Assembly: GCF_014337925.2 (NCBI RefSeq)
Contig: NZ_CP143423.1
Span: 4,308,501-4,372,500 of the forward strand
Length of the DNA: 64,000 nt
Reading direction: 5' to 3'
Source: Roseobacter fucihabitans
Lineage (GTDB): Bacteria > Pseudomonadota > Alphaproteobacteria > Rhodobacterales > Rhodobacteraceae
The notes below the pieces were generated by a model. The model ran no database searches and was not told the origin of the DNA. It was given only the letters and a program-made list of their open reading frames with translations. Shown piece after piece: positions 1 to 64,000 of this stretch (its first letter is position 1; each line of letters begins with the position of its first letter). The translations under genes were made by a program, and so were the position numbers.

Positions 1-958
1 TTGGCACAGGTCGGTTCAGGGCATCCAACCGCACCGGCGTCAGGGGGAGGATCGATACGGAGAACCCATGCATGTCGAGCGACGTCATCAAGGGCGCAGG
101 ACCAATGATTTTCGTGATCGCTTTCGCCTTTTGCGATGTTGCGAGGGCCTGTGTCAGCACGGCCATTTCCAGCGGGGTGGTTGCACCAAGGTTGTTGAGC
201 AACGCAACGCAGCCCTCCCCGTTCAAATGTGGCGCGAGCTTGTCGAGCACCATGTCCATTGCACCGACCGCGCCATCAAAGGCAACCTGCTGGACGCCAG
301 CCTCGCCGTGGATACCGAGGCCAAGCTCCACCATACCGACCGCAATCCGGTCTTCCTTGACCGAACCCGGCACGCTACAGGTGTCCAGCGACGTACCGAT
401 GGAGGCCATATCCGTCACGGCGTCCTGCGCGGCGGCGGTGACGGTATCGAGGTCCGCGCCATCCTCTGCAAGGCTGCCGGCGATCTTGTGCACGAATAAT
501 GTGCCCGCAACCCCACGCGCCTGTGGCAGGTCAGGCAGGGCAATGTCGTCATCGACGATAACCATCGAAACCTTCAAACCATACGCACGCGCACGTTCTG
601 CGGCGAGACCAAAATTCAGCCGATCGCCTGTGTAGTTCTTGACGATCAAGAGGCATCCCGCTTCCCCTGTCACAGCCAGAATTCCGGCCAATACGGCGTC
701 CACTGAAGGGGAGGCAAAGACCTCGCCACAGACAGCCGCCGTCAACATGCCCTCTCCGACAAATCCGGCATGAGCGGGTTCATGCCCCGACCCCCCGCCC
801 GAGATCAGCGCAACGCGGGATTTATCCCAATCGGCGCGACAGACCACCTTGATATGGGGATACCCGTCCAGCCGATAGAGAGCACCACCTGAGGCCGCCA
901 ACAGACCGTCGATGGCATCTGTCACAAGCGTCTCCGTGCCATTGATGAATTGCGCCAT
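1..958 (-). CDS. dhaK: Dihydroxyacetone kinase, DhaK domain (3' end outside window)
   Basis: The reverse strand stays open from an ATG at 958 to the window edge, giving about 319 N-terminal residues. The protein starts MAQFINGTE and carries the DhaK nucleotide/substrate fold signature GGGSGHEP near residue 55 and a GIHGE motif near residue 215; in the family that histidine binds dihydroxyacetone covalently. The reaction is phosphorylation of dihydroxyacetone to DHAP in the cytoplasm. The start lies 13 bp after the stop of an ABC ATPase gene, so it is the last visible gene of the transporter operon, which suggests the imported compound is a polyol or triose broken down through dihydroxyacetone. 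Whether a DhaL domain follows (single-chain ATP-dependent kinase) or a separate DhaL gene cannot be seen. Confidence 0.9.
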   Translation of the reverse strand, partial: MAQFINGTETLVTDAIDGLLAASGGALYRLDGYPHIKVVCRADWDKSRVALISGGGSGHEPAHAGFVGEGMLTAAVCGEVFASPSVDAVLAGILAVTGEAGCLLIVKNYTGDRLNFGLAAERARAYGLKVSMVIVDDDIALPDLPQARGVAGTLFVHKIAGSLAEDGADLDTVTAAAQDAVTDMASIGTSLDTCSVPGSVKEDRIAVGMVELGLGIHGEAGVQQVAFDGAVGAMDMVLDKLAPHLNGEGCVALLNNLGATTPLEMAVLTQALATSQKAKAITKIIGPAPLMTSLDMHGFSVSILPLTPVRLDALNRPVP

Positions 959-971
959 ATCTCTCCCCTTT

Positions 972-1967
972 TCAGTAAATTCTGTTTCCGGCCGCATCAA
1001 AACATAGCGGATTATGCGGGGCGATTTTCACCTCGCTGCCGGGTGTGTAGCCCGTATGCGGATCGGCCAGCGTCGTGATGTCATGCCCGTCCAGTCGCAG
1101 ATGCAACCGCGTGTGATCCCCCAGCCGTTCGACACGACCGACCTGAGCCGCGCGGCCTTCGCCCTGCATCACATGCTCGGGACGCAGACCGATGCGATGC
1201 GCGCCTTTGGGGGCCGTACCAAACAGATCAGCGGGCAGGATATTGATCCGCGGTTGCCCCAAACGCGAGGCGACATAGAGCGAATTTGGGTTCTCATAAA
1301 TCTCGCGCGGGGTGCCGAATTGCACCAACTTTCCTTCGTTGAGCACGCCCACATGGGTGGCCATGGTCATGGCTTCGATCTGGTCATGGGTCACGTAGAG
1401 GATCGTCGCGCCAAGGCTGGCCTGAATGCGTTTGAGCTCGATCCGCAGGTCGGTGCGCAATTTGGCATCGAGCGAGCTCAGCGGCTCGTCCATGAGGTAA
1501 ACCTGCGGCTCACGCACCAACGCGCGCCCGATGGACACACGCTGCATCTCCCCGCCCGACAAAGCGGTCGCCTTATTATCGAGCTTATGGGTGATTTGCA
1601 GGACCGAGGCGACCTCATCCACCTTGCGTTTGATCTCCTCCGGCAGCGTCTTGAGGATCGGCGATTTCAGCGGGAATTCGAGATTTTCGCGCACTGTCAA
1701 ATGCGGATAAAGAGAGTATTGCTGAAACACCATGGCCACGTCACGCTGCGCGGGCGTTTCACCGTTCACAACACGTCCGCCGATGCTGATTTCACCGCCG
1801 TCCAGCGTTTCAAGACCCGAGATCAGCCGCAGCGTTGTGGTTTTTCCCGCACCGGTCGGCCCGAGCAAAACAACAAATGCCCCATCGGGAATGGTCATAT
1901 CAATATCCGACACCGCGACCGTTTTGCCAAAGGATTTTGACACATTTTTCAGGATCACCTCAGCCAT
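972..1967 (-). CDS. Sugar/polyol ABC transporter ATP-binding protein (UgpC/MalK type), second copy
   Basis: A 331-residue ABC ATPase: Walker A GPTGAGKTT at residues 36-44, signature LSGGEMQRV near 135, Walker B with YLMDEPLSSLDAK near 155, D-loop and H-loop (THDQ), and a C-terminal TOBE-like regulatory region containing GLRPEHV. This is the MalK/UgpC class that powers import of sugars, polyols or glycerol phosphates. I chose the ATG at 1967 (MAEVILKN) over an in-frame ATG 15 bp upstream because GAGGTG sits seven bases before it. It overlaps the upstream ATPase gene by 8 bp, indicating translational coupling. Two different ATPases in one operon suggest a heterodimeric motor, as in the rhizobial glycerol transporter GlpS/GlpT. 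Confidence 0.93.
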   Translation of the reverse strand: MAEVILKNVSKSFGKTVAVSDIDMTIPDGAFVVLLGPTGAGKTTTLRLISGLETLDGGEISIGGRVVNGETPAQRDVAMVFQQYSLYPHLTVRENLEFPLKSPILKTLPEEIKRKVDEVASVLQITHKLDNKATALSGGEMQRVSIGRALVREPQVYLMDEPLSSLDAKLRTDLRIELKRIQASLGATILYVTHDQIEAMTMATHVGVLNEGKLVQFGTPREIYENPNSLYVASRLGQPRINILPADLFGTAPKGAHRIGLRPEHVMQGEGRAAQVGRVERLGDHTRLHLRLDGHDITTLADPHTGYTPGSEVKIAPHNPLCFDAAGNRIY

Positions 1968-3057
1968 GGGAGAACACCTCATTGTTCAACTCCGAGCGCA
2001 GGGCAGCGCCGGTCGCTTCATCAAAAAGCGTCACGGTTTGCGCGTTGAACCCAAGCCCGATTTTTTCTCCAACCGATGCGACCTGCCCGGCAGGGACACG
2101 CGCTTTCAGCTCGCCATTCGGGGTATCCAGCGTTATGATCTGCGTCGTTCCAAGGTATTCTGTCGCCAGCACCTCGCCACGATACTCTGCGCTATCGCTG
2201 AGCGTGACATGTTCAGGGCGAACGCCGAAAACCAACCTGCCGCGGGACCCTTCCATCTGGCGCGGAACGGCAAGGGTTTGACCGTTCATCTCCACGTTGT
2301 GGGCATTTTCCGCCACGGCCCCGTCAAAGCGCAGGAAATTCATCGAGGGCGAGCCGATGAAATCGGCCACAAACATCGTGGCGGGCTTATCGTAAATCTC
2401 CTGCGGGGTGCCGAATTGTTCGACCACCGCATTGTTCATCACCACGATCTTATCGCCCATCTGCATGGCCTCCAATTGATCATGGGTGACATAGACGGTC
2501 GTGGCACCCATACGATCATGCAGGGCGCGCAATTCCTCGGACATATGTTCGCGAAATTCGGCGTCCAAAGCGCCCAGCGGTTCATCCATCATGAAGGCCT
2601 TGGGGTCGCGCACGATGGCCCGGCCCAGAGCGACGCGTTGCCGGTCCCCCCCCGACAGGCCCCCAACCGGTTTGTTGAGAATGTCCTGAATGCCGAGGAT
2701 ACCCGCGACCTCTTCGACCTTGGCCTTGACGTCACGGCGCGCCATGCCTTGCGAGACGAGCGGGTAGCTGAGGTTTTTGCGCACGTTCATATGCGGGTAG
2801 AGCGCGAACATCTGGAACACAAAGGCAATGTCGCGCTGGCTGGGTGGCTTTTGGCTGATCTCCTCGCCGTCGAGATATATTTCGCCAGACGTTGGCAATT
2901 CCAACCCCGCGATCATGCGCAGAGTGGTCGTCTTGCCGCATCCCGATGGACCCAACAGCATGAAAAATTCACCATCCTCAATGGTGAAACTGGATTCCCG
3001 CACGGCGGTGAAGTCGCCAAATTCCTTGCGGACGGTTTTGATGATGATTTGCGCCAC
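1960..3057 (-). CDS. Sugar/polyol ABC transporter ATP-binding protein (UgpC/MalK type), first copy
   Basis: A 365-residue ABC ATPase with Walker A GPSGCGKTT near residues 36-44, signature LSGGDRQRV near 133, Walker B FMMDEPLGALDAE and a C-terminal TOBE region (GVRPEHV). The start is most likely the GTG at 3057 (VAQIIIK), preceded by GGAG ten bases away and 7 bp after the preceding stop; an in-frame TTG at 3087 would overlap the upstream gene by more. It is about 40 percent alike by eye to the next gene in the operon, so the pair probably forms a heterodimer on the cytoplasmic face of the permeases. Confidence 0.93.
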   Translation of the reverse strand: MAQIIIKTVRKEFGDFTAVRESSFTIEDGEFFMLLGPSGCGKTTTLRMIAGLELPTSGEIYLDGEEISQKPPSQRDIAFVFQMFALYPHMNVRKNLSYPLVSQGMARRDVKAKVEEVAGILGIQDILNKPVGGLSGGDRQRVALGRAIVRDPKAFMMDEPLGALDAEFREHMSEELRALHDRMGATTVYVTHDQLEAMQMGDKIVVMNNAVVEQFGTPQEIYDKPATMFVADFIGSPSMNFLRFDGAVAENAHNVEMNGQTLAVPRQMEGSRGRLVFGVRPEHVTLSDSAEYRGEVLATEYLGTTQIITLDTPNGELKARVPAGQVASVGEKIGLGFNAQTVTLFDEATGAALRSELNNEVFSHG

Positions 3058-3064
3058 GCTGGGG

Positions 3065-3253
3065 TTACTCCGGGAAATGGGAAACAATGATGAACATCAC
3101 CGTGCCAATAAGGGTTGTGATGAAAGAGTAGGTGAAGGCCCACATGACAAAGGGTTGCATCAGCATAAACACACCCAAAGCGATCAGAATGGTCGCCACC
3201 AATTCCCATGGCCCTCGTTTGAAGCCGATCAGCCCGGCGATAAAATTGCTCAT
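3065..3253 (-). CDS. 62-residue membrane protein inside the ABC operon
   Basis: A short ORF starting MSNFIAGLIGFKRGP and ending SHFPE, with two hydrophobic stretches at about residues 17-37 and 40-58, so probably a two-span inner-membrane protein. It begins with a 4-bp ATGA overlap with the upstream permease stop and ends 7 bp before the ATPase start, so it is translated as part of the operon. Small membrane proteins occur at the same place in other polyol/glycerol ABC operons, but I do not recognise this sequence as a named family. It may be an accessory subunit of the importer; this is inference from position. Confidence 0.8.
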   Translation of the reverse strand: MSNFIAGLIGFKRGPWELVATILIALGVFMLMQPFVMWAFTYSFITTLIGTVMFIIVSHFPE

Positions 3254-4188
3254 TTGCGAACCGCTCCAAATGTGATGCCGCGCAGCAGGTGTTTGCGCAG
3301 GGCGACAGTGAAGATCATTACGGGCAGCAGGAAGATCGTGGCACCCGCAGCCACGGCGGGCCAATCCAGACCGCCCACTCCGATGATTGTTGGGATGAAA
3401 GGCGGGGCCGTTTGCGCCGTACCGGAGGTCAGCAAGACCGCAAAAGCGTATTCATTCCATGCAAAGATCAGACAGAAGATAGCAGTGGAGGCGATGCCCG
3501 TGGCGGCCTGCGGCAGCACAACTTTGTAGAAGGCCTGAAAGCGCGTGTAGCCGTCGATCAGAGCGGCCTCTTCATATTCGCGCGGGATTTCGTCGATGAA
3601 ACCTTTGAGCAGCCAGACGGCGAGTGAAATATTGACCGCCGTATAGAGCAGGATCATGCCGAGGTGCGTATCAGACAAGCCAAGCTGGCGGTACATCAGA
3701 AAGATCGGGATCGCAACGGCGATGGGCGGCATCATTCGAGTGGAAAGGATGAAGAACAGCAGGTCATCCGCCAGCGGAATTTTGAACCGACTAAAGGCAT
3801 AGGCCGCAAGTGTGCCGAGGAAAATGCTGAGGAAGGTCGAGCCAAACCCGATGATCACCGAATTCAGGAAACGTTCGCCGAATTTGGACGGTCCGGCAAT
3901 AACCATATCGTATTGACGCACGATGTCCTCATACCAGTTTTCCGGCGGGTTGGCGGCAAGGAATTCATCCGTTTGGCGGGTGCGGGTGGTAAAGAGGTTC
4001 ACATAGCCTTCGAGGGTGGGTTCAAAGAAGACCTTGGGCGGGTAGCTGATCGCGTCGCTGGGCGATTTGAAACCGGTAAGCATAATCCAGGCCAGCGGGA
4101 TCATGGTGATAAGCGCATAGGTGATGACAAGCGTGCCGGCAAACCACTTGGAGCTTTTGCTGGGCTCGGTGACGGAAAAACTGCTCAT
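3250..4188 (-). CDS. Carbohydrate ABC transporter permease (MalG/UgpE type)
   Basis: A 312-residue permease with six predicted membrane spans. The cytoplasmic EAA loop that docks on the ATPase is visible near residues 205-230 (EEAALIDGYTRF). A long periplasmic segment of about 80 residues follows the first span, as in MalG-type subunits. The start (MSSFSVTEP) overlaps the stop of the other permease gene by 4 bp (ATGA), and its own stop overlaps the start of the 62-residue gene by 4 bp, so the subunits are tightly coupled in translation. Confidence 0.93.
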   Translation of the reverse strand: MSSFSVTEPSKSSKWFAGTLVITYALITMIPLAWIMLTGFKSPSDAISYPPKVFFEPTLEGYVNLFTTRTRQTDEFLAANPPENWYEDIVRQYDMVIAGPSKFGERFLNSVIIGFGSTFLSIFLGTLAAYAFSRFKIPLADDLLFFILSTRMMPPIAVAIPIFLMYRQLGLSDTHLGMILLYTAVNISLAVWLLKGFIDEIPREYEEAALIDGYTRFQAFYKVVLPQAATGIASTAIFCLIFAWNEYAFAVLLTSGTAQTAPPFIPTIIGVGGLDWPAVAAGATIFLLPVMIFTVALRKHLLRGITFGAVRK

Positions 4189-5132
4189 CGTTCTTTGACC
4201 TTATTGAGGGCTTTGACATAGATGCTGGCCAGACCAAATACCGTGACGAAGAGGATGATCGCATAGGCTGATGCATAGCCCGTGCGCCATTTTTCAAAGG
4301 CTTCGCGTTTGAGGTTGATGGACGTCAGTTCGGTTGTTGAGCCCGGACCGCCGCCCGTAAGCTGCACGACAAGATCGAACATCTTGAAGTTCTCGATCCC
4401 GCGAAACAGGATCGCCAGCATCAGGAACGGGAGGATCATCGGAATGGTGATCGTAAAGAATTGCCTGAGTTTCGAAGCACGATCCACCTCAGCCGCCTCA
4501 TAGATGTAGTCGGGGATTGAGCGTAGCCCCGCCAGACAAATCAGCATCACAAAGGGTGTCCACATCCATGTATCAACGATCACGATGGACCAGGGTGCCA
4601 AATCAACCGAACCCAACATCTCGAAACTTGAAGGCTCTTTGCCAGTGAAAAAGGCGATGATGTAGTTAAAAAGTCCGATTTGGGGTTGGTAGAGGAATTT
4701 CCAGAAATTCCCGACGACCGCAGGGGAAAGCATCATAGGCAGCACGATGATGGTGGTCCAAAGATCGTTCCCTTTGAATTTCTTGTTGATCAGATAGGCG
4801 AGGGTGAACCCGATAACGACCTGAAAAAAAATCGTCCAGAACAGGAAATGCGCGGTGGCCTGCATGTTCAGCCATATGTCACTATCTGTCAGAATGCGTT
4901 CGTAGTTGCGCAGACCGACGTATTCCACCTCGCGATTGAGACGGTTGGCGCGGAAGTTAGTAAAGCTGAGGTTGATCGTCCAAATCAATGGAAAAATATT
5001 GATCGCAAGCAACAAGAAGATCGTTGGCCCGACGAATATCCATGCAATCGCGCGGTCGCTCAAACCTTTGATCTTGCGGGCCACGGTCGGCGGTGTGGCG
5101 TTGGCGGCGCGTGAAATTGGAGTATCGTTCAT
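4185..5132 (-). CDS. Sugar ABC transporter permease (MalF/UgpA type)
   Basis: A 315-residue inner-membrane permease. The first membrane span is around residues 28-50; the EAA loop (EAAEVDRASKLRQFF) is near residues 215-235 and is followed by the last spans. It is the partner of the downstream MalG-type permease and would form the translocation channel with it. It starts 98 bp after the binding-protein gene, a gap filled by a 19-bp-stem hairpin. Confidence 0.93.
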   Translation of the reverse strand: MNDTPISRAANATPPTVARKIKGLSDRAIAWIFVGPTIFLLLAINIFPLIWTINLSFTNFRANRLNREVEYVGLRNYERILTDSDIWLNMQATAHFLFWTIFFQVVIGFTLAYLINKKFKGNDLWTTIIVLPMMLSPAVVGNFWKFLYQPQIGLFNYIIAFFTGKEPSSFEMLGSVDLAPWSIVIVDTWMWTPFVMLICLAGLRSIPDYIYEAAEVDRASKLRQFFTITIPMILPFLMLAILFRGIENFKMFDLVVQLTGGGPGSTTELTSINLKREAFEKWRTGYASAYAIILFVTVFGLASIYVKALNKVKER

Positions 5133-5155
5133 TTGGCACAGCTTTCCCGGCGCAA

Positions 5156-5216
5156 GGTGGCCTAAAAGCCCACCCTACGGGTTGAGGGGAGACGTAAGGT
5201 GGGCTTTTAGGCCACC
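5156..5216. repeat. Long intergenic palindrome (19-bp perfect stem)
   Basis: GGTGGCCTAAAAGCCCACC at 5156-5174 is repeated as its exact reverse complement at 5198-5216 across a 23-base loop; three more inner pairs (TAC/GTA) are possible. It lies between the binding-protein gene and the first permease gene of the operon. Hairpins at this place often protect the upstream mRNA so that binding protein is made in excess over permease; that role is inferred. A related sequence lies at 24877-24900, suggesting a dispersed REP-like repeat. Confidence 0.85.
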
Positions 5217-5230
5217 CTACTTGGTATTTT

Positions 5231-6550
5231 TTAGAGCTTGCCTTCGTCTTCGAAGGTTTCAGTCCAATCTTCGATCAACTTGTCCAGAGCCTCTTGTGCC
5301 GTCCCTTGATCCGCGACCACATAATCGTGGATACGTTTTTGCATGGCCAGAAGCAGCTCAGCATATGCAGGCTCCTGCCAGAAATCCTGTACGGCACCCA
5401 TAGCCTCCAAGAAATCACCCGCAAAAGGGGCGCTATCGACAAAACCTGGGTCTTCCAAAACGGCCTTATGCGCGGAATAGCCGCCTAAATCCCACCATTT
5501 CTGCTGTACCTCAGGGTTTGCAAACCATTTGATGTATTCTAACGCCGCATCCTGCTTGTCTGAATAAGCAATGACTGAAATGCCCTGGCCCCCAAGCGTG
5601 GATCCCGCTTGATTTTGTGGTGGGTTGACAAAAAAGTCGATCTTGTCGCCACCGGTGTTCGGGTCAGCGTAAAGGCCAGGGAAGAAAGCAAACCAATTCA
5701 TCGCCATCGCAACCTGGCCGGATTTAAACGCATCAAGGCTCTCGCCCATATAGGAATTGGTGTATCCAGGCGGCGTTGCAGTCTTATAAAACTCTTTATA
5801 GAACTCAAGAGCTTCAACCGCCTCTGCCGAATTTACAGCACCCTCCATATCATATTTTCCCGGGGTATTTTCGTATTTGAAACCCCAAGGATATAGAGCC
5901 GAAGTCACGCCCATCGTGATACCTTCTGACCCACGTTCCGTGAAAATTGCGGCACCGTAAACGGTTTGGCCATCAATTTCCCGCCCCTGGAAGAACTGCG
6001 CGATTTCGAGCATTTCCTTCTGCGTCTTGGGTTCTGCTAATGCGCGTCCCGTCGCCTCCTGGAAGGCCGCTTTGATATCATCGCGCTCAAACCAGTCTTT
6101 GCGATAGAACCAACCATTCGCATCCCCCATCGCCGGCAGCGCATAATAGTTTTCTGTTCCCTTGGGCCAAGTCGAATAAGCATAGACTGTTGCGTCTGCA
6201 AAATCGTTCATCGAGATATTTTCAGCATCGAAAAAGTCATTCAACTTAACGTAATGACCGTTTTCCGCACCACCGCCGATCCATTGACTATCTCCGATCA
6301 GAAGATCGCAGAGTTTGCCTCCCGAATTGAGCTCGTTCAGCATGCGATCAGCGAAATTTGGCCATGGAATGAATTCAAAGCTCATCGTGTGCCCGGACTG
6401 CGCCTCGAATTCCTTGCTTAATTCTACCAAGGCATTTGCCGGATCCCAAGCGGCCCAGCAAAGTGTAAGGTCTTCGGCCTGCGCAGATGCGCCCATACTT
6501 GCGATGGCGATGCTAGCAGCACTGACCGACGTTAATTTATAATGTTTCAT
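5231..6550 (-). CDS. ABC transporter extracellular substrate-binding protein, family 1
   Basis: A 439-residue periplasmic solute-binding protein. The N-terminus MKHYKLTSVSAASIAIASMG followed by ASAQA gives a signal peptide cut near residue 25. The mature part starts EDLTLCWAAWDPANAL and carries the two-lobe features of family 1 binding proteins of sugars and polyols. The start at 6550 is preceded by a strong ribosome site (GGGAGGAAC). As the first gene of the operon it defines the import specificity; the dhaK gene at the far end points to a polyol or triose-yielding substrate, but the ligand is not known. Confidence 0.93.
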   Translation of the reverse strand: MKHYKLTSVSAASIAIASMGASAQAEDLTLCWAAWDPANALVELSKEFEAQSGHTMSFEFIPWPNFADRMLNELNSGGKLCDLLIGDSQWIGGGAENGHYVKLNDFFDAENISMNDFADATVYAYSTWPKGTENYYALPAMGDANGWFYRKDWFERDDIKAAFQEATGRALAEPKTQKEMLEIAQFFQGREIDGQTVYGAAIFTERGSEGITMGVTSALYPWGFKYENTPGKYDMEGAVNSAEAVEALEFYKEFYKTATPPGYTNSYMGESLDAFKSGQVAMAMNWFAFFPGLYADPNTGGDKIDFFVNPPQNQAGSTLGGQGISVIAYSDKQDAALEYIKWFANPEVQQKWWDLGGYSAHKAVLEDPGFVDSAPFAGDFLEAMGAVQDFWQEPAYAELLLAMQKRIHDYVVADQGTAQEALDKLIEDWTETFEDEGKL

Positions 6551-6912
6551 GTTGTTCCTCCCTAGCGCCCCTTCCGATCGATCACGGCCGATTCGGAATT
6601 CAGACATTCTCAGGCTAAATGAGGGGCGCACATCATGTCGACACAATTTTTGAGGTACGCCCCTCAAAAATATCTACTCACCTAATATCACTCAGAATTT
6701 TCCTGGCTGGTATCCGCGTTTGCAGTATGAAGGTACGATTGCATTGTAAGATATCCTGACAAATTTCTTGTGATTCTCTGATCTTGCCAAACCGAATACG
6801 ACTACAAGCGACCCTGTGAACGACATCCCTGCATCACCCCTCCCGCTTTCGAAATAGCAAGTGACTGCTTTCGGCATGGTTGTTCAAACCGTTGTTCGAC
6901 CAATGTGTTGAA
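6551..6912. other. Upstream region of the ABC operon, no gene supported
   Basis: These 362 bp separate the binding-protein gene from the IS21 relic. Apart from the dyad at 6647-6670 and the ribosome site next to 6550 I see nothing. A 61-codon reverse reading frame at 6692-6877 has no ribosome site, no family resemblance and unlikely composition. Confidence 0.6.
6647..6670. promoter_or_regulatory. Operator-like dyad upstream of the ABC operon
   Basis: TTTTTGAGG at 6647-6655 and CCTCAAAAA at 6662-6670 form a perfect 9-bp inverted repeat (10 bp with the flanking A/T) around a 6-base spacer, about 97 bp upstream of the binding-protein start. A second overlapping inverted repeat, TGAGGGGCG at 6620-6628 and CGCCCCTCA at 6658-6666, shares one arm. 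This looks like a site for a dimeric regulator; no regulator gene is adjacent within the window. Confidence 0.5.
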
Positions 6913-7124
6913 TGTCATTGAGAACTGAGCCGGTATTTTCACCGAGATTTGACCCGCTGTTAGTTATGTATCGGTAGCTATGCTTTGGTCAATGTGGTGG
7001 CCTCCTTTGTGGTTTTCTTTGCGGCCTCTGAGCTGGTCTTGAAGCGGTAGCTGTCGTTGCCTGTTTCGAGGATGTTGCAGCGGTGGGTAAGCCGGTCGAG
7101 CAACGCTGTTGTCATCTTTGCATC

Positions 7125-7167
7125 CATTGCCCGGCAGTCGTTTTGTGCAGCAAAACGATGAGAGGGG
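7125..7167 (+). repeat. Mini-hairpin element copy 1 (43 bp, in istB)
   Basis: Flanks CATTGCCCGGCAG and TGAGAGGGG surround the stem TCGTTTTG / CAAAACGA with loop TGCAG. In the istB sense strand it lies between the codons of VFG and DAKM, exactly before a GAT codon, and adds 14 codons without shifting the frame. Confidence 0.85.
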
Positions 7168-7301
7168 CCAAAGACCTGGGCCCATTCACTGAAGCTGAGG
7201 TTGGTTGTGATGATGACACTGGTGCGCTCATAGAGCTTGCTCATAAGGTGGAACAGCAGTGCGCCGCCTGACGGGCTGAACGGCAGGTAGCCAAGCTCGT
7301 C

Positions 7302-7339
7302 CATTGCCCGGCAATGCATGTTTACATGCATGAGAGGGG
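7302..7339 (+). repeat. Mini-hairpin element copy 2 (38 bp, in istB)
   Basis: Conserved flanks surround the stem ATGCATGT / ACATGCAT with a two-base loop. In istB it separates the codons of VIL from DELGYLPF, immediately before a GAC codon, with a net gain of 37 bp that shifts the frame. Confidence 0.85.
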
Positions 7340-7374
7340 AGGATGACCAAGTCGATTTTTGTGAGCATCTCAGC

Positions 7375-7418
7375 CATTCACTGACCGGCAGGGTATCGCG
7401 ACGCGATGTCCCGAGAGG
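7375..7418 (+). repeat. Mini-hairpin element copy 3 (about 44 bp, in istB)
   Basis: The copy is more divergent (CACTGACCGGCAGGG ... CCCGAGAGG) with the stem ATCGC / GCGAT and loop GAC. It interrupts istB between GKAGK and AEMLTKID, before a GCT codon; the net shift is +2, compensated by copy 2, which is why one open frame spans both. Confidence 0.8.
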
Positions 7419-7579
7419 TTTCCCGGCCTTTCCGAGGGCCTTTTCCTGTTCCAATGCATTGACCAGTTCGACGGTGGAATAGAAGCGCACTTTGCGTCTG
7501 TGGTGCTCACCGATAGCGGTGGCAACATGGCTTTTGCCGGTTCCAGGTCCGCCAATCAGAACCACGTTTTCCGCATTCT

Positions 7580-7621
7580 CCCCTCTCGGCAGATTGCTTC
7601 GCAATACCCTGCCGGGCAATG
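7580..7621 (-). repeat. Mini-hairpin element copy 4 (42 bp, in istB, opposite orientation)
   Basis: On the plus strand it reads CCCCTCTCGGCAG ... CTGCCGGGCAATG with the stem ATTGC / GCAAT, loop TTC and an 8-bp outer stem. It lies between HRSEFI and the AENVV segment before Walker A, with about 41 bp net gain, so the ATPase frame is broken here. Confidence 0.85.
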
Positions 7622-7843
7622 TATGAACTCACTACGATGGAGTTGACGAACTGTGGCCTCATTGATGTCGCTCGACGCGCAGTCAAAACCCGTGAGGTCC
7701 TTATAGGATGGGAAGCGCGCCACCTTGGTGTGATAGGCAATGGATCGCACTTCGCGTTCCGCCATTTCCGCCTTGAGCAGTTGAGACAACATCGGGGTGG
7801 CCGCCTCAAATGCTGGAACACCTTGTGTAACCAGACCGTCAAC

Positions 7844-7885
7844 CACTGCCCGACAGGGTATTGCGCAGCAATGCACGAAAGGGGG
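7844..7885 (+). repeat. Mini-hairpin element copy 5 (42 bp, in istB)
   Basis: CACTGCCCGACAGGG and CGAAAGGGGG flank the stem ATTGC / GCAAT with loop GCA. In istB sense it sits before GTT GAC (VDGL), at a codon boundary in the rebuilt frame. Confidence 0.85.
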
Positions 7886-7895
7886 CATGCGCCAT

Positions 7896-7941
7896 GTCGC
7901 ACCAAAGGTGCGCAATTATAGATGCTCGCCTTTGGCGAGAC
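7896..7941. repeat. Double-hairpin insert of a different type near the istB start
   Basis: Two small hairpins, CGCACC-AAA-GGTGCG and CTCGCC-TTT-GGCGAG, are joined by an 11-base AT-rich linker. The outer ends GTCGCACCAAAGG and the reverse complement of CCTTTGGCGAGAC form near-identical inverted repeats of about 17 bp, giving a 46-bp unit. It splits the istB N-terminus after MLRSLKL and creates a stop in the linker. It shares no flank sequence with the other inserts. Confidence 0.65.
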
Positions 7942-8078
7942 GCAGCTTGAGACTGCGCAGCATGATGATAATGGAAGCTCCTGCAGGATCATGACGCATT
8001 GCGCTTGCCTCCTGCCTGTCTGAGGTCGTCATAGCGATCCACATTTGCCTTTGGGGCGGTTTCCAATGCAAGAGCATC

Positions 8079-8120
8079 CATTGCCCGACAGGCGATTGCA
8101 AAGCAATCTGCCGAGAGGGG
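8079..8120 (+). repeat. Mini-hairpin element copy 6 (42 bp, in istA)
   Basis: CATTGCCCGACAGG and TGCCGAGAGGGG surround the stem GATTGC / GCAATC with loop AAA. In istA sense it follows the codons of EIDPP and precedes a GAT codon. The outer pair is G-U on the istA mRNA but A-C on the other strand. Confidence 0.85.
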
Positions 8121-8341
8121 GGCGGATCGATCTCTGGGTGATCTGTCTGCTTGGGATCGATCAGTCTATGCAACGGGTTCAGGATATGTGTCTTCGTCGG
8201 CACCCCAGCTTCCAGCGCCAGCTCAACTGCACGCAGGACGGCGCTTTCGTCGTGGTGTAAAACCAAGGACAGGATGTCGACCATTTCCCTGTCACCACCC
8301 TCCTTACGAAGCATGTGGTTTTGCAGTCGGCGGAAGGTATC

Positions 8342-8387
8342 CGGTGCCCGGCAGGCTCTTTTCCACAGGAAAAGATGCCGAAAGGGG
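8342..8387 (+). repeat. Mini-hairpin element copy 7 (about 46 bp, in istA)
   Basis: GGTGCCCGGCAGG and TGCCGAAAGGGG surround the stem CTTTTCC / GGAAAAG with loop ACA. It interrupts istA between TEMP and DTFRRLQ, before a GAT codon, adding 45 bp in frame. Confidence 0.85.
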
Positions 8388-8413
8388 GGCATCTCTGTAA
8401 ACGGCGCGCCATT

Positions 8414-8455
8414 CATTGCCCGGCAGGCGCATGCAAGGCATGCTGCCGAGAGGGG
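8414..8455 (+). repeat. Mini-hairpin element copy 8 (42 bp, in istA)
   Basis: CATTGCCCGGCAGGC and TGCCGAGAGGGG surround the stem GCATGC / GCATGC with loop AAG and a 3-base bulge below it. It lies between KPGAL and NGAPF in istA and puts a stop in frame. Confidence 0.85.
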
Positions 8456-8681
8456 TGAAGGGCCCCCGGTTTGCGTTGGATGACCGCGAGGTAATGGCGC
8501 CAATCATAGATGACTTTGCCTGGCTTGCGATGGGATCGGTCAATGATGCGCTCATGTGTGCAGACGGTTTGGCCTTGAGCCACAATGACCAATCGTTCTG
8601 GGTAAACACGAAGACTGACAGGTCGGTTCGCAAAGCTGGCAGGCACGCTGTAACGGTTGCGCTCGAAAGTGATCAAGCACC

Positions 8682-8721
8682 CCCCTCGTGACATTGCTAC
8701 GCAATACCCTGCCGGGCAATG
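8682..8721 (-). repeat. Mini-hairpin element copy 9 (40 bp, at the istA core deletion)
   Basis: On the plus strand CCCCTCGTGACATTGC-TAC-GCAATACC then CTGCCGGGCAATG. The conserved end is standard, the other end lacks the GGCAG arm. The element sits precisely where the istA catalytic core is missing, between GSYERV and CLITFERN. Confidence 0.8.
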
Positions 8722-8992
8722 GTTGGTGACCCGCTCGTAGGACCCATCATAGCCGAGCTTGACCAAGTCCTCATGCATCAGCTTGACGTTGCGCCACTCT
8801 TTGCGAGACTTCCGCGTTTGAGCCAAAAGCCATGATGATAACCGATCCGCATAAGGATCCAACTTGCTAGGGCGCAACGGCGTCTTAAATTTTGGCTCTA
8901 CCGCGTCGTCGCGAAGATACTTCTTGATGGTGTTGCGAGACAGCCCAGTGCGCCGCGCAATTTCTCGTATCGGCATTTTGTCACGCAATGCG

Positions 8993-9030
8993 CCCCTCTC
9001 GTGCACGTAAACATGCACTGCCGGGCAATG
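8993..9030 (-). repeat. Mini-hairpin element copy 10 (38 bp, upstream part of istA)
   Basis: CCCCTCTCGTGCACGT, loop AA, ACATGCACTGCCGGG and CAATG on the plus strand. The 8-bp stem has one C-A mismatch on this strand, which becomes a G-U pair in the istA-sense RNA. It lies about 17 bp before the MPIREIAR start. Confidence 0.8.
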
Positions 9031-9422
9031 TGGTCCCGTGCGACCCACGCAGGCGAACCTGACCGCATCCTCGCAGGCCAACTCGCCGACATGACCGCCA
9101 CCTGACCGGCCTGTTAAAGGTGAATTGGTGTCTGACATGTAAATACATTGCAAAAAGCGCTTTCGCGCTATTTAGCGACATTATGATACCAACAAGCGGG
9201 TTCGGGGTATGCCAAGCTGCAAACATAGGAGCCGTTCCATTTCCACCCTTTGAACTGCTCTAGAGTGCTCCATCCACCATTTGGAAAGCGCCCGCTACCC
9301 CATGCCCTGATTGGCCGAGCAGCCAGTAGCGAAATTTGGTTTGAAATCTACCGAGAGTGGGTGCGGTGAACCGCTTTTTGACGATAAAAATCGCATCGCA
9401 GCAAAAAACCGCCATGCGACTG

Positions 9423-11450
9423 TTATCTCTGGGCGGCTCCCAAATTCTTTGATTGCAAATAGGATTTGGCTTCTGTTAGCTCTAATGGTCGCGAAAAGAA
9501 GAATCCTTGCCCTATGTGTGCACCCTTTTCAGAGACAATACTCGCCTGTCTACTGGTTTCAATTCCCTCGACAACAAGAGTGCTGCCCAGTCCGATGGCC
9601 ATGTCCACAATGCTCTCGAAAAGAAAGCGTGTTTCCTTATCCTCCTCAATGTCCCGAATAAAACTACGGTCGATTTTTATTTCCTCAAACTTAAAACGCC
9701 TCAGATAGCTAAGAGACGAATGCCCGGTTCCGAAATCATCGAGGGACGCTCTCACTCCCATTGGCCGCAAAATGGACAGCACTTCCTGGACCGCGTTCCA
9801 GTTTTCGACTGCCACAGTTTCTGTTAGCTCTAATGTAAGACGATCAGGTTCCAGCTTTGTCTGCCATAAAACGTCCTGAATGGCTTCTGCAAGTCCCGCA
9901 GCACGAAAATTGAGCGCTGAAATATTTGTGCTCAACGGAACTTTTAAGCCCGTTGCCGCCTCTTCACGGACGACAAATTCAGCCGCCTTATGCAAGACCG
10001 CGATATCAATTTTTCGGATCAACCCAATTTTTTCTGCGATAGGGATAAATTCAAGAGGTGATATTTCTTCTCCGCCCAACCGCCATCTCCCAAGCGCTTC
10101 AAACCCCATGAATTTACCGGTAGCCAAACAAAGTTTTGGCTGAAGGACTGCGCGAATATCATCGTTGAAGACTGCGTCAGCCAGTTTAGCTCCGATTTCA
10201 GTGCGACGCATAAGAGATGAGCGAATAGTTTCATCAAATAATTTGAAAAGGTTCTTTCCTTCGTTTTTTGCCTCATACAATGCGGCATCAGCGAATTGGA
10301 GCAATTCGGCCGGTGACGTTGGGTCACCATCGCACGTCGTTGCAATACCAATCGAGCATCTTGGATGTATGACGTTGTCTTTGTATGAAAAAACGGGTGT
10401 CAGAGCTTTCAAAATAGCACGTCCGACAGCATCAGGCGAACAATGCTTTTCACCAGCCTTGAAGACAATCGCGAATTCATCGCCACCAAAACGCGCCGCC
10501 AGACCGTTGTTCTCCTTGATCACATTCGTTAATCGAAGGGCGACTTCCGCCAGCAGGGCATCCCCGGCTCCATGCCCGAGAGTATCATTAATGGCCTTGA
10601 ACTCGTCCAGGTCGAGCAACCCAACAGAAACACCAGATCCGGTTCGATTCGCTATTTCACTTGCCAGACGGTCTCTGAACATCGCACGATTAGGCAATCC
10701 CGTCAGTGCGTCATGCGATGTCAAAAACGTTGCATGAGCTTCAGCTTCTACTTTCCTCTTTTCGAGAAGGACGCGGGCTTCAAGGCTATCCACAACTTCA
10801 CGCATTCGCCGTCTTTCTCTGCGTGCGAGCACGCCAAAGGCCAGCAGGGCGATGGCAAAGGCAACCATTGAATACTGTGCATTGCGCCACGTCGCCGCCG
10901 TCAGATCACTTTCAACCACAAAGGCACCCATGACATCCCCAATCTCATAGGTTTCATCCTGGAGGATTTCGTTGTGACAAGACACACAGCTCTCGACGCC
11001 TGCGACAGATGGGTAAATCGTACGTCCTACTAAACGCCCATTTTCAAGCCGATATTCTTGCAAAGGATCAAGGGCTGTTTTGTCCACAAAGCTCTGAATA
11101 ATCTCCTTGATCCGAACGTCGTTTTCCTGGGTCCGCAACTCAAGACCGGGGCGTCCAGGCATACGAACGGTTGTTCTTACTTCAGAGTCCGACTTTGATT
11201 CTTTCTTTGTAAATTGCTCTATCCCCATACGACGGAACGTTGCCGGTACAGGTGCGCCATGGCCTCGGTTCTCAGCAAAAACCGAAACAAAGCCGTTTGT
11301 CATTTCAATGAGCTGAGACCGCTGACTAGCCTCCACGCGGGTTACCTCCCAAGTGGTCACCAAAAAAAAGCCGACCGCAAACACCAACGCCCCGGCAATA
11401 GAGAGCATGGCCGTACTTGCGCGGCGAACGAGCCAAGATTCTTGAAGCAC
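9423..11450 (-). CDS. Membrane diguanylate cyclase/phosphodiesterase with heme-type DUF3365 sensor
   Basis: A 675-residue protein. A membrane anchor at residues 11-33 is followed by a periplasmic DUF3365-like sensor with a c-type heme motif CVSCH at 155-159, a second span at 192-210, a GGDEF domain (GGDEF at 322-326, preceded by DALTGLPNR) and an EAL domain (EAL 451-453, DDFGTG 571-576). Both catalytic signatures are intact; no RxxD inhibitory site precedes GGDEF. It would couple a redox or gas signal in the periplasm to cyclic-di-GMP turnover. The start is a GTG at 11450 with GAGAGG eleven bases upstream; an ATG at residue 15 is possible. It stands alone between insertion relics. Confidence 0.9.
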   Translation of the reverse strand: MLQESWLVRRASTAMLSIAGALVFAVGFFLVTTWEVTRVEASQRSQLIEMTNGFVSVFAENRGHGAPVPATFRRMGIEQFTKKESKSDSEVRTTVRMPGRPGLELRTQENDVRIKEIIQSFVDKTALDPLQEYRLENGRLVGRTIYPSVAGVESCVSCHNEILQDETYEIGDVMGAFVVESDLTAATWRNAQYSMVAFAIALLAFGVLARRERRRMREVVDSLEARVLLEKRKVEAEAHATFLTSHDALTGLPNRAMFRDRLASEIANRTGSGVSVGLLDLDEFKAINDTLGHGAGDALLAEVALRLTNVIKENNGLAARFGGDEFAIVFKAGEKHCSPDAVGRAILKALTPVFSYKDNVIHPRCSIGIATTCDGDPTSPAELLQFADAALYEAKNEGKNLFKLFDETIRSSLMRRTEIGAKLADAVFNDDIRAVLQPKLCLATGKFMGFEALGRWRLGGEEISPLEFIPIAEKIGLIRKIDIAVLHKAAEFVVREEAATGLKVPLSTNISALNFRAAGLAEAIQDVLWQTKLEPDRLTLELTETVAVENWNAVQEVLSILRPMGVRASLDDFGTGHSSLSYLRRFKFEEIKIDRSFIRDIEEDKETRFLFESIVDMAIGLGSTLVVEGIETSRQASIVSEKGAHIGQGFFFSRPLELTEAKSYLQSKNLGAAQR

Positions 11451-11678
11451 GATCTTCGAGACCTCTCACGGAGTCAAAACTCCTTACGGATTATGGGTAA
11501 AACCTGAATAATGTACCTCTTTGGGACACCGACTTGGTTACAAAAAGACGACAATTCGATCTTTCGCTAGCTGACCGCGACATTCTTTGTCCTGCAATCA
11601 AACGCAGCGTTTACAGTTGTCTAAAACCAAGACAGGCCATTTTAACGCCAGATAACGGGTTACCAGAATTCGGACCGT
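11451..11678. other. AT-rich upstream region of the GGDEF/EAL gene
   Basis: The 228 bp between the GTG start and the TauE relic hold no reading frame I can support. Together with the following pseudogene this makes about 650 bp without an intact gene. Confidence 0.5.
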
Positions 11679-11956
11679 GCCTTATTGGCAACCGTGTTTA
11701 ACGGTTTTCAGGCGCGGGTTACGGGATGATTGTCGCATCTGTGATGACGCTTGTGGCTCCAGAACAGGTGCCCCGGACCGTGATCCTTTTCGGGTCCCTC
11801 ATTGTCTCAGGTGCTTTGCTTAACACCAGGGATGCCGCTGAATGGGAAGACTTGCCGCCCGGCATTGCACGTCGAATCTTGGGTACAGCCATTACCGCCT
11901 ACATCGCCACTGCTGTTTTCGGAAACCGATGTTTACCCTTTCTAAGATGGGTATAA
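11679..11956 (+). pseudogene. TauE/SafE-family permease fragment, frameshifted
   Basis: Two frames joined at about 11705-11708 read ALLATVFNGF, then SGAGYGMIVASVMTLVAPEQ, VPRTVIL and further hydrophobic sequence, matching the N-terminal part of TauE/SafE anion exporters. A single T lost from the run TTTT explains the break. The remainder of the roughly 250-residue protein is absent and the frame ends in unrelated sequence near 11925-11956. Confidence 0.6.
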
Positions 11957-12108
11957 ATTCATTTTTACTCACGTTGAGGATGCTGGTAATCCGCTCGCGG
12001 CTTTTGACGGGTGTTGTCACGTGAACTGCATCCCCAACAAGGCGGCTTAATGTATCAAATGCATCAATAATATAGCTGAAAACCGGGACTGTGAATCCAT
12101 AATACCCC

Positions 12109-12546
12109 ATGGAACTTGCCACGCAAACCTTAGAACGCAAGCAGGCTGAGATTATTGGCGCGATCAAAAAGCACGAAGCCCAGATAGCGCAGGCCAAGCA
12201 CGACTTGGCGCATATCAACGCCACCTTAAAGATCATCGGAGAGCCGCAGGGATTCTCTGCCAAAGGTGAGATTGCCGGGATATGCCAGCGTCACCTTGTG
12301 GAAGGTCCGCTGAACACCCGCGAGTTAGCAAAGCGTGCAATGGGCGAGAACGGCCTGGACGTGTCAGACACGCCGCGGCGCAACTCTGTCGTCTACAAGG
12401 TCGTTCAGGCGCTCAGGCACACCCGCAGACGTAATGCGGTAAAGATGATTGAGAGGAAAGGCGGGCTGTGCGTCTGGGGCGTTTACGCCCGCGCTGCCAA
12501 TAACCCTTCCAGTTGCGCGAAACAGGCGCTGCCATCGCATTACTGA
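12109..12546 (+). CDS. Hypothetical protein with coiled coil, C-terminus overwritten by an IS fragment
   Basis: 145 codons from ATG 12109. Residues 5-45 are charged and heptad-like (ERKQAEIIGAIKKHEAQIAQ) and probably form a coiled coil; residues 60-125 (PLNTRELAKRAMGENG, VVYKVVQALRHTRRRNAV) look like a winged-helix fold and end KGGLCVWGVY. Similar small proteins of unknown role are common in this bacterial group. The last 19 or so codons (ARAANNPSS onward) lie antisense to the end of an IS1595-type transposase, so the native C-terminus was probably replaced. No clear ribosome site precedes the ATG. Confidence 0.5.
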   Translation: MELATQTLERKQAEIIGAIKKHEAQIAQAKHDLAHINATLKIIGEPQGFSAKGEIAGICQRHLVEGPLNTRELAKRAMGENGLDVSDTPRRNSVVYKVVQALRHTRRRNAVKMIERKGGLCVWGVYARAANNPSSCAKQALPSHY

Positions 12547-12815
12547 TAGCGATCTGTGCCAGCGTCCCATTGTCGGAGCGGCGGTTATCTTCCAACCATG
12601 CAGCGTGGTTTGCGTACTTATAGAGGTATTGCAGCGATACATGGCGGTGCTGGCCTTGCACCATGCGGCGCAGACGGGAAAAGAAACTTTCAACCATGTT
12701 GGTGTACTTACCGCAGTCACTGTAGATCTCTGAGTGGATTCAGCTTAACGTGATCAACGTGGTAGCCCACGTGCAATTCATCCCAGTGGCTGGCTTCATC
12801 TGCTGACATTGTGGA
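12487..12815 (-). pseudogene. IS1595 (ISXO2-like) transposase C-terminal fragment
   Basis: Reading the minus strand gives MSADEASHWDELHVGYHVDHV, then after a short frameshift near 12740 HSEIYSD and MVESFFSRLRRMVQGQHRHV, SLQYLYKYANHAAWLEDNRR and finally SRNWKGYWQR. This is the end of the DDE domain of ISXO2-like transposases, including the VESFFSRLRR block with the catalytic glutamate. The N-terminal two thirds is absent, cut off by an IS6-type fragment. Confidence 0.75.
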
Positions 12816-12841
12816 CAGGCGCGATACGTTCTCTTTTGTCA

Positions 12842-13347
12842 GTGAAACGCCTTCACCTTCGGACCCTTGTGCGCCCCATGCTCGACACCTGGCGCGATCT
12901 CTCGTTTCGGCGCACCGTCGGACCTCAACTTGTCAGTGATAAATCGTTTTACCGCCCTCCCCAGTCTCTTAATCAACCTGTGCACCAGACGTTTGGCTGC
13001 TTTCTTATCTCGGCGGCGTTGAAAGATTTCATCCAAAACGCCGCCGTTCTGATCACCCGCTCGCTAAAGCCAAAATTTCGTCCCCGGTGTTTCGCCAAAA
13101 CGAGAACGCCGTAAATGCCAAACACCGCCGGATTGAGGCTGCCGTTGGCGCAAACCACGTGCAATATCAGGGCCAAACTTCCTAATCCATCGGCGGATAG
13201 CTTCGCGCAGAGCACCCATCCCGCGTGCCAGCAGCATCGCTTCAAATTCTCGAAAGCTGCGATTGAAGCAGTACCGGGCCAGACGGAGTGGGCGATGATT
13301 TCTGGTGCAAACCGACGACCCTTGTAGCTGATCTTCTGTCTGCGCAT
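12842..13347 (-). pseudogene. IS6-family transposase fragment, multiply broken
   Basis: Pieces in several frames read MRRQKISYKGRRFAPEIIAH, then YCFNRSFREFEAMLLARG, EAIRRWIRKFGPDIARGLRQ, a broken WHL...FWL region, and DEIFQRRRDKKAAKRLVHRL with TDKLRS. This matches IS6-family DDE transposases in order. At least three frameshifts, an in-frame stop after FWL and loss of the C-terminus make it non-functional. The start is the ATG at 13347. Confidence 0.75.
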
Positions 13348-13543
13348 GGGGATCATCTACGCCGGCATCCCCAAAACCGGCAATGTCGTGGCTGTTAATG
13401 GGACAATACCAGCGGCCATGTTCCGCGCAAACCTTATTGGTACGACGGTGACGGATAGCAAATAGCACGAAAGCCAAATGAACTGGCCCAGAATTTTGAC
13501 ACCGTTGCGTTTCAAAACAGAGTAAGTTCTCTGTCTTATATCA

Positions 13544-14008
13544 CTATGCTGCCTGTTCGGACTGCGCCGACGTCAGGATCGTATGCAAGGTTGCGGCCAT
13601 CGGATTCGCGCGAAGTTTGGTACAAATGCCAACGTCACGCAGCGTGCGCGAAACCATTGCCAGGGCCTTGAGGTGTTCAACTCCGGCGTCTTCGGGTGCG
13701 AAAAGCGCAAAAGCGATATCCACGGGCCGACGGTCAACCGAATCGTAATCAATTGGCTTGTCCAGCAAGACAAAGGCACCGACCACCTGATCCAGACCTT
13801 TCAGGCGCGCGTGCGGCAGGGCAACCCCTTGCCCCACGCCGGTTGGGCCAAGAGCCTCACGGGCCAAGAGGGCTTCCAAGACCTTACCCGTTTTCAGCCC
13901 ATAGGCGTGCTCTGCAAGATCACCTAGATCCTGCATAAGGCGTTTTTTGCTGGAGGCGAAGGTCGATACCTTTACCGCCTCAAGTTTGAGGAGTTTATTA
14001 AAGTCCAT
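13544..14008 (-). CDS. ptsN: PTS IIA-like nitrogen-regulatory protein PtsN
   Basis: 154 residues, the usual length for PtsN. The phosphorylated histidine lies in VALPHARL near residue 65. PtsN ends the PTS-Ntr phosphorelay (PtsP-PtsO-PtsN) and modulates potassium, carbon/nitrogen and envelope functions in the cytoplasm. It follows hpf by 43 bp and closes the kdsD-lptCAB-hpf-ptsN gene line on the minus strand. Confidence 0.95.
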   Translation of the reverse strand: MDFNKLLKLEAVKVSTFASSKKRLMQDLGDLAEHAYGLKTGKVLEALLAREALGPTGVGQGVALPHARLKGLDQVVGAFVLLDKPIDYDSVDRRPVDIAFALFAPEDAGVEHLKALAMVSRTLRDVGICTKLRANPMAATLHTILTSAQSEQAA

Positions 14009-14051
14009 TCCGCTCGCACTTTTCAGGAGGCATATATGCGCCTCAGGGATC

Positions 14052-14618
14052 CTACTTCGGGTCGATCCAGCCTATGTTTCCATCATCTCGACGATAGACG
14101 ACATTCAAACCCTCTTTGCCTTCCTTTCGAAAAACCAAAACCGGCGCGCCTGCAAGCTCCATATGCATAACCGCCTCACCAACAGACAAAGATGGGATTT
14201 TCGTTTCCATCTCGGCGATGATGATAGGTTGCAGCGTCTCCGGTTCCTGCGATTCTGAATCGTCGTCTGATGCGAGGATATACGAGGACGCGCCGTAGAT
14301 TTCAACCGGCTCTACACGATCTTTATGGTGGTCTTTCAACCTACGCTTGTAGCGCCGGAGTTGCTTTTCCATCTTGGCGCTACAGGCATCAAATGCGGCG
14401 TATATTTCGGTCTGATGGGCTTTTGCCTGTGCCGTCAGGCCGGTCGAAAGGTGCACGGTCGCCTCACATACAAACTCATGGGCCGATTTGGAAAAAACCA
14501 CGACGGCTTCGGTCGGGCGTTCGGCATATTTCTTGACGGCCGCGCCCAATTCTTCCTGGACATGGGTTTGAAGTGCCTCGCCGATATCGATCTGTTTGCC
14601 GCTGATTTGGTAGCGCAT
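14052..14618 (-). CDS. hpf: Ribosome hibernation promoting factor, long form
   Basis: 188 residues from ATG 14618 (MRYQISGKQIDIGEAL), preceded by AAAGGAGAGACC. Residues 1-105 are the HPF/RaiA ribosome-binding domain with basic helices (KMEKQLRRYKRRLKDH); the C-terminal ~60 residues (SVGEAVMHMELAGAPVLVFR) form the dimerisation domain of long HPF that joins two 70S ribosomes into 100S. Expected under stress or slow growth. Confidence 0.95.
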   Translation of the reverse strand: MRYQISGKQIDIGEALQTHVQEELGAAVKKYAERPTEAVVVFSKSAHEFVCEATVHLSTGLTAQAKAHQTEIYAAFDACSAKMEKQLRRYKRRLKDHHKDRVEPVEIYGASSYILASDDDSESQEPETLQPIIIAEMETKIPSLSVGEAVMHMELAGAPVLVFRKEGKEGLNVVYRRDDGNIGWIDPK

Positions 14619-14870
14619 GGTCTCTCCTTTATTTGAATGATCAAAAGCGGGTTTCTCACGGTGCGAAAGCACCGAAAGAGGTCATCTTGCGATCACGGAA
14701 AATGGTATCCCAGTTTGTTATGAATTGCTTGACCCTGAGGGTGAGCCCGAAGCGTGGTCATACAGAAACTGATACATCCCATTCCTTCATTGAGCCCGAA
14801 AACGGGGACGAAAGTCAAATAAAAGCCGCTTTTAGATACAGAAAAAATGGTTAACGTCGGGTACGAAAAT
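14619..14870. other. hpf leader, with hairpin; site where rpoN lies in many relatives
   Basis: 252 bp between lptB and hpf with no gene. In many proteobacteria rpoN lies between lptB and hpf; here it is absent. A perfect 6-bp hairpin with four-base loop, CGGTGC-GAAA-GCACCG, lies at 14659-14674, about 40 bp before hpf. The size suggests hpf-ptsN has its own promoter. Confidence 0.5.
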
Positions 14871-15629
14871 TTACGAAATCTTAAAGTTTTCGCCAAGATA
14901 AACACGTCTCACATTTTCGTTCTGCACGACTTCGTCCGGTGTGCCGGACATTAAAACCCGTCCCTCATGCAAAATATACGCGCGATCCACGATCTCAAGG
15001 GTCTCGCGTACGTTGTGATCCGTGATCAGCACGCCAATGCCGCGTTTCTTGAGGTCAGACACCAGATGACGGATGTCGCCTACTGAAATCGGATCAACCC
15101 CGGCGAAGGGCTCGTCAAGCAGGAGATAGCTTGGCTTGGCAGCAAGACAGCGGGCAATTTCCACCCGCCGCCGTTCGCCCCCCGATAGCGCCAGCGCCGG
15201 GGCGCGGCGCAGATGTTCGATCGAAAATTCGCTCAGCAGTTCTTCGAGCCGTTCGCGGCGTTTGTGCCGATCCGCTTCTGTAATATCGAGGATTGCGCTG
15301 ATGTTGTCCTGAACAGAGAGGCCACGAAAAATGCTCATTTCCTGTGGCAAATAGCCAATGCCCATGCGCGCGCGTCGGTACATCGGCAGGTTGGTCACAT
15401 CCTGCCCGTCGATGCGGACGCTGCCGCCTTCCGGTGTGACCAGCCCGGCAACCGCGTAAAATGTGGTGGTCTTGCCCGATCCGTTCGGACCCAGCAAAGC
15501 CACGACCTCGCCGCGTTCGAGGTACATCGAAAAATCCCGGATAACGGTCTTTTTACGGTAGGATTTGCGCAGGTGTTCGACGTGCAGACCGGCAGATCCC
15601 TGTTTCAAAGTAAGTTCGGGGCGTGCCAT
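14871..15629 (-). CDS. lptB: LPS export ABC transporter ATP-binding protein LptB
   Basis: 252 residues with Walker A GPNGSGKTT near 45, signature LSGGERRRVEIARCL near 150 and YLLLDEPFAGVDP as Walker B. LptB powers extraction of lipopolysaccharide from the inner membrane with LptFG (genes not in this window). The start ATG at 15629 shares its A with the lptA stop (TGATG), so the two are translationally coupled; an in-frame TTG one codon earlier is unlikely. Confidence 0.97.
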   Translation of the reverse strand: MARPELTLKQGSAGLHVEHLRKSYRKKTVIRDFSMYLERGEVVALLGPNGSGKTTTFYAVAGLVTPEGGSVRIDGQDVTNLPMYRRARMGIGYLPQEMSIFRGLSVQDNISAILDITEADRHKRRERLEELLSEFSIEHLRRAPALALSGGERRRVEIARCLAAKPSYLLLDEPFAGVDPISVGDIRHLVSDLKKRGIGVLITDHNVRETLEIVDRAYILHEGRVLMSGTPDEVVQNENVRRVYLGENFKIS

Positions 15630-16120
15630 CAATTTTCGCCAGTCTGCAGAATTGTCTTCACGGATCCGGCCATCTGCGCTGTGCCGCTGTCCAGTTGCAC
15701 GGTCATTTTGTCGGCGGTCAGGGCCGAAGGTCCTTGCGTCAGCAGAACATTGCCACGCATCACGATGGTCCCGTCGTCGATATTGTAATCTGCCCGTTCT
15801 GATTCCGCGGCATCAGGCCCGGAAACCAGCACAACGTCGCCGGTCGCCTCCATCCGCTCGATCCCTTGGGTGTCCTCGCGGTAAACGACAAGCAGGCGCT
15901 TTGATGACAAGCGCATCTCGCCCTGTGCCGCGACGACATTGCCGGTAAAAATCGCCGTGCCGGTGGCCTGATCGACCGACAGGTTTTCGGCCGTCACTTC
16001 AACGGGTAAGGTCGTGTCCTGTTGCAGCGTGCCAAAAGCAACCTGCGTGCCTTGCGCCAATGAGGCCGTCGCAAATGACAGCCAGAAGAACGGGAGCATC
16101 AAAAAATAAAGAGCTTTCAC
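15629..16120 (-). CDS. lptA: LPS transport periplasmic protein LptA
   Basis: 163 residues. Signal peptide MKALYFLMLPFFWLSFATAS with cleavage near ASLAQ (residue 22). The rest is the OstA/LptA beta-jellyroll pattern (VTAENLSVDQATGTAIFTGN, GEMRLSSKRL). LptA bridges inner-membrane LptC and outer-membrane LptD. It starts 3 bp after lptC. Confidence 0.95.
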   Translation of the reverse strand: MKALYFLMLPFFWLSFATASLAQGTQVAFGTLQQDTTLPVEVTAENLSVDQATGTAIFTGNVVAAQGEMRLSSKRLLVVYREDTQGIERMEATGDVVLVSGPDAAESERADYNIDDGTIVMRGNVLLTQGPSALTADKMTVQLDSGTAQMAGSVKTILQTGEN

Positions 16121-16123
16121 GGA

Positions 16124-16732
16124 TTATTCTTTCACCTGTTTGGGAAGATATATCAGCTTCACACCATTTGTGAAAACCAATTGAGCCGGTGCACTCGGAA
16201 CCGGGGTTGAAAGATGCATCGCACCGGCGACCAATTCACCGACCGGGGTATCGGCAAAGACCGGGCCCGGTGAGCGGATGTCCAGCGTGCTGACGCGTGC
16301 CGTGATCAATTCGCTGGTCACAATATAGCCCGTGGAGGATTTCAGCACCACGTTTCCGATCAGATCGCTGATGTCGTTGGCAACGTCAATCGAGGCTGCT
16401 TGTGAGGTCACATTCACCGTGCCACCCCCGATCAGATCGATTTTCACAAAGACGTTGTCGGCGTCACTGGCCCCAGCGAATCCATTTGGTGTCACGACGG
16501 AGTCAGCGACAAATGCGATCTGATCGCCATCCGCCGTCGTCCCTGAGTAGTAGGGGCCTGATACGCGCTGGTTCAGGAGCCTGTCCTGCACTTCGGTGTC
16601 GGCAAATGGGATCGCTTGTGTGGGATCGATCACGCGCGAAAGCAGGAAAAGCGTCGACAGCAGTCCAAGGGCGGCGAGGGGCAGGGCGACTTTGAGCCAT
16701 GCCACCATGCGTGAATACCGATCCCCTGCCAT
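16124..16732 (-). CDS. lptC: LPS export system protein LptC
   Basis: 202 residues with one N-terminal membrane anchor at about 10-32 and a periplasmic LptC jellyroll (FVKIDLIGGGTVNVTSQAAS, STGYIVTSELITARVST). It passes lipopolysaccharide from LptBFG to LptA. It lies 6 bp downstream of kdsD. Confidence 0.92.
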   Translation of the reverse strand: MAGDRYSRMVAWLKVALPLAALGLLSTLFLLSRVIDPTQAIPFADTEVQDRLLNQRVSGPYYSGTTADGDQIAFVADSVVTPNGFAGASDADNVFVKIDLIGGGTVNVTSQAASIDVANDISDLIGNVVLKSSTGYIVTSELITARVSTLDIRSPGPVFADTPVGELVAGAMHLSTPVPSAPAQLVFTNGVKLIYLPKQVKE

Positions 16733-16738
16733 GCCGGT

Positions 16739-17701
16739 TCAGCCCAGACCCACGCGCAGGCAGTCGTGAATGCGGATCAACCCCAGTGGCATTTTTGTAC
16801 CGTCGCTCTCCAGCACAAAGAGGCTGGTGATCTTGCGGGCCTGCATCATGCCAACGGCTTTTTGCGCCAGCGCAGTTGGGTCAATCGTGACCGGAGACGG
16901 CGTCATGACGTCCCTGGCGCAGAGCGACAAAAGCCCATCCATATGGCGACGCAGATCCCCGTCGGTAATGACCCCTACGAGGTTTCCCGCCTCATCCGTG
17001 ACGCCAACCACACCAAAGCTCTTCTGGCTGATCTCGATGAGGGCATCGGACATCGGTGTGTCCAGTCCGACCAGCGGCATATCCGCGCCGGAGTGCATCA
17101 GGTCGGAAACGCGGCTGAGTTGCGCGCCCAATTTGCCACCGGGGTGAAAATCGCGAAAATTTTCTGGTGTGAAGGCGCGATGTTCCATCAGCGCAATCGC
17201 CAGAGCATCCCCAACGGCAAGGGTCATCGTTGTGGAGGTCGAGGGCACCACGCCCGTGCCACAGGCTTCTCCCAACCGGGGCAGCAATAAAACGACATCG
17301 CATTCACGCCCCAGACTGGAGGTTTCGACGCTGGTGATCCCCAGCAGCGGAATGTTGAAGCGGCGCGAATAGATCACGAGATTAGCAAGCTCTGGAGCCT
17401 CGCCAGAATTGGAGATCGCGAGAACGACATCCGCACTTGTGATCATGCCCAGATCGCCATGGCTGGCCTCGGCCGGGTGGACAAATTGCGCAGGGGTGCC
17501 GGTGCTTGCCATGGTGGCTGCGATTTTACGCGCGATATGTCCCGATTTGCCGATCCCGGTGACGATCACGCGCCCCTTGCTGTCGAGCAGCAGATCGACG
17601 GCTTGCGCGAACCGCGCATCAAGCCCGTCAGCCAGCGTGTTCAACGCGTCAGCCTCTGCGCGGATCACCCTCTGGGCGGTATCAAGAAAGGGCGTGCTCA
17701 T
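16739..17701 (-). CDS. kdsD: Arabinose-5-phosphate isomerase (KpsF/GutQ family)
   Basis: 320 residues: an N-terminal SIS sugar-isomerase domain (GIGKSGHIARKIAATMASTG, AISNSGEAPEL, HPGGKLGAQL) and two C-terminal CBS repeats (DVMTPSPVTIDP). It converts ribulose-5-phosphate to arabinose-5-phosphate, the first committed step to KDO. I chose ATG 17701 (MSTPFLDTA); it overlaps the upstream exonuclease gene stop by 4 bp. kdsB at 28.2 kb supplies a later step of the same pathway. Confidence 0.94.
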   Translation of the reverse strand: MSTPFLDTAQRVIRAEADALNTLADGLDARFAQAVDLLLDSKGRVIVTGIGKSGHIARKIAATMASTGTPAQFVHPAEASHGDLGMITSADVVLAISNSGEAPELANLVIYSRRFNIPLLGITSVETSSLGRECDVVLLLPRLGEACGTGVVPSTSTTMTLAVGDALAIALMEHRAFTPENFRDFHPGGKLGAQLSRVSDLMHSGADMPLVGLDTPMSDALIEISQKSFGVVGVTDEAGNLVGVITDGDLRRHMDGLLSLCARDVMTPSPVTIDPTALAQKAVGMMQARKITSLFVLESDGTKMPLGLIRIHDCLRVGLG

Positions 17702-18312
17702 GAGTGTGCAAAGATGTCCGTATCGGGCCAACCGGTCAGATCAAGGCGGGCGCGCATTGGCAGAAAATCAAAACAGGCCTGCGCGATTTCCATGCGGTCT
17801 TCGCGTTCCAGCATGACATTCAGTGCGTCACGCAGTTGGTGCAGATATAAGACATCGGAGGCCGCATAGTCGATCTGTGCATCGCTGAGCGTCTCCGCAC
17901 CCCAGTCGCTGGATTGCTGTTGTTTCGAAATGTCGATGTGCAGCAACTCCTGCAACAGCTTTGCCAAACCATGCCGGTCTGTATAGGTGCGCACCAGGCG
18001 GCTGGCGATTTTGGTGCAATAGACGGGTGCCGTTGTTGCGCCGAAGGCATTCAGCATCGCTGCGATATCAAAGCGCCCAAAGTGGAACAGCTTGAGCACC
18101 TCGGGGTTTTCCAGCAGCGCGCAGAGGTTGGGAGCCTGCGTCTGGCCTTTGGCGATTTGCACCAGATGTGCCTTGCCATCGCCCCCGGACAGTTGCACCA
18201 GGCACAGCCGATCTCGGTGCGGGTTCAGGCCCATGGTTTCGCAGTCGATTGCCACCACAGGCCCGAGATCGAGACCATCTGGAAGATCATTCTTGTAAAC
18301 TTGATGTATCAT
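17698..18312 (-). CDS. RNase D-type 3'-5' exonuclease
   Basis: 204 residues from ATG 18312 (MIHQVYKNDL). DEDDy motifs are visible: Exo I AIDCETMGL near 26, Exo II region FHFGRFDIAAM near 83 and Exo III YAASDVLYLHQLRDAL near 165. It lacks the HRDC domains of full RNase D, as in the short alphaproteobacterial form. A 4-bp overlap couples it to kdsD, and it heads the gene line down to ptsN. Confidence 0.9.
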   Translation of the reverse strand: MIHQVYKNDLPDGLDLGPVVAIDCETMGLNPHRDRLCLVQLSGGDGKAHLVQIAKGQTQAPNLCALLENPEVLKLFHFGRFDIAAMLNAFGATTAPVYCTKIASRLVRTYTDRHGLAKLLQELLHIDISKQQQSSDWGAETLSDAQIDYAASDVLYLHQLRDALNVMLEREDRMEIAQACFDFLPMRARLDLTGWPDTDIFAHS

Positions 18313-18606
18313 TGGGTTCCTATATCCTGCCTTTGTGGCTTGTGGAAGTATGAGGTTGCAGCGCAAGGCGCGCGATGAAGGGTTTTGGAAAACGGCGCGG
18401 AATTTCGCTGACCCGCGCTGGTGGAGGTTGCCCTTCTGCTCCGCGCCCTGAAGTTTCTTCGAATGAATAGAGTGTTTAATCCTTTGCAGGGATACGTTGG
18501 CGGGGTGGCTCTTTTTTGACCCCCAATGGCACCATCACAGAAGGCGGCGTACTTCAATGCTTGGAAAAACAAATCGGTAATCCTGCCGACGCCAGTTGGG
18601 AATGGT
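18313..18606. other. Intergenic region, promoter space
   Basis: 294 bp between the convergent end of the glycosyltransferase gene and the exonuclease start. I see no gene and no clear terminator; it must contain the promoter for the exonuclease-kdsD-lpt line. Confidence 0.4.
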
Positions 18607-19623
18607 TCAATTCTTTCGCTTCAATGCCCTGCGCAGTTTGCTGATCCATTGCCAGAACAGGGTCGGCAACACGGCTTTGGCGATCGCAAAGGCAGCGCTA
18701 GAGCCAAGCGTGCCCGGCAAAGCAAGGCCTGGAAACAGCAGGATCGCGCTGAACCAATACCACAGCGCACTTCCCAGATCGCCGTGCCGGGCCGCAAGCA
18801 GCGCCCAATAGGCGCGCACGAGACCAAGATGCCGTAGCCGTGCGGCAAGGCCGATATCGCGCAGTAAGGGCTGGTGATTTTTGAGGAACTGGGCGTGACC
18901 CCTTTGCATCCGTCGAACGTCGGATGTGATTTGTGCCGGTCTGATGCGGTAATCAACGACGGCTTGCGGGCATTGGACGAGCATCGATTGCCGTGTCCAG
19001 AGAATGCGCAGCCAACAGTCCACATCGTTGTTTGACTTGAGCGCCGTGTCAAAGCCCCCGCCCGCCAAGAAAGCCTCGCGCCGAACGATCACGCCGGTTG
19101 CGCTTTGTGCCGGAGTGGAAATCAGGGTTTCGCCCGCGTTAAATTGCCTGGTTTCGGCATGCCGTAGGGGTCGGGGATCGACCCTTTCACCCAGATAGTT
19201 CACCTCATCCCCGTCTTCATTTATCCGCCGGTAAAGAGGGCATGCGATGTCACTTTCGGGAAATGCATCCAAGGCGGCGACCAGATGCGCCAGGGTCTGT
19301 GGCGACCAGCGGTCATCGGCGTCGATGAAACCCAGCAAGGCTCCTTGCGCCTCGGCAACACCCTTGTTGCGGGCCGATGACGCACCGCCATTGGCCTGAT
19401 GGATAATGCGTAACTGTTCGGCGCGCAGGGGCCATAATTCTTCAGCTTTGCGCAGGACTTCTGCGGTGCCGTCCGTTGATGCATCATCCACAATGATCAG
19501 CTCGAAGGAGGAAAACGCTTGCGCCGCAATCGAGCCGATTGCCTCGCCGATGAAATCCTCAACGTTATGAGCCGGCATAATGATGGAAACCCGTGGGATA
19601 TGCATCACGTTTTCCAATCCCAT
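18607..19623 (-). CDS. Glycosyltransferase family 2
   Basis: 338 residues with a GT-A fold: VSIIMPAHNVEDFIGEAIGS at the N-terminus, LIIVDDASTDGT (nucleotide-sugar site), NGGASSARNKG, and the DXD-type metal site FIDADDRW near 105. The C-terminal 80 residues contain two hydrophobic stretches (SALWYWFSAILLFPGLALPG, AFAIAKAVLPTLFWQW) suggesting membrane association. The substrate cannot be deduced; polysaccharide or O-antigen assembly fits the neighbourhood. Start ATG 19623; an ATG six codons later is possible. Confidence 0.88.
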   Translation of the reverse strand: MGLENVMHIPRVSIIMPAHNVEDFIGEAIGSIAAQAFSSFELIIVDDASTDGTAEVLRKAEELWPLRAEQLRIIHQANGGASSARNKGVAEAQGALLGFIDADDRWSPQTLAHLVAALDAFPESDIACPLYRRINEDGDEVNYLGERVDPRPLRHAETRQFNAGETLISTPAQSATGVIVRREAFLAGGGFDTALKSNNDVDCWLRILWTRQSMLVQCPQAVVDYRIRPAQITSDVRRMQRGHAQFLKNHQPLLRDIGLAARLRHLGLVRAYWALLAARHGDLGSALWYWFSAILLFPGLALPGTLGSSAAFAIAKAVLPTLFWQWISKLRRALKRKN

Positions 19624-19695
19624 TGCGTCTCATCTGGCCAACCGCCGCCGCTAAGGTCTTGGACCGTTACGGCGCGGATCTCAAACAACGTAATG

Positions 19696-19983
19696 CTACA
19701 GAAACAATGCCTGATTGTTGATCAGAACGATCCGCAGGATCATCACGCCAATCAGAACTGCCAAAGGTGCCAGATCGATACCCCCCATCTGTGGCAGGAT
19801 GCGACGCACCGGCCCGTAAATTGGTTCCAGGATACGGTTCAGCATATACCAGATCTGCGCGACCAGTTGCTGTTGTGTGTTCAGGACCTGAAAATTGATC
19901 AACCAGCTCATGATCACATGGGCGATGATGAAAAACCACACCACATCCAATAACAGCATCAGGATTTGAAAAAGGGATTGCAT
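19696..19983 (-). CDS. YggT family membrane protein
   Basis: 95 residues with two hydrophobic segments (residues 5-28 and 65-88) and the family motif RILEPIYGPVRRILPQMGGI in between. YggT proteins are inner-membrane proteins linked to osmotic balance and, in some bacteria, division; exact role unknown. It is divergent from the MFS gene. Confidence 0.9.
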   Translation of the reverse strand: MQSLFQILMLLLDVVWFFIIAHVIMSWLINFQVLNTQQQLVAQIWYMLNRILEPIYGPVRRILPQMGGIDLAPLAVLIGVMILRIVLINNQALFL

Positions 19984-20138
19984 CGCCGGACCTCTCTTTG
20001 CGTCAGCCTCAAATAGGCAAGCCGCTTTGAATAAGCAAGGCTGTCGCGCGGATCATGGTTCACAGGGTCCAAAGCCGTGCTTGCCTGATCCGCCTGAGCC
20101 TGCTCTATCTGGGCGCGAATGGCAAAGCAGGCTTTGGG

Positions 20139-21506
20139 ATGATCAGCGCGCGCAAACGCATCTGGGGGTGGTATTTTTTTGACTGGGCCAGCCAGCCTTA
20201 CAACACATTGTTGCTCACCTTCATTTTCGGGCCCTATTTCGCACAAACCGCCACTGCGTCATTCATCGCCGGGGGCATGGAGATCGACGCCGCCAAGGCA
20301 CAGGCGCAAGCCTATTGGGGATATGGTCTAACGATTGCGGGGATTTGCATCGCTTTGCTTGCGCCACTTCTTGGTGCGGTTGCGGACCACTCGGGCAAAC
20401 GGCTCCCTTGGATCTGGTTTTTTTCCACGCTTTATGTCGTCGGCGCGGGCGCGCTTTGGTGGACGGCGCCTGCGGATTTCTCGGTGCTCTGGGCGCTGTT
20501 CTTTTTTGGTCTCGGTCTGATCGGGATGGAATTTGCGACGATTTTCACGAATGCCTACCTGCCCGAATTGCACAACGACGCGGGCGAACGCGGGCGCATT
20601 TCGGGATCTGGCTGGGCCTTCGGATATCTGGGTGGGGTGATTGCATTGCTTTTGATGCTGGTGTTTTTCCAAACAGGTGACACCGGGCGTACCATCGCAG
20701 GTCTGACGCCCCCTTTTGGCCTTGATCCTGAAACCGGCGCAACCACACGGATTGTCGGACCATTGGCTGCCTTTTGGTTTGCGCTCTTCATGATCCCGTT
20801 TTTCCTTTATACTCGGGATCGCCCGACGCCTGGCGCGCTTCCCGGTGAATTCGGCAATGGTCTGCGCGGTCTGATGCGCACGCTGCAAGGGTTGCCCCGG
20901 CACCCCTCGCTTCTGGCCTATCTCGGATCCTCGATGTTCTACCGTGACGCGCTGAACGGGCTTTATACATTTGGCGGCATTTACGCATTGGGCGTGTTGA
21001 ATTGGTCCATCACCGAAATCGGTGTTTTTGGCATCTTGGCGGCGACCAGTGGTGCATTGTTTTGCTGGATTGGCGGACGCCTTGACCGGCGGATCGGCCC
21101 AAAACCGATAATCGTGGCGTGCTGTATCGTGCTGATCCTGACGTCAGGTCTGATCATCTCGCTGACCCCGACATCCGTTTTGGGCATCTCGCTTGCCTCC
21201 GGATCGCCACTTCCCAACATCATGTTCTATGTCGCGGGCGCTCTGATCGGGGCCGCCGGGGGCGTCTTGCAGGCATCGTCGCGCAATATGATGACTCATC
21301 AGGCCGACCCGGAACGCATGACCGAAGCCTTCGGCCTTTATGCGCTGTCGGGTAAGGCCACCTCCTTTATTGCGCCTGCGCTCATCGCGCTGGCCACCGA
21401 TCTCAGCGGCAGTCAGCGGCTGGGCGTGACCCCTATCGCGGGGCTGTTCATTTTCGGTCTCATTCTGTTACTGTGGGTCAAGCCCAAAGGGGATTTCCAG
21501 ATATGA
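20139..21506 (+). CDS. MFS transporter, UMF1/Atg22-like family
   Basis: 455 residues from ATG 20139 (MISARKRIWGWYFFDWASQP). The DWASQPY motif at the N-terminus and RGRISGSGWAFGYLGGVIAL near 150 are typical for the UMF1/Atg22-like group; about 12 membrane spans. Members are presumed amino-acid or metabolite effluxers. Its stop overlaps the mepA start by 4 bp, so the two are co-translated. Confidence 0.9.
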   Translation: MISARKRIWGWYFFDWASQPYNTLLLTFIFGPYFAQTATASFIAGGMEIDAAKAQAQAYWGYGLTIAGICIALLAPLLGAVADHSGKRLPWIWFFSTLYVVGAGALWWTAPADFSVLWALFFFGLGLIGMEFATIFTNAYLPELHNDAGERGRISGSGWAFGYLGGVIALLLMLVFFQTGDTGRTIAGLTPPFGLDPETGATTRIVGPLAAFWFALFMIPFFLYTRDRPTPGALPGEFGNGLRGLMRTLQGLPRHPSLLAYLGSSMFYRDALNGLYTFGGIYALGVLNWSITEIGVFGILAATSGALFCWIGGRLDRRIGPKPIIVACCIVLILTSGLIISLTPTSVLGISLASGSPLPNIMFYVAGALIGAAGGVLQASSRNMMTHQADPERMTEAFGLYALSGKATSFIAPALIALATDLSGSQRLGVTPIAGLFIFGLILLLWVKPKGDFQI

Positions 21507-22432
21507 ACCTACGCACTCTTGTGACCATTGCCGCCCTGAGCGTTTTTGTTTCGGCATGTTCGGACGGCACGCCGACCTCCCAACAGCAAGCCTCGGTGAT
21601 TTTGCCGACCATCGGCACATCTGGGCATTCCCAAGCCAGCCAGCCCGCCAAGCAACTGTTTGGCGCCAAACAGACCGGCTCACCCGCAGCACCCGCAGCC
21701 TTTGGCAGCTATGCCAAGGGGTGCTTGGCAGGCTCGGCAAAACTGGCGGAAACCGGCCCCACCTGGCAGGCGATGCGGCTGTCGCGCAACCGCAACTGGG
21801 CGCATCCGGAAACCGTGGATTTCGTCGAAAAGCTTAGTGCCAAGGCGGCGAGGCAACCGGGCTGGAACGGCCTTTATGTCGGGGATCTGAGCCAGCCGCG
21901 CGGTGGTCCGATGCTCTCGGGTCATGCCAGCCATCAGATCGGTCTGGACGCGGACATCTGGCTACGACCTGCCGATAATCTGAGACTCTCCGCGTCCGAG
22001 CGGGAAAACATCTCCTCCATTTCCATGCGGCGCGACCGAGGCGCATTCGTCAATGGCAACTGGACACCGGCGCATCACGAGATCATCAAGGCGGCCGCAT
22101 CAGATCCCCGTGTTGCGCGTATTTTCATCTTTCCCGGTGCCAAGGTACAGATGTGCAATGACGCAAAAGGGGACCGTGGATGGTTGCGCAAGGTGCGCCC
22201 CTGGTATGGGCATCATTACCATTTTCACGTCCGTCTCGCCTGCCCAAGCGGTGCGCGCGGTTGTGTTGACCAAACGCCCCCGCCAGCAGGGGATGGTTGC
22301 GCGGATGCGCAGGCCTGGGTGAACAATATCCTGAACCCGCCGCCGCCCGATCCCAACGCTGCGAAACCCAAGCCCCGACGTGAGATCATTCTCGCGGACC
22401 TCCCCGCGCAATGCGCCGCAGTCTTGCAATAG
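21503..22432 (+). CDS. mepA: Penicillin-insensitive murein endopeptidase MepA
   Basis: 309 residues. Signal sequence MNLRTLVTIAALSVFVSA followed by CSDG forms a lipobox, so probably a lipoprotein. M74 peptidase zinc motifs are visible: SGHASHQIGLDADIW near 140 and PWYGHHYHFHVRL near 235, plus paired cysteines. It cleaves D-Ala-meso-DAP crosslinks in peptidoglycan. It starts inside the end of the MFS gene and overlaps the next gene by 22 bp. Confidence 0.94.
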   Translation: MNLRTLVTIAALSVFVSACSDGTPTSQQQASVILPTIGTSGHSQASQPAKQLFGAKQTGSPAAPAAFGSYAKGCLAGSAKLAETGPTWQAMRLSRNRNWAHPETVDFVEKLSAKAARQPGWNGLYVGDLSQPRGGPMLSGHASHQIGLDADIWLRPADNLRLSASERENISSISMRRDRGAFVNGNWTPAHHEIIKAAASDPRVARIFIFPGAKVQMCNDAKGDRGWLRKVRPWYGHHYHFHVRLACPSGARGCVDQTPPPAGDGCADAQAWVNNILNPPPPDPNAAKPKPRREIILADLPAQCAAVLQ

Positions 22433-23322
22433 CGATCATTACCGCTGTCGCGGTCGCCCCGATTATCGCACTCTATCCCCCGCCCGCGGCCATCAATCCC
22501 GCCGACCAAATTGCACAGCACGTCTCGACGATCAAATGGGATCCTGGCGAACGCTGGTTCGGGGGCTTTTCCGGCTTTGAACTCACGCCAGACGGCCAGC
22601 GGTTTTATGCGGTCAGCGATCGCGGTTATCTTGTTCACGGCACAGTGACGCGCGCGGGTCAGAACATCACGGGTCTGGAGATCACCAGCGCCGGGCCCCT
22701 GATCGATTCGGACGGTGAAATCCTGAGGGATTTGCGCACGGATGCAGAAGGGCTGGCGCTGGATGCGGCGGGTCGGTTGTATGTCTCCTTCGAGCACGCC
22801 CAACGCATCCTGCGCTATGATACTCTGGACAGCCGGGCGTCCTGGCCATCCTATGCACCGGCATGGCGGGCGCTGCGCGCAAACGGGGGGCTGGAGATGG
22901 TCGCCGTGTCGCCCGCGGGTGCATTGTTCACCATACCAGAAGGCGTGTCGCGGGGTGCCTATGAGGCACTGGTCTATCGCCGGATGCCGGGGAAGGACTG
23001 GGAGCAGCCTTTTACCCTCCCGCTCACGGAAGAGTTTTCGGTTGTCGGGGGGGATTTTGCGCAGGACGGGCGTCTTTACATTCTGGAGCGGAAATTCACC
23101 CCTTACGGCTTTCAAAATCAGATCCGGCGTATGAATGTGACACCAACGGGTGTTGCGGACATCGAGATCATCCTGCAAACCCCGGTCAGGCGTCACGGTA
23201 ACCTCGAAGGGCTGGCGGCTTGGACCGATACCTCTGGTGCCACCCGCCTGACCATGGTCAGCGACAATAATTATCTGACCTTCATCGATACGCAAATCAC
23301 CGAATATAGCTTTACGGATTGA
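22411..23322 (+). CDS. Esterase-like activity of phytase family protein
   Basis: 303 residues; an N-terminal hydrophobic stretch (SLAIAIITAVAVAPIIAL) is a signal peptide or anchor. The body has the beta-propeller pattern of phytase-like proteins: FGGFSGFELTPDGQRFYAVS, DAEGLALDAAGRLYVSFEHA, NGGLEMVAVSPAGALFTIPE. Predicted periplasmic; substrate unknown. The start lies 22 bp inside mepA. Confidence 0.85.
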   Translation: MRRSLAIAIITAVAVAPIIALYPPPAAINPADQIAQHVSTIKWDPGERWFGGFSGFELTPDGQRFYAVSDRGYLVHGTVTRAGQNITGLEITSAGPLIDSDGEILRDLRTDAEGLALDAAGRLYVSFEHAQRILRYDTLDSRASWPSYAPAWRALRANGGLEMVAVSPAGALFTIPEGVSRGAYEALVYRRMPGKDWEQPFTLPLTEEFSVVGGDFAQDGRLYILERKFTPYGFQNQIRRMNVTPTGVADIEIILQTPVRRHGNLEGLAAWTDTSGATRLTMVSDNNYLTFIDTQITEYSFTD

Positions 23323-23409
23323 CTTGCACCGGCGCAAAAATGCGCCTAGGAACCGCGCGTCTGGCGTCGTCAGACCAAGTGCCGCACCCTTGTCAAAACG
23401 GAAAATCAA

Positions 23410-24030
23410 ATGAACCGCACCCACCTTCCCGGCATCCTTGCCATGGCCGCCATCGTCGTGGCCTCCAATATTCTCGTGCAATTCCTCTTTGGCCAATGGC
23501 TGACCTGGGGGGCTTTCACCTATCCGCTCGCCTTTCTGGTCACGGATATCATGAACCGGGTTTATGGCGCGCAGGCTGCGCGGCGCGTGGTTCTGGTCGG
23601 ATTTAGTGTCGGGCTGATATGCTCGCTGATCGGCACACAGATCGTGGGTGAGTTCGGACCTCTGGTTACGCTGCGCATCGCCCTGGGATCGGGCATCGCG
23701 TTCCTGAGCGCACAATTGTTGGACGTTGCCGTGTTTTCCGCTTTGAGGAACGGAAGCTGGTGGCGCGCGCCGCTGGCATCAACCTTGCTCGGCAGCACGT
23801 TGGATACGGCATTTTTCTTTACCATCGCCTTTTCGGCCAACCTGGTATTCCTGGAACCGGGCAATGACGTCAGCTGGGCCGCTGAGGTTTTGCCCATACT
23901 CGGTTTCGGCCCTGCCGCGCCGCTTTGGGTTTCCTTGGCAATCGCGGATTGGTCGGTAAAATTGGGGTTGGCTTTGCTCGCTCTCATTCCGTTCCGGTTG
24001 ATTACTGCGCGGCTCAACCCCGCGCATTAA
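23410..24030 (+). CDS. Queuosine precursor transporter (YhhQ/VUT family)
   Basis: 206 residues, about six membrane spans, with VUT-family features: TWGAFTYPLAFLVTDIMNRV YG-type segment near residue 40 and AQLLDVAVFSALRNGSWWRA near 100. The family imports queuine-pathway precursors for tRNA modification. The 87 bp upstream contains no riboswitch I can identify with confidence. Confidence 0.88.
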   Translation: MNRTHLPGILAMAAIVVASNILVQFLFGQWLTWGAFTYPLAFLVTDIMNRVYGAQAARRVVLVGFSVGLICSLIGTQIVGEFGPLVTLRIALGSGIAFLSAQLLDVAVFSALRNGSWWRAPLASTLLGSTLDTAFFFTIAFSANLVFLEPGNDVSWAAEVLPILGFGPAAPLWVSLAIADWSVKLGLALLALIPFRLITARLNPAH

Positions 24031-24171
24031 CCGGCTGAAATCCTGGATTTTGGGGAAGGCTGAGTGATCAAGGTTTTTTCCGGTAACGTTGTGATGAAAA
24101 AACACTTGGTTATTTCCAAAACCTGTGCGAAGATTTCTCATCATTAACAGATAGGTAAAGGAGGTGATCCA

Positions 24172-24228
24172 GTGTCAAGAAAGGTATTGGAGCGAGGTGT
24201 CGGAACAGCTTTGGAGGTCGCCTGCTGA
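24172..24228 (+). CDS. 18-codon leader-like ORF behind a perfect anti-16S ribosome site
   Basis: GTG start at 24172, seven bases after GGAGG, encoding MSRKVLERGVGTALEVAC and ending TGA at 24228. The ribosome site is far longer than needed for ordinary translation. No family is known to me. Since the site can be sequestered by CCTCCTT downstream, the ORF could act as a translation-sensing leader. Confidence 0.4.
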   Translation: MSRKVLERGVGTALEVAC

Positions 24229-24299
24229 GGCAGCCCTTGACGGGCAGACCACTTGAGTGGACGTCGGTCTAACCGGCCCCCTCCTTAAACCATTCGATT

Positions 24300-24328
24300 G
24301 GGCCGCGCATCACTGTGCGGCCCTTTTT
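24300..24328 (+). terminator. Rho-independent terminator
   Basis: GGGCCGC at 24300-24306 pairs with GCGGCCC at 24317-24323, with up to three more inner pairs, and is followed by TTTTT. It ends the small transcript upstream of arfB. Confidence 0.8.
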
Positions 24329-24452
24329 CAGTTTTAGGCTTGATCTGAAATCTGGATTGGAATCCAAACCCTGAGCGGGTTTCATCCGGTTGCACGGGCT
24401 GTCACAACCGAAGTGATGCGGGTAAGCGGCAAGCAGGGAGTTGATTTTAAAA

Positions 24453-24875
24453 GTGCTGAAAATCGATCATAAAACCGCCATCCAGGATTGGGAATTGAGC
24501 GAGAATTTTATACGCTCTTCCGGCCCTGGCGGCCAAAATGTGAATAAGGTGTCATCCGCCGTCGAACTTCGGTTTGAAGCCGCCAGATCGCCCTCTTTGA
24601 GCGAGGTCGTAAAGGTCCGCTTGAAGCGATTGGCTGGGCGACGCTGGACGACCGAAGGCGCATTGGTCATTCAGTGCGATGAAACCCGTAGCCAGGCCCG
24701 GAATCGCGATATTGCACGCGATCGGCTCGCCGAGTTGATCCAGAAAGCGCTTGTTGCACCGAAACGGAGGATTGCGACGAAACCTACATTTGGGTCAAAA
24801 AAGCGACGCTTGAAAGCAAAGAAGACGCGTGGCGACGTGAAAGCCCTGCGTGGTCGTGTAGATCCGGACGACTAA
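24453..24875 (+). CDS. arfB: Peptidyl-tRNA hydrolase ArfB (ribosome rescue)
   Basis: 140 residues from GTG 24453 (VLKIDHKTAIQDWEL), chosen because relatives begin ML.I and GGGAG lies 12 bases upstream; a TTG at 24441 is possible. The catalytic GGQ is in SSGPGGQNVNKVSSAVELRF near 30. The basic C-terminal tail (FGSKKRRLKAKKTRGD) enters the empty mRNA channel of stalled ribosomes. It frees ribosomes lacking a stop codon, as a backup to tmRNA. Confidence 0.93.
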   Translation: MLKIDHKTAIQDWELSENFIRSSGPGGQNVNKVSSAVELRFEAARSPSLSEVVKVRLKRLAGRRWTTEGALVIQCDETRSQARNRDIARDRLAELIQKALVAPKRRIATKPTFGSKKRRLKAKKTRGDVKALRGRVDPDD

Positions 24876-24876
24876 T

Positions 24877-24900
24877 GGTGGCCCAAGGCCCACCTTACGG
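24877..24900. repeat. REP-like palindromic repeat after arfB
   Basis: GGTGGCCCAAGGCCCACC is an imperfect palindrome followed by TTACGG, placed three bases after the arfB stop. It resembles the arm of the hairpin at 5156-5216 (GGTGGCCTAAAAGCCCACC then CTACGG). Confidence 0.6.
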
Positions 24901-25248
24901 CGAAATCCGCAGATGTCTGGAGGGTAGCACCTCTTCAAACTGAAATCGGTTCAGAAAATTCTGCTCAACGCTTCGAAACTGATCCGCCCGGTTGCGCACT
25001 TCCGCAGATCCGCAGATCCGATGTTCGATTTGACCAGAGGTACTGTCCAGGTGCCGTTGATCACATGGGCCTGCGCATTTGGATCTCTTGAAGCCTCCTC
25101 AACGTCCGCCTGATTTTCACACGGTCCAAGCTGAAAACGTGCCTGCGCTCAGGCGTGTTTCAGATCAAATTTCGCTCACTCTGGTGCGCGCCACCCTCAA
25201 CTAGGACTCTTTTGAAAAACGGTGGTTTATCTGACAAAAGGAATCGAA
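24901..25248. other. Intergenic, no gene supported
   Basis: About 350 bp between arfB with its repeat and the IS30 relic. No credible reading frame or RNA gene is visible; the later part may belong to the old IS30 end. Confidence 0.4.
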
Positions 25249-25912
25249 ATGGGAGCTACTTACGCTCAACTTAGCATCACAGAACGGCGCAAAACTGAAC
25301 GCTGGAGACACGCAAGGGTCCCTGTTAATGAGATGGCGCGTGTGTTGAAGCGCTATCGCGCGACGATCTATCATGACATTAAACGCAACGGATACACCAA
25401 TGAAAGCATGCCCGAATATGCAGGTTACGACGGAGATGCAGCGCATCAGATGATGGCACGTCGCCATGCGCGGGAACGCAAGCTGATTAAATGCCGCGAA
25501 CTGTGCAAAGACGTTATCGGTGGCTGAAGAACGGTTGGACACCTGAACGCTTGGTTCACGACGGCGCGACGTTGCGCGCCTGTCAGGAGGCGATTTACCG
25601 GTACATCCATTCCAAAAAATGGTATGGCGCATAAACTCTGACGGTATCAGCCGCTGCACCGAAAGAACCGCACACCGCGCCATACTCACAAACGTTATAA
25701 GCACAAATTTATTAATAATACCAGCATCTTGCTTACCCTCCTTTTCGGAATATTGTTGCGCAACACCCTGTCGGAAAGTAGATGGTATCGCCCATCGCCG
25801 CCAGTTCGACCACTGGGAAGGCGATTTAATGCTGTTCGAACAGCGGCTTGGCCAGACGAATGTCACTTAGCTGGTAGACGCTTCACCGTGATCCTGAAAA
25901 ACCCCAATAGGT
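25249..25912 (+). pseudogene. IS30-family transposase relic carrying one mini-hairpin element
   Basis: The frame starts MGATYAQLSITERRKTERWR (helix-turn-helix) and breaks at about 25516. It continues in other frames as RWLKNGWTPE, CQEAIYRYIHSKK, RKNRTPRHTHKRYKHKF and, after the hairpin element, IAHRRQFDHWEGDLMLFEQR (DDE region) to FTVILKNPN. At least three frameshifts, small deletions and a truncated end make it inactive. Confidence 0.85.
25736..25780 (-). repeat. Mini-hairpin element copy 11 (45 bp, in IS30 relic)
   Basis: Plus strand CCCTCCTTTTCGG, the core TATTGTTGCGCAACACCC, then TGTCGGAAAGTA. It closely matches copy 5 read on the same strand (CCCCCTTTCG, ATTGCTGCGCAATACCC, TGTCGGGCAGTG). 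In the IS30 frame it lies between SILL and IAHRRQF, directly before GAT GGT, the same position type as in IS21. Confidence 0.75.
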
Positions 25913-26154
25913 TCGGTTCAACCCGCGCGGTAACGCGTTATGCGTAAATCTGACATTCCTATGTCGGGATAATCAACAATTCATCTGCGACCGCACAGAG
26001 GGCCTAATGCTCGGGCTCATGCCGCACCATCAACCACGTCAGCCAATCGATCCCGAAGCACGCCGTCTTGTAACTCGCTTTCGCAGACCCGAGGGAGACG
26101 TCGGACGGGCCCCGCAGCAGGACACCGACGGTCTTGGCCCCGGTCGAAGGCCTG

Positions 26155-27144
26155 TTACCGATTGTAATGACCGCTCTGGTGCCAACGCCATGCATCCGTG
26201 ATCATATCCTTCAGGGTCGAACGTTCAGGCCGCCAGCCCAGATCCGTTTCGGCCCGCGTTGATCCGGATACCAATTTGGTGCAATCACCGGGGCGGCGGG
26301 GGCCTTCCGCGAAGGGGACTTTGCGGTTGGTCACTTCCCGGGAATGGTCCATGACTTCGCGCACCGAAAATCCCGACCCTGTGCCGAGGTTAAACACCTG
26401 ACTTGCCTTGCCCGCCAGCAACCATTTCAGACCAAGCACATGGGCATCCACCAGATCACAAACGTGCACATAGTCCCGAATACAAGTGCCGTCGGGCGTT
26501 GGATAGTCGGTGCCATGGATCGTCAGAGCATCGCGCTTGCCGTCTATTGCATCCAACAGCACGGGGATGAGATGTGTTTCCGGCCGGTGGAATTCGCCGA
26601 CCTCCCCTTCGGGATCCGCGCCGGCCACGTTGAAATAACGGAAAATGACATGCCGCAACCCGTGCGCCGGCTCAAAATCCTTCAGAATATCCTCAATCGC
26701 GCGTTTGGACGCACCATAAGCATTGATCGGATATTGCGCGCTGTTTTCATCGAGGACGACGTTGTCCTGGTCACCATAAGTGGCGCAAGTAGAGGAAAAA
26801 ACGAAATTCAGACATTGCGCCGCGACGGCCGCCTCAATCAGCGTCAGGGAACCGGACACGTTATTGCGCCAGTAGCTGCCGGGATCCTGCATGCTCTCGC
26901 CGACCTGGCTGAGTGCTGCGAAATGCATGACCGCCACAGGTCGATATTGCGCAAATACCGCGTCCAGACGCGCCCGATCCAGCAAGTCACCCTGCTCGAG
27001 AGGACCGAATTTCACCGCATCCTGCCAACCCGTGATCAGATTATCAAAAGTAACCGGTGTAAAACCGGCAGCTCTAAGCGCCTTACAGGCATGCGATCCG
27101 ATATACCCGGCACCGCCTGTGACCAATACATTATTCACCGACAT
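26155..27144 (-). CDS. galE: UDP-glucose 4-epimerase
   Basis: 329 residues of the extended short-chain dehydrogenase family: NAD-binding GGAGYIGSHACKAL near 10, SSTCATYGDQ near 118 and the catalytic YGASKRAIE near 143-150. It interconverts UDP-glucose and UDP-galactose for surface polysaccharides. It starts 12 bp after galU, forming an operon. Confidence 0.95.
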   Translation of the reverse strand: MSVNNVLVTGGAGYIGSHACKALRAAGFTPVTFDNLITGWQDAVKFGPLEQGDLLDRARLDAVFAQYRPVAVMHFAALSQVGESMQDPGSYWRNNVSGSLTLIEAAVAAQCLNFVFSSTCATYGDQDNVVLDENSAQYPINAYGASKRAIEDILKDFEPAHGLRHVIFRYFNVAGADPEGEVGEFHRPETHLIPVLLDAIDGKRDALTIHGTDYPTPDGTCIRDYVHVCDLVDAHVLGLKWLLAGKASQVFNLGTGSGFSVREVMDHSREVTNRKVPFAEGPRRPGDCTKLVSGSTRAETDLGWRPERSTLKDMITDAWRWHQSGHYNR

Positions 27145-27156
27145 TCCTATTGATCT

Positions 27157-27975
27157 TTACTCAGCCGCTTTGCCCATGTTGACCGTCTCGTTCAGATAGT
27201 CCCACAGGTCATCATGCAATTCTTTACGTTGAAGGCCAAATGCCACGGTCGCCTGCAAGAAGCCCGATTTGGACCCGCAATCAAACCGCTGCCCCCTGAA
27301 CCGGTAGCCGTAAACATCCTTGTTCTTGTTGATTTCGGTTGCGATGGCATCCGTCAACTGGATCTCACCGCCCGCACCGGATTTCATTTTATTCAGATTG
27401 GTCAATACCCCAGGCGACAAAATGTAGCGCCCGATTACAGCCAGGTTTGAAGGGGCCTCTTCAGCTTTGGGCTTTTCGACCGGAACTTCCATGGCCGCTA
27501 CCATGTTTCCGCCGGTCTCCGCATAGGCTTCAACCATCTGTTGCAGACAGGGTTTTTCCGCGGAAATCACATCGTCCGGCAAGATAACAGCAAAGGGTTC
27601 ATCCGCAATCAGACGGCGCGCGCACCACACCGCATGACCAAGACCCAAGGCTCTGTGCTGGCGCATATAGGCGATCGCACCACTCTCCATATTAGTGCTC
27701 TTAAGAATCTCCAGAAGTTCAGTTTTTCCCTTTTCTTCAAGAGTTTGCTCAAGTTGGGGTGCATGATCGAAATAATCTTCCAAGGCACCCTTGCCACGGG
27801 ACGTAACAAAAATGAATTCCTTGATGCCTGCCGCGCGCGCCTCGTCAATCGCATATTGAATCAAAGGGCGATCCACCAACGTCATGATTTCCTTTGGCAC
27901 CGATTTCGTAGCCGGAAGAAATCTTGTGCCCATGCCCGCAACCGGGAAGATGGCTTTCGTCACTTTACGTTTCAT
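27157..27975 (-). CDS. galU: UTP-glucose-1-phosphate uridylyltransferase
   Basis: 272 residues from ATG 27975 (MKRKVTKAIFPVAGMGTRFL); the nucleotide-binding GMGTRFLPATKSVPKE and the metal/uridine region AVILPDDVI near 130 are typical. It makes UDP-glucose, the substrate of the adjoining galE product. Confidence 0.96.
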   Translation of the reverse strand: MKRKVTKAIFPVAGMGTRFLPATKSVPKEIMTLVDRPLIQYAIDEARAAGIKEFIFVTSRGKGALEDYFDHAPQLEQTLEEKGKTELLEILKSTNMESGAIAYMRQHRALGLGHAVWCARRLIADEPFAVILPDDVISAEKPCLQQMVEAYAETGGNMVAAMEVPVEKPKAEEAPSNLAVIGRYILSPGVLTNLNKMKSGAGGEIQLTDAIATEINKNKDVYGYRFRGQRFDCGSKSGFLQATVAFGLQRKELHDDLWDYLNETVNMGKAAE

Positions 27976-28220
27976 CAATAATCCTCGACCTCAAAGTTCT
28001 TCGTTGCCACGTTCGTGGTATATTCAATTAATGCGTCAAAAACACGACTAACCGGTCAATTAAATGAAATTCGCGCATCAATCCATCGAATTGCCTAACT
28101 ATGGCGGTCTACCGCCGAAAACTCCCGCATTGCGTGAACATCTTTCGAATTATATCAGGGAATACGCCAATTCCGTTAATTGTTTCTAAGCGCAATGGCA
28201 TCCCGAGCCCCCGCTTTGGC
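27976..28220. other. Intergenic region between kdsB and galU
   Basis: 245 bp of AT-richer sequence upstream of galU with no gene I can support; it presumably holds the galU-galE promoter. Confidence 0.4.
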
Positions 28221-29021
28221 TCAATCCAGCCCCATATCCAGCATCATTTTTTCGATTTTGGGAACGTCTTCGGGGTTATTCAATTCCCAGAACTGCCGCC
28301 CCTTGGAGGCAACTTCCACACATAGGACCGAACGGCCGTTTTCCATGAACCGCAACTGCTCAAGCCCTTCGAGCTTTTCAAGCGGCCCAACAGGCCAGGA
28401 TGGATAGGCCGCCAGCGCCTCGGGACGGTATGCATAGACACCCACATGGTGAAACACAGGTGTACCCTCCTGTGCACCGTAGGGCTGCGAGGTAAAGGGA
28501 ATGACCTCTTTCGAGAAATACATCGCCTGTCGGTTTTGCGCAAAAACAGCCGTCGTTCCGCCCACACGTCCCGCTTTGCGATCGTTCAGCAAACCATTGA
28601 GCGTCATCCCGTCACAGCGCAAAACCGGCGTGGCAATTTCCGCGCCCGGTGCGTCGTTCAGCCCCGATACGAGATCTTCTATGAACCAATGGGGCGTCAA
28701 AGGCGCATCGCCTTGCAGATTCACGATGACATCATAACCGCCGCCCAATACTTCATGCGCCTGGGCACATCGCTCGGTGCCATTGGTGCAATCGGGTGAG
28801 GTCATGACAACCTCCGCACCAAAAGCCTCCGACGCTGTTTGAATGCGCGTATCATCGGTCGCAATGACCACGCGGTCCACGCCCTTGACCGCCTGCGCCG
28901 CCTGCCAGCTGCGTTCGATCAGGCTGCGTGATTGGCCCGATGCTCCGCGCAATTCGGCCAGCGGTTTTCCGGGATACCGGCTGGACGCAAAACGCGCGGG
29001 AATGATGATCAGGACCGACAT
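28221..29021 (-). CDS. kdsB: CMP-KDO synthetase
   Basis: 266 residues from ATG 29021 (MSVLIIIPARFASSRYPGKP). The nucleotidyltransferase signature PARFASSRYPGKPL, the NLQGDAPL metal site near 100 and CTNGTERC are visible. It activates KDO with CTP for lipid A-core assembly. The start shares one base with the cysQ stop (TGATG). Confidence 0.95.
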   Translation of the reverse strand: MSVLIIIPARFASSRYPGKPLAELRGASGQSRSLIERSWQAAQAVKGVDRVVIATDDTRIQTASEAFGAEVVMTSPDCTNGTERCAQAHEVLGGGYDVIVNLQGDAPLTPHWFIEDLVSGLNDAPGAEIATPVLRCDGMTLNGLLNDRKAGRVGGTTAVFAQNRQAMYFSKEVIPFTSQPYGAQEGTPVFHHVGVYAYRPEALAAYPSWPVGPLEKLEGLEQLRFMENGRSVLCVEVASKGRQFWELNNPEDVPKIEKMMLDMGLD

Positions 29022-29821
29022 CAAGCTTTTTTCAATACAACAGAAGGCGCGTAGGCGATGAAGAAGGGATTCTCATACCCTTCCTTGCCATATAAGAGCG
29101 GCGCGTGATCATCAAAACGCACAACCGCACCACCTGCCCCGGCAAGAACGGCATGACCCGCAGCCGTGTCCCATTCCATCGTACGCCCCACACGCGGGTA
29201 AATATCCGCCTCCCCCGTCGCCACCAGACAGAACTTGAGCGAGGAGCCTGCGCTCTTCATGTCCTTGACGGCGTATTTGGCGATGTAATCATCGGTGGCC
29301 TGATCCCGGTGTGATTTCGAGGCAACGATCATCAAGGCGGCATTATCTGCGTCTGAGACAGAAATCGGCGTGACCGGGCCGGTTTGATCGATGGCTAAAT
29401 CGCCAGTTTCCTCAACCGATTGACCGGAAGCGTCGGTGTAAAACATCCGCCCCTTGGCGGGCGCATAGACGACACCACGGGTCGGCACCCCACCCTCAAC
29501 CAATGCGATGTTCACCGTGAAATCGCCACGCCGGTGGATGAATTCCTTGGTGCCATCCAGTGGGTCGACGATCAAAAACGTATCGCCCTGCGTGCTATGG
29601 GTTGCGGATTGCTCTTCGGTCACGAGCATGATCTCCGGGAAGGCCGCGCGCAGCCCGGCAGAAATCAACGCATCCGCTGCCTCATCCGCTGCCGTCACCG
29701 GGCTTTCGTCCGACTTGAGCTTGACGTCGAAGTCATCGGCCTCATAAATCTCCATGATGCACGCACCGGCTTCCAGTGACAGCCCGCGCATGACATCGAC
29801 CAATTTCGTATAATCAACCAT
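29021..29821 (-). CDS. cysQ: 3'(2'),5'-bisphosphate nucleotidase CysQ
   Basis: 266 residues from ATG 29821 (MVDYTKLVDVM). The inositol-phosphatase fold is shown by EEQSATH near 69, the metal motif FLIVDPLDGTKEFIHR near 82-97 and EWDTAAGHAVLAGAGG near 205. It hydrolyses PAP from sulfate assimilation. Coupled to kdsB by a 1-bp overlap. Confidence 0.94.
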   Translation of the reverse strand: MVDYTKLVDVMRGLSLEAGACIMEIYEADDFDVKLKSDESPVTAADEAADALISAGLRAAFPEIMLVTEEQSATHSTQGDTFLIVDPLDGTKEFIHRRGDFTVNIALVEGGVPTRGVVYAPAKGRMFYTDASGQSVEETGDLAIDQTGPVTPISVSDADNAALMIVASKSHRDQATDDYIAKYAVKDMKSAGSSLKFCLVATGEADIYPRVGRTMEWDTAAGHAVLAGAGGAVVRFDDHAPLLYGKEGYENPFFIAYAPSVVLKKA

Positions 29822-29952
29822 AAGTTTCCCGATTCCACCGTCATTTCTCTGCAAATCCGCGCCCCTTATGCGCCCGCCCTAACGGAACGGCAAGATTTCC
29901 GTGCAAGAGTATTGGCGATCCAAGAGGCGGCACCGATATTTGGCGCCGTGGA

Positions 29953-30558
29953 TCAGATTGACACCACACGCATGGTCAGATTGATCCGCCCGCCCTTGGC
30001 CAGAAGCGAGCTTGAACCGAATCGAATCCGATCCACGCCGTGATAGGCCAGTCTTGCCGCGCCCCCCATCACAACCACATCGCCCGAATTCAGCCAGATC
30101 GACTGCGTCGCGTCGCCCCGCGCGCGACCGCCCATCCGAAACAGCCCGTCATCCCCCAGCGACACCGAGACGACGGGCCACTCGAAACTGGCTTCATCTT
30201 TGTCGCGGTGCAAACCCATGCGCGCCCCTTCGCCATAGTAGTTGATCAAACAACACTCCGGGGTCTGCGCCAAACTCGTCACGTCACGCCATATATCCAG
30301 CACGGATTGTGGCATTTCCGGCCAAGGCGATCCAAGGGGATGGGTCGGCGAATATCGGTAGCCCTCGTGATCCGTAACCCACCCATAGGGCCCCGCCGCC
30401 GTCATCTTGACCGACATCGGTTTTCCGCCCGGCGTCACGGGCGCAGTAAACGGCGCGATCCGCACGACATCGCGCAGGTCATTCAGAAGATCATTTTGAG
30501 CCTCGGTTGAGAGATAGGCCTTATGAATTTCAAACCCTGACACCTTCAAAACGCTCAT
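29953..30558 (-). CDS. alkB: Alkylated DNA repair dioxygenase AlkB
   Basis: 201 residues. The Fe(II) ligands fall in GLHRDKDEASFEWPVVSVSL (HxD) and a later AYHGVDRIRFG; the 2-oxoglutarate arginines are in GGRINLTMR at the C-terminus. It removes methyl groups from 1-methyladenine and 3-methylcytosine. It stands alone, divergent from dnaK. Confidence 0.95.
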   Translation of the reverse strand: MSVLKVSGFEIHKAYLSTEAQNDLLNDLRDVVRIAPFTAPVTPGGKPMSVKMTAAGPYGWVTDHEGYRYSPTHPLGSPWPEMPQSVLDIWRDVTSLAQTPECCLINYYGEGARMGLHRDKDEASFEWPVVSVSLGDDGLFRMGGRARGDATQSIWLNSGDVVVMGGAARLAYHGVDRIRFGSSSLLAKGGRINLTMRVVSI

Positions 30559-30627
30559 GGCAGCCTCGCGAAACTCGAATTACGCCCAAATTGCCACAAG
30601 AATCCCTATCGAAGACGTTTCAAAAGG

Positions 30628-30656
30628 TTGCAGCGCAGGCGGCCTCTCCTTATATA
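30628..30656 (+). promoter_or_regulatory. Candidate promoter of dnaK
   Basis: TTGCAG at 30628-30633 and TATATA at 30651-30656 are 17 bases apart, close to a vegetative sigma consensus, about 115 bp before dnaK. A CTTGAAG...CATGTG string at about 30668-30690 hints at a heat-shock sigma site but with poor spacing. Confidence 0.4.
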
Positions 30657-30768
30657 CGCTGCGAACCGCTTGAAGCGACCTGCTTCATGTGAATTGAGAT
30701 CGGGGCAGCGGCGCCATAACGGGCCATATGCTCCGTGTCATCGCCTTGAATAAATGAGGGATCTAAAA

Positions 30769-32682
30769 ATGGCCAAAGTCATAGGTATCGACCTGGGAAC
30801 CACCAACAGCTGCATTTCCATTATGGACGGCAGCCAACCGCGTGTAATTGAAAACTCCGAAGGGGCACGGACGACACCGTCCATCGTCGCCTTTACGGAT
30901 GACGAGCGCCTCGTGGGTCAGCCCGCGAAACGGCAAGCCGTCACCAACCCTGAAAACACTGTTTTTGGTGTGAAACGTTTGATCGGGCGTCGTTTTGACG
31001 ATGCGGATCTGGCCAAGGACAAGAAAAACATGCCGTTCAACGTCATTGATGGCGGCAACGGCGATGCCTGGGTCGAAGCCAAGGGTGAGAAATACTCCCC
31101 GTCGCAGATTTCCGCGTTCATCCTCGGCAAGATGAAAGAAACAGCTGAGAGCTATCTCGGCGAGGACGTCACGCAAGCAGTTATCACCGTGCCTGCGTAT
31201 TTCAACGACGCCCAACGTCAGGCCACCAAAGACGCCGGTAAAATCGCCGGTCTCGAAGTGTTGCGGATCATCAACGAGCCAACTGCTGCGGCGCTGGCCT
31301 ATGGTCTGGACAAAGAGCAAACCCAGACCATCGCGGTGTATGACCTTGGTGGCGGTACATTTGACGTAACGATTCTGGAAATCGACGATGGTCTTTTTGA
31401 GGTGAAATCCACCAATGGGGATACCTTTCTCGGTGGTGAAGACTTCGACATGCGCATCGTGAATTACCTCGCGGATGCGTTCAAAAAAGAACATTCGGTT
31501 GATCTGACGCAGGATAAAATGGCGTTGCAGCGGTTGAAGGAAGCCGCCGAAAAAGCCAAAATCGAGCTGTCCAGCTCCAGCCAGACTGAGATCAACCAGC
31601 CGTTCATTTCCATGGGCGCAAACGGCCAGCCGCTGCACATGGTCATGAAGCTGACCCGCTCCAAGCTGGAAAGTCTCGTGGGCGATCTGATCAAGGCGTC
31701 GATGAAGCCCTGCGCAGCGGCATTGAAAGACGCGAAACTGTCGCCCTCGGATATCGACGAGGTCGTTCTGGTCGGTGGTATGACACGCATGCCAAAAGTC
31801 GTCGAAGAAGTGACCAAGTTCTTTGGTAAGGAACCCCATAAAGGCGTGAACCCAGACGAGGTTGTCGCCATGGGTGCCGCCATTCAGGCCGGTGTTCTGC
31901 AAGGCGACGTCAAGGATGTTGTGCTGCTTGATGTGACCCCGCTGTCCTTGGGTATTGAAACGCTCGGCGGCGTGTTCACACGTTTGATCGACCGCAACAC
32001 AACGATCCCGACCAAGAAGTCGCAAATCTTCTCGACCGCCGAAGACAACCAGAACGCCGTGACGATCCGTGTTTTCCAGGGCGAGCGTGAAATGGCGTCG
32101 GATAATAAAATCCTCGGTGCGTTCAATCTGGAAAGCATCCCGCCTGCACCACGCGGTATGCCACAGATCGAAGTGACTTTTGACATTGACGCCAACGGGA
32201 TTGTTTCCGTGGGCGCGATGGATAAAGGCACCATGAAGGAACAGAAGATCACGATCCAGGCGTCGGGCGGTCTGTCTGATGACGACATCGAAAAAATGGT
32301 CAAGGATGCCGAAGAGAACGCGGAATCGGATAAAGAGCGCCGCGAGTTGATCGAAGCGAAAAACCAGGCGGAAAGCCTCATCCATTCGACAGAGAAATCT
32401 GTCGAGGAGCATTCCGACAAGGTTGATCCAACCACGGTTGAGGCCATTGAACTGGCCATTGCTGCGCTGAAGGACGAGCTGGAAACTGAAAATGCCGATA
32501 AGATCAAATCTGGCATCCAGAACGTCACCGAAGCGGCGATGAAGCTGGGCGAGGCGATCTATAAGGCGTCCCAGGACGAGGGTGACGATGCGCCTCATGC
32601 AGCTGACGAGCCGCGCGATGGGGATGATGACATTGTGGATGCCGAGTTCGAAGATCTCGACGATGATAACAAGCGCGCGTAA
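30769..32682 (+). CDS. dnaK: Chaperone DnaK (Hsp70)
   Basis: 637 residues from ATG 30769 ([20 protein letters not shown]), the standard length. ATPase motifs [29 protein letters not shown] and [13 protein letters not shown], then the substrate-binding domain and an acidic end ([13 protein letters not shown]). GAGGG lies eight bases before the start. It works with DnaJ and GrpE in protein folding and control of the heat-shock sigma factor. Confidence 0.98.
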
Positions 32683-32710
32683 ATTGCGTTTAACCCGGAA
32701 CCACTGCATT

Positions 32711-32730
32711 GGCCGACCTTCGGGTCGGCC
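32711..32730. other. dnaK-dnaJ intergenic hairpin
   Basis: GGCCGACC-TTCG-GGTCGGCC is a perfect 8-bp stem with a UUCG tetraloop, no U-tract after it. Likely stabilises the dnaK message or tunes dnaJ expression. Confidence 0.6.
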
Positions 32731-32759
32731 TCTCACGTTCCAACGAGGGGATATTTCGA

Positions 32760-33920
32760 ATGGCGAAACGTGATTATTATGACGTGCTCGGCATTGCCAA
32801 AGGTGCAAGCGCAGAGGAAATCAAAAAAGGCTATCGCACGAAGGCCAAAGAACTTCATCCAGACCGAAATGCGGATAATCCCAAGGCCGAAGCACAGTTC
32901 AAAGAGGCCAATGAGGCTTACGAAGTCCTGAAAGACGCGGATAAGAAGGCCGCTTATGATCGATATGGCCACGCCGCCTTTGAGGGCGGAATGGGCGGCG
33001 GTGGCGGGCGACCCGGTGGCGGATTTAGCGGCGGCGGGCAAGGTGATTTCGGTTCGGCGTTTTCCGATGTTTTTGACGATCTTTTCGGCGATTTCATGGG
33101 TGGCCAGCAGCGCGGCGGCGGCGGACGACGCGCCGCACGTGGGTCTGACCTGCGCTACAATCTGCGCATCACGCTAGAGGAAGCTTTTTCCGGCCTGCAA
33201 AAGACGATCAACGTGCCGGCTTCGGTGAGCTGTGACGCCTGCAAAGGATCTGGCGCAGAAGGCGGCGCGGAGCCAACCTCCTGCCCGACATGCTCAGGCA
33301 TGGGTAAGGTACGAGCACAACAGGGTTTTTTCACGGTTGAACGCACCTGCCCGACATGTTCGGGTCTCGGTCAGATCATCAAGAATCCCTGCAAATCTTG
33401 TCAGGGTGCTGGCCGTCTCGAAAAAGACCGCTCACTCAACGTCAACATTCCCCCCGGTGTCGAAACGGGTACGCGCATCCGGCTGTCGGGCGAGGGTGAA
33501 GCGGGTATGCGAGGCGGGCCGTCAGGCGATCTCTATATCTTCTTGGATGTGGCGGAACATGAGTTGTTTCAGCGCGAAGGGAGCAGCCTTTTTTGTCGCG
33601 TTCCCGTCTCCATGGCGAAGGCCGCGTTGGGCGGCTCAATAGAAGTTCCGACAATTGATGGTGGCAGAGGTCGGGTGCAAATCCCTTCTGGCAGCCAGTC
33701 CGGTCGACAAATGCGTCTGCGCAGCAAGGGGATGCCAGCGCTGCGCGGGGCCGGGTTCGGCGATATGTTCATAGAACTGGCCGTTGAAACGCCGGTGAAT
33801 TTGACGGCGCGGCAGAAAGAACTGCTCGCCGAATTCGAGGACCTGTCGGAAAATAACAATCCCGAGACATCCAGCTTCTTTTCCAACGTAAAAAGCTTTT
33901 GGGATTCGATGAAAGGCTGA
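32760..33920 (+). CDS. dnaJ: Chaperone DnaJ (Hsp40)
   Basis: 386 residues from ATG 32760 ([17 protein letters not shown]) after GAGGGG. J domain with HPD (LHPDRN near 32), a Gly/Phe-rich region at 75-120, four CxxCxGxG-type zinc motifs ([32 protein letters not shown]) between about 155 and 220, and the C-terminal domains. Co-chaperone of DnaK. Confidence 0.97.
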
Positions 33921-33953
33921 TATGAGTTCGCTTTTCATCGCCGGGAACTGAAA

Positions 33954-33974
33954 CGCCGACCCATATGGTCGGCG
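33954..33974 (+). terminator. Hairpin after dnaJ
   Basis: CGCCGACC-CATAT-GGTCGGCG is a perfect 8-bp stem followed by TTCGG, so only a weak U-tract. It lies between the convergent dnaJ and PstS/OmpA genes. Confidence 0.5.
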
Positions 33975-34065
33975 TTCGGTGTTGCAGGAGCGGTTTAAGC
34001 GCGAAGGCTGCTCGGCACCCCGCTGGGGGATTCAGTGACTTTCATTGACAAGCCAACCCGACCGC

Positions 34066-35616
34066 TTAGCGTACCCAAACCTCGACGCGGCGGTTGACCT
34101 GACGTCCCCAGGCGCTTGCGTCACACGCCATTGGCAGAGCTTCTCCAAAGGCGTCGGCCTCAAGGCGCAGTTGATCAAAATCGGCCGTTTCAGCAGCATC
34201 CATGACCGCTTGCCTTACCGCATTGGCCCGCTTCAACGCGATGTCCTTGTTAACCTGCGCGGATCCTTCGCCGTCGCTGAAACCTGCGAATAATATCTCG
34301 CGTGCACCATATCGCCCCTGCTCCAGGGCGCGGGCTAATTGCTGAACATTGGAGCGCGATTGCGCGTCCAGCCGGATCGATCCCGACTCAAAGCGGAATG
34401 ATGTGGTCAAGCGTTTCATAGGTGCCAGCGTCTCGATCATCCTTTGCAGTTGAACAAGACTGACCTCCGGACCCGCCGCCCTGATTGCGTTCACCAGTCG
34501 ATTGCCCTGCTCATCCACTGGAATTTCTTCCGGGGCCTGATCCACGAAACCCGCGCGTCTTATGACAAATTGCGCTGTCGGACCGCGCATGAAGGCCAAA
34601 AACTCTCGGACAATTTTAGAGAGCCGACGCGCAGGCAGGTAGAGAAACATTGGCGCGGAAAGAGGGTAATCCTCTGTTTTGATTGACCGCCGTGTCGCGC
34701 GTAAGGCGCGCCCGCACGACCCGGCCAAGGTCAAAGCTTCTGCATTTCCCACTTCCGCAAAGCTCGCGACACCCAGCGCAAACGGATCGGCAGCCACAGC
34801 TCTTGAAAGCTCGGCACCGCGGGTATGACGCGTGATGTTGGGTGACATCTGCAAACCCGCCGGGATGATAATTTTATCCTCCACCGCCTGTCCAAGTCCT
34901 GTGTTCGGCATTGGAGCATGCAAAACAATCGGCGCATCAGGTCCGCCGAGTTCGGACCAATTGGTAATGCGCCCGGCATACACCCGCGCCAGAAACGCTG
35001 GCGAAATTTCACGCACCGGGTTATTGGCGGCAACGATCGGCACAATGGCATCGAGTGCCAGCACGAGACTGCGGTGATCGCCGGTCATATCGCCCAGCCC
35101 GGCTTCCTGAGCGCGGCGTTGCTCCTGGGGTCGAATTTCACGCAAGGCCATGACAATATCGGCCTCATTGGCCAGAAGATCGGCAAACCCCTCATTTGTA
35201 TTTGTAACCCGGAAGTAAAACACTGCAACGCGTTTCTGGGTACCCTCATCGGTTAATGTATAGTGAAAATGTGTCTTATCCTCTACGTCACGCGTGGCGG
35301 AATAATCATTGCGCAGGGCAAAACCCTCGATCAGCGCGGGCAGCAAAACCGCACCCATGGTGGCAGATCCCGAGATGCTCAACTCTGCGACATAATCTTC
35401 TAGGTTCGGGCAACCGGGCCCATCGCAGAGCACGCCCGAACCGTCCACGGTCAATTCACCGTAAATCGTTTCCATGCGATAGAATTCACCGTCGAAACCG
35501 AGCAGTGTGCCGGACAGTTCAACCTTGCCATCTCGAGAACTCAGCGTCACATCCTGAGCCCACCCCACCTGCACCACAAGACACAAAACGAGCGCCGCCC
35601 AAGAGCCTTTGATCAT
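34066..35616 (-). CDS. PstS-like phosphate-binding domain fused to OmpA C-terminal domain
   Basis: 516 residues from ATG 35616 with signal peptide MIKGSWAALVLCLVVQVGWA. Residues about 80-370 form a PstS-type periplasmic binding domain (VPIVAANNPVREISPAFLAR, GRITNWSELGG). The last 120 residues are an OmpA-like peptidoglycan-binding domain (FRFESGSIRLDAQSRSNV, FSDGEGSAQVNKDIALKRAN, GRQVNRRVEVWV). The fusion would tether a binding protein to the cell wall. No phosphate transporter genes adjoin. Confidence 0.88.
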   Translation of the reverse strand: MIKGSWAALVLCLVVQVGWAQDVTLSSRDGKVELSGTLLGFDGEFYRMETIYGELTVDGSGVLCDGPGCPNLEDYVAELSISGSATMGAVLLPALIEGFALRNDYSATRDVEDKTHFHYTLTDEGTQKRVAVFYFRVTNTNEGFADLLANEADIVMALREIRPQEQRRAQEAGLGDMTGDHRSLVLALDAIVPIVAANNPVREISPAFLARVYAGRITNWSELGGPDAPIVLHAPMPNTGLGQAVEDKIIIPAGLQMSPNITRHTRGAELSRAVAADPFALGVASFAEVGNAEALTLAGSCGRALRATRRSIKTEDYPLSAPMFLYLPARRLSKIVREFLAFMRGPTAQFVIRRAGFVDQAPEEIPVDEQGNRLVNAIRAAGPEVSLVQLQRMIETLAPMKRLTTSFRFESGSIRLDAQSRSNVQQLARALEQGRYGAREILFAGFSDGEGSAQVNKDIALKRANAVRQAVMDAAETADFDQLRLEADAFGEALPMACDASAWGRQVNRRVEVWVR

Positions 35617-35776
35617 TTCGGTTGCCCCGCCACAGTGTGCATCGGTACGACTCTCGGGTTTCAAGGCGGATAATTCAACACCTCAAAATCGACCAAACCA
35701 CAGGCGCGGGGTTCCTGAGTCAAAGATATCACGCATAACATCGGCTTCTTGGGCCTCTATCGGACAAAAATATCCG
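35617..35776. other. Gap between secA stop and the PstS/OmpA start
   Basis: 160 bp with no gene; contains the PstS/OmpA promoter region. No clear terminator for secA is visible. Confidence 0.4.
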
Positions 35777-38482
35777 CTAAATCAGGCGCCCATGGCAATG
35801 TTTGAACTTCTTGCCTGAGCCGCAGGGGCATTCTTCGTTCCTGCCCGGATTGCCCCATGTCGATGGGTCGTCCTCAACGAAACCCGCGATCGCATCGCCG
35901 CTGGCAGGGGTCACTGCATCGGACGCAACAACGGGCGAAACTTGCTGCGCAGCGGCCTGTTGTGCGCGCAGTTGTTGCAGCATTTCTTGTTGCTCTTGTT
36001 CCGTCAAAGGTCTGATCTGGGAGAGTTTTTGCGTCACATCTTCGCGCAAACTGTCGAGCATGCTTTCGAACAGCTGGAAGGATTCGTTCTTGTATTCATT
36101 GAGCGGGTCGCGTTGCGCATAGCCTCGGAAACCGACAACGGACCGCAAATGCTCAAGCGTCAAAAGATGCTCGCGCCATTTGGTATCAATCGCCTGTAAC
36201 AGCAGTTGCTTTTCGATATTGCGCATGTTTTCGGAGCCAAATTGCGCAGCTTTTTCCGTCATATAGGTGTCCGTGGCCGCAATCAGGCGTTCACGGATGG
36301 CATCGTCATCCACACCTTCTTCTTCGACCCAATCAGCAACCGGCAGATCAACGCCCAATTGTTCCTTGGCAGCCTGATAGAGACCCTCGCCGTCCCATTG
36401 ATCCGCATAGGTATTGGGTGGCAAATATTGGTCAATCACATCATCAATAACCTGGTGCCGCATGTCTTTGGTGATCTCGGAGAGGTCAGCCGCCTCCATG
36501 ATGTCGCGGCGCTGCGTGAAGATCACCTTGCGCTGTTCATTCATCACATCATCGAATTTCAACAATTGCTTGCGAATGTCAAAGTTGCGCCCTTCGACCT
36601 TGGCCTGCGCGCGTTCCAGCGACTTATTCACCCAAGGGTGGACAATGGATTCGCCTTCTTTCAAACCCAGGGTTGTCAGGACTTTTTCAAGACGCTCGGA
36701 GCCGAAAATACGCATCAGATCATCTTCAAGACTCAGATAGAAAGACGAACGCCCCGGATCGCCCTGGCGACCCGAGCGACCGCGCAGCTGGTTGTCGATC
36801 CGCCGACTTTCGTGGCGCTCAGAGGCCAGGACATAAAGCCCGCCCGCCTCGATGACCTTTTGTTTCTCGCTGGCGTGTTGCGCCTCGATCTGCCTGCGCA
36901 GGGCTTCGGGATCGGCGTCGGGGTCGGCTGCAATCGCGTCCATCACCTGCATATCGACGTTGCCGCCCAATTGAATATCGGTGCCGCGCCCCGCCATGTT
37001 GGTCGCAATTGTGACCGCACCGAATTTACCGGCATCCGCGACGATTTGCGCTTCCTGCTCGTGCTGGCGCGCATTCAAAACGTTGTGCTTGATCCCGGCG
37101 TCGGTGAGCAATTGGCTCAGCGCCTCGGATTTTTCAATCGACGTAGTCCCGACCAGAGCAGGCTGACCCTTGGCGTGGCTTTCCTTGATCTGCTCCAGCA
37201 TCGCCTCATATTTCTCGCGCACCGTGCGGTAGACCTGATCGTCGTCATCCACCCGCGCGATGGGTTTATTGGTGGGCACTTCGAGCACACCAAGCCCATA
37301 GATTTCCTGAAACTCCTCAGCCTCGGTCAGCGCCGTCCCGGTCATCCCGGCCAGCTTGTCATAAAGACGGAAATAGTTCTGGAAGGTCACCGAAGCCAGC
37401 GTCACGTTTTCCGGCTTGATCCCAACGTTTTCCTTGGCCTCGATTGCCTGATGCAGCCCGTCGGACAGGCGCCGCCCCGCCATCATCCGACCGGTGAATT
37501 CGTCGATCAGGACAACCTCACCGTCGCGCACGATGTAATCCTTGTCGCGCTGAAACAGCTTATGCGCGCGCAGGCCCTGGTTGACGTGATGCACAATTGT
37601 GGTGCTCTCGGGATCATAAAGGGTCTGGCCCTCTTCGAGTAGCCCGCGCCCGTGCAGGATTTCCTCAAGAAACTCATTGCCCTCGTCACTGAAGGTGACG
37701 TTACGGGTTTTTTCGTCCAATTCGAAATGATCATCCTTGAGCTCGGGGATGACGACATCGATGACCTTATACATCTCGGAACGGTCCTGTGACGGGCCGG
37801 AAATGATCAGGGGCGTGCGCGCCTCGTCGATCAGAATCGAATCGACCTCATCCACAATCGCATAATTGTGGTTCTTTTGAAAAATCTGGCTGAGCTCGGA
37901 TTTCATGTTGTCGCGCAGGTAATCAAACCCAAGCTCATTGTTCGTGGCATAGGTTATGTCGCTGGCGTAGGCGTCGCGCTTGGCCTCCTCGGTCATCTCA
38001 CCATGTGCAACGCCCGTGCTCAGACCCAGAGCGGCGAAGACCTGCCCCATCCAGGCCGAGTCGCGCTTTGCGAGGTATTCGTTCACGGTGACGATATGCA
38101 CACCCTTGCCGGTGAGCGCATTCAAATAGGCGGCAAAAGTTGCCGTCAGGGTTTTCCCCTCACCGGTCTTCTGCTCGGCGATATTACCCTCATGCAGGAA
38201 AACGGCACCGATCAGCTGCGTATCAAAGGCCCGCAGACCCAGGGCGCGCCGTGCCGCTTCACGACAATTTGCAAAGGCTTCGGGCAGCAAATCATCCAGA
38301 CTCTCGCCGTCCAGCGCCCGTTTGCGGAATTCCTCGGTTTTTTCCAAAAGTCCGGCATCTGACAACTTTTCAAACTCCGGCTCCAGCGCGTTGATCTTGG
38401 CGATCAGCGGGCGGGTCGCTTTGACTTTGCGGTCATTGGGCGTTCCAAAGACCTTTTTTGCGAGTGTTCCGATGCCCAGCAT
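35777..38482 (-). CDS. secA: Protein translocase ATPase SecA
   Basis: 901 residues from ATG 38482 ([20 protein letters not shown]). Motor motifs include EMKTGEGKT-type sequence ([20 protein letters not shown] near 100), [20 protein letters not shown] near 210, [14 protein letters not shown] near 495 and the C-terminal zinc finger [14 protein letters not shown]. It drives Sec-dependent export at the inner membrane. Divergent from a periplasmic parvulin gene. Confidence 0.98.
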
Positions 38483-38656
38483 GCGTTCTCCAGCCGAAGT
38501 TTTAGTGAATGGTGCCGATATGCTTGCTCGTGCCCGCAACAGCCCATAAATAGAAAGGGAACGCAGCACTCTCGCGGCGCCCATAGGGCGATGTAAGGGT
38601 CACGCCAAACCGTGTCAATGTCACGCACCATCGTGGCCCATCCATAGGACCCATTC

Positions 38657-39520
38657 ATGCACAAACATCTCAATATTCTGGCGAGCGCGGCGCTTGCCCT
38701 GACCATTGGCACCCCGACCTGGGCTCAGGACCAGACCGAGGCAGAACCCCTCACCGCTGATACCGTGGTTGCCATCGTAAATGATGTGGAAATCACGCTC
38801 GGACATATGATCGCTGCGCGCGCATCGCTGCCCGAACAGTATCAGCAACTGGAGGATAACGTTCTTTATGACGGTATTCTGCAGCAGCTGGTGCAGCAAA
38901 GTGCCCTGGCACAAACCTATAAGGATGAATTGCCAAAGCGCGTCACGAAATCGCTGGAAAACGAGATGCGTTCCTTGACCGCCGCGGAGGTCGTGGAAAA
39001 TCTCCTGGCGGATACGGTGACCGAGGAGGCGCTGCAAGGCCTTTATGATCGCCAATATGGCGACATCGATCCCGAAGAAGAGTTTAACGCCTCCCACATT
39101 CTTGTCGAAACCGAAGAGGAAGCCATCGCGATCAAGGAAGACATCGCCAATGGCGCGAGTTTCGCCGCCACAGCACGCGAAAAATCGACAGGTCCCTCCG
39201 GACCCAATGGTGGCGAATTGGGCTGGTTTGGTGCCGGCATGATGGTCCCAAGTTTTGAAGCCGCAGCAATCGCATTGGCCGTCGGAGAGGTGTCGGACCC
39301 GGTTCAAACCCAGTTTGGATGGCACGTGATTATGTTGAATGACATACGCAAGGCAAATATCCCCACATTTGAAGACGTACGAAATGATCTGGTCCAGGAA
39401 ATACGCCAGAGCGTAGCGCAACAAACGATTGAGGATGTAACCAATGCAGCCAACGTCCAGGCACCGACCGGATTGGAAATCGATCCCGCCGTTCTGAAAC
39501 AGATCGACTTGTTGGATTAA
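38657..39520 (+). CDS. Periplasmic peptidylprolyl isomerase, parvulin type
   Basis: 287 residues. Signal peptide MHKHLNILASAALALTIGTP ending TWAQ. A SurA-like N-terminal helical region is followed by a parvulin domain (FNASHILVETEEEAIAIKED, GGELGWFGAGMMVPSFEAAA, TQFGWHVIMLND). It assists folding of exported proteins. It precedes argJ by 5 bp, an odd functional pairing common in this group. Confidence 0.92.
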   Translation: MHKHLNILASAALALTIGTPTWAQDQTEAEPLTADTVVAIVNDVEITLGHMIAARASLPEQYQQLEDNVLYDGILQQLVQQSALAQTYKDELPKRVTKSLENEMRSLTAAEVVENLLADTVTEEALQGLYDRQYGDIDPEEEFNASHILVETEEEAIAIKEDIANGASFAATAREKSTGPSGPNGGELGWFGAGMMVPSFEAAAIALAVGEVSDPVQTQFGWHVIMLNDIRKANIPTFEDVRNDLVQEIRQSVAQQTIEDVTNAANVQAPTGLEIDPAVLKQIDLLD

Positions 39521-39525
39521 TCGAA

Positions 39526-40752
39526 ATGGCCACGATTACCGCTGTATCACCCTTGGCGCCTGCGTCTTTTCCGGATCTGCCGATCATTGACGGTGTACGG
39601 TTTGCGACCGTCGCCGCAGGGGTGAAATATCAGGGCCGCACCGATGTGATGTTAGCGCAATTGGTTCCCGGTACGGCCATTGCGGGCGTGTTCACCAAAT
39701 CATCGACGCGCTCGGCTTCGGTTCTGGATTGTCAGGCAAAGCTGGGTGGTAACAGTGATGACGGTGCCGCCATTCTGGTGAATTCGGGCAATTCTAACGC
39801 CTTTACCGGGCGCGGTGGTGTCGCAGCGGTTGAGACCATCACGCAGGCGGCGGCAACGGCCTGTGCCGTCCCACAGAAGCGTGTTTTCACATCCTCCACC
39901 GGCGTTATCGGCGAGCCGCTGCCGTTTGAGCGGATCACCTCACATCTGGACGCATTGGCGGGTTCGCTGGATGAAAAGGCAATCGAATCAGCCGCGCGCG
40001 CGATCATGACGACGGACACCTTCCCCAAGGGGGCCTGTACGACCGTAACCCTGCGGGGCGGCACCATCAATATTGCCGGGATTGCCAAAGGGTCCGGGAT
40101 GATTGCCCCTGATATGGCAACGATGTTGGTCTATATCTTTACCGATGCCAAAATTTCCCAATCCGAGCTTCAGGGTTTGGTGAGCCAGCACAACGCAAAA
40201 ACGTTTAATTGCATCACGGTGGATAGCGACACTTCGACATCCGACACGGTTCTGGTCGCCGCAACGGGTGAATCGGGCGTGGATGTAAACGGGCAGAGCG
40301 CATTTTCTCAAGCACTTTATGGTGTGATGTTGGATCTGGCGCATCAGGTCGTCCGGGACGGAGAAGGCGCGCGGAAATTCGTGGAAATTGCGGTCACCGG
40401 TGCGTTGGATGACGCAGAAGCCAGGGTGCACGCCTTGTCGATCGCAAATTCGCCCTTGGTGAAAACCGCCATCGCTGGCGAGGATGCCAATTGGGGGCGT
40501 GTGGTCATGGCGGTCGGAAAATCGGGCGCGACGGCGGATCGTGATCTTTTGTCGATCCGGTTCGGGGACGTGGTGGTGGCCGAAAACGGGTGGGTCAGCC
40601 CGGGGTATGACGAGTCCAAGGCGGCCGCCCATATGAAGGGGGACACGCTTGTGATTGGCGTTGATATCGGACTTGGTCAGGGGCGCGCAACGGTCTGGAC
40701 CTGCGATCTGACGCATGGGTACATCGACATTAACGCCGATTACAGATCCTGA
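39526..40752 (+). CDS. argJ: Bifunctional glutamate N-acetyltransferase/amino-acid acetyltransferase ArgJ
   Basis: 408 residues. The self-cleavage site is visible in KGSGMIAPDMATMLVYIFTD near residue 190, where cleavage before the threonine gives alpha and beta chains. It recycles the acetyl group from N-acetylornithine to glutamate in arginine synthesis. It lies between the parvulin and mutT genes in one transcription unit. Confidence 0.97.
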   Translation: MATITAVSPLAPASFPDLPIIDGVRFATVAAGVKYQGRTDVMLAQLVPGTAIAGVFTKSSTRSASVLDCQAKLGGNSDDGAAILVNSGNSNAFTGRGGVAAVETITQAAATACAVPQKRVFTSSTGVIGEPLPFERITSHLDALAGSLDEKAIESAARAIMTTDTFPKGACTTVTLRGGTINIAGIAKGSGMIAPDMATMLVYIFTDAKISQSELQGLVSQHNAKTFNCITVDSDTSTSDTVLVAATGESGVDVNGQSAFSQALYGVMLDLAHQVVRDGEGARKFVEIAVTGALDDAEARVHALSIANSPLVKTAIAGEDANWGRVVMAVGKSGATADRDLLSIRFGDVVVAENGWVSPGYDESKAAAHMKGDTLVIGVDIGLGQGRATVWTCDLTHGYIDINADYRS

Positions 40753-40754
40753 TT

Positions 40755-41156
40755 GTGGTGAAGGTCGTCTTAGTTTCAGCCGTCGCCCTGATTGACGTGG
40801 ATGGTCGCGTGCTGCTGGCGCAGCGGCCCAAAGGCAAATCCATGGCCGGGCTTTGGGAATTTCCGGGGGGTAAGGTCGAACCCGGCGAAACACCCGAACT
40901 CGCGTTGATTCGTGAATTGGAAGAAGAACTTGGGATCAACACATGGGAATCCTGCTTGGCACCGCTGACATTTGCGAGCCACAGCTATGATGATTTTCAT
41001 CTGTTGATGCCGCTGTTTGCCTGTCGCAAGTGGTCGGGAACACCCACCTCTCGCGAAAACCAGGCCTTGAAATGGGTAAGACCGCACGCCCTGAAAGATT
41101 TTCCGATGCCTGCTGCGGACCTGCCGCTCATCCCTATTTTGCGAGATTGGCTCTAG
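40755..41156 (+). CDS. mutT: 8-oxo-dGTP diphosphatase MutT
   Basis: 133 residues with a complete NUDIX box, GGKVEPGETPELALIRELEE EL-type, near residues 38-60. It removes 8-oxo-dGTP from the nucleotide pool. Start is GTG at 40755 or the adjacent GTG at 40758, immediately after the argJ stop; no ATG is available nearby. Confidence 0.92.
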   Translation: MVKVVLVSAVALIDVDGRVLLAQRPKGKSMAGLWEFPGGKVEPGETPELALIRELEEELGINTWESCLAPLTFASHSYDDFHLLMPLFACRKWSGTPTSRENQALKWVRPHALKDFPMPAADLPLIPILRDWL

Positions 41157-41281
41157 GTTTTTGACCTCACGCGAAAGTGCTTGCGGTTTTTCGCCTATTA
41201 AGTGTATTTTGAATGAAAGTGTATGTAATGTAACTGAGTTTGAGTACAGTTTTTATGTCAAAATCCTGGGGAGGACGTGAC

Positions 41282-41416
41282 ATGATGAGGACGATTACTC
41301 TTGGCAGCACAATTTCGGTACAAGGCACATACGTACGTGCGCTTCCGGATGGGCGCATTGTTGTCAAAGTCGACGATACCAGTTTTGCAGGCGCACCGGT
41401 CACCAAAGCCGCCTGA
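41282..41416 (+). CDS. 44-residue conserved-looking small protein
   Basis: ATG at 41282 preceded by GGGGAGGACGTGAC, a strong ribosome site. The product starts MMRTITLGSTISVQGTYVRA, continues LPDGRIVVKVDDTSF and ends VTKAA. The beta-rich, glycine-turn pattern resembles short proteins seen in other Rhodobacteraceae; no function is known to me. Monocistronic by its surroundings. Confidence 0.6.
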   Translation: MMRTITLGSTISVQGTYVRALPDGRIVVKVDDTSFAGAPVTKAA

Positions 41417-41980
41417 AGAAACTGGAAACGCCAGAGGGATGAAATTTCCTTGACGAAAGTACAGTGGTTTTTTTGTTTGTGGTTCATGAATAAAGCAAAT
41501 GAAAAGTCACTTACTTTTATCTGGGCGATCTCTTAGCGCGTGCGCCTAGTTGGCGTGCCTGCGCTATATATTTTGGCCAAGCATTGCATAGGGTTGCTTC
41601 CCAGCCCCGACTGGATGACCATACCGGATTTGCGGTTTTTGAAGGTGTCGGCGTTACTCTTCGACAGAAACCGTATTGCGGATCATACCTACACCGCTGC
41701 ATTTGTGATCCGATGCGATTTATTCATTTCCGTACGCGCGTCGAAGCCTTTTGGGCAAAACTCAACACAGCCAGCTTCCATTTGAAACGCAAGGCCACAG
41801 CAGATATTGAACGGCCATCGCCCAAGAATTCAAATGGCGGCGACGTTTCTTCGCAGTGGTTTACTGCCGAATCGTACTTAGGCGATCACGTTTCGCAGAT
41901 GGCACGAGATATATAGAAAAATGCGATTTACCATTCAATCGAAAATTAAATCGAAGGGATTTTGCGCTCCCCTGAAAATA
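41417..41980. other. Gene-poor stretch between the 44-residue gene and infB
   Basis: 564 bp. A forward frame without stop from about 41530 to 41916 reads QPRLDDHTGFAVFEGVGVTL and CDPMRFIHFRTRVEAFWAKL, but has no good start or ribosome site and no family I recognise. It may be a relic. I find no RNA gene. Confidence 0.4.
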
Positions 41981-42003
41981 GAGACGGCCATTCGGGCCGC
42001 CTC
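41981..42003 (-). terminator. Terminator of the rimP-nusA-ylxR-infB unit
   Basis: On the minus strand GAGGCGGCC-CGAAT-GGCCGTCTC forms a 9-bp stem with one G-U pair, followed by TATTTT, 25 bp after the infB stop. Confidence 0.75.
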
Positions 42004-42028
42004 AATCTTTGAATTTCCTGCTGTTTGA

Positions 42029-44380
42029 TCAGCTGAGCGTACGCGTGATTTCTTCGCGCTCAAAAATCTCGATCACATCATCCGCACGGACGTCATCGTA
42101 ATTCTCAAATGCCATGCCACACTCTTGACCCGACTGCACTTCGGCCACTTCGTCCTTGAAGCGTTTCAATGTTTTCAGCGTCCCCTCATGGATAACCACA
42201 TTGTCGCGCAACAAACGCACACCGGCAGAACGACGCGCCACACCTTCGGTCACGAGACAACCGGCTACTTTGCCAACGCCGGTCACTTTGAAGACCTCTT
42301 TGATCGTCGCATATCCGATAAAGTTCTCACGGATTTCCGCGCTCAGCAGCCCAGAAGCCGCCGCTTTCACATCATCCACAAGATCATAGATCACCGAATA
42401 ATAGCGGATCTCGACACCTTTCTGGTTGGCTGTGTTACGCGCCGAGGTGTTCGCCCGGACGTTGAAGCCCATGATCGGCGCGCCGGAGGCTTCGGCAAGA
42501 CCGACATCCGTTTCCGTGATCGCACCAACACCGGAATGCAGCACGCGTACGCGGACCTCGTCGTTACCGATTTTTTCCATCGCCTGAACGATTGCTTCGG
42601 CGGAACCCTGCACATCGGCCTTGACCAAAATGGGCAATTCGCTGACGTTTTCATCGGCCTTGGCATTTGCCATCAGCTGTTCAAGGGTCGTCGCCGCACC
42701 CGCTGCCGCACGTTTGTCCTTGGCGGCATTGGCCCGATAAGACGCGATCTCGCGCGCCTGCGCTTCGGTCGATGTGACGTTCAGAACATCACCCGCTTCG
42801 GGCGTGCCATTCAGGCCAAGCACTTCAACGGGAACCGATGGACCGGCTTCCTTGACGCGCTCACCCTGGTCGTTAATCAGCGCACGGACCTTACCGTATT
42901 GCTCACCCACAACAAAGATATCGCCCTGGCGCAAAGTCCCGTTCTGGATCAGAACGGTCGCAACGGGGCCGCGACCCACATCAAGCTGCGCCTCGATCAC
43001 AGCACCCTGAGCGGCACGGTTCGGATTGGCCTTGAGCTCCAGAATCTCAGCTTGCAAGGCAATCGCCTCAAGCAGTTGATCCAGCCCCTGACCGGTAATT
43101 GCTGAGACTTCAACATCCTGAACTTCACCGGACATTTCCTCAACGATTACCTCATGTTGAAGCAGATCGGTCCGCACCTTGGTTGGGTTCGCCGCCGGAC
43201 GGTCAATCTTGTTGATCGCCACAATCATCGGCACTTTGGCCGCTTTGGCGTGATTAATCGCCTCAACGGTCTGTGGCATCACGGCATCATCCGCCGCCAC
43301 AACCAACACGACGATATCCGTCACATGGGCCCCGCGCGAGCGCATCGATGTAAAGGCCGCGTGACCGGGCGTATCGAGAAAGCTCAGCACTTGTCCATTA
43401 TCGGTCGTGACCTGATAGGCCCCGATATGCTGCGTGATCCCACCAGCTTCGCCTGCAACGACCTTCGCCTTGCGGATCGCATCCAGAAGCGATGTTTTAC
43501 CATGGTCGACGTGGCCCATGATCGTGACAACGGGTGGCCGCGATTGCAGGTCCTTTTCGTCGTCCTCGACCTCATTGATCACATCTTCGACATCCGCATC
43601 AGAAACGCGCACCACTTTGTGACCGAATTCCTCGATGATCAGCTCCGCGGTATCCGCGTCGATTGTTTCGTTCTGGGTGACCATCATGCCGTTGTTCATG
43701 AGGGCTTTGACCACTTCACCAACGCGTTCCGCCATGCGATTTGCCAATTCGGATACGACAATCGCCTCGGGCAATTGTACATCGCGCACGACCTTTTCGC
43801 GCTCGACCGTACCACCCATCGCCTTGAGACGCGCACGTTCCTGCTTGCGCTTCATCTGCGCCATGGAGCGCTGACGTCCGCCTTCGCGGCCCGAAAGCGC
43901 CTGGTTGAGGGTCAGCTTACCGGAACGGCGATTATCATCACCCGCCTTGGCGTTGCGCTTGTTGTTGTCGCGCTCGCGATCTTGCTGTTTGCGCGGGGCG
44001 CTGTCAGGTGCTGCCTTGGCACTGACGGCGCGCTGGACGACGGGCTCTTCAACAGGTGCCGCGGCAGCCTTGGCGGCGGCTTCGGCCTCTTCCTTGCGGC
44101 GAGCGTCTTCGTCGGCTTTCGCCTTGAGGCTTTCCTCACGCTCACGCTCTTCGCGCTCTTTTTCTTCAATCCCAGCGGGCCGTTTCTTCGGGTCACCAAG
44201 TGACGCCGGGTTAATCGTGCCTGACTTGGGCACACCCGCCTTTGGCACCACAACGCGCTTGCGTTTGGTCTCCACCACGACGTTTTTTGTCCGCCCGTGG
44301 CTAAAGCTTTGCTTTACGTTGCCCGGACGCGCGCCACCGCCACGCAGACCCAATGTTTTTTTGCCGTCAGTATCGCTCAT
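42029..44380 (-). CDS. infB: Translation initiation factor IF-2
   Basis: 783 residues. A charged N-terminal region rich in KA/E repeats ([20 protein letters not shown] at about 75) precedes the GTPase with G1 [16 protein letters not shown]3 DTPGHAAF and G4 NKIDRP around residues 290-420, then the C-terminal fMet-tRNA-binding domains. It places initiator tRNA on the 30S subunit. It follows ylxR by 9 bp. Confidence 0.98.
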
Positions 44381-44389
44381 GAAGCTCGT

Positions 44390-45010
44390 CTATCCTTTCG
44401 AGTGGCCGTTGCCACCCTCGTTTTCGCGCACGCCTTTTAGCCGATGGGCTTCCTCTACAACACGTTGAGTGAGTCCACCAGAGGCGAGCGCCCCATGTAT
44501 CACAGTTTGGCGGCCAAATGCCAAACCCAATTCATCTGCGGTCAGACAACCGATGTACGATCCATAGTGCGGCGTACTCAGTTTCGATTTTCCGCGCCCT
44601 GATCCATCCACTGCCTGGATCAGAACTTCAGCTTCTTCCATTTGAAGCCAGCTTTTAACCTTTTCGTAACCCGCAACGGCCTTGCCGGCCTTGCGCTGCA
44701 AGGAAATCAGTTCAACAACGCGTCGGACGAGCAATCGTTCGACCTCAGCGACCAGATCATCCGCGACCGTCACCGCTTGTTTTGCGCCGCGCGAGAAAAG
44801 GTCCTTTTTAACCGCCTTTTCCAATGCGGTCCGGTCCGCCGCGACATAAATCCCACGGCCCGGCAATTTTCCCAGAATATCCGGGAATATCTGCCCCTCT
44901 GGCCCAGCCACAAAGCGGATCAAACCAAATTTTGGCTGCACCTCGCCTGTGGCAATGCACTTGCGTTCGGGACCGTCGATCCGGTCGTTTGGAGCGCCAC
45001 CGCGACCCAT
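44390..45010 (-). CDS. YlxR-type RNA-binding protein (DUF448 plus L7Ae-like domain)
   Basis: 206 residues from ATG 45010 (MGRGGAPNDRIDGPERKCIA). The DUF448 signature ERKCIATGEVQPKFGLIRFV and GRGIYV is at 15-65; the C-terminal half (LIQAVDGSGRGKSKL, CLTADELGLAFGR) resembles an L7Ae/L30e fold as in other alphaproteobacterial homologues. Between nusA (22 bp) and infB (9 bp). Confidence 0.92.
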   Translation of the reverse strand: MGRGGAPNDRIDGPERKCIATGEVQPKFGLIRFVAGPEGQIFPDILGKLPGRGIYVAADRTALEKAVKKDLFSRGAKQAVTVADDLVAEVERLLVRRVVELISLQRKAGKAVAGYEKVKSWLQMEEAEVLIQAVDGSGRGKSKLSTPHYGSYIGCLTADELGLAFGRQTVIHGALASGGLTQRVVEEAHRLKGVRENEGGNGHSKG

Positions 45011-45032
45011 CAGGAGACCCCGAGGTCTGAGA

Positions 45033-46652
45033 TCAGACCTCGGCTTCCTCCGTCTCAGTGCCGTCGGCATCTTCTTCAGCGTCAGCTTCCAGTTCTGCCG
45101 GATCCACCCAGCCCAGCATGACCCGAGCCGTCATGATCATATTCTGCGCTTCTTCCAAAGACAAATCGAAAGGCTCCAGAACACCATCGTCTTTCGTGCG
45201 TTCACCGTCCGTGGTTGTCCAACCCCCGGCCAATTCCCAATCCGCGCAGGTCGCGAAATCTTCGAGCGTTTTCACATCATCCTTGGCCAAGGCTTCAATC
45301 ATTTGGGGCGTCAGGCCTTCAAATTCAACCAGGCTGTCTTCGACGCCCAGCGCACGCGCACTTTCAAGCGCCGCTTTGTTTTGCGCCTCCAGAACATCAC
45401 GCGCACGAGCCTGAAGTTCCGCTGCGGTATCGGAATCGACACCATCAATCACCAACAGCTCGTCCAGCTCGACGTATGCGACCTCTTCGAGGTTGGTGAA
45501 GCCTTCGGAGACCAGCAGCTGCGCAAAAAATTCATCAAGATCGAGGTTATCCATGAACAGTTTGGTGCGCAGTTCGAATTCCGCCTGACGGCGCGCGCTT
45601 TCCTGCTCTTCGGTCATGATGTCGATATCAAGACCGGTCAATTGCGAGGCCAGACGCACGTTTTGACCCCGACGCCCAATCGCAAGGCTCAATTGCTCTT
45701 CTGGAACAACAACTTCGATCTTCCCGGCTTCCTCATCCAAAACAACCTTGGACACTTCGGCGGGTTGTAGCGCGTTCACAAGAAAGGTCGGCTGATCTTC
45801 GTTCCATGGAATAATATCGATCTTTTCGCCCTGCAATTCGTTCACCACAGCTTGCACGCGCGAGCCGCGCATACCAACGCAAGCCCCAACCGGATCAATC
45901 GAATTGTCATATGAAATCACCGCGATCTTGGCGCGCGAACCGGGATCACGGGCAACCGCCTTGATCTCGATGATGCCATCATAAATCTCGGGCACTTCCA
46001 TCTTGAACAGTTCCGCCATGAATTCCGGCGCGGTACGGGACAGGAAAATCTGCGGGCCACGCTGCTCGCGACGCACGTCCTTGATGTAAACGCGGATGCG
46101 GTCGTTCGGACGATATGATTCGCGGCCGATCTTTTCGTTGCGGCGCAGAATCGCCTCACCGGCACCCACATCGACGATGACATTGCCATACTCTTCACGT
46201 TTGACCAGACCATTGATGATCGTGCCGGCGCGGTCTTTGAACTCTTCGAACTGGCGATCGCGTTCAGCTTCGCGCACCTTCTGGAGGATCACCTGCTTGG
46301 CGGATTGCGCAGCGATTCGACCCATCTCAACGGGCGGAACTTCTTCGATCAGCTGCTGACCGACCTCTGGATCAGCCATGTATTGCTTGGCTTGCTCGAC
46401 GGTGAATTCGGCCTGATAATTCTCCAGCTCTTCATCCTCGACCACCGTGCGCACGCGGGTGAATGTCGCGCGGCCCGTCTTGCGGTCAATCGCCACGCGA
46501 ATGTCCATTTCCGCGCCGTAACGCGACTTGGCGGCACGGGCGAGCGATTCTTCCATCGCCTCGATCACCAACACCGGGTCGATCATCTTTTCACGCGCCA
46601 CAGCCTCGGCGGTTTGCAACAGCTCAAGCTGGTTTGCGGATGTAATGGCCAT
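45033..46652 (-). CDS. nusA: Transcription termination/antitermination factor NusA
   Basis: 539 residues: N-terminal RNA-polymerase-binding domain, S1 domain near 135-200, KH domains near 230-345 (GACVGMRGSRVQAVVNELQG; SLAIGRRGQNVRLASQLTG) and two C-terminal helix-hairpin repeats with an acidic tail. It modulates pausing, termination and rRNA antitermination. It lies immediately after rimP. Confidence 0.97.
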   Translation of the reverse strand: MAITSANQLELLQTAEAVAREKMIDPVLVIEAMEESLARAAKSRYGAEMDIRVAIDRKTGRATFTRVRTVVEDEELENYQAEFTVEQAKQYMADPEVGQQLIEEVPPVEMGRIAAQSAKQVILQKVREAERDRQFEEFKDRAGTIINGLVKREEYGNVIVDVGAGEAILRRNEKIGRESYRPNDRIRVYIKDVRREQRGPQIFLSRTAPEFMAELFKMEVPEIYDGIIEIKAVARDPGSRAKIAVISYDNSIDPVGACVGMRGSRVQAVVNELQGEKIDIIPWNEDQPTFLVNALQPAEVSKVVLDEEAGKIEVVVPEEQLSLAIGRRGQNVRLASQLTGLDIDIMTEEQESARRQAEFELRTKLFMDNLDLDEFFAQLLVSEGFTNLEEVAYVELDELLVIDGVDSDTAAELQARARDVLEAQNKAALESARALGVEDSLVEFEGLTPQMIEALAKDDVKTLEDFATCADWELAGGWTTTDGERTKDDGVLEPFDLSLEEAQNMIMTARVMLGWVDPAELEADAEEDADGTETEEAEV

Positions 46653-47231
46653 TTATCGGTCTCCCTCAGCAGACGTTTCCGTCTCTATCTCATCGAACTT
46701 TGTTTCATCAATCGCGCCAGATTCTTTACGCTGACGCAGCATTTCCTTGATCAGATCGTCGGTCAGAACCAATTTGGCATCCGACAACCAATCGAATTTT
46801 AACCCGATCGTACCCTCGTCCAGGTTGATCAGAACCTCATCATCCTCGACCCCGGCCAATTCGCCCTTGAAACGCCGACGCCCGTCGATCAAATCCGCCG
46901 TTTCGATCTTGGCCTCATAGCCCTCGAACATCTCGAAGTCTTTCAGCCGCGTCAGCGGTCGGTCGATCCCAGGACTGGACACTTCCAGCGTATATTCATC
47001 CAGGATCGGATCTTCGACGTCCAGAACGGCGCTCACCGCCTGGCTGATCTGCGCACAATCATCGACCTCGATGCCACCGTCCGGCTTATCCGCCATGATC
47101 TGCAAGATCGTCGTCTTGGCCGACATCAAACGCACACGCACCAGTTCAAACCCCAAATCCTCGATCACCGGGGTGATGATCTCGGCCATGCGGCGATCAA
47201 TGGCGGCTTTTGCAATCAGGTCGTTGTTCAT
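46653..47231 (-). CDS. rimP: Ribosome maturation factor RimP
   Basis: 192 residues from ATG 47231 ([20 protein letters not shown]). The family motif region [12 protein letters not shown] (here [20 protein letters not shown]) is near 90. It assists 30S assembly. An in-frame ATG at 47246 directly abuts the T-run of a terminator hairpin, so 47231 is favoured. First gene of the nusA-infB unit. Confidence 0.94.
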
Positions 47232-47246
47232 GTTGCTTTCAGGCAT

Positions 47247-47269
47247 AAAAAAACGGGCGCGCGGCCCGT
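47247..47269 (-). terminator. Terminator/attenuator in the rimP-nusA leader
   Basis: On the minus strand ACGGGC-CGCGC-GCCCGT followed by seven T, ending at the first possible rimP codon. It could end the upstream pip transcript, but a promoter (47324-47352) lies upstream of it and no room for one lies downstream, so transcripts of rimP-nusA must read through it. A NusA-responsive attenuator is plausible. Confidence 0.65.
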
Positions 47270-47323
47270 AACAAGTTTCGGTGGTGCGTTTGGTTTGGAC
47301 CCGAACGCGCCGCTATTGGAATG

Positions 47324-47352
47324 GATATACGCATGGGACGCGGAGTCTGCAA
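47324..47352 (-). promoter_or_regulatory. Candidate promoter of rimP-nusA-infB
   Basis: Minus-strand TTGCAG (47352-47347) and TATATC (47329-47324) with a 17-base spacer, the same -35 hexamer and spacing as the candidate dnaK promoter. Predicted start about 47317, some 50 bases before the terminator hairpin. Confidence 0.5.
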
Positions 47353-47364
47353 CCCCTGTTTGTG

Positions 47365-48261
47365 TCAGGCGATCCACCAGCGCTGTGCCGCGCGCAAATT
47401 ATCCATCGGCCAACGCGTTCCGATGCTCTGGGGCAGGCCCACTTCCTTGCGCACCGCGCAGGTCATGAAGTTCTCCTCCGGTAACAGCGTGATTTCGCTC
47501 AACACACCCAATTCGGCGGAATGGGTCAAATCAACCGCATCGACAAAATGATCGCGCAGCGCCTCGGCACGCACCGCATCGGCGGGCAGCGACACCAGCT
47601 CCACCCGGTCGAACCACCCAGCCTTTGCGTCCTTGTAGTGATCGTCCACCCGCGCGCCGATGAATTGCCGGCCAGGCTGAAAACGATGTGTCCGGTAAAG
47701 GCCGGTGCCGATGCCCTGCGTCATCGCGGCGTCAATATGCCCGGCGGGGTAAATCACCATCTGCGGACCGCTGAGGCGATAGGGGAAATCCGCATCCGGG
47801 ATCGACAGTGTGATCCGGATTTTATGGCTGCTGAGGGTTTCAATCTCCTGGACATCCGACAAGGCCCCGGATGCGTGTATGTCAAACGAGGCCAGAACAT
47901 CATTTGAATCGAGGGGTTTGCCGTTGTGAAACACCGCGTCCTGCCGCAGATCAAACACCCAGACCCGTGCATCCGTACTGCCGTACCAAGCAAGCGCCAG
48001 CTCTCCGCGCAGCGTACCGTCCGAGGCGATTTCAGTCAGCGTTTCAAAGACCGCACCGATCATCGCAACCTGCATGAACAGGCCCTGTGGCGCGCGCGCG
48101 TCAAAACCATCCGCCCGTGTGGCACCCGATAGAGCCATGCGAAACTGCCCGCCGCGCACAGGGGACGTCCCCGCCGAAAGCCCGGTCGCCGCAAGCAGTG
48201 CCGCCGCTGCACCCGAAGCAAAAAGCGCCCGCCTGTCGATATTGGGACGGCGCACGCTCAT
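47365..48261 (-). CDS. Family 5 ABC substrate-binding protein, half-length
   Basis: 298 residues. A twin-arginine-like signal, RRPNIDRRALFASGAAAALL, leads into an SBP_bac_5 domain (GELALAWYGSTDARVWVFDL, FHNGKPLDSNDVLASFDIHA, QMVIYPAGHID). Family members are usually near 500 residues; here the second lobe is absent and the protein ends at DNLRAAQRWWIA without obvious frameshift. No permease genes adjoin. It may be an orphan binding or periplasmic protein. It overlaps pip by 4 bp. Confidence 0.75.
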   Translation of the reverse strand: MSVRRPNIDRRALFASGAAAALLAATGLSAGTSPVRGGQFRMALSGATRADGFDARAPQGLFMQVAMIGAVFETLTEIASDGTLRGELALAWYGSTDARVWVFDLRQDAVFHNGKPLDSNDVLASFDIHASGALSDVQEIETLSSHKIRITLSIPDADFPYRLSGPQMVIYPAGHIDAAMTQGIGTGLYRTHRFQPGRQFIGARVDDHYKDAKAGWFDRVELVSLPADAVRAEALRDHFVDAVDLTHSAELGVLSEITLLPEENFMTCAVRKEVGLPQSIGTRWPMDNLRAAQRWWIA

Positions 48262-49229
48262 CGCCCGCCGATCCGATCCATGGTGCGCACAAGCTCTGCG
48301 CTGATCCCCGGTTCGGACAGCGCATGACCGGCGTTGCGCACCATTTTAAGCTCGCAATTATCCCAGGCACTGGCCAAGGAAAAAGCGCTGTCGGGCGGGC
48401 AAATCATGTCATACCGCCCCTGCACGATGACGCCTGGAATATGCGCAATCCGGCCCACATGTGCCAGAATTTGACCGTCAAAATCCAGAAAACCCGCGTT
48501 TGAAAAATAGTGATTCTCCAGCCGGGCAAAAGCGCGGGCATATTCCCCCGGACTATCGCCCGTTGAGCCGGACGAATGAATTGACGCCAGCGCGTTTTCC
48601 CATGCGGACCATGCTTTTGCGAACCGTGTTTCGAGGGGAAGGTCGCCGGAAAACAGACGTCGGCGATAGGCCTCGATCATATTCCCACGTTCATCCTCGG
48701 GGATCAGCGCGGTAAACCGCTCCCAGACCTCGGGCCAGAATTTGCCCGCGCCACCCCCATAGAACCAATCAAGTTCCGCCTGCGTCATCAAGAAAACACC
48801 GCGCAACACGATATGGCGCACGTGGTCGGGATGGGATTCCGCATAGATCAGCGCCAGTGTCGCGCCCCAGCTGCCGCCAAAAACGATCCACTGATCAATA
48901 TCCAGGGTGGTACGAATCATCTCGATATCCGCCACCAGATGCCATGTGGTGTTGTGCGTCACGCTGGCGTGCGGTCGCGAGCGGCCACAGCCGCGTTGAT
49001 CAAACAGGATGACCCGGTAGATTTCAGGATCGAAATAGCGTCGCATCGTCGGGCTGCACCCGCCGCCCGGACCGCCATGCAGCACCACAACCGGAATCCC
49101 ATTGGGGTTGCCACATTGCTCAACATAGATCTTGTGACCCTGACCCACATCAAGCATCCGCTGATCGAAAGGATCGATCGGCGGGTACAGATATTGCACT
49201 GCGCGCTTTTGGTCCGAGAATTTGTCCAT
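48258..49229 (-). CDS. pip: Proline iminopeptidase
   Basis: 323 residues from ATG 49229 (MDKFSDQKRAVQYLYPPIDP). Alpha/beta hydrolase with oxyanion region LHGGPGGG near 45, DQRGCGRS near 75, nucleophile GGSWGAT near 117, and the catalytic Asp/His region QGRYDMICPP and NAGHALSEPG. It frees N-terminal proline from peptides in the cytoplasm. Transcribed with the following binding-protein gene. Confidence 0.95.
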   Translation of the reverse strand: MDKFSDQKRAVQYLYPPIDPFDQRMLDVGQGHKIYVEQCGNPNGIPVVVLHGGPGGGCSPTMRRYFDPEIYRVILFDQRGCGRSRPHASVTHNTTWHLVADIEMIRTTLDIDQWIVFGGSWGATLALIYAESHPDHVRHIVLRGVFLMTQAELDWFYGGGAGKFWPEVWERFTALIPEDERGNMIEAYRRRLFSGDLPLETRFAKAWSAWENALASIHSSGSTGDSPGEYARAFARLENHYFSNAGFLDFDGQILAHVGRIAHIPGVIVQGRYDMICPPDSAFSLASAWDNCELKMVRNAGHALSEPGISAELVRTMDRIGGR

Positions 49230-49277
49230 TACTGGCCTATATAATACGAAAACATAGTTGATCACATGGAGAAGAGA

Positions 49278-50024
49278 ATGCAAGCGCCTCAAACCACGGT
49301 TGACCCTTCGGAAATCGCTAAATTTGAGGCGATGGCCGCAGAATGGTGGGATGAAAACGGCAAATTCAAACCGTTGCACATGCTGAACCCCTGCCGGTTG
49401 GATTACATCACGACGCAAATTGCAGGTGAATTTGACCGCGACCTCAAAGCGCCCGAGCCTTTCAAGGGGCTGCGTATTCTCGACATCGGCTGTGGCGGCG
49501 GTCTTTTGGCCGAACCCATGGCGCGTCTGGGTGCGGATGTGGTGGGTGCGGATGCCGCCGAACGCAACATCCCCGTGGCACAAATCCACGCTGAACAATC
49601 AGGTCTGAAAATCGATTATCGTCACACCACCGCCGAGGATATGGCCGCAAAAGGCGAGCAATTTGACGTGGTCCTGAACATGGAAGTGGTGGAGCATGTC
49701 GCCTCCCCCATCGATTATCTGATCGCCTGTCGCCAATTGCTGAAACCCGGTGGCTTGCACATTTGCTCGACCCTGAACCGCAATCCAAAATCCTATATGA
49801 TGGCGATCATCGGGGCGGAACATGTCATGCGGTGGCTGCCAAAGGGGACGCATGAATGGTCGAAATTCATAACGCCGGATGAATTGTTCGACCTGCTGCG
49901 CGAAGCCGGGCTGGATCCGGTGGATCGCAAGGGGTTCGTATTTAATCCGATAAAATGGGACTGGCGTCTGTCGGATCGCGATCTGAGCGTGAATTACGTT
50001 ACCGCAAGCCTGAAACCCGCCTAG
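49278..50024 (+). CDS. ubiG: Ubiquinone biosynthesis O-methyltransferase UbiG
   Basis: 248 residues from ATG 49278 ([16 protein letters not shown]), preferred over ATG 49266 because GGAGAAG precedes it. SAM motif [21 protein letters not shown] near 68 and post motif [13 protein letters not shown] near 130. It catalyses both O-methylations in ubiquinone synthesis. Its end overlaps the convergent marR gene by 4 bp. Confidence 0.96.
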
Positions 50025-50464
50025 AGCTTTTCGCCCAGCCGCACCCGCAGTTCACGCAGGATGGGGAGGGCTTCGCGCACCTTCTCATCGCCGAGCTTTT
50101 CGACGACCTGATTGATCACCGGCGTAATCGATCCCACCGCCTGATCGCGCGCTTGTCGCCCTGCGGGGGAAATCGCGACCATCTTGCGCCGCGCGTCATC
50201 CCAATCGGGGCGCACATGCACATAGCCCGCCCATTCCAGCTTGCTCAGCGTGTTGGACATGGCACCGCGCGTGACGTGAAAGGTTTCGGCCAATTGCGCG
50301 GGTGTACGCTCGACCATGTTGCGCGCGAGATGGTTCAACACCGAAAAATGCGAAATCTCCATGCCCTTGGGCAACACGCTACTCAACCGCGCCCGGACCA
50401 TCTGATCAGCAGCGAGCACTTCACTGAAAAGCGCGATTGCCAAGGCATTTCTGTCTTCGTTCAT
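50021..50464 (-). CDS. MarR family transcriptional regulator
   Basis: 147 residues; winged helix with [39 protein letters not shown] (recognition helix) and [20 protein letters not shown] (wing). Ligand and targets unknown. It begins one base into the stop of the nitrilase-like gene, so it is co-transcribed with it. Confidence 0.92.
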
Positions 50465-51294
50465 CAGGGTCCATCAAAAGATCGGGCATTCTCAAGGCTG
50501 GGAACACGGCCCCGCGCCTTGGTTACTTCTCCCATATCAAGGTCTGTCATGTAAACGCCCGGTGCGGTTCCGCCATCCAATTGCACCTCACCCCAGGGGC
50601 TTACGACCAACGAATGACCATAAGTGTGACGCGTCTTGTGTTTTGTACTCTGATGCTCGCCGGTTTGCGCGGGCGCAATGACGAAACATCCCGTTTCTAT
50701 CGCCCGTGCGCGCAAAAGCGTATGCCAATGCGCCGCCCCCGTAACCGGCGAAAACGCCGCCGGGACGGTCAAAATCTCCGCGCCCGCACCCGCCAATGCC
50801 GCATGCAACTTTGGAAACCGGACATCATAACAAACCGTCATCCCCACTGCGCCAAAAGCAGTCTGCGCCAAAACCGCCCGGCTTCCGGGTCGATACCCTT
50901 CGGATTCGCGCCAGGTCTCTTCCGGGGTAACATCGACATCGAACATATGTATTTTATCATACCACGCCGCGATCGCGCCTTCTGGCGTGATCATGAACGA
51001 CCGGTTTGCGAATCGTCCATCTCTATCTCTGGTCTTCAGAGCCAGAGATCCGATGAGCAACCAGACCCCCAGTGTTTTTGCCTCATCGCGCAGCGCCGCA
51101 AGCGTGGCATCTTCCTGCTGGTGGGACAGCACCTCGTTTTGATGCGCGCGGCTGGTGGACAGGCAATTCGTCACTTCCGGCGTCAAGACGAACGCGGCAC
51201 CCTGCGCGGCGGCATCGCGCAGATAGCCCAGCGTCACCGCCAGATTGGCAACCGGGTCATCCGTAACATTCAGCTGCAAAAGCGCCGTTTTCAT
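50464..51294 (-). CDS. Carbon-nitrogen hydrolase (Nit/nitrilase superfamily)
   Basis: 276 residues with the Glu-Lys-Cys triad: TPEVTN near 40, YDKIHMFDVDV near 112 and VCYDVRFPKLHAAL near 148. The closest class is the Nit1/Nit2-type amidase that repairs deaminated glutathione, which fits the adjoining glutaredoxin gene; this assignment is inference. TAATG overlap with the glutaredoxin gene. Confidence 0.9.
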   Translation of the reverse strand: MKTALLQLNVTDDPVANLAVTLGYLRDAAAQGAAFVLTPEVTNCLSTSRAHQNEVLSHQQEDATLAALRDEAKTLGVWLLIGSLALKTRDRDGRFANRSFMITPEGAIAAWYDKIHMFDVDVTPEETWRESEGYRPGSRAVLAQTAFGAVGMTVCYDVRFPKLHAALAGAGAEILTVPAAFSPVTGAAHWHTLLRARAIETGCFVIAPAQTGEHQSTKHKTRHTYGHSLVVSPWGEVQLDGGTAPGVYMTDLDMGEVTKARGRVPSLENARSFDGP

Positions 51295-51551
51295 TAGGCG
51301 GCCAAAAGGCTATCGAGCTTCCCGGCGCGCTCCAATGCATAGAGCTCGTCACAACCGCCGACATGGGTCGCGCCAACAAAAATCTGCGGCACGGTGCGCC
51401 CGCCATTCGCGCGTTCGATCATTTCCGCCTTGCGGTCCGGGTTTCTGAGGACGTCAACTTCCGTAAACGCGACGCCTTTTTCCTTGAGCAGGCGTTTGGC
51501 GGCATGGCAGAAGCCACAGAGGGGGGATGTATAGATTTCAATACTTTGCAT
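51294..51551 (-). CDS. grxC: Glutaredoxin 3
   Basis: 85 residues from ATG 51551 (MQSIEIYTSPLCGFCHAAKR). The active site is CGFC rather than the usual CPYC; TVPQIF and GGCDELYALE complete the glutathione-binding signature. Thiol-disulfide exchange in the cytoplasm. An ATG three codons upstream is possible. Confidence 0.94.
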   Translation of the reverse strand: MQSIEIYTSPLCGFCHAAKRLLKEKGVAFTEVDVLRNPDRKAEMIERANGGRTVPQIFVGATHVGGCDELYALERAGKLDSLLAA

Positions 51552-51590
51552 GACTTCCATTCCTTTGGGCGCAGGGCGCTGCACCGGAAC

Positions 51591-52319
51591 TTAGGCGTCC
51601 TTGACCGCGCGCGCTAGGGTCAGGACGTACACCGGACCCGATCCCGCAGCAATACAGGCATCCGTCGAAGCCGCCAGCGTCGCACCGGAGGTCAACACAT
51701 CATCAATGATCAGAACCGGACGGGCGACCAAACGGTGGCGACGGCGGGGGTGGACGGAAATCGCACCCTTGACGGAAGAGAACCGCACTTCCTTATTCAT
51801 GTTCTCCATGGGTTGAGTACGCTTTTTGCGCAACAAAAGATCGGGGCACACAGGCAAACCTGTTTGTTTTGCAAGGGCTTGCGCCAGCAGGGCCGATTGA
51901 TTGTACCGACGCTTGACCATGCGTGTCCAATGCAGCGGCACGGGCGCGATGATCATGTTGTCCTTGGGAATATCGGCCATCGCCTGCGCCATCCATTTGG
52001 CGGCGGGCGTCGCAATTTCCTGCCGGTCACCGTGTTTGAAGGCGAGCACCAAACGCCGCCCGTTGCCCTTATAGAGCAGCGCAGATCGCCCGCTCACCCA
52101 AGGCCGTGGCGTCTTCATGCAGGTATCACATTTAAGTGTTTCGCCGGTATCCTGACCCGGGAGCGGTGCGCTGCAACTATCGCAGATCGCCCCGCCAATG
52201 AATTGCGTGTCACGCCAGCAGGTTCCGCAGAGACCAAAATCGCTCTCCACCTTGTCCCCGCACCCCAGACAGCGCGGTGGATAAATGAGCGAAACCGCCG
52301 TTTGAAAACTCAGCTCCAA
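51591..52319 (-). CDS. ComF family phosphoribosyltransferase-like protein
   Basis: 242 residues from a TTG at 52319 (LELSFQTAVSLIYPPRCLGC) with AAGGA seven bases upstream. An N-terminal zinc-binding part (CLGCGDKVESDFGLCGTCW, CDSCSAPL, CDTCMK) precedes the PRPP motif VLIIDDVLTSGATLAASTDA near 205. Family members are linked to DNA uptake or purine salvage; role unproven. The start codon is only 18 bp from that of the divergent methyltransferase. Confidence 0.88.
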   Translation of the reverse strand: MELSFQTAVSLIYPPRCLGCGDKVESDFGLCGTCWRDTQFIGGAICDSCSAPLPGQDTGETLKCDTCMKTPRPWVSGRSALLYKGNGRRLVLAFKHGDRQEIATPAAKWMAQAMADIPKDNMIIAPVPLHWTRMVKRRYNQSALLAQALAKQTGLPVCPDLLLRKKRTQPMENMNKEVRFSSVKGAISVHPRRRHRLVARPVLIIDDVLTSGATLAASTDACIAAGSGPVYVLTLARAVKDA

Positions 52320-52337
52320 CGCCCTATCCTTCTCTTC

Positions 52338-53150
52338 ATGACTGAACCCAATACCCTGACCGATTTGAACGCACTCGCCCTGCACCGTGCGCGCGCCACG
52401 GAACTGTTTCTTCAGGAGGCCGCGGCAGACGAGGTGCAAGATCGCTTATTGTTGGTTAACAGGGCCTTTACGAAACCGGCCATCGTGACACCTTTTGCAA
52501 ATATCTGGGCGACGCGGATGCCGGACGCGACACTTTGTCCCGATCACGACCGGCTCGCCCTCCTGCCCGGCGCGCATGATCTGGTCCTCCACACGATGGG
52601 CCTGCATTGGGCAAACGATCCTGTCGGGCAATTGATCCAATGTCGACGCGCATTGGTGGCTGATGGGTTATTGATGGTGGTCGCTCTGGGCGGTCAAACG
52701 CTGTCCGAGCTGCGCAACTGTCTGGCACAGGCGGAAGTCGCCGTCACGGGCGGGCTCTCTCCGCGCATCGCACCGATGGGAGAGATTCGCGATCTGGGGG
52801 GTCTTTTGCAACGCGCGGGTCTTGCGTTGCCGGTTGCGGATAGTTTCTTACTAGACGTGCAATACCGCGATTTATGGCATCTGATGCGGGACCTGCGTGC
52901 CATGGGAGAGAGCAATGCGCTGGCTGCGCGACATCGCAAATTCACACCGCGGCGCGTTTTCGAAACCGCCAGCCAGCTTTACACTGATCACTATGCGCTG
53001 GCTGCGGGGGGCATTAAGGCGACCTTTGAAATGGTTGTTTTGACCGGCTGGGCACCGGATGAAAGCCAACAAAAGCCTCTCCGGCCGGGATCCGCCAAAC
53101 AACGTTTATCCGACGCTCTGGCCGTCCCCGAAACGCCGTTGCGTGATTGA
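52338..53150 (+). CDS. SAM-dependent methyltransferase (BioC/NDUFAF5-like)
   Basis: 270 residues from ATG 52338 (MTEPNTLTDLNALALHRARA). The N-terminal RARATELFLQEAAADEVQDR and MGLHWANDPVGQLIQCRRAL segment are typical of the NDUFAF5-like group; motif I is degenerate. No Shine-Dalgarno is visible upstream because that space belongs to the divergent comF gene. Substrate unknown. Confidence 0.82.
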   Translation: MTEPNTLTDLNALALHRARATELFLQEAAADEVQDRLLLVNRAFTKPAIVTPFANIWATRMPDATLCPDHDRLALLPGAHDLVLHTMGLHWANDPVGQLIQCRRALVADGLLMVVALGGQTLSELRNCLAQAEVAVTGGLSPRIAPMGEIRDLGGLLQRAGLALPVADSFLLDVQYRDLWHLMRDLRAMGESNALAARHRKFTPRRVFETASQLYTDHYALAAGGIKATFEMVVLTGWAPDESQQKPLRPGSAKQRLSDALAVPETPLRD

Positions 53151-53205
53151 CGCCCGCCAAAAACCGTCTATCTGAGGAACAACGCCGGTTTTGAAGGATT
53201 TTAAC

Positions 53206-54294
53206 ATGCTCGACAGCAGCGCATCTGTGCCCGTGACCGTACGCCCAGCGCATGCCAAAGACGATCACCCTGAGATCGCGTCGCCGAAAATCGGCATCTT
53301 GCTGGCCAACCTGGGCACGCCGGACAACTATGATTATTGGTCTATGCGGCGCTATCTTAATGAATTCCTGTCTGACCGGCGCGTGATCGATTACAGCCCG
53401 TGGATATGGCAACCTCTTTTGCAACTGATCATCCTGAGCAAACGTCCGTTTTCCAGCGGCGCCGCCTATAAATCCATCTGGAACGAGGCGGAGGGCGAAA
53501 GCCCCCTCATGACGATCACCAAGGCACAAACCGCCGCGATCAAAGCTGAGATGCACAAGCGTCACGGCGATGACATCATGGTCGATTTCTGCATGCGCTA
53601 TGGCAACCCGTCCACCCGTTCAAAAGTGGCCGAAATGACCGCCGCGGGATGTCGTAAGATATTGTTTTTTCCGCTTTATCCGCATTACGCCGGGGCCACG
53701 TCCGCCACCGCAAACGACGAATTTTTTCGGTCATTGATCTATGAAAAATGGCAACCGGTCACACGGACCGTCGAGCCCTATTACGGGCGCGCGGATTACA
53801 TTGAGGCGCTCGCGCAATCCATTGAGCGCGCCTATGCCCGCGCGGAAAAGAAACCCGATATCCTGGTCTGTTCCTATCACGGCGTTCCCATTCGGTATCT
53901 GATGGAGGGCGACCCCTATCATTGCCAGTGTCAGAAAACGACGCGGTTGCTGAAAGAGCGTTTGGGATGGGATGACACTGAAATTTGCACGACATTCCAG
54001 TCCAAATTCGGACCGGAAGAGTGGTTACAGCCCTATACCGTCGAAGAGGTTGCGCGGCTGGCAGAAGCGGGCAAGAAAAACATCGCGGTCTGCGCACCGG
54101 CGTTTTCTGCTGACTGCATCGAGACGCTGGAAGAGATCAACGAAGAAATCAAAGAGAGCTTCGAAGAGGCCGGTGGCGAAGATTTCACCTATATTGCCTG
54201 CCTCAATGACGATGCAGCACATATCGATGCTCTCTCGAACATCATTGATGACAATCTAATGGGGTGGATCAATCAACCCGAACCGCGCAGTTAA
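53206..54294 (+). CDS. hemH: Ferrochelatase
   Basis: 362 residues from ATG 53206 (MLDSSASVPVTVRPAHAKDD). Family motifs GILLANLGTPDNYDYWSMRR, FFPLYPHYAGATSATANDEF, the catalytic His in CSYHGVPIRY and the acidic SADCIETLEEINEE. It inserts Fe2+ into protoporphyrin IX. Ends at a strong terminator. Confidence 0.97.
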   Translation: MLDSSASVPVTVRPAHAKDDHPEIASPKIGILLANLGTPDNYDYWSMRRYLNEFLSDRRVIDYSPWIWQPLLQLIILSKRPFSSGAAYKSIWNEAEGESPLMTITKAQTAAIKAEMHKRHGDDIMVDFCMRYGNPSTRSKVAEMTAAGCRKILFFPLYPHYAGATSATANDEFFRSLIYEKWQPVTRTVEPYYGRADYIEALAQSIERAYARAEKKPDILVCSYHGVPIRYLMEGDPYHCQCQKTTRLLKERLGWDDTEICTTFQSKFGPEEWLQPYTVEEVARLAEAGKKNIAVCAPAFSADCIETLEEINEEIKESFEEAGGEDFTYIACLNDDAAHIDALSNIIDDNLMGWINQPEPRS

Positions 54295-54316
54295 ATACAA
54301 CGGGCGGACTTAACGT

Positions 54317-54345
54317 AAAAAGGCGGCGCACTGCGCCGCCTTTTT
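54317..54345. terminator. Bidirectional rho-independent terminator
   Basis: AAAAA, GGCGGCGC-ACT-GCGCCGCC, TTTTT: an 8-bp GC stem with A- and T-runs on both sides, serving hemH on the plus strand and the small membrane protein gene on the minus strand. Confidence 0.9.
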
Positions 54346-54368
54346 GATTTTTCCCTTACTAAGCGAAC

Positions 54369-54545
54369 TTAGGAAAGTGCTGCGGCAGCAATAACCAGCA
54401 GAAGGATCGGCAACAGAACGCCTGTTGAAGAACCAGATGCTTCTTCAACAATCACTGGTGCTTCAACAACTGGCTCCGCAAGTGACCCTGCGTATGCTGT
54501 CGATGCTGCGGCTGTCAGTGCAGCTGCGAGAACTAGTTTTTTCAT
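54369..54545 (-). CDS. 58-residue exported/membrane small protein
   Basis: ATG 54545 after GGAGGTTATGAT, a strong ribosome site. MKKLVLAAALTAAASTAYAG is a signal peptide; a linker rich in valine and glutamate follows (EPVVEAPVIVEEASGSST), then a hydrophobic end (GVLLPILLLVIAAAALS). Similar small proteins lie next to hemH in relatives; the role is unknown. Confidence 0.8.
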   Translation of the reverse strand: MKKLVLAAALTAAASTAYAGSLAEPVVEAPVIVEEASGSSTGVLLPILLLVIAAAALS

Positions 54546-54685
54546 ATCATAACCTCCAGAAACGGCGTGGCCCGCAAAGCGGTCCCACGCACTCAAGACT
54601 TACCTCGTGACGCTTTGTAAATCATCATACCTCCATCATTGCAAACTGGATTCGAATTCGAAATCCCAGATGGGGGCCAATGTCG

Positions 54686-55297
54686 TCAAATAAGCAACAC
54701 TTGTGTACCAACCTTGGACAAGGCGAAGAGCTCCTGAATATGTTCATTATATAGGCCAATACACCCGTTGGAGGATTGCCGACCGATCTTGCGCGTATCA
54801 TGGGTCCCGTGGATCCGGTAATAGGTCCAGCTGAGGTAGAGCGCATGCGTGCCAAGCGGGTTATCCGGGCCGGGGCCGATAAAGGGCGGCCATTCCGGGT
54901 TGCGCTTGAGCATTGACGGTGTCGGCCGCCAGCTGGGCCCTTCGACCTTCTGCGTCACGCGGGTCCGGCCGCGGCGGGTCAACTCTTCGGTCAGGGGCAC
55001 GCTGGAGGGGTACAATTTATAGAAACCCTCGTCCTCCGCCCAATAATGCAAAGCACGGCTATCAATATCGACCAAAATCGCACCGTTTTTCAGATCAGAG
55101 AAGTAGGGACGCCAATCCAGGCTTCGGAAGCTTGAAATATTGCGCGGCACAACCTCGTTCAGGTCGCGCTCGCCCTGGGTGGTTGTGGCGGAATTCACCG
55201 AAGATGTATTCTGCGCAATCGCAGGCGTGGCAAGCATCGCAGCACTACCAGCCAAAAAGGACCGGCGGCTCGGAAATTCGAAAGGTTTGTTAGACAT
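54686..55297 (-). CDS. L,D-transpeptidase (YkuD), Tat-type signal
   Basis: 203 residues from ATG 55297 (MSNKPFEFPSRRSFLAGSAA). SRRSFLAG indicates twin-arginine export. The YkuD domain includes YRIHGTHDTRKIGRQSSNGC IGL-type catalytic block near residue 175. It makes 3-3 peptidoglycan crosslinks or anchors proteins. Second such enzyme at 55977. Confidence 0.93.
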   Translation of the reverse strand: MSNKPFEFPSRRSFLAGSAAMLATPAIAQNTSSVNSATTTQGERDLNEVVPRNISSFRSLDWRPYFSDLKNGAILVDIDSRALHYWAEDEGFYKLYPSSVPLTEELTRRGRTRVTQKVEGPSWRPTPSMLKRNPEWPPFIGPGPDNPLGTHALYLSWTYYRIHGTHDTRKIGRQSSNGCIGLYNEHIQELFALSKVGTQVLLI

Positions 55298-55464
55298 CGG
55301 ATGCCTCCTTAAACACGAAAAATTCAGAATTTGACGCAGATTATTGCGCGAAAGCCGCAGTCGCAAATCAAACCCTTGTCATCTGCGCTTCTGTCGCGGA
55401 TGTGCGTTTGAATTACAACGTATTGCAATATAAGCGTCAAAGGAACGTTTAGGGAGTGAAGATT

Positions 55465-55980
55465 ATGCGTCTGTTTTCGATTCTTCTCGCGGTGGGGCTG
55501 GTGTTGTCGGCCTGCGCGCCGTCTTCCGGGTTCAATGATAGTTCCAAGATTTACCGAATCGGTCGCAATGACACTGGCAAAATACAGTTCAGAATGCTGG
55601 ATGCCGTGAACGCCCTGCGCGGTGCGGCCGGGCAGGCATCCCTTGAGCTGGATCCGAAATTGAATGCGGCGGCGGCGACCCATTCGCGCGATATGTCGGT
55701 TCAGAACAGACCCTGGCATTTTGGATCAGACGGCTCGTCCCCGATCGATCGCATTCAGCGCGTTGGCTACAACGGACGTCTTGTTGGCGAAAATATCTCC
55801 GAAACCTTCGAATCAGAGCTCGAAACGCTGGGCGCATGGATGGAAAAACCCGATACCCGGCGGGTCATTCTGTCACCTGATGCACGGCAAATGGGGTTTT
55901 CGTGGTTTCAGGAATCAAACGGCAAAATCTGGTGGACGCTCGTGACCGGCAGCCCCGGATTCAGCACAGGACCGGTTTAG
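55465..55980 (+). CDS. CAP-domain (SCP/PR1) lipoprotein
   Basis: 171 residues from ATG 55465; GTG 55456 is an alternative start but GGGAG is spaced better for the ATG. MRLFSILLAVGLVLSAC is a lipoprotein signal. The CAP domain is shown by LDAVNALRGAAGQASLELDP, AAATHSRDMSVQNRPWHFG and GENISE. Extracytoplasmic; function unknown. Its stop overlaps the convergent transpeptidase gene by 4 bp. Confidence 0.9.
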   Translation: MRLFSILLAVGLVLSACAPSSGFNDSSKIYRIGRNDTGKIQFRMLDAVNALRGAAGQASLELDPKLNAAAATHSRDMSVQNRPWHFGSDGSSPIDRIQRVGYNGRLVGENISETFESELETLGAWMEKPDTRRVILSPDARQMGFSWFQESNGKIWWTLVTGSPGFSTGPV

Positions 55981-56477
55981 GCATTCAACGCGATCAGCGT
56001 ATCATCTTGAACCATCGCATAGATTTCTTCCATCTCCTCGTTTGCGACGGCAATGCAGCCCCAGGTCCAGTCCTTTGAATCGCGCCTGAATGGGTTCTTT
56101 TGACCGTGGATGAAAATATCACCGCCTGCGGATTTCCCCATCGCCTTGGCAAGCGCGACATCATTCACGTTCGGATATGAAATCCCCAGTGACAGGTGGA
56201 AATTGGAATTCGGGTTGCGGCGGTCGATCCGGTAAACCCCTTCGGGCGTGCGGCCATCGCCTTCGAACTGCTTGTGCCCAACCGGCGCAAAACCCAGGTT
56301 GATGTCATAACTCTTCAACACGGAGGCGTGATGCAAAAGATGCATCCTGCGCGCACCCTTGTTCACCACGACATATGTCACCTCTGGTCCGTCATAGCGG
56401 CGGAATTTTGAACTACCCGCACATCCGCTCAACGCAACGGCTGCTGCGGTCGATAAAATCAAATCTCTGCGACGCAT
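55977..56477 (-). CDS. L,D-transpeptidase family lipoprotein
   Basis: 166 residues. Lipoprotein signal MRRRDLILSTAAAVALSGC. YkuD-type active site: IFIHGQKNPFRRDSKDWTWG followed by CIAVANEEMEE with the catalytic Cys near 140. Periplasmic peptidoglycan remodelling. Confidence 0.92.
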   Translation of the reverse strand: MRRRDLILSTAAAVALSGCAGSSKFRRYDGPEVTYVVVNKGARRMHLLHHASVLKSYDINLGFAPVGHKQFEGDGRTPEGVYRIDRRNPNSNFHLSLGISYPNVNDVALAKAMGKSAGGDIFIHGQKNPFRRDSKDWTWGCIAVANEEMEEIYAMVQDDTLIALNA

Positions 56478-56563
56478 TTTATGCTGTCCTGTATGTCTTT
56501 TCGACGTTCTGCTCTTTTTTCACGGTTAACATGTATGAATGGTTAATCAAGTTCACAAATCTG

Positions 56564-57343
56564 TCAGCGATCTGATTTTCGCTCCATTTGTTTCTCTATG
56601 GCAATCAGCCGCGTCAGGACTTCGTCGCGGTAGGCATCCGTCACCGCACCGGCCTCTTCCTGATGCGCGTCCTGCATGGAATTCACGATCAGGCCCACCA
56701 ATAAGTTCACCACGGCAAAAGTAGTGATCATGATAAACGGTACGAAAAACGCCCAGGCATAGGGGTAGATTTCCATCACCGGACGCACGATTCCCATCGA
56801 CCAGCTCTCAAGCGTCATGATCTGAAACAGCGTATACCCGCTGAGCGGCAAGGATCCGAACCACTCGGGGAAACTCGCCGCAAAGAGCTTGGTCGCAATC
56901 ACCGCGCCGATATAGAAAATGATCGCCATCAACACGAATACACTGGCCATACCGGGCAGAGCGGTCACGAAACCTTCGACGACACGGCGCAACTGTGGCG
57001 CAACCGATATAACCCGAAGCACCCGCAAAATACGCAAAGCCCGCAACACGGACATGGTTTGCGAACCCGGTACCAGCGCCACAACCACAATCGCCAGATC
57101 AAACAGGTTCCATCCACTTTTGAAGAACCGCCCGCCCCGCGCGAAAATTTTCAACAGGATTTCAGCAATAAAAAACCCAAGGCAGGCGATATCCAACGCT
57201 ATGATCAAATCCCCCGCGCGGGCCATCAATTCAGGCGAGGTTTCCATGCCCAGAATGATCGCATTGAAGATGATGACCGCCATCACAAGGTTCGTCACCC
57301 AGGTCTGATCCAGCCAGGCATCCAATTGTTCGCGCAGTGTCAT
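56564..57343 (-). CDS. Voltage-gated sodium channel of the NavBac type
   Basis: 259 residues from ATG 57343 after AAGGAG. Six membrane spans; the S4 voltage sensor at 100-120 has arginines every third residue (LRALRILRVLRVISV), and the pore loop at 175-190 contains the selectivity filter TLESWS identical to that of NaChBac-type channels. A short cytoplasmic coiled tail ends the protein. Homotetramer in the inner membrane. It overlaps the RNA methyltransferase gene by 4 bp. Confidence 0.93.
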   Translation of the reverse strand: MTLREQLDAWLDQTWVTNLVMAVIIFNAIILGMETSPELMARAGDLIIALDIACLGFFIAEILLKIFARGGRFFKSGWNLFDLAIVVVALVPGSQTMSVLRALRILRVLRVISVAPQLRRVVEGFVTALPGMASVFVLMAIIFYIGAVIATKLFAASFPEWFGSLPLSGYTLFQIMTLESWSMGIVRPVMEIYPYAWAFFVPFIMITTFAVVNLLVGLIVNSMQDAHQEEAGAVTDAYRDEVLTRLIAIEKQMERKSDR

Positions 57344-58587
57344 GTCGATCTCCTTGGTTCGTCGCGCATATGGGCAGCCGTGAAGCTGGCGACAAGTTCC
57401 ACATGGGTGGACCAGCGGAATTGATCCACAACTTGTATCCAATCAATGGTAAAGCCCGCGTTTACCAGGGTTTGGGCGTCCCGCGCGAAACTCACCGGAT
57501 TACAGGAGACATAGGCGATGCGGGCCACGCGGGTCTTGGCAATCTCGCCCACCTGCGCCTCAGCCCCCGCACGCGGTGGATCCAGCACGATGGCACCCGC
57601 CTTGGCCATTTCATCGGGTAATAGCGGGCGGCGAAAAAGGTCGCGCGTTTCGCAGGTTACGGCTTTCAAGCCTTGCGCCTTGCGCCAGCCCTGATCCAGC
57701 GCATCGGTCATATCGCGGATGCCCTCAACGGCATGTACCTCTGCGTGCCGGGCAAGCGGCAGCGAAAAGGTGCCGCATCCGGCAAAAAGGTCGATGACCT
57801 GGCGCGCACCCTTGGTGATTTCCAAAACGGCATCGCGCAATGCAGTCTCACCATGCGCCGTGGCCTGCAAAAATGCGCCCGGTGGCGACGCGACCGAAAT
57901 GCCATCAAAACTGTGAACGGGCGGGGCGCGCATGGCGATGATTTCGCCGTCCCAAGACAACCGCACAAGGCCCAGCTGATCACAGGCCAAGGCCAAATGT
58001 TGCCGCAACGGGCCGTCCAGTGGTTTGCCATGGCTCACCGCCACATCGAGCCCCGAAACGGTGGTCGTCACCATCACCGACAGCGCCGTTTTGCGACTGG
58101 CCCCGATCACGGCGAGCGCCTCTGCCACCGGCACACCGGTCAGCACGGCCGGGTCCAGCAATTTACAGTCCGGAATCGCGATGATGCTCTCCGAGGCGCG
58201 CCCATGAAAGCCAACCATCGCGCCCTTTTTCGTGCGGCGCGCGGCGAAACCTGCGCGTCTGCGCGATTGCGCGGGAGAGGTTACGATCCGCCGAAAACCG
58301 GCCTCCAGCCCATGCGCGTGCAAGGCGGTGCGCACCACATCAACCTTCCAATCGGCCACGAATGCATCATCCGCATGTTGCATCTGGCACCCACCGCAGG
58401 ATTTGAAATGCCGACAGGGTGCGGCCACGCGACGCTCCGAGGGGCGCAGGATTTTGGCATCCCGCATCACCGTGCCCTCAATGGTGCCTTCGACAATTTC
58501 ACCGGGCAAAGTCAGCGGCACATAGACGGGCCCGTCGGCGACCCCATCCCCCTGCATCCCGAGGCGTTTGATTGTAATCTCTGTCAT
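57340..58587 (-). CDS. RNA 5-methyluridine methyltransferase (RumA/TrmA family)
   Basis: 415 residues from ATG 58587 (MTEITIKRLGMQGDGVADGP). N-terminal TRAM domain, an Fe-S cluster cysteine set (CRHFKSCGGCQ near 70 and a later Cys), SAM motif VIDLFAGCGTFSLPLARHAE near 270, and the catalytic YVSCNPVSFARD near 370. Likely modifies 23S rRNA. Confidence 0.93.
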   Translation of the reverse strand: MTEITIKRLGMQGDGVADGPVYVPLTLPGEIVEGTIEGTVMRDAKILRPSERRVAAPCRHFKSCGGCQMQHADDAFVADWKVDVVRTALHAHGLEAGFRRIVTSPAQSRRRAGFAARRTKKGAMVGFHGRASESIIAIPDCKLLDPAVLTGVPVAEALAVIGASRKTALSVMVTTTVSGLDVAVSHGKPLDGPLRQHLALACDQLGLVRLSWDGEIIAMRAPPVHSFDGISVASPPGAFLQATAHGETALRDAVLEITKGARQVIDLFAGCGTFSLPLARHAEVHAVEGIRDMTDALDQGWRKAQGLKAVTCETRDLFRRPLLPDEMAKAGAIVLDPPRAGAEAQVGEIAKTRVARIAYVSCNPVSFARDAQTLVNAGFTIDWIQVVDQFRWSTHVELVASFTAAHMRDEPRRST

Positions 58588-58627
58588 GACGCCGGACTTA
58601 CGGCAGGAAGCGGCGACACAACAGCCC

Positions 58628-60460
58628 CTATTCCGCGGCCTGCGTCCGAATAAACCCGCCCGACTGGCGCTCCCAATATTGTGCATAGCGTCCGTTTTGG
58701 GCCAGCAGCGCGTCGTGACTGCCGTTTTCTACGATCTGACCGTCATCCATAACGATAATACGGTCCATTTCGGTTAATGTGGACAGACGGTGCGCAATGG
58801 CCAGAACCGTTTTGCCCTCCATGACCCGCTCAAGCGCGGCCTGAATGGAGGCCTCCACTTCACTGTCGAGCGCGCTTGTAGCCTCGTCCAGCACAAGGAT
58901 CGGTGCATCCTTCAGAATGGCGCGGGCCAGCGCAATTCGCTGACGTTGCCCGCCCGACAATTTCACGCCGCGCTCGCCCAGATGCGCAGCGTAGCCGGTG
59001 CGCCCCTTATGATCGACCAGATCAAGGATGAAATCATGCGCTTCGGCCTTTTTGGCGGCAGCGATCACCTCCTCCGGGGTGGCGTCCGGCCGACCATACA
59101 TGATGTTATCATGCGCGGATCGGTTGAACATCGCGGTTTCCTGCGTAACCATGCCGATGTTGCGCCGCAGGCTCTCCTGCGTGACACCTGTGATGTCCTG
59201 CCCGTCGATCTCGATTCTGCCCTGTTCCGCATTATAGAGCCGCAAGAGCAGCGCGACGAGCGTCGATTTCCCAACACCGGACGCGCCGACAATCCCAAGC
59301 TTTTCCCCCGCGTGGATCGTCAGGTCTATGCCCTGAACGCCACCCTTGTCGCGCCCATAGGCAAAGCCAAGATCGCGCAGCACGATTTCACCGTCCGGCA
59401 CATTTAGATCGCGCGCGTCCAGGTCATCATCCACGCGATTGCGCGGTGTCAGCGTGCGGATACCGTCCTCAATCTCGCCGATGTTGGAATAAATCGCCAT
59501 CAGGGTGAAACTGACCCAGCCGGTCATCTGCGCGATACGGATCGCCACCGCGCCCGCCGCGACGATGTCGCCCTGAGACGCCTGCCCGGCCTGCCAAAGC
59601 ATGATCGTCCCGCCCAGCAACAGGACCGGCAACACGCCCGCAATCGCCATCAGCGCAAAGCGAAACCCCGCCGCCAGATAACCGAATTCCAAGGCGCGGG
59701 CGCGGAACGTCTGCATCGCGCCGAGCGCTGCGCGGTCCTCATGGTCCGCATGGGCAAACAGCTTGACCGTCTTGATGTTGGTGATTGTATCGACCACCTG
59801 TCCCGACACCATGGCGCGCGCGCCCGCACGCCCCGCGGCCAATTTGCGGATACGGGGCAGGAACCAATTAATCATTGCGAAATAGGCCATAAGCCAGACC
59901 GCAAATCCAAGCGCCACCCGCCAGTCGATTGCAAAGAGCAACAGGATCGAACCTGCGAGCGAGGCCAGCGCAAAAGCCACAACGTTGATCGCCTCGGACA
60001 CAACATCCGTGACGGCGCGCGCGGCCTGCATCTGTTTTTGGGCAATGCGCCCGGCGAAATCATCGTCGAAAAACCCGACCGTCTGGCCCAGGGTCCAGCG
60101 GTGCAGGCGCGAGAGCACCAACGGGTTCACATTGGGCTGCACGATGATCGCATTGGCCGAGGCCGACAGACCGAACAGCAAAGGCCGCGCGATCAGGAAA
60201 AACGCGACGGCCCCCACCAGCACGGCGATATTTTCGCCTGCGAAAAACGCCTCTGGTCCGGCGCGGGCGGTGGCATCAATGACCATGCCAAGGATCAGCG
60301 CCGTGCCCGCCTCCATCGCGCCCGCCGCCGCCGAGAAAAACGCGGCCAACCACAAGGCAGGCCAGGACCCCGACAGACACCAGCGCATGAACGCGCCCAA
60401 CGTTTCCGGTGGCGGACCTTCGGCAGATCGAAAAGCGTCGATCCAGTCAGATATTTTCAC
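58628..60460 (-). CDS. ABC exporter half-transporter (MsbA-like), second of pair
   Basis: 610 residues: six membrane spans in the first 330, then an ATPase with Walker A GIVGASGVGKSTLVALLLR near 395, signature LSGGQRQRIALARAIL near 505 and VLDEATSALDSEVEA. It overlaps the preceding ABC gene by 4 bp, so the two probably form a heterodimer. Substrate unknown (lipid, peptide or drug). Confidence 0.92.
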   Translation of the reverse strand: MKISDWIDAFRSAEGPPPETLGAFMRWCLSGSWPALWLAAFFSAAAGAMEAGTALILGMVIDATARAGPEAFFAGENIAVLVGAVAFFLIARPLLFGLSASANAIIVQPNVNPLVLSRLHRWTLGQTVGFFDDDFAGRIAQKQMQAARAVTDVVSEAINVVAFALASLAGSILLLFAIDWRVALGFAVWLMAYFAMINWFLPRIRKLAAGRAGARAMVSGQVVDTITNIKTVKLFAHADHEDRAALGAMQTFRARALEFGYLAAGFRFALMAIAGVLPVLLLGGTIMLWQAGQASQGDIVAAGAVAIRIAQMTGWVSFTLMAIYSNIGEIEDGIRTLTPRNRVDDDLDARDLNVPDGEIVLRDLGFAYGRDKGGVQGIDLTIHAGEKLGIVGASGVGKSTLVALLLRLYNAEQGRIEIDGQDITGVTQESLRRNIGMVTQETAMFNRSAHDNIMYGRPDATPEEVIAAAKKAEAHDFILDLVDHKGRTGYAAHLGERGVKLSGGQRQRIALARAILKDAPILVLDEATSALDSEVEASIQAALERVMEGKTVLAIAHRLSTLTEMDRIIVMDDGQIVENGSHDALLAQNGRYAQYWERQSGGFIRTQAAE

Positions 60461-62295
60461 GATGCCTCCTCGATGGTCAGAAATCCGCCGGATTGGCGGG
60501 CCCAGAAATCTGCATATAGCCCGCCCTGCGCCAAAAGCGCGTCATGGCTGCCATCCTCGACGATGCCGCCCTGATCGAGCACGAGAATACGGTCCATCTT
60601 GGCGATGGTGGACAGGCGATGCGCGATGGCGATCACGGTTTTGCCCTCCATCATGCCGTAAAGCGTATCCTGTATCGCAGCCTCGACTTCACTGTCGAGC
60701 GCACTGGTGGCCTCATCCAGCAACAATATCGGTGCGTCCTTGAGGATCACCCGCGCCAGGCTGACCCGCTGGCGTTGCCCGCCGGAGAGTTTCACGCCGC
60801 GCTCGCCAACCTGTGCGGCGTAACCGCGACGGCCCTCGGGATCCTCCAGATCGAGGATGAACTCATGCGCCTGGGCCTGTTTCGCCGCCGCGATGACCTC
60901 GGCCTCGCTGGCGTCATTGCGACCATAGAGGATGTTGTCGCGCACTGATCTGTGGAGCAGCGAGCTGTCCTGCTGCACCATACCGATAGACATCCGCAAG
61001 CTGTCTTGGCGGACCTTGGTGATATCCTGCCCGTCGATCAGAATCTGCCCGCCTTCCGGGTCATAAAACCGCAAGAGCAGTTTCACGAGCGTCGATTTAC
61101 CCGCCCCAGAGCGCCCGATCAAACCGATTTTCTCGCCCCGCCGGATGGTCAGATCAATCCGGTCCAGACCGCCCGCCGCACGCCCGTAGTGGTGCGACAA
61201 TTGTTTGATTTCTATTGTTCCGTCCGTGAGCTGAAGCGGTTTCGCTTCCGGGGAATCCGTCAGCGTGATGGGCTGTGCGATGGTTTCCATGCCCTCAGCC
61301 ACAACACCCAATTCGCGGAAAAACGTGGTCAGCGCCCACATGATCCAGCCGGTCATGGCATTAAGCCGCAGGCTGAGCGCGGTTGCCGCCGCCACGACGC
61401 CAACACTTGCCGACCCCTGCGACCACAGAAGGATCGCCCAGCCAACAACGCCGATGATCAACAACCCATTAAGCGCCACGAGCGTCACATCCATCACCGT
61501 AAAAATGCGCATTTCCTTCTGGAAGGTGACGCGCGTTTCCTCGATCGCTTCCTTGGCGTAATCAAGCTCCTGTTCGTGATGCGCGAACATCTTGACGGAA
61601 TGAATGTTGGTATAGGCATCCACGACCCGGCCCGTGACAAGCGAGCGCGCATTGGAAGCGGCCTGCGAGGCGGGACCGACACGCTTGATCGTCCAGCGCA
61701 GCAGGATCATGTAAAGCCCGAACCAGCCCAGCAAAGGGAGCAGCAAGCGCGGATCAGAGGTCGATAGCAAAATCGCGGCCCCGATCAGATAGGCCAGCGA
61801 AAAGGAGATCGCATCAAAGGCCTGAAACACCACCTCGCCCGCGGCGGGAGGCGTTTGCATGATGCGGTTGGCGACGCGTCCGGCGAAATCGTTTTCGAAC
61901 CAACCCACGGATTGGCGCAACACCTGGCGATGCGCGCGCCAGCGGATCAGCGTCCCGAAATTCGGCAGGATGGTGTTGTTGAGCAACGCGACATCCAACG
62001 CCTGCAACAACGGCCGAATGAGCAGGATAAACAGCGCGGCAATCGCCAGTTCCGTTCCGTAAGTGTCCCAGAACGTTACGGGATCGCCCTCCAACAGGTC
62101 CACGACCCGGCCCATGTAATAGATTAGTCCGACCTCAATCGCAGCCACAATGATGGACATCAAACCGGCCCAGAAGAAGACCTTTTTGAAGGGTTGCGAG
62201 TATTCCCAAAGGAACGGCCACAGTTTTTGGGGCGGGTGATCCGTGTCGGCGTAAGGTGTATAGGGATCAACAAGTCGTTCGAAAAAACGGAACAT
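60457..62295 (-). CDS. ABC exporter half-transporter (MsbA-like), first of pair
   Basis: 612 residues with the same layout as its neighbour: membrane domain to about 340, Walker A GLIGRSGAGKSTLVKLLLR, signature LSGGQRQRVSLARVIL and LLDEATSALDSEVEA. Both members keep a complete catalytic glutamate (DE), so neither ATP site looks degenerate. Coupled by ATGA to the next gene. Confidence 0.92.
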   Translation of the reverse strand: MFRFFERLVDPYTPYADTDHPPQKLWPFLWEYSQPFKKVFFWAGLMSIIVAAIEVGLIYYMGRVVDLLEGDPVTFWDTYGTELAIAALFILLIRPLLQALDVALLNNTILPNFGTLIRWRAHRQVLRQSVGWFENDFAGRVANRIMQTPPAAGEVVFQAFDAISFSLAYLIGAAILLSTSDPRLLLPLLGWFGLYMILLRWTIKRVGPASQAASNARSLVTGRVVDAYTNIHSVKMFAHHEQELDYAKEAIEETRVTFQKEMRIFTVMDVTLVALNGLLIIGVVGWAILLWSQGSASVGVVAAATALSLRLNAMTGWIMWALTTFFRELGVVAEGMETIAQPITLTDSPEAKPLQLTDGTIEIKQLSHHYGRAAGGLDRIDLTIRRGEKIGLIGRSGAGKSTLVKLLLRFYDPEGGQILIDGQDITKVRQDSLRMSIGMVQQDSSLLHRSVRDNILYGRNDASEAEVIAAAKQAQAHEFILDLEDPEGRRGYAAQVGERGVKLSGGQRQRVSLARVILKDAPILLLDEATSALDSEVEAAIQDTLYGMMEGKTVIAIAHRLSTIAKMDRILVLDQGGIVEDGSHDALLAQGGLYADFWARQSGGFLTIEEAS

Positions 62296-62463
62296 AGCGG
62301 GAGGCCTTACGATAGGATGTACGAAATGGTCAGGCGCTGCGATGCCGCGCCTTTCAGGGCTGGATTATGACAGCTTCAGCTGAACCAGATCCCGCGATAC
62401 ATTTCGTATTCCTCCGTGTTTGTCTGACGCTTGTACAAAACAGATGCCGCTTTGTCGACCGTT

Positions 62464-63642
62464 TCATTCGCCTGCAAGCAGTTGCTCACGGGTGAGCCGG
62501 AAATCCGACGCGATCCAAAGGCGCTCCAAAGCCGCCAGACGCGCGCCCAGCGCCTTGCCGCTCAACCCAGGCATCAGATCCTTCGCCGCAATCGGAAATC
62601 GCGCTTTTGACGCCGCTTTCAGGGGCAAAAGCGCGGCAGGTTCCAAAGGCTGGTTTGCCAAACCCGCGCGCAGCACAAGCGCACCACTTGCGAGCTCGAA
62701 ACCGTGACGATAGGCGATTTCAGCGATGGGCATCATATCGCTTATTGAATTGCGTAACCGGTCCAGAAATTGCGCGTCCTTACGGCTCAATCGCAATCGG
62801 CTGCTGGCATCCCCGCCCAAAGCCGCCAGACGCAAGCGCCAATTTCCATGCAACCCCAAGGCCTGCTCCAAATGGACGACGGGGCCGAGCATCGTGATAT
62901 CGCTGCCCGGTAAAACCCGTTGTAATGCACCGCTCTGCTGCATGCCAGCAACGGCCTGTGTCGGATCGTGGGCGGCGAGTAATTTACATATCTCGGACCC
63001 AATACGCTCCGCCGACAGGCTCTCCAGCCCCTCGGCATTCTGCGCGATTGCATCCATCGCATCGGGGCAAAACCCCTGCTCCGGGTCCGCGTACCATGCG
63101 TGAAACCGGAAATAGCGCAGAATACGCAGGTAATCCTCCCGGATACGGGCTCCGGCATCTTCGATGAACCTGATGCGGCGGGCCAGACAGTCCCTGAGCC
63201 CGCTCCCCAGCGGATCGATGATCTGCCCATCAGCTGTTGCATAAAGCGCATTCAGCGTGAAATCGCGTCGCTCAGCGTCTGACTTCATGTCACCACAAAA
63301 CGCAACCTCGGCACGGCGCCCATCGGTTTTCACGTCCTTGCGAAAGGTGGTGATTTCAAACCCCGTGCCTTCGGCAACAACCGTGACCGTCCCGTGATCA
63401 ATTCCGGTCGGCACCACTTTGAAGCCTTGCGCCTCTGCCAGCCTTGTGACCTGTTGCGGCGTGGCGTCACTCGCCATGTCGATATCCGAACCGCCCAATC
63501 CCAGGACGGCGTCACGCACACACCCCCCCACGAAATAGATATTTGCGCCCTCCACCGCGATGGCGTGACACACCGATTGCACAACCGGGTCCTTCAGCCA
63601 CGCCGTTTGCGGCGGGATCATTTCGATATCTGATCTGTCCAT
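62464..63642 (-). CDS. CCA tRNA nucleotidyltransferase / poly(A) polymerase family
   Basis: 392 residues from ATG 63642 (MDRSDIEMIPPQTAWLKDPV). Head domain with GGCVRDAVLGLGGSDIDMAS (the DxD metal site) near 40, RRDFTLNALY near 130 and ARIREDYLRILRYFRFHA near 165. Adds or repairs the tRNA CCA end. It begins 25 bp inside the NUDIX gene, indicating coupling. Confidence 0.93.
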   Translation of the reverse strand: MDRSDIEMIPPQTAWLKDPVVQSVCHAIAVEGANIYFVGGCVRDAVLGLGGSDIDMASDATPQQVTRLAEAQGFKVVPTGIDHGTVTVVAEGTGFEITTFRKDVKTDGRRAEVAFCGDMKSDAERRDFTLNALYATADGQIIDPLGSGLRDCLARRIRFIEDAGARIREDYLRILRYFRFHAWYADPEQGFCPDAMDAIAQNAEGLESLSAERIGSEICKLLAAHDPTQAVAGMQQSGALQRVLPGSDITMLGPVVHLEQALGLHGNWRLRLAALGGDASSRLRLSRKDAQFLDRLRNSISDMMPIAEIAYRHGFELASGALVLRAGLANQPLEPAALLPLKAASKARFPIAAKDLMPGLSGKALGARLAALERLWIASDFRLTREQLLAGE

Positions 63643-64000
63643 GCGCGCAACATACGCGCAGTTGCCCCCCAGATGTAATAGGGCCCATAGGGCACCGCAT
63701 AATAGGACCGTTTGGCCCCGCGCCAACGACGCGATTCAATCACGTATCTCTCCGCATCCAGCACATGCGCCAAGGGGACAGAAAACACCTCATCCACCTC
63801 GTCTTTTTCCGGCGTAATCGTGAAATCACGGGTGATAACGCCAATCACGGGCGTGACAATGAAACCGGTGACGGTTTCATGCGCGGGCAATGTGCCAAGC
63901 ACGTCGACGTTTTCGGGCGGCAGGCCGATCTCCTCATGCGCCTCGCGCAGCGCGGCGGCAATCACATCGGCGTCGGCCTCATCCTGCTTGCCACCCGGAA
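63618..64000 (-). CDS. NUDIX hydrolase, CoA pyrophosphatase-like (5' end outside window)
   Basis: About 127 C-terminal residues are visible. The NUDIX box PGGKQDEADADVIAAALREA HEEIGL starts at the window edge, followed by LPAHETVTGFIVTPVIGVIT and FSVPLAHVLD. This fits the CoA/short NDP-sugar pyrophosphatase group (NudL-like). It overlaps the CCA transferase start by 25 bp. Confidence 0.85.
   Translation of the reverse strand, partial: PGGKQDEADADVIAAALREAHEEIGLPPENVDVLGTLPAHETVTGFIVTPVIGVITRDFTITPEKDEVDEVFSVPLAHVLDAERYVIESRRWRGAKRSYYAVPYGPYYIWGATARMLRAWTDQISK

Follow-up and report, generated by a model that had tools for sequence, protein, structure and literature searches.

The window, a 64-kb stretch of the Roseobacter fucihabitans genome, contains a degraded insertion sequence (IS) into which ten short hairpins are packed, with an eleventh copy further downstream. 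Copies 1 to 10 were placed by IS21 alignment, and the relic beside copy 11 is read as IS30-like from a neighbouring HTH_38 ORF:

6905..9100 (ends approximate), minus strand: IS21-family relic with istA and istB fragments, aligned with uninterrupted IS21 copies of Phaeobacter and Leisingera (L171, L172)
7125..7166, plus strand: hairpin copy 1, a 42-nt net insert in istB between F-G and D-A-K-M, stem GTCGTTTTG/CAAAACGAT
7302..7338, plus strand: hairpin copy 2, short form, a 37-nt net insert in istB, stem ATGCATG/CATGCAT
7379..7419, plus strand: hairpin copy 3, a 41-nt net insert in istB
7581..7621, minus strand: hairpin copy 4, a 41-nt net insert in istB
7844..7883, plus strand: hairpin copy 5, a 40-nt net insert in istB
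8079..8119, plus strand: hairpin copy 6, a 41-nt net insert in istA
8342..8386, plus strand: hairpin copy 7, a 45-nt net insert in istA, stem CTTTTCC/GGAAAAG
8414..8454, plus strand: hairpin copy 8, a 41-nt net insert in istA
8681..8721, minus strand: hairpin copy 9, at the istA deletion junction
8994..9030, minus strand: hairpin copy 10, short form, close to the start of istA, upstream flank not conserved
25740..25780, minus strand: hairpin copy 11, diverged, beside the IS30-like relic (HTH_38 ORF at 25222-25524)

The Pfam models Mu-transpos_C_2 and HTH_7 matched in positions 8416-9171 of the minus strand, about 0.6 kb of istA is missing at copy 9, and other partial copies of the relic occur elsewhere in the genome. 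All ten hairpins that the initial annotation had claimed in the relic are present, with boundaries refined by alignment to the intact IS21 copies and the start of copy 3 corrected from 7375 to 7379. Uninterrupted IS21 relatives had been set beforehand as a refutation test, and the intact copies compared lack the inserts. Copy 5 is adjoined by a separate 41-bp insert of a different kind.

The elements, mostly 36-45 nt long, share a consensus composed of a conserved 12-nt 5' arm, CATTGCCCGGCA, a variable hairpin with a stem of free sequence, and a GAGAGGG tail. Directly 5' of the stem, columns 9-12 form a GGCA foot in which A12 is invariant, G9 and C11 are conserved at 90% or more, and G10 is sometimes A; stems begin with G, rarely with A, and loops mostly comprise 3-4 nt. 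Analysis of 74 distinct 41-nt elements confirmed the earlier proposal that the stem arms change together while pairing is kept, with 96.2% of cells paired compared to 73.6% in shuffles and a covariation score of 0.520 against 0.142, a value reached by none of 500 shuffles. Sliding the partners by 1-3 columns lowered pairing to 26-59%, and these shuffle and slid-partner comparisons exclude chance as the origin of the stem pairing, while a cruder count of pairs changed on both sides gave 8, equalled in 10 of 500 shuffles. Structure is conserved, the stem sequence is not. The outer GGCAG/CTGCC stem initially drawn gave way to GGC/GCC or GGG/CCC beside a bulged T, which covariation favours (column pair 15-32 is GC in 37 and CG in 34 elements), and the A of GACAG in copies 5 and 6 becomes an internal loop in this covariation-based model. 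The strand assignment of the initial annotation, which had placed the G-U-tolerant strand on the transposase-sense RNA, had to be reversed, as G-T mismatches outnumber A-C mismatches about five to one (90 vs 18) on the CATTGCCC strand. This excess tracks the element strand, and within transposase genes the hairpins point either way (84 sense, 116 antisense), so that folding of the transposase-sense RNA is unsupported.

The hairpins are not peculiar to one IS21 relic. A genome search, likewise set beforehand as a refutation test, found further copies: the exact pattern TGCCCGRCAN{12,34}GAGAGG occurs 119 times across the genome (of the matches listed, at least C1:1123927 lacks an evident hairpin) and its reversed control not at all. 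Going by Pfam models and reading frames, about ten kinds of IS carry the hairpin. A covariance search returned at least 146 matches at E≤0.001, a lower bound because the model was built on the long form and 150 of 4727 candidates were scored. Across the family Rhodobacteraceae, the pattern was matched in 108 of 394 sampled genomes; some of the loci L021-L170 share one genome and a few are probably duplicate contigs (e.g. L026 and L150), so that loci do not equal independent genomes. One plasmid of the cultured carrier Dinoroseobacter shibae bears several of the hairpins. Ten of 208 elements were dropped from the element set for weak stems. Within the 64-kb window no match to an Rfam family scored at or above the gathering threshold, and a single 42-nt query matched no phage carrier. 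In the open-access literature, the papers listed for the element's sequence string seem unrelated judging from their titles, and topic searches yielded, among the matches listed, nothing relevant apart from REP papers.

Comparison of filled with intact IS copies (two IS3 types and IS21) revealed blunt insertion without target duplication; within one genome, filled L011 and empty L195 differ by exactly 41 bp, again without duplication. Insertion takes place at a weak target motif, YCRTC^G, between its YCRTC and its G. Across 199 contexts the CRTC positions carry C at.60, A at.55 or G at.31, T at.66 and C at.74, and the CRTC found 5' of most copies is already present in empty sites. Recognition of the target through a hairpin or palindrome of its own was rejected, as the flanks show no complementarity peak and the insertion point no dip in folding energy. 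Template switching is able to produce perfect hairpin arms, and an artefact of this process or of quasi-palindrome correction would dispense with a mobile element altogether; this explanation, to which we give practically no credence, is already contradicted by the conserved ends, both of which are shared by many unrelated sites, with 188 distinct flank contexts, and by the exact blunt insertion.

Diverged IS copies are interrupted at the identical bond by hairpins with different stems. At one IS3 orfB position this involves eight copies, of which two belong to the same IS (IS-A, described below), and at one istB position it involves four. Such a pattern could also arise if inserts occupied fixed ancient IS positions and their stems were swapped by recombination among hairpins without independent hot-spot insertion, and locus L017, which looks as if two IS types had fused at a hairpin, would fit this scenario. 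However, IS lineages that share the bond have intact copies as their closest relatives in the comparison, and with two intact relatives compared per site, intact and filled copies are interleaved by identity: L002 shares 84% with intact L173 and 83% with filled L032, L032 shares 86% with intact L173, and L045 82% with intact L174. Stem exchange would therefore need repeated precise losses, and we consider it distinctly unlikely.

The host DNA of these insertions is strongly biased towards transposons. Within the genome itself, every one of the 42 clusters examined sits in IS DNA or next to it, two loose matches (L006:245, L219:4320) having been removed by hand before the clusters were formed. 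A Pfam match was obtained for 23 of 40 pieces, all of IS type, and the unmatched contexts were traced to IS DNA. In L215, L007 and L014 the hairpin lies 0.16-0.46 kb from the nearest aligned IS protein. At other loci, at least 158 of 196 hairpins belong to or adjoin IS elements. For a 30-piece Pfam set, drawn from 45 pieces listed in random order, L134, L151 and L034 were passed over and L127 was chosen ahead of its turn. The 136 hairpin-touching pieces from these loci, a set that still includes chance patterns (e.g. L134 and L151), matched 45 Pfam families, and the 25 listed comprise 19 transposase or integrase-core families, five HTH families and one Phage_integrase. The five HTH models are of kinds common in transposases. 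From the same loci, 84 control pieces (three of 87, the long ones of L162, L165 and L167, were left out) matched 137 families, with a single transposase among the 25 listed. A denser target motif in IS DNA was rejected as the cause, given equal densities of 16.5 per kb in IS flanks, 18.8 in control ORFs and 17.0 in host DNA of the window. At the same motif density, transposons of many different kinds are strongly preferred.

These data also bear on whether the hairpin is an ordinary REP-class palindrome of the CGTC-tagged superfamily that inserts anywhere, with selection removing insertions outside IS elements. The CRTC directly 5' of the element resembles the CGTC (or TGTC, CCTC) tag of alphaproteobacterial REPs described in PMC3733652, some copies in other genomes are intergenic, and of the 196 elements at other loci at least 38 were unaligned to any IS protein of a small comparison set. 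Against this, the REPs of that paper are mainly intergenic and have 8-9 bp stems beginning with AT and a CCA-like tail, whereas the hairpin combines its 12-nt conserved 5' arm with a GGCA foot, free stems and the GAGAGGG tail; the text of the paper contains no mention of rhodobacter or roseobacter. Moreover, every own-genome cluster examined lies at IS DNA despite about 17 comparable targets per kb in the host DNA of the window, and we regard the REP explanation as rather unlikely.

Hairpin-carrying IS copies have multiplied. IS-A spans 1277 bp, contains five hairpins and lacks about 150 bp; it is present as five complete copies whose flanks differ. The missing segment presumably includes the catalytic glutamate region, and multiplication despite this loss implies that function in cis is not needed; as a plausible 3-bp target duplication accompanies only one of the five complete copies, mobilisation in trans is a putative step for IS-A itself. 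Multiplication of interrupted copies, together with diverged IS copies occupied at the same sites, would also be expected if RNA processing or translation removed or skipped the hairpins and the interrupted transposases still worked, and both transposase-frame flanks are free of stops in at least 30 of 78 contexts, a lower bound because other inserts and indels disturb the frames. This very unlikely alternative is opposed by the loss from IS-A, by insertion in both orientations, by the empty nearest compared relatives of several filled copies and by the rarity of hairpins in host genes, where a silent insert should be tolerated. An in-frame coding insert was likewise rejected, since 82 of 102 inserts flanked by one transposase shift the reading frame and 20 have a length divisible by three.

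The search for a mover centred on Y1 transposases (PF01797), which gave 15 matches in 5 of 32 genomes, all five belonging to the 16 hairpin-bearing genomes and none to the 16 hairpin-free ones; no match was found in the other 11 hairpin-bearing genomes. None of 12 Y1 loci (L177-L188) has hairpins flanking the Y1 gene, and among these loci hairpins occur only in L185-L187, where they interrupt tnpA itself. Neither an autonomous parent nor any longer element with the shared 5' end was seen in the DNA examined, which is biased to hairpins, apart from one possible half-element among 281 five-prime motifs. The genome's own IS200 was rejected as parent, its ends being unlike the hairpin.

Taken together, the data suggest a tiny structured mobile element living on other transposons. 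We favour, with a probability of about 0.6, a non-autonomous mobile hairpin moved by a putative recombinase, probably of a single-strand (HUH-like) type, and spread by IS elements. The recombinase would act on single-stranded DNA in the style of IS200/IS605 or RAYT, read the hairpin together with its conserved GGCA foot, and join the element 3' to the CRTC target. Some feature of IS DNA, for example passage through single-stranded or circular intermediates, or entry with incoming DNA, may make it the preferred target, and the hairpin would hitch-hike when intact relatives mobilise an interrupted IS in trans. More tentatively, insertion might be aimed at transposable elements as a class, by a transposon parasite travelling on them or by a host system that disables IS in their single-stranded state with a structured hairpin.

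Among known systems, the mobile hairpin shares with IS200/IS605-type transposition the lack of target duplication and insertion 3' of a short target, but is without its own Y1 transposase or IS ends in the DNA examined. It differs from a classical MITE of a DDE transposon in the missing duplication and in its ends, CATTGCCC and GAGAGGG, which are no simple inverted repeats, although inner CCC/GGG pairing is possible. Byps, the mobile bypassing elements of yeast mitochondria, likewise place short hairpins at many points within coding sequence, whereas the inserts described here show no sign of skipping, and their orientation and host-gene distribution oppose it. Rickettsia palindromic elements add amino acids to host proteins. 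Like the hairpin, they are short palindromes inside alphaproteobacterial genes (PMC3733652), but the hairpin shifts the frame in most cases and its hosts are transposases. With GTAG REPs and their TnpAREP/RAYT proteins (PMC6006769, PMC8266576, PMC2817692) it has in common a single imperfect hairpin, a conserved tetranucleotide at the 5' foot and one strand that is apparently the recognised one (PMC6006769); it differs in its GGCA foot in place of GTAG or GTGG, its mostly non-intergenic location and the absence of copies flanking the Y1 gene in the 12 loci examined. The CGTC-tagged REP superfamily (Di Nocera et al. 2013, PMC3733652), alphaproteobacterial and mainly intergenic, is also short, palindromic and dispersed, with no dedicated transposase known; CRTC stands at the 5' side of most hairpins. 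In the hairpin family, by comparison, CRTC is the target, the conserved arms are long, the stem is free and the hosts are mostly IS genes, and the hairpin does not have the characteristic CGTC REP stem of 8-9 bp beginning with AT, with a 4-5 nt loop and a CCA-like tail. The family hence fails tests that define REP/RAYT and Rickettsia-type elements. Published accounts usually place REP-like palindromes outside genes, and no mover is known for their CGTC class. The hairpin family supplies matched empty and filled sites and reveals the CRTC tag as target sequence. Owing to these matched sites and the IS bias at equal motif density, hairpin movement and class-level recognition of mobile DNA become directly testable in cultured marine bacteria.

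The initial annotation had described a family of hairpins with covarying stems packed into one IS21 relic, and all ten copies that it claimed were found in the window sequence, each with CATTGCCCGGCA at one end, GAGAGGG at the other and a hairpin of variable sequence in between. The copies are placed as follows:

6905-9100, minus strand: IS21 relic holding copies 1-10
25740-25780: eleventh copy, diverged, adjoining an IS30-like relic (25222-25866)

Measured against the intact IS21 copies of Phaeobacter inhibens and Leisingera thetidis (L171, L172), copies 1-8 are clean insertions with net lengths of 42, 37, 41, 41, 40, 41, 45 and 41, copy 9 lies at a deletion junction with adjoining gaps of 186 and 439 bp, and the stretch holding copy 10 has a non-conserved upstream flank. 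An additional 41-bp insert adjoining copy 5 (7899-7939) is without the family's ends and holds two small hairpins, GCACC-AAA-GGTGC and CTCGCC-TTT-GGCGAG.

Analysis of 74 distinct 41-nt elements revealed that nine pairs were formed in 96.2% of cells, compared with 73.6% after shuffling and 26-59% for slid partners. Both the double-changed cells (125 vs 43.2 shuffled) and the covariation score (0.520 vs 0.142 shuffled) were reached by 0 of 500 shuffles, and both-side changes occurred in eight of the nine pairs, a count equalled in 10 of 500 shuffles. Across seven length classes, swapping arms between elements lowered pairing from 0.87-0.99 to 0.68-0.82. In the long form, a T bulged out on the 3' side separates a 3-bp stem from one of ~6 bp; the short form has an unbroken stem of ~7-9 bp. 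RNAalifold gave an extra pairing that is invariant, CC/GG, around the GGCA and GAGA strands. Among 242 elements selected by Watson-Crick pairing only (188 distinct hairpin sequences), the CATTGCCC strand showed 90 G-T vs 18 A-C mismatches, or 38 vs 16 with the closing pair excluded. As G-T mismatches outnumber A-C there, the CATTGCCC strand is probably the folded one, as RNA or single-stranded DNA.

The R. fucihabitans genome contains 119 exact-pattern matches (68 forward, 51 reverse), at least one listed match being without an evident hairpin, while the reversed-pattern control gave 0. A genome search with a covariance model, proposed in the initial annotation, confirmed further copies: the model of the long form returned 146 matches (E<=0.001) from the 150 candidates that were scored out of 4727. 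On the second contig, one IS relic (L218, C2:74834-75369) carries five hairpins within ~1.2 kb (1733, 2335, 2506, 2703, 2830), packed about as densely as the hairpins in the window's IS21 relic. A stricter pattern was present in 108 of 394 family-sample genomes, own genome included, with one control match each in nine genomes and at least four single matches among those listed (G134, G028, G287, G238) hairpin-free by eye. At class level, 11 of 385 genomes matched, four of them family members, with a control match in five genomes; outside the family, 7 of 380 matched, and real hairpins were seen by eye in two (G508, G586). A named-genome scan yielded at least 120 matching stretches, and most records among the matches listed were titled Rhodobacteraceae or with a genus of that family. 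Further listed records included Cohaesibacter, Labrenzia, Roseibium, Rhizobium and Rhizobiaceae MAGs; MAGs titled Clostridia, Omnitrophota and Planctomicrobium also matched, but with poor stems. Two plasmid searches matched 74 and 96 records, and the genera in the 60 listed rows of each belong to Rhodobacterales; one phage search gave zero matches.

Comparison with intact relatives gave net inserts of 36, 36, 41 and 41 for one own-genome IS3 type and of 41 and 37 for a second, with no duplication in either. A within-genome pair, filled L011 and empty L195 (83% identical), likewise differs by a 41-bp insertion with all flanking bases kept. In 199 contexts the flank consensus was Y C R T C ^ G (-1 C.74; -2 T.66; -3 A.55 or G.31; -4 C.60; +1 G.86), and neither inverted-repeat symmetry nor a folding dip was found at the insertion point; judging by the empty sites, the CRTC tag is probably part of the target. 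Orientation was sense in 84 and antisense in 116 of the 200 contexts with an IS match (of 252 distinct contexts), and insert length was divisible by three in 20 of 102 inserts with the same transposase on both flanks. The transposase frame was stop-free on both flanks in 30 of 78 contexts, on one flank in 22 and on neither in 26; given the 30, insertion often struck otherwise open genes.

No other fact about the element is as strong, or as poorly explained, as its bias towards IS DNA. In the own genome, the examination covered 42 clusters of confident elements in fetched loci; Pfam models matched 23 of 40 open hairpin-touching pieces, in every case with an IS-type family (for two pieces, HTH models only). 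Twelve of the 17 unmatched contexts align with verified IS proteins, which in L215, L007 and L014 lie 0.16-0.46 kb from the hairpin, and the remaining five carry a common repeat with a reading frame that we read as IS630-like. Of 15 further covariance-model sites, five align with IS proteins, eight carry the IS630-like repeat, one (L244) adjoins an integrase-like frame by eye, and at one weak match (L237) no IS was seen.

For other genomes, Pfam models matched 17 of 30 pieces, and 15 of these matches were of transposase type; in the remaining two (L130, MatE; L026, DUF6638) the matched domain does not include the hairpin, and L094 has an IS66 site homologous to that of L130. A set of 136 pieces matched rve (28 members), rve_3 (20) and DDE_Tnp_1 (13), the best 25 of 45 families comprising 19 transposase or integrase-core, five HTH and one Phage_integrase family (2 members). 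By comparison, the 137 families matched by 84 control pieces from at least 2.5 kb away were headed by aldehyde dehydrogenase and ABC transporters, and the best 25 included one transposase. Protein alignment placed 158 of 196 other-genome elements inside a verified IS protein or within 0.6 kb of one; the other 38 are in part chance patterns, and 17 of their sites, inspected by eye in 15 loci, include IS types outside the reference set, a MITE-like unit and intergenic copies. The MITE-like carrier, ~0.2-0.3 kb long and bounded by GGGCAGCACA-like ends in inverted orientation, recurs between genes (L028 1498, L137 1642, L144 6773), each copy including a hairpin with a nearly identical long stem; L137 and L144 are from one genome, to which L028 (G377) may also belong. 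Members of a subfamily of 44-45 nt, whose GC-rich flanks resemble one another (L089 5496 and 6487, L103 2600, L068 5922, L087 3916), are apparently outside IS genes, L087 being near an IS630-like gene.

Homologous positions in different IS lineages were filled with different stems. Eight filled copies, of which two belong to one and the same IS-A (an own-genome IS3 type), share the IS3 orfB start with different stems, and istB has four filled copies at a homologous position, plus further pairs and triples elsewhere. As the nearest compared relatives of three filled IS3 copies are intact (L173 for L002, 84%, and L032, 86%; L174 for L045, 82%), these alignments favour independent hits over one inherited insertion. 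Hairpin-bearing IS copies have also multiplied: IS-A, with five hairpins and ~150 bp missing including the catalytic glutamate region, is complete (1277 bp) at five places with different flanks, besides partial copies, and a plausible 3-bp duplication was seen at only one copy. At L017 2427-2467 (C1 near 3777929), a left flank matching the L014 IS and a right side matching the L011 IS meet at the hairpin, and hairpins may thus act as recombination junctions between IS elements. Three identical copies of an IS200 tnpA (L185, L186, L187) are split by a hairpin, and each is followed by a gene that by eye is IS110-type.

Since target-like sites are equally frequent in host and IS DNA, the target motif does not explain the IS bias. 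Selection alone should leave intergenic copies; other genomes contain some, but none was seen among the 42 own-genome clusters examined. Conceivably, the hairpin gains access to IS intermediates, or incoming DNA is modified and only IS elements escape from it into the chromosome.

As for movement, we favour a non-autonomous hairpin that would be moved by a recombinase recognising the folded single strand, on account of the missing duplication, the short one-sided target, the conserved foot tetranucleotide and the strand asymmetry. A candidate enzyme was not found: PF01797, the Y1 transposase, had matches in 5 of the 16 carriers and in 0 of the 16 non-carriers, a difference that may reflect only overall IS load. 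All four features fit IS200/IS605 and REP systems, going by PMC6006769 and general background on these systems. No paper on the hairpin family was found in the literature searched. Among described classes, the CGTC-tagged REPs come closest; according to PMC3733652 they occur commonly in alphaproteobacteria and have no known transposase. Because stem, tail and location differ from those described there, we do not file the hairpin family under them.
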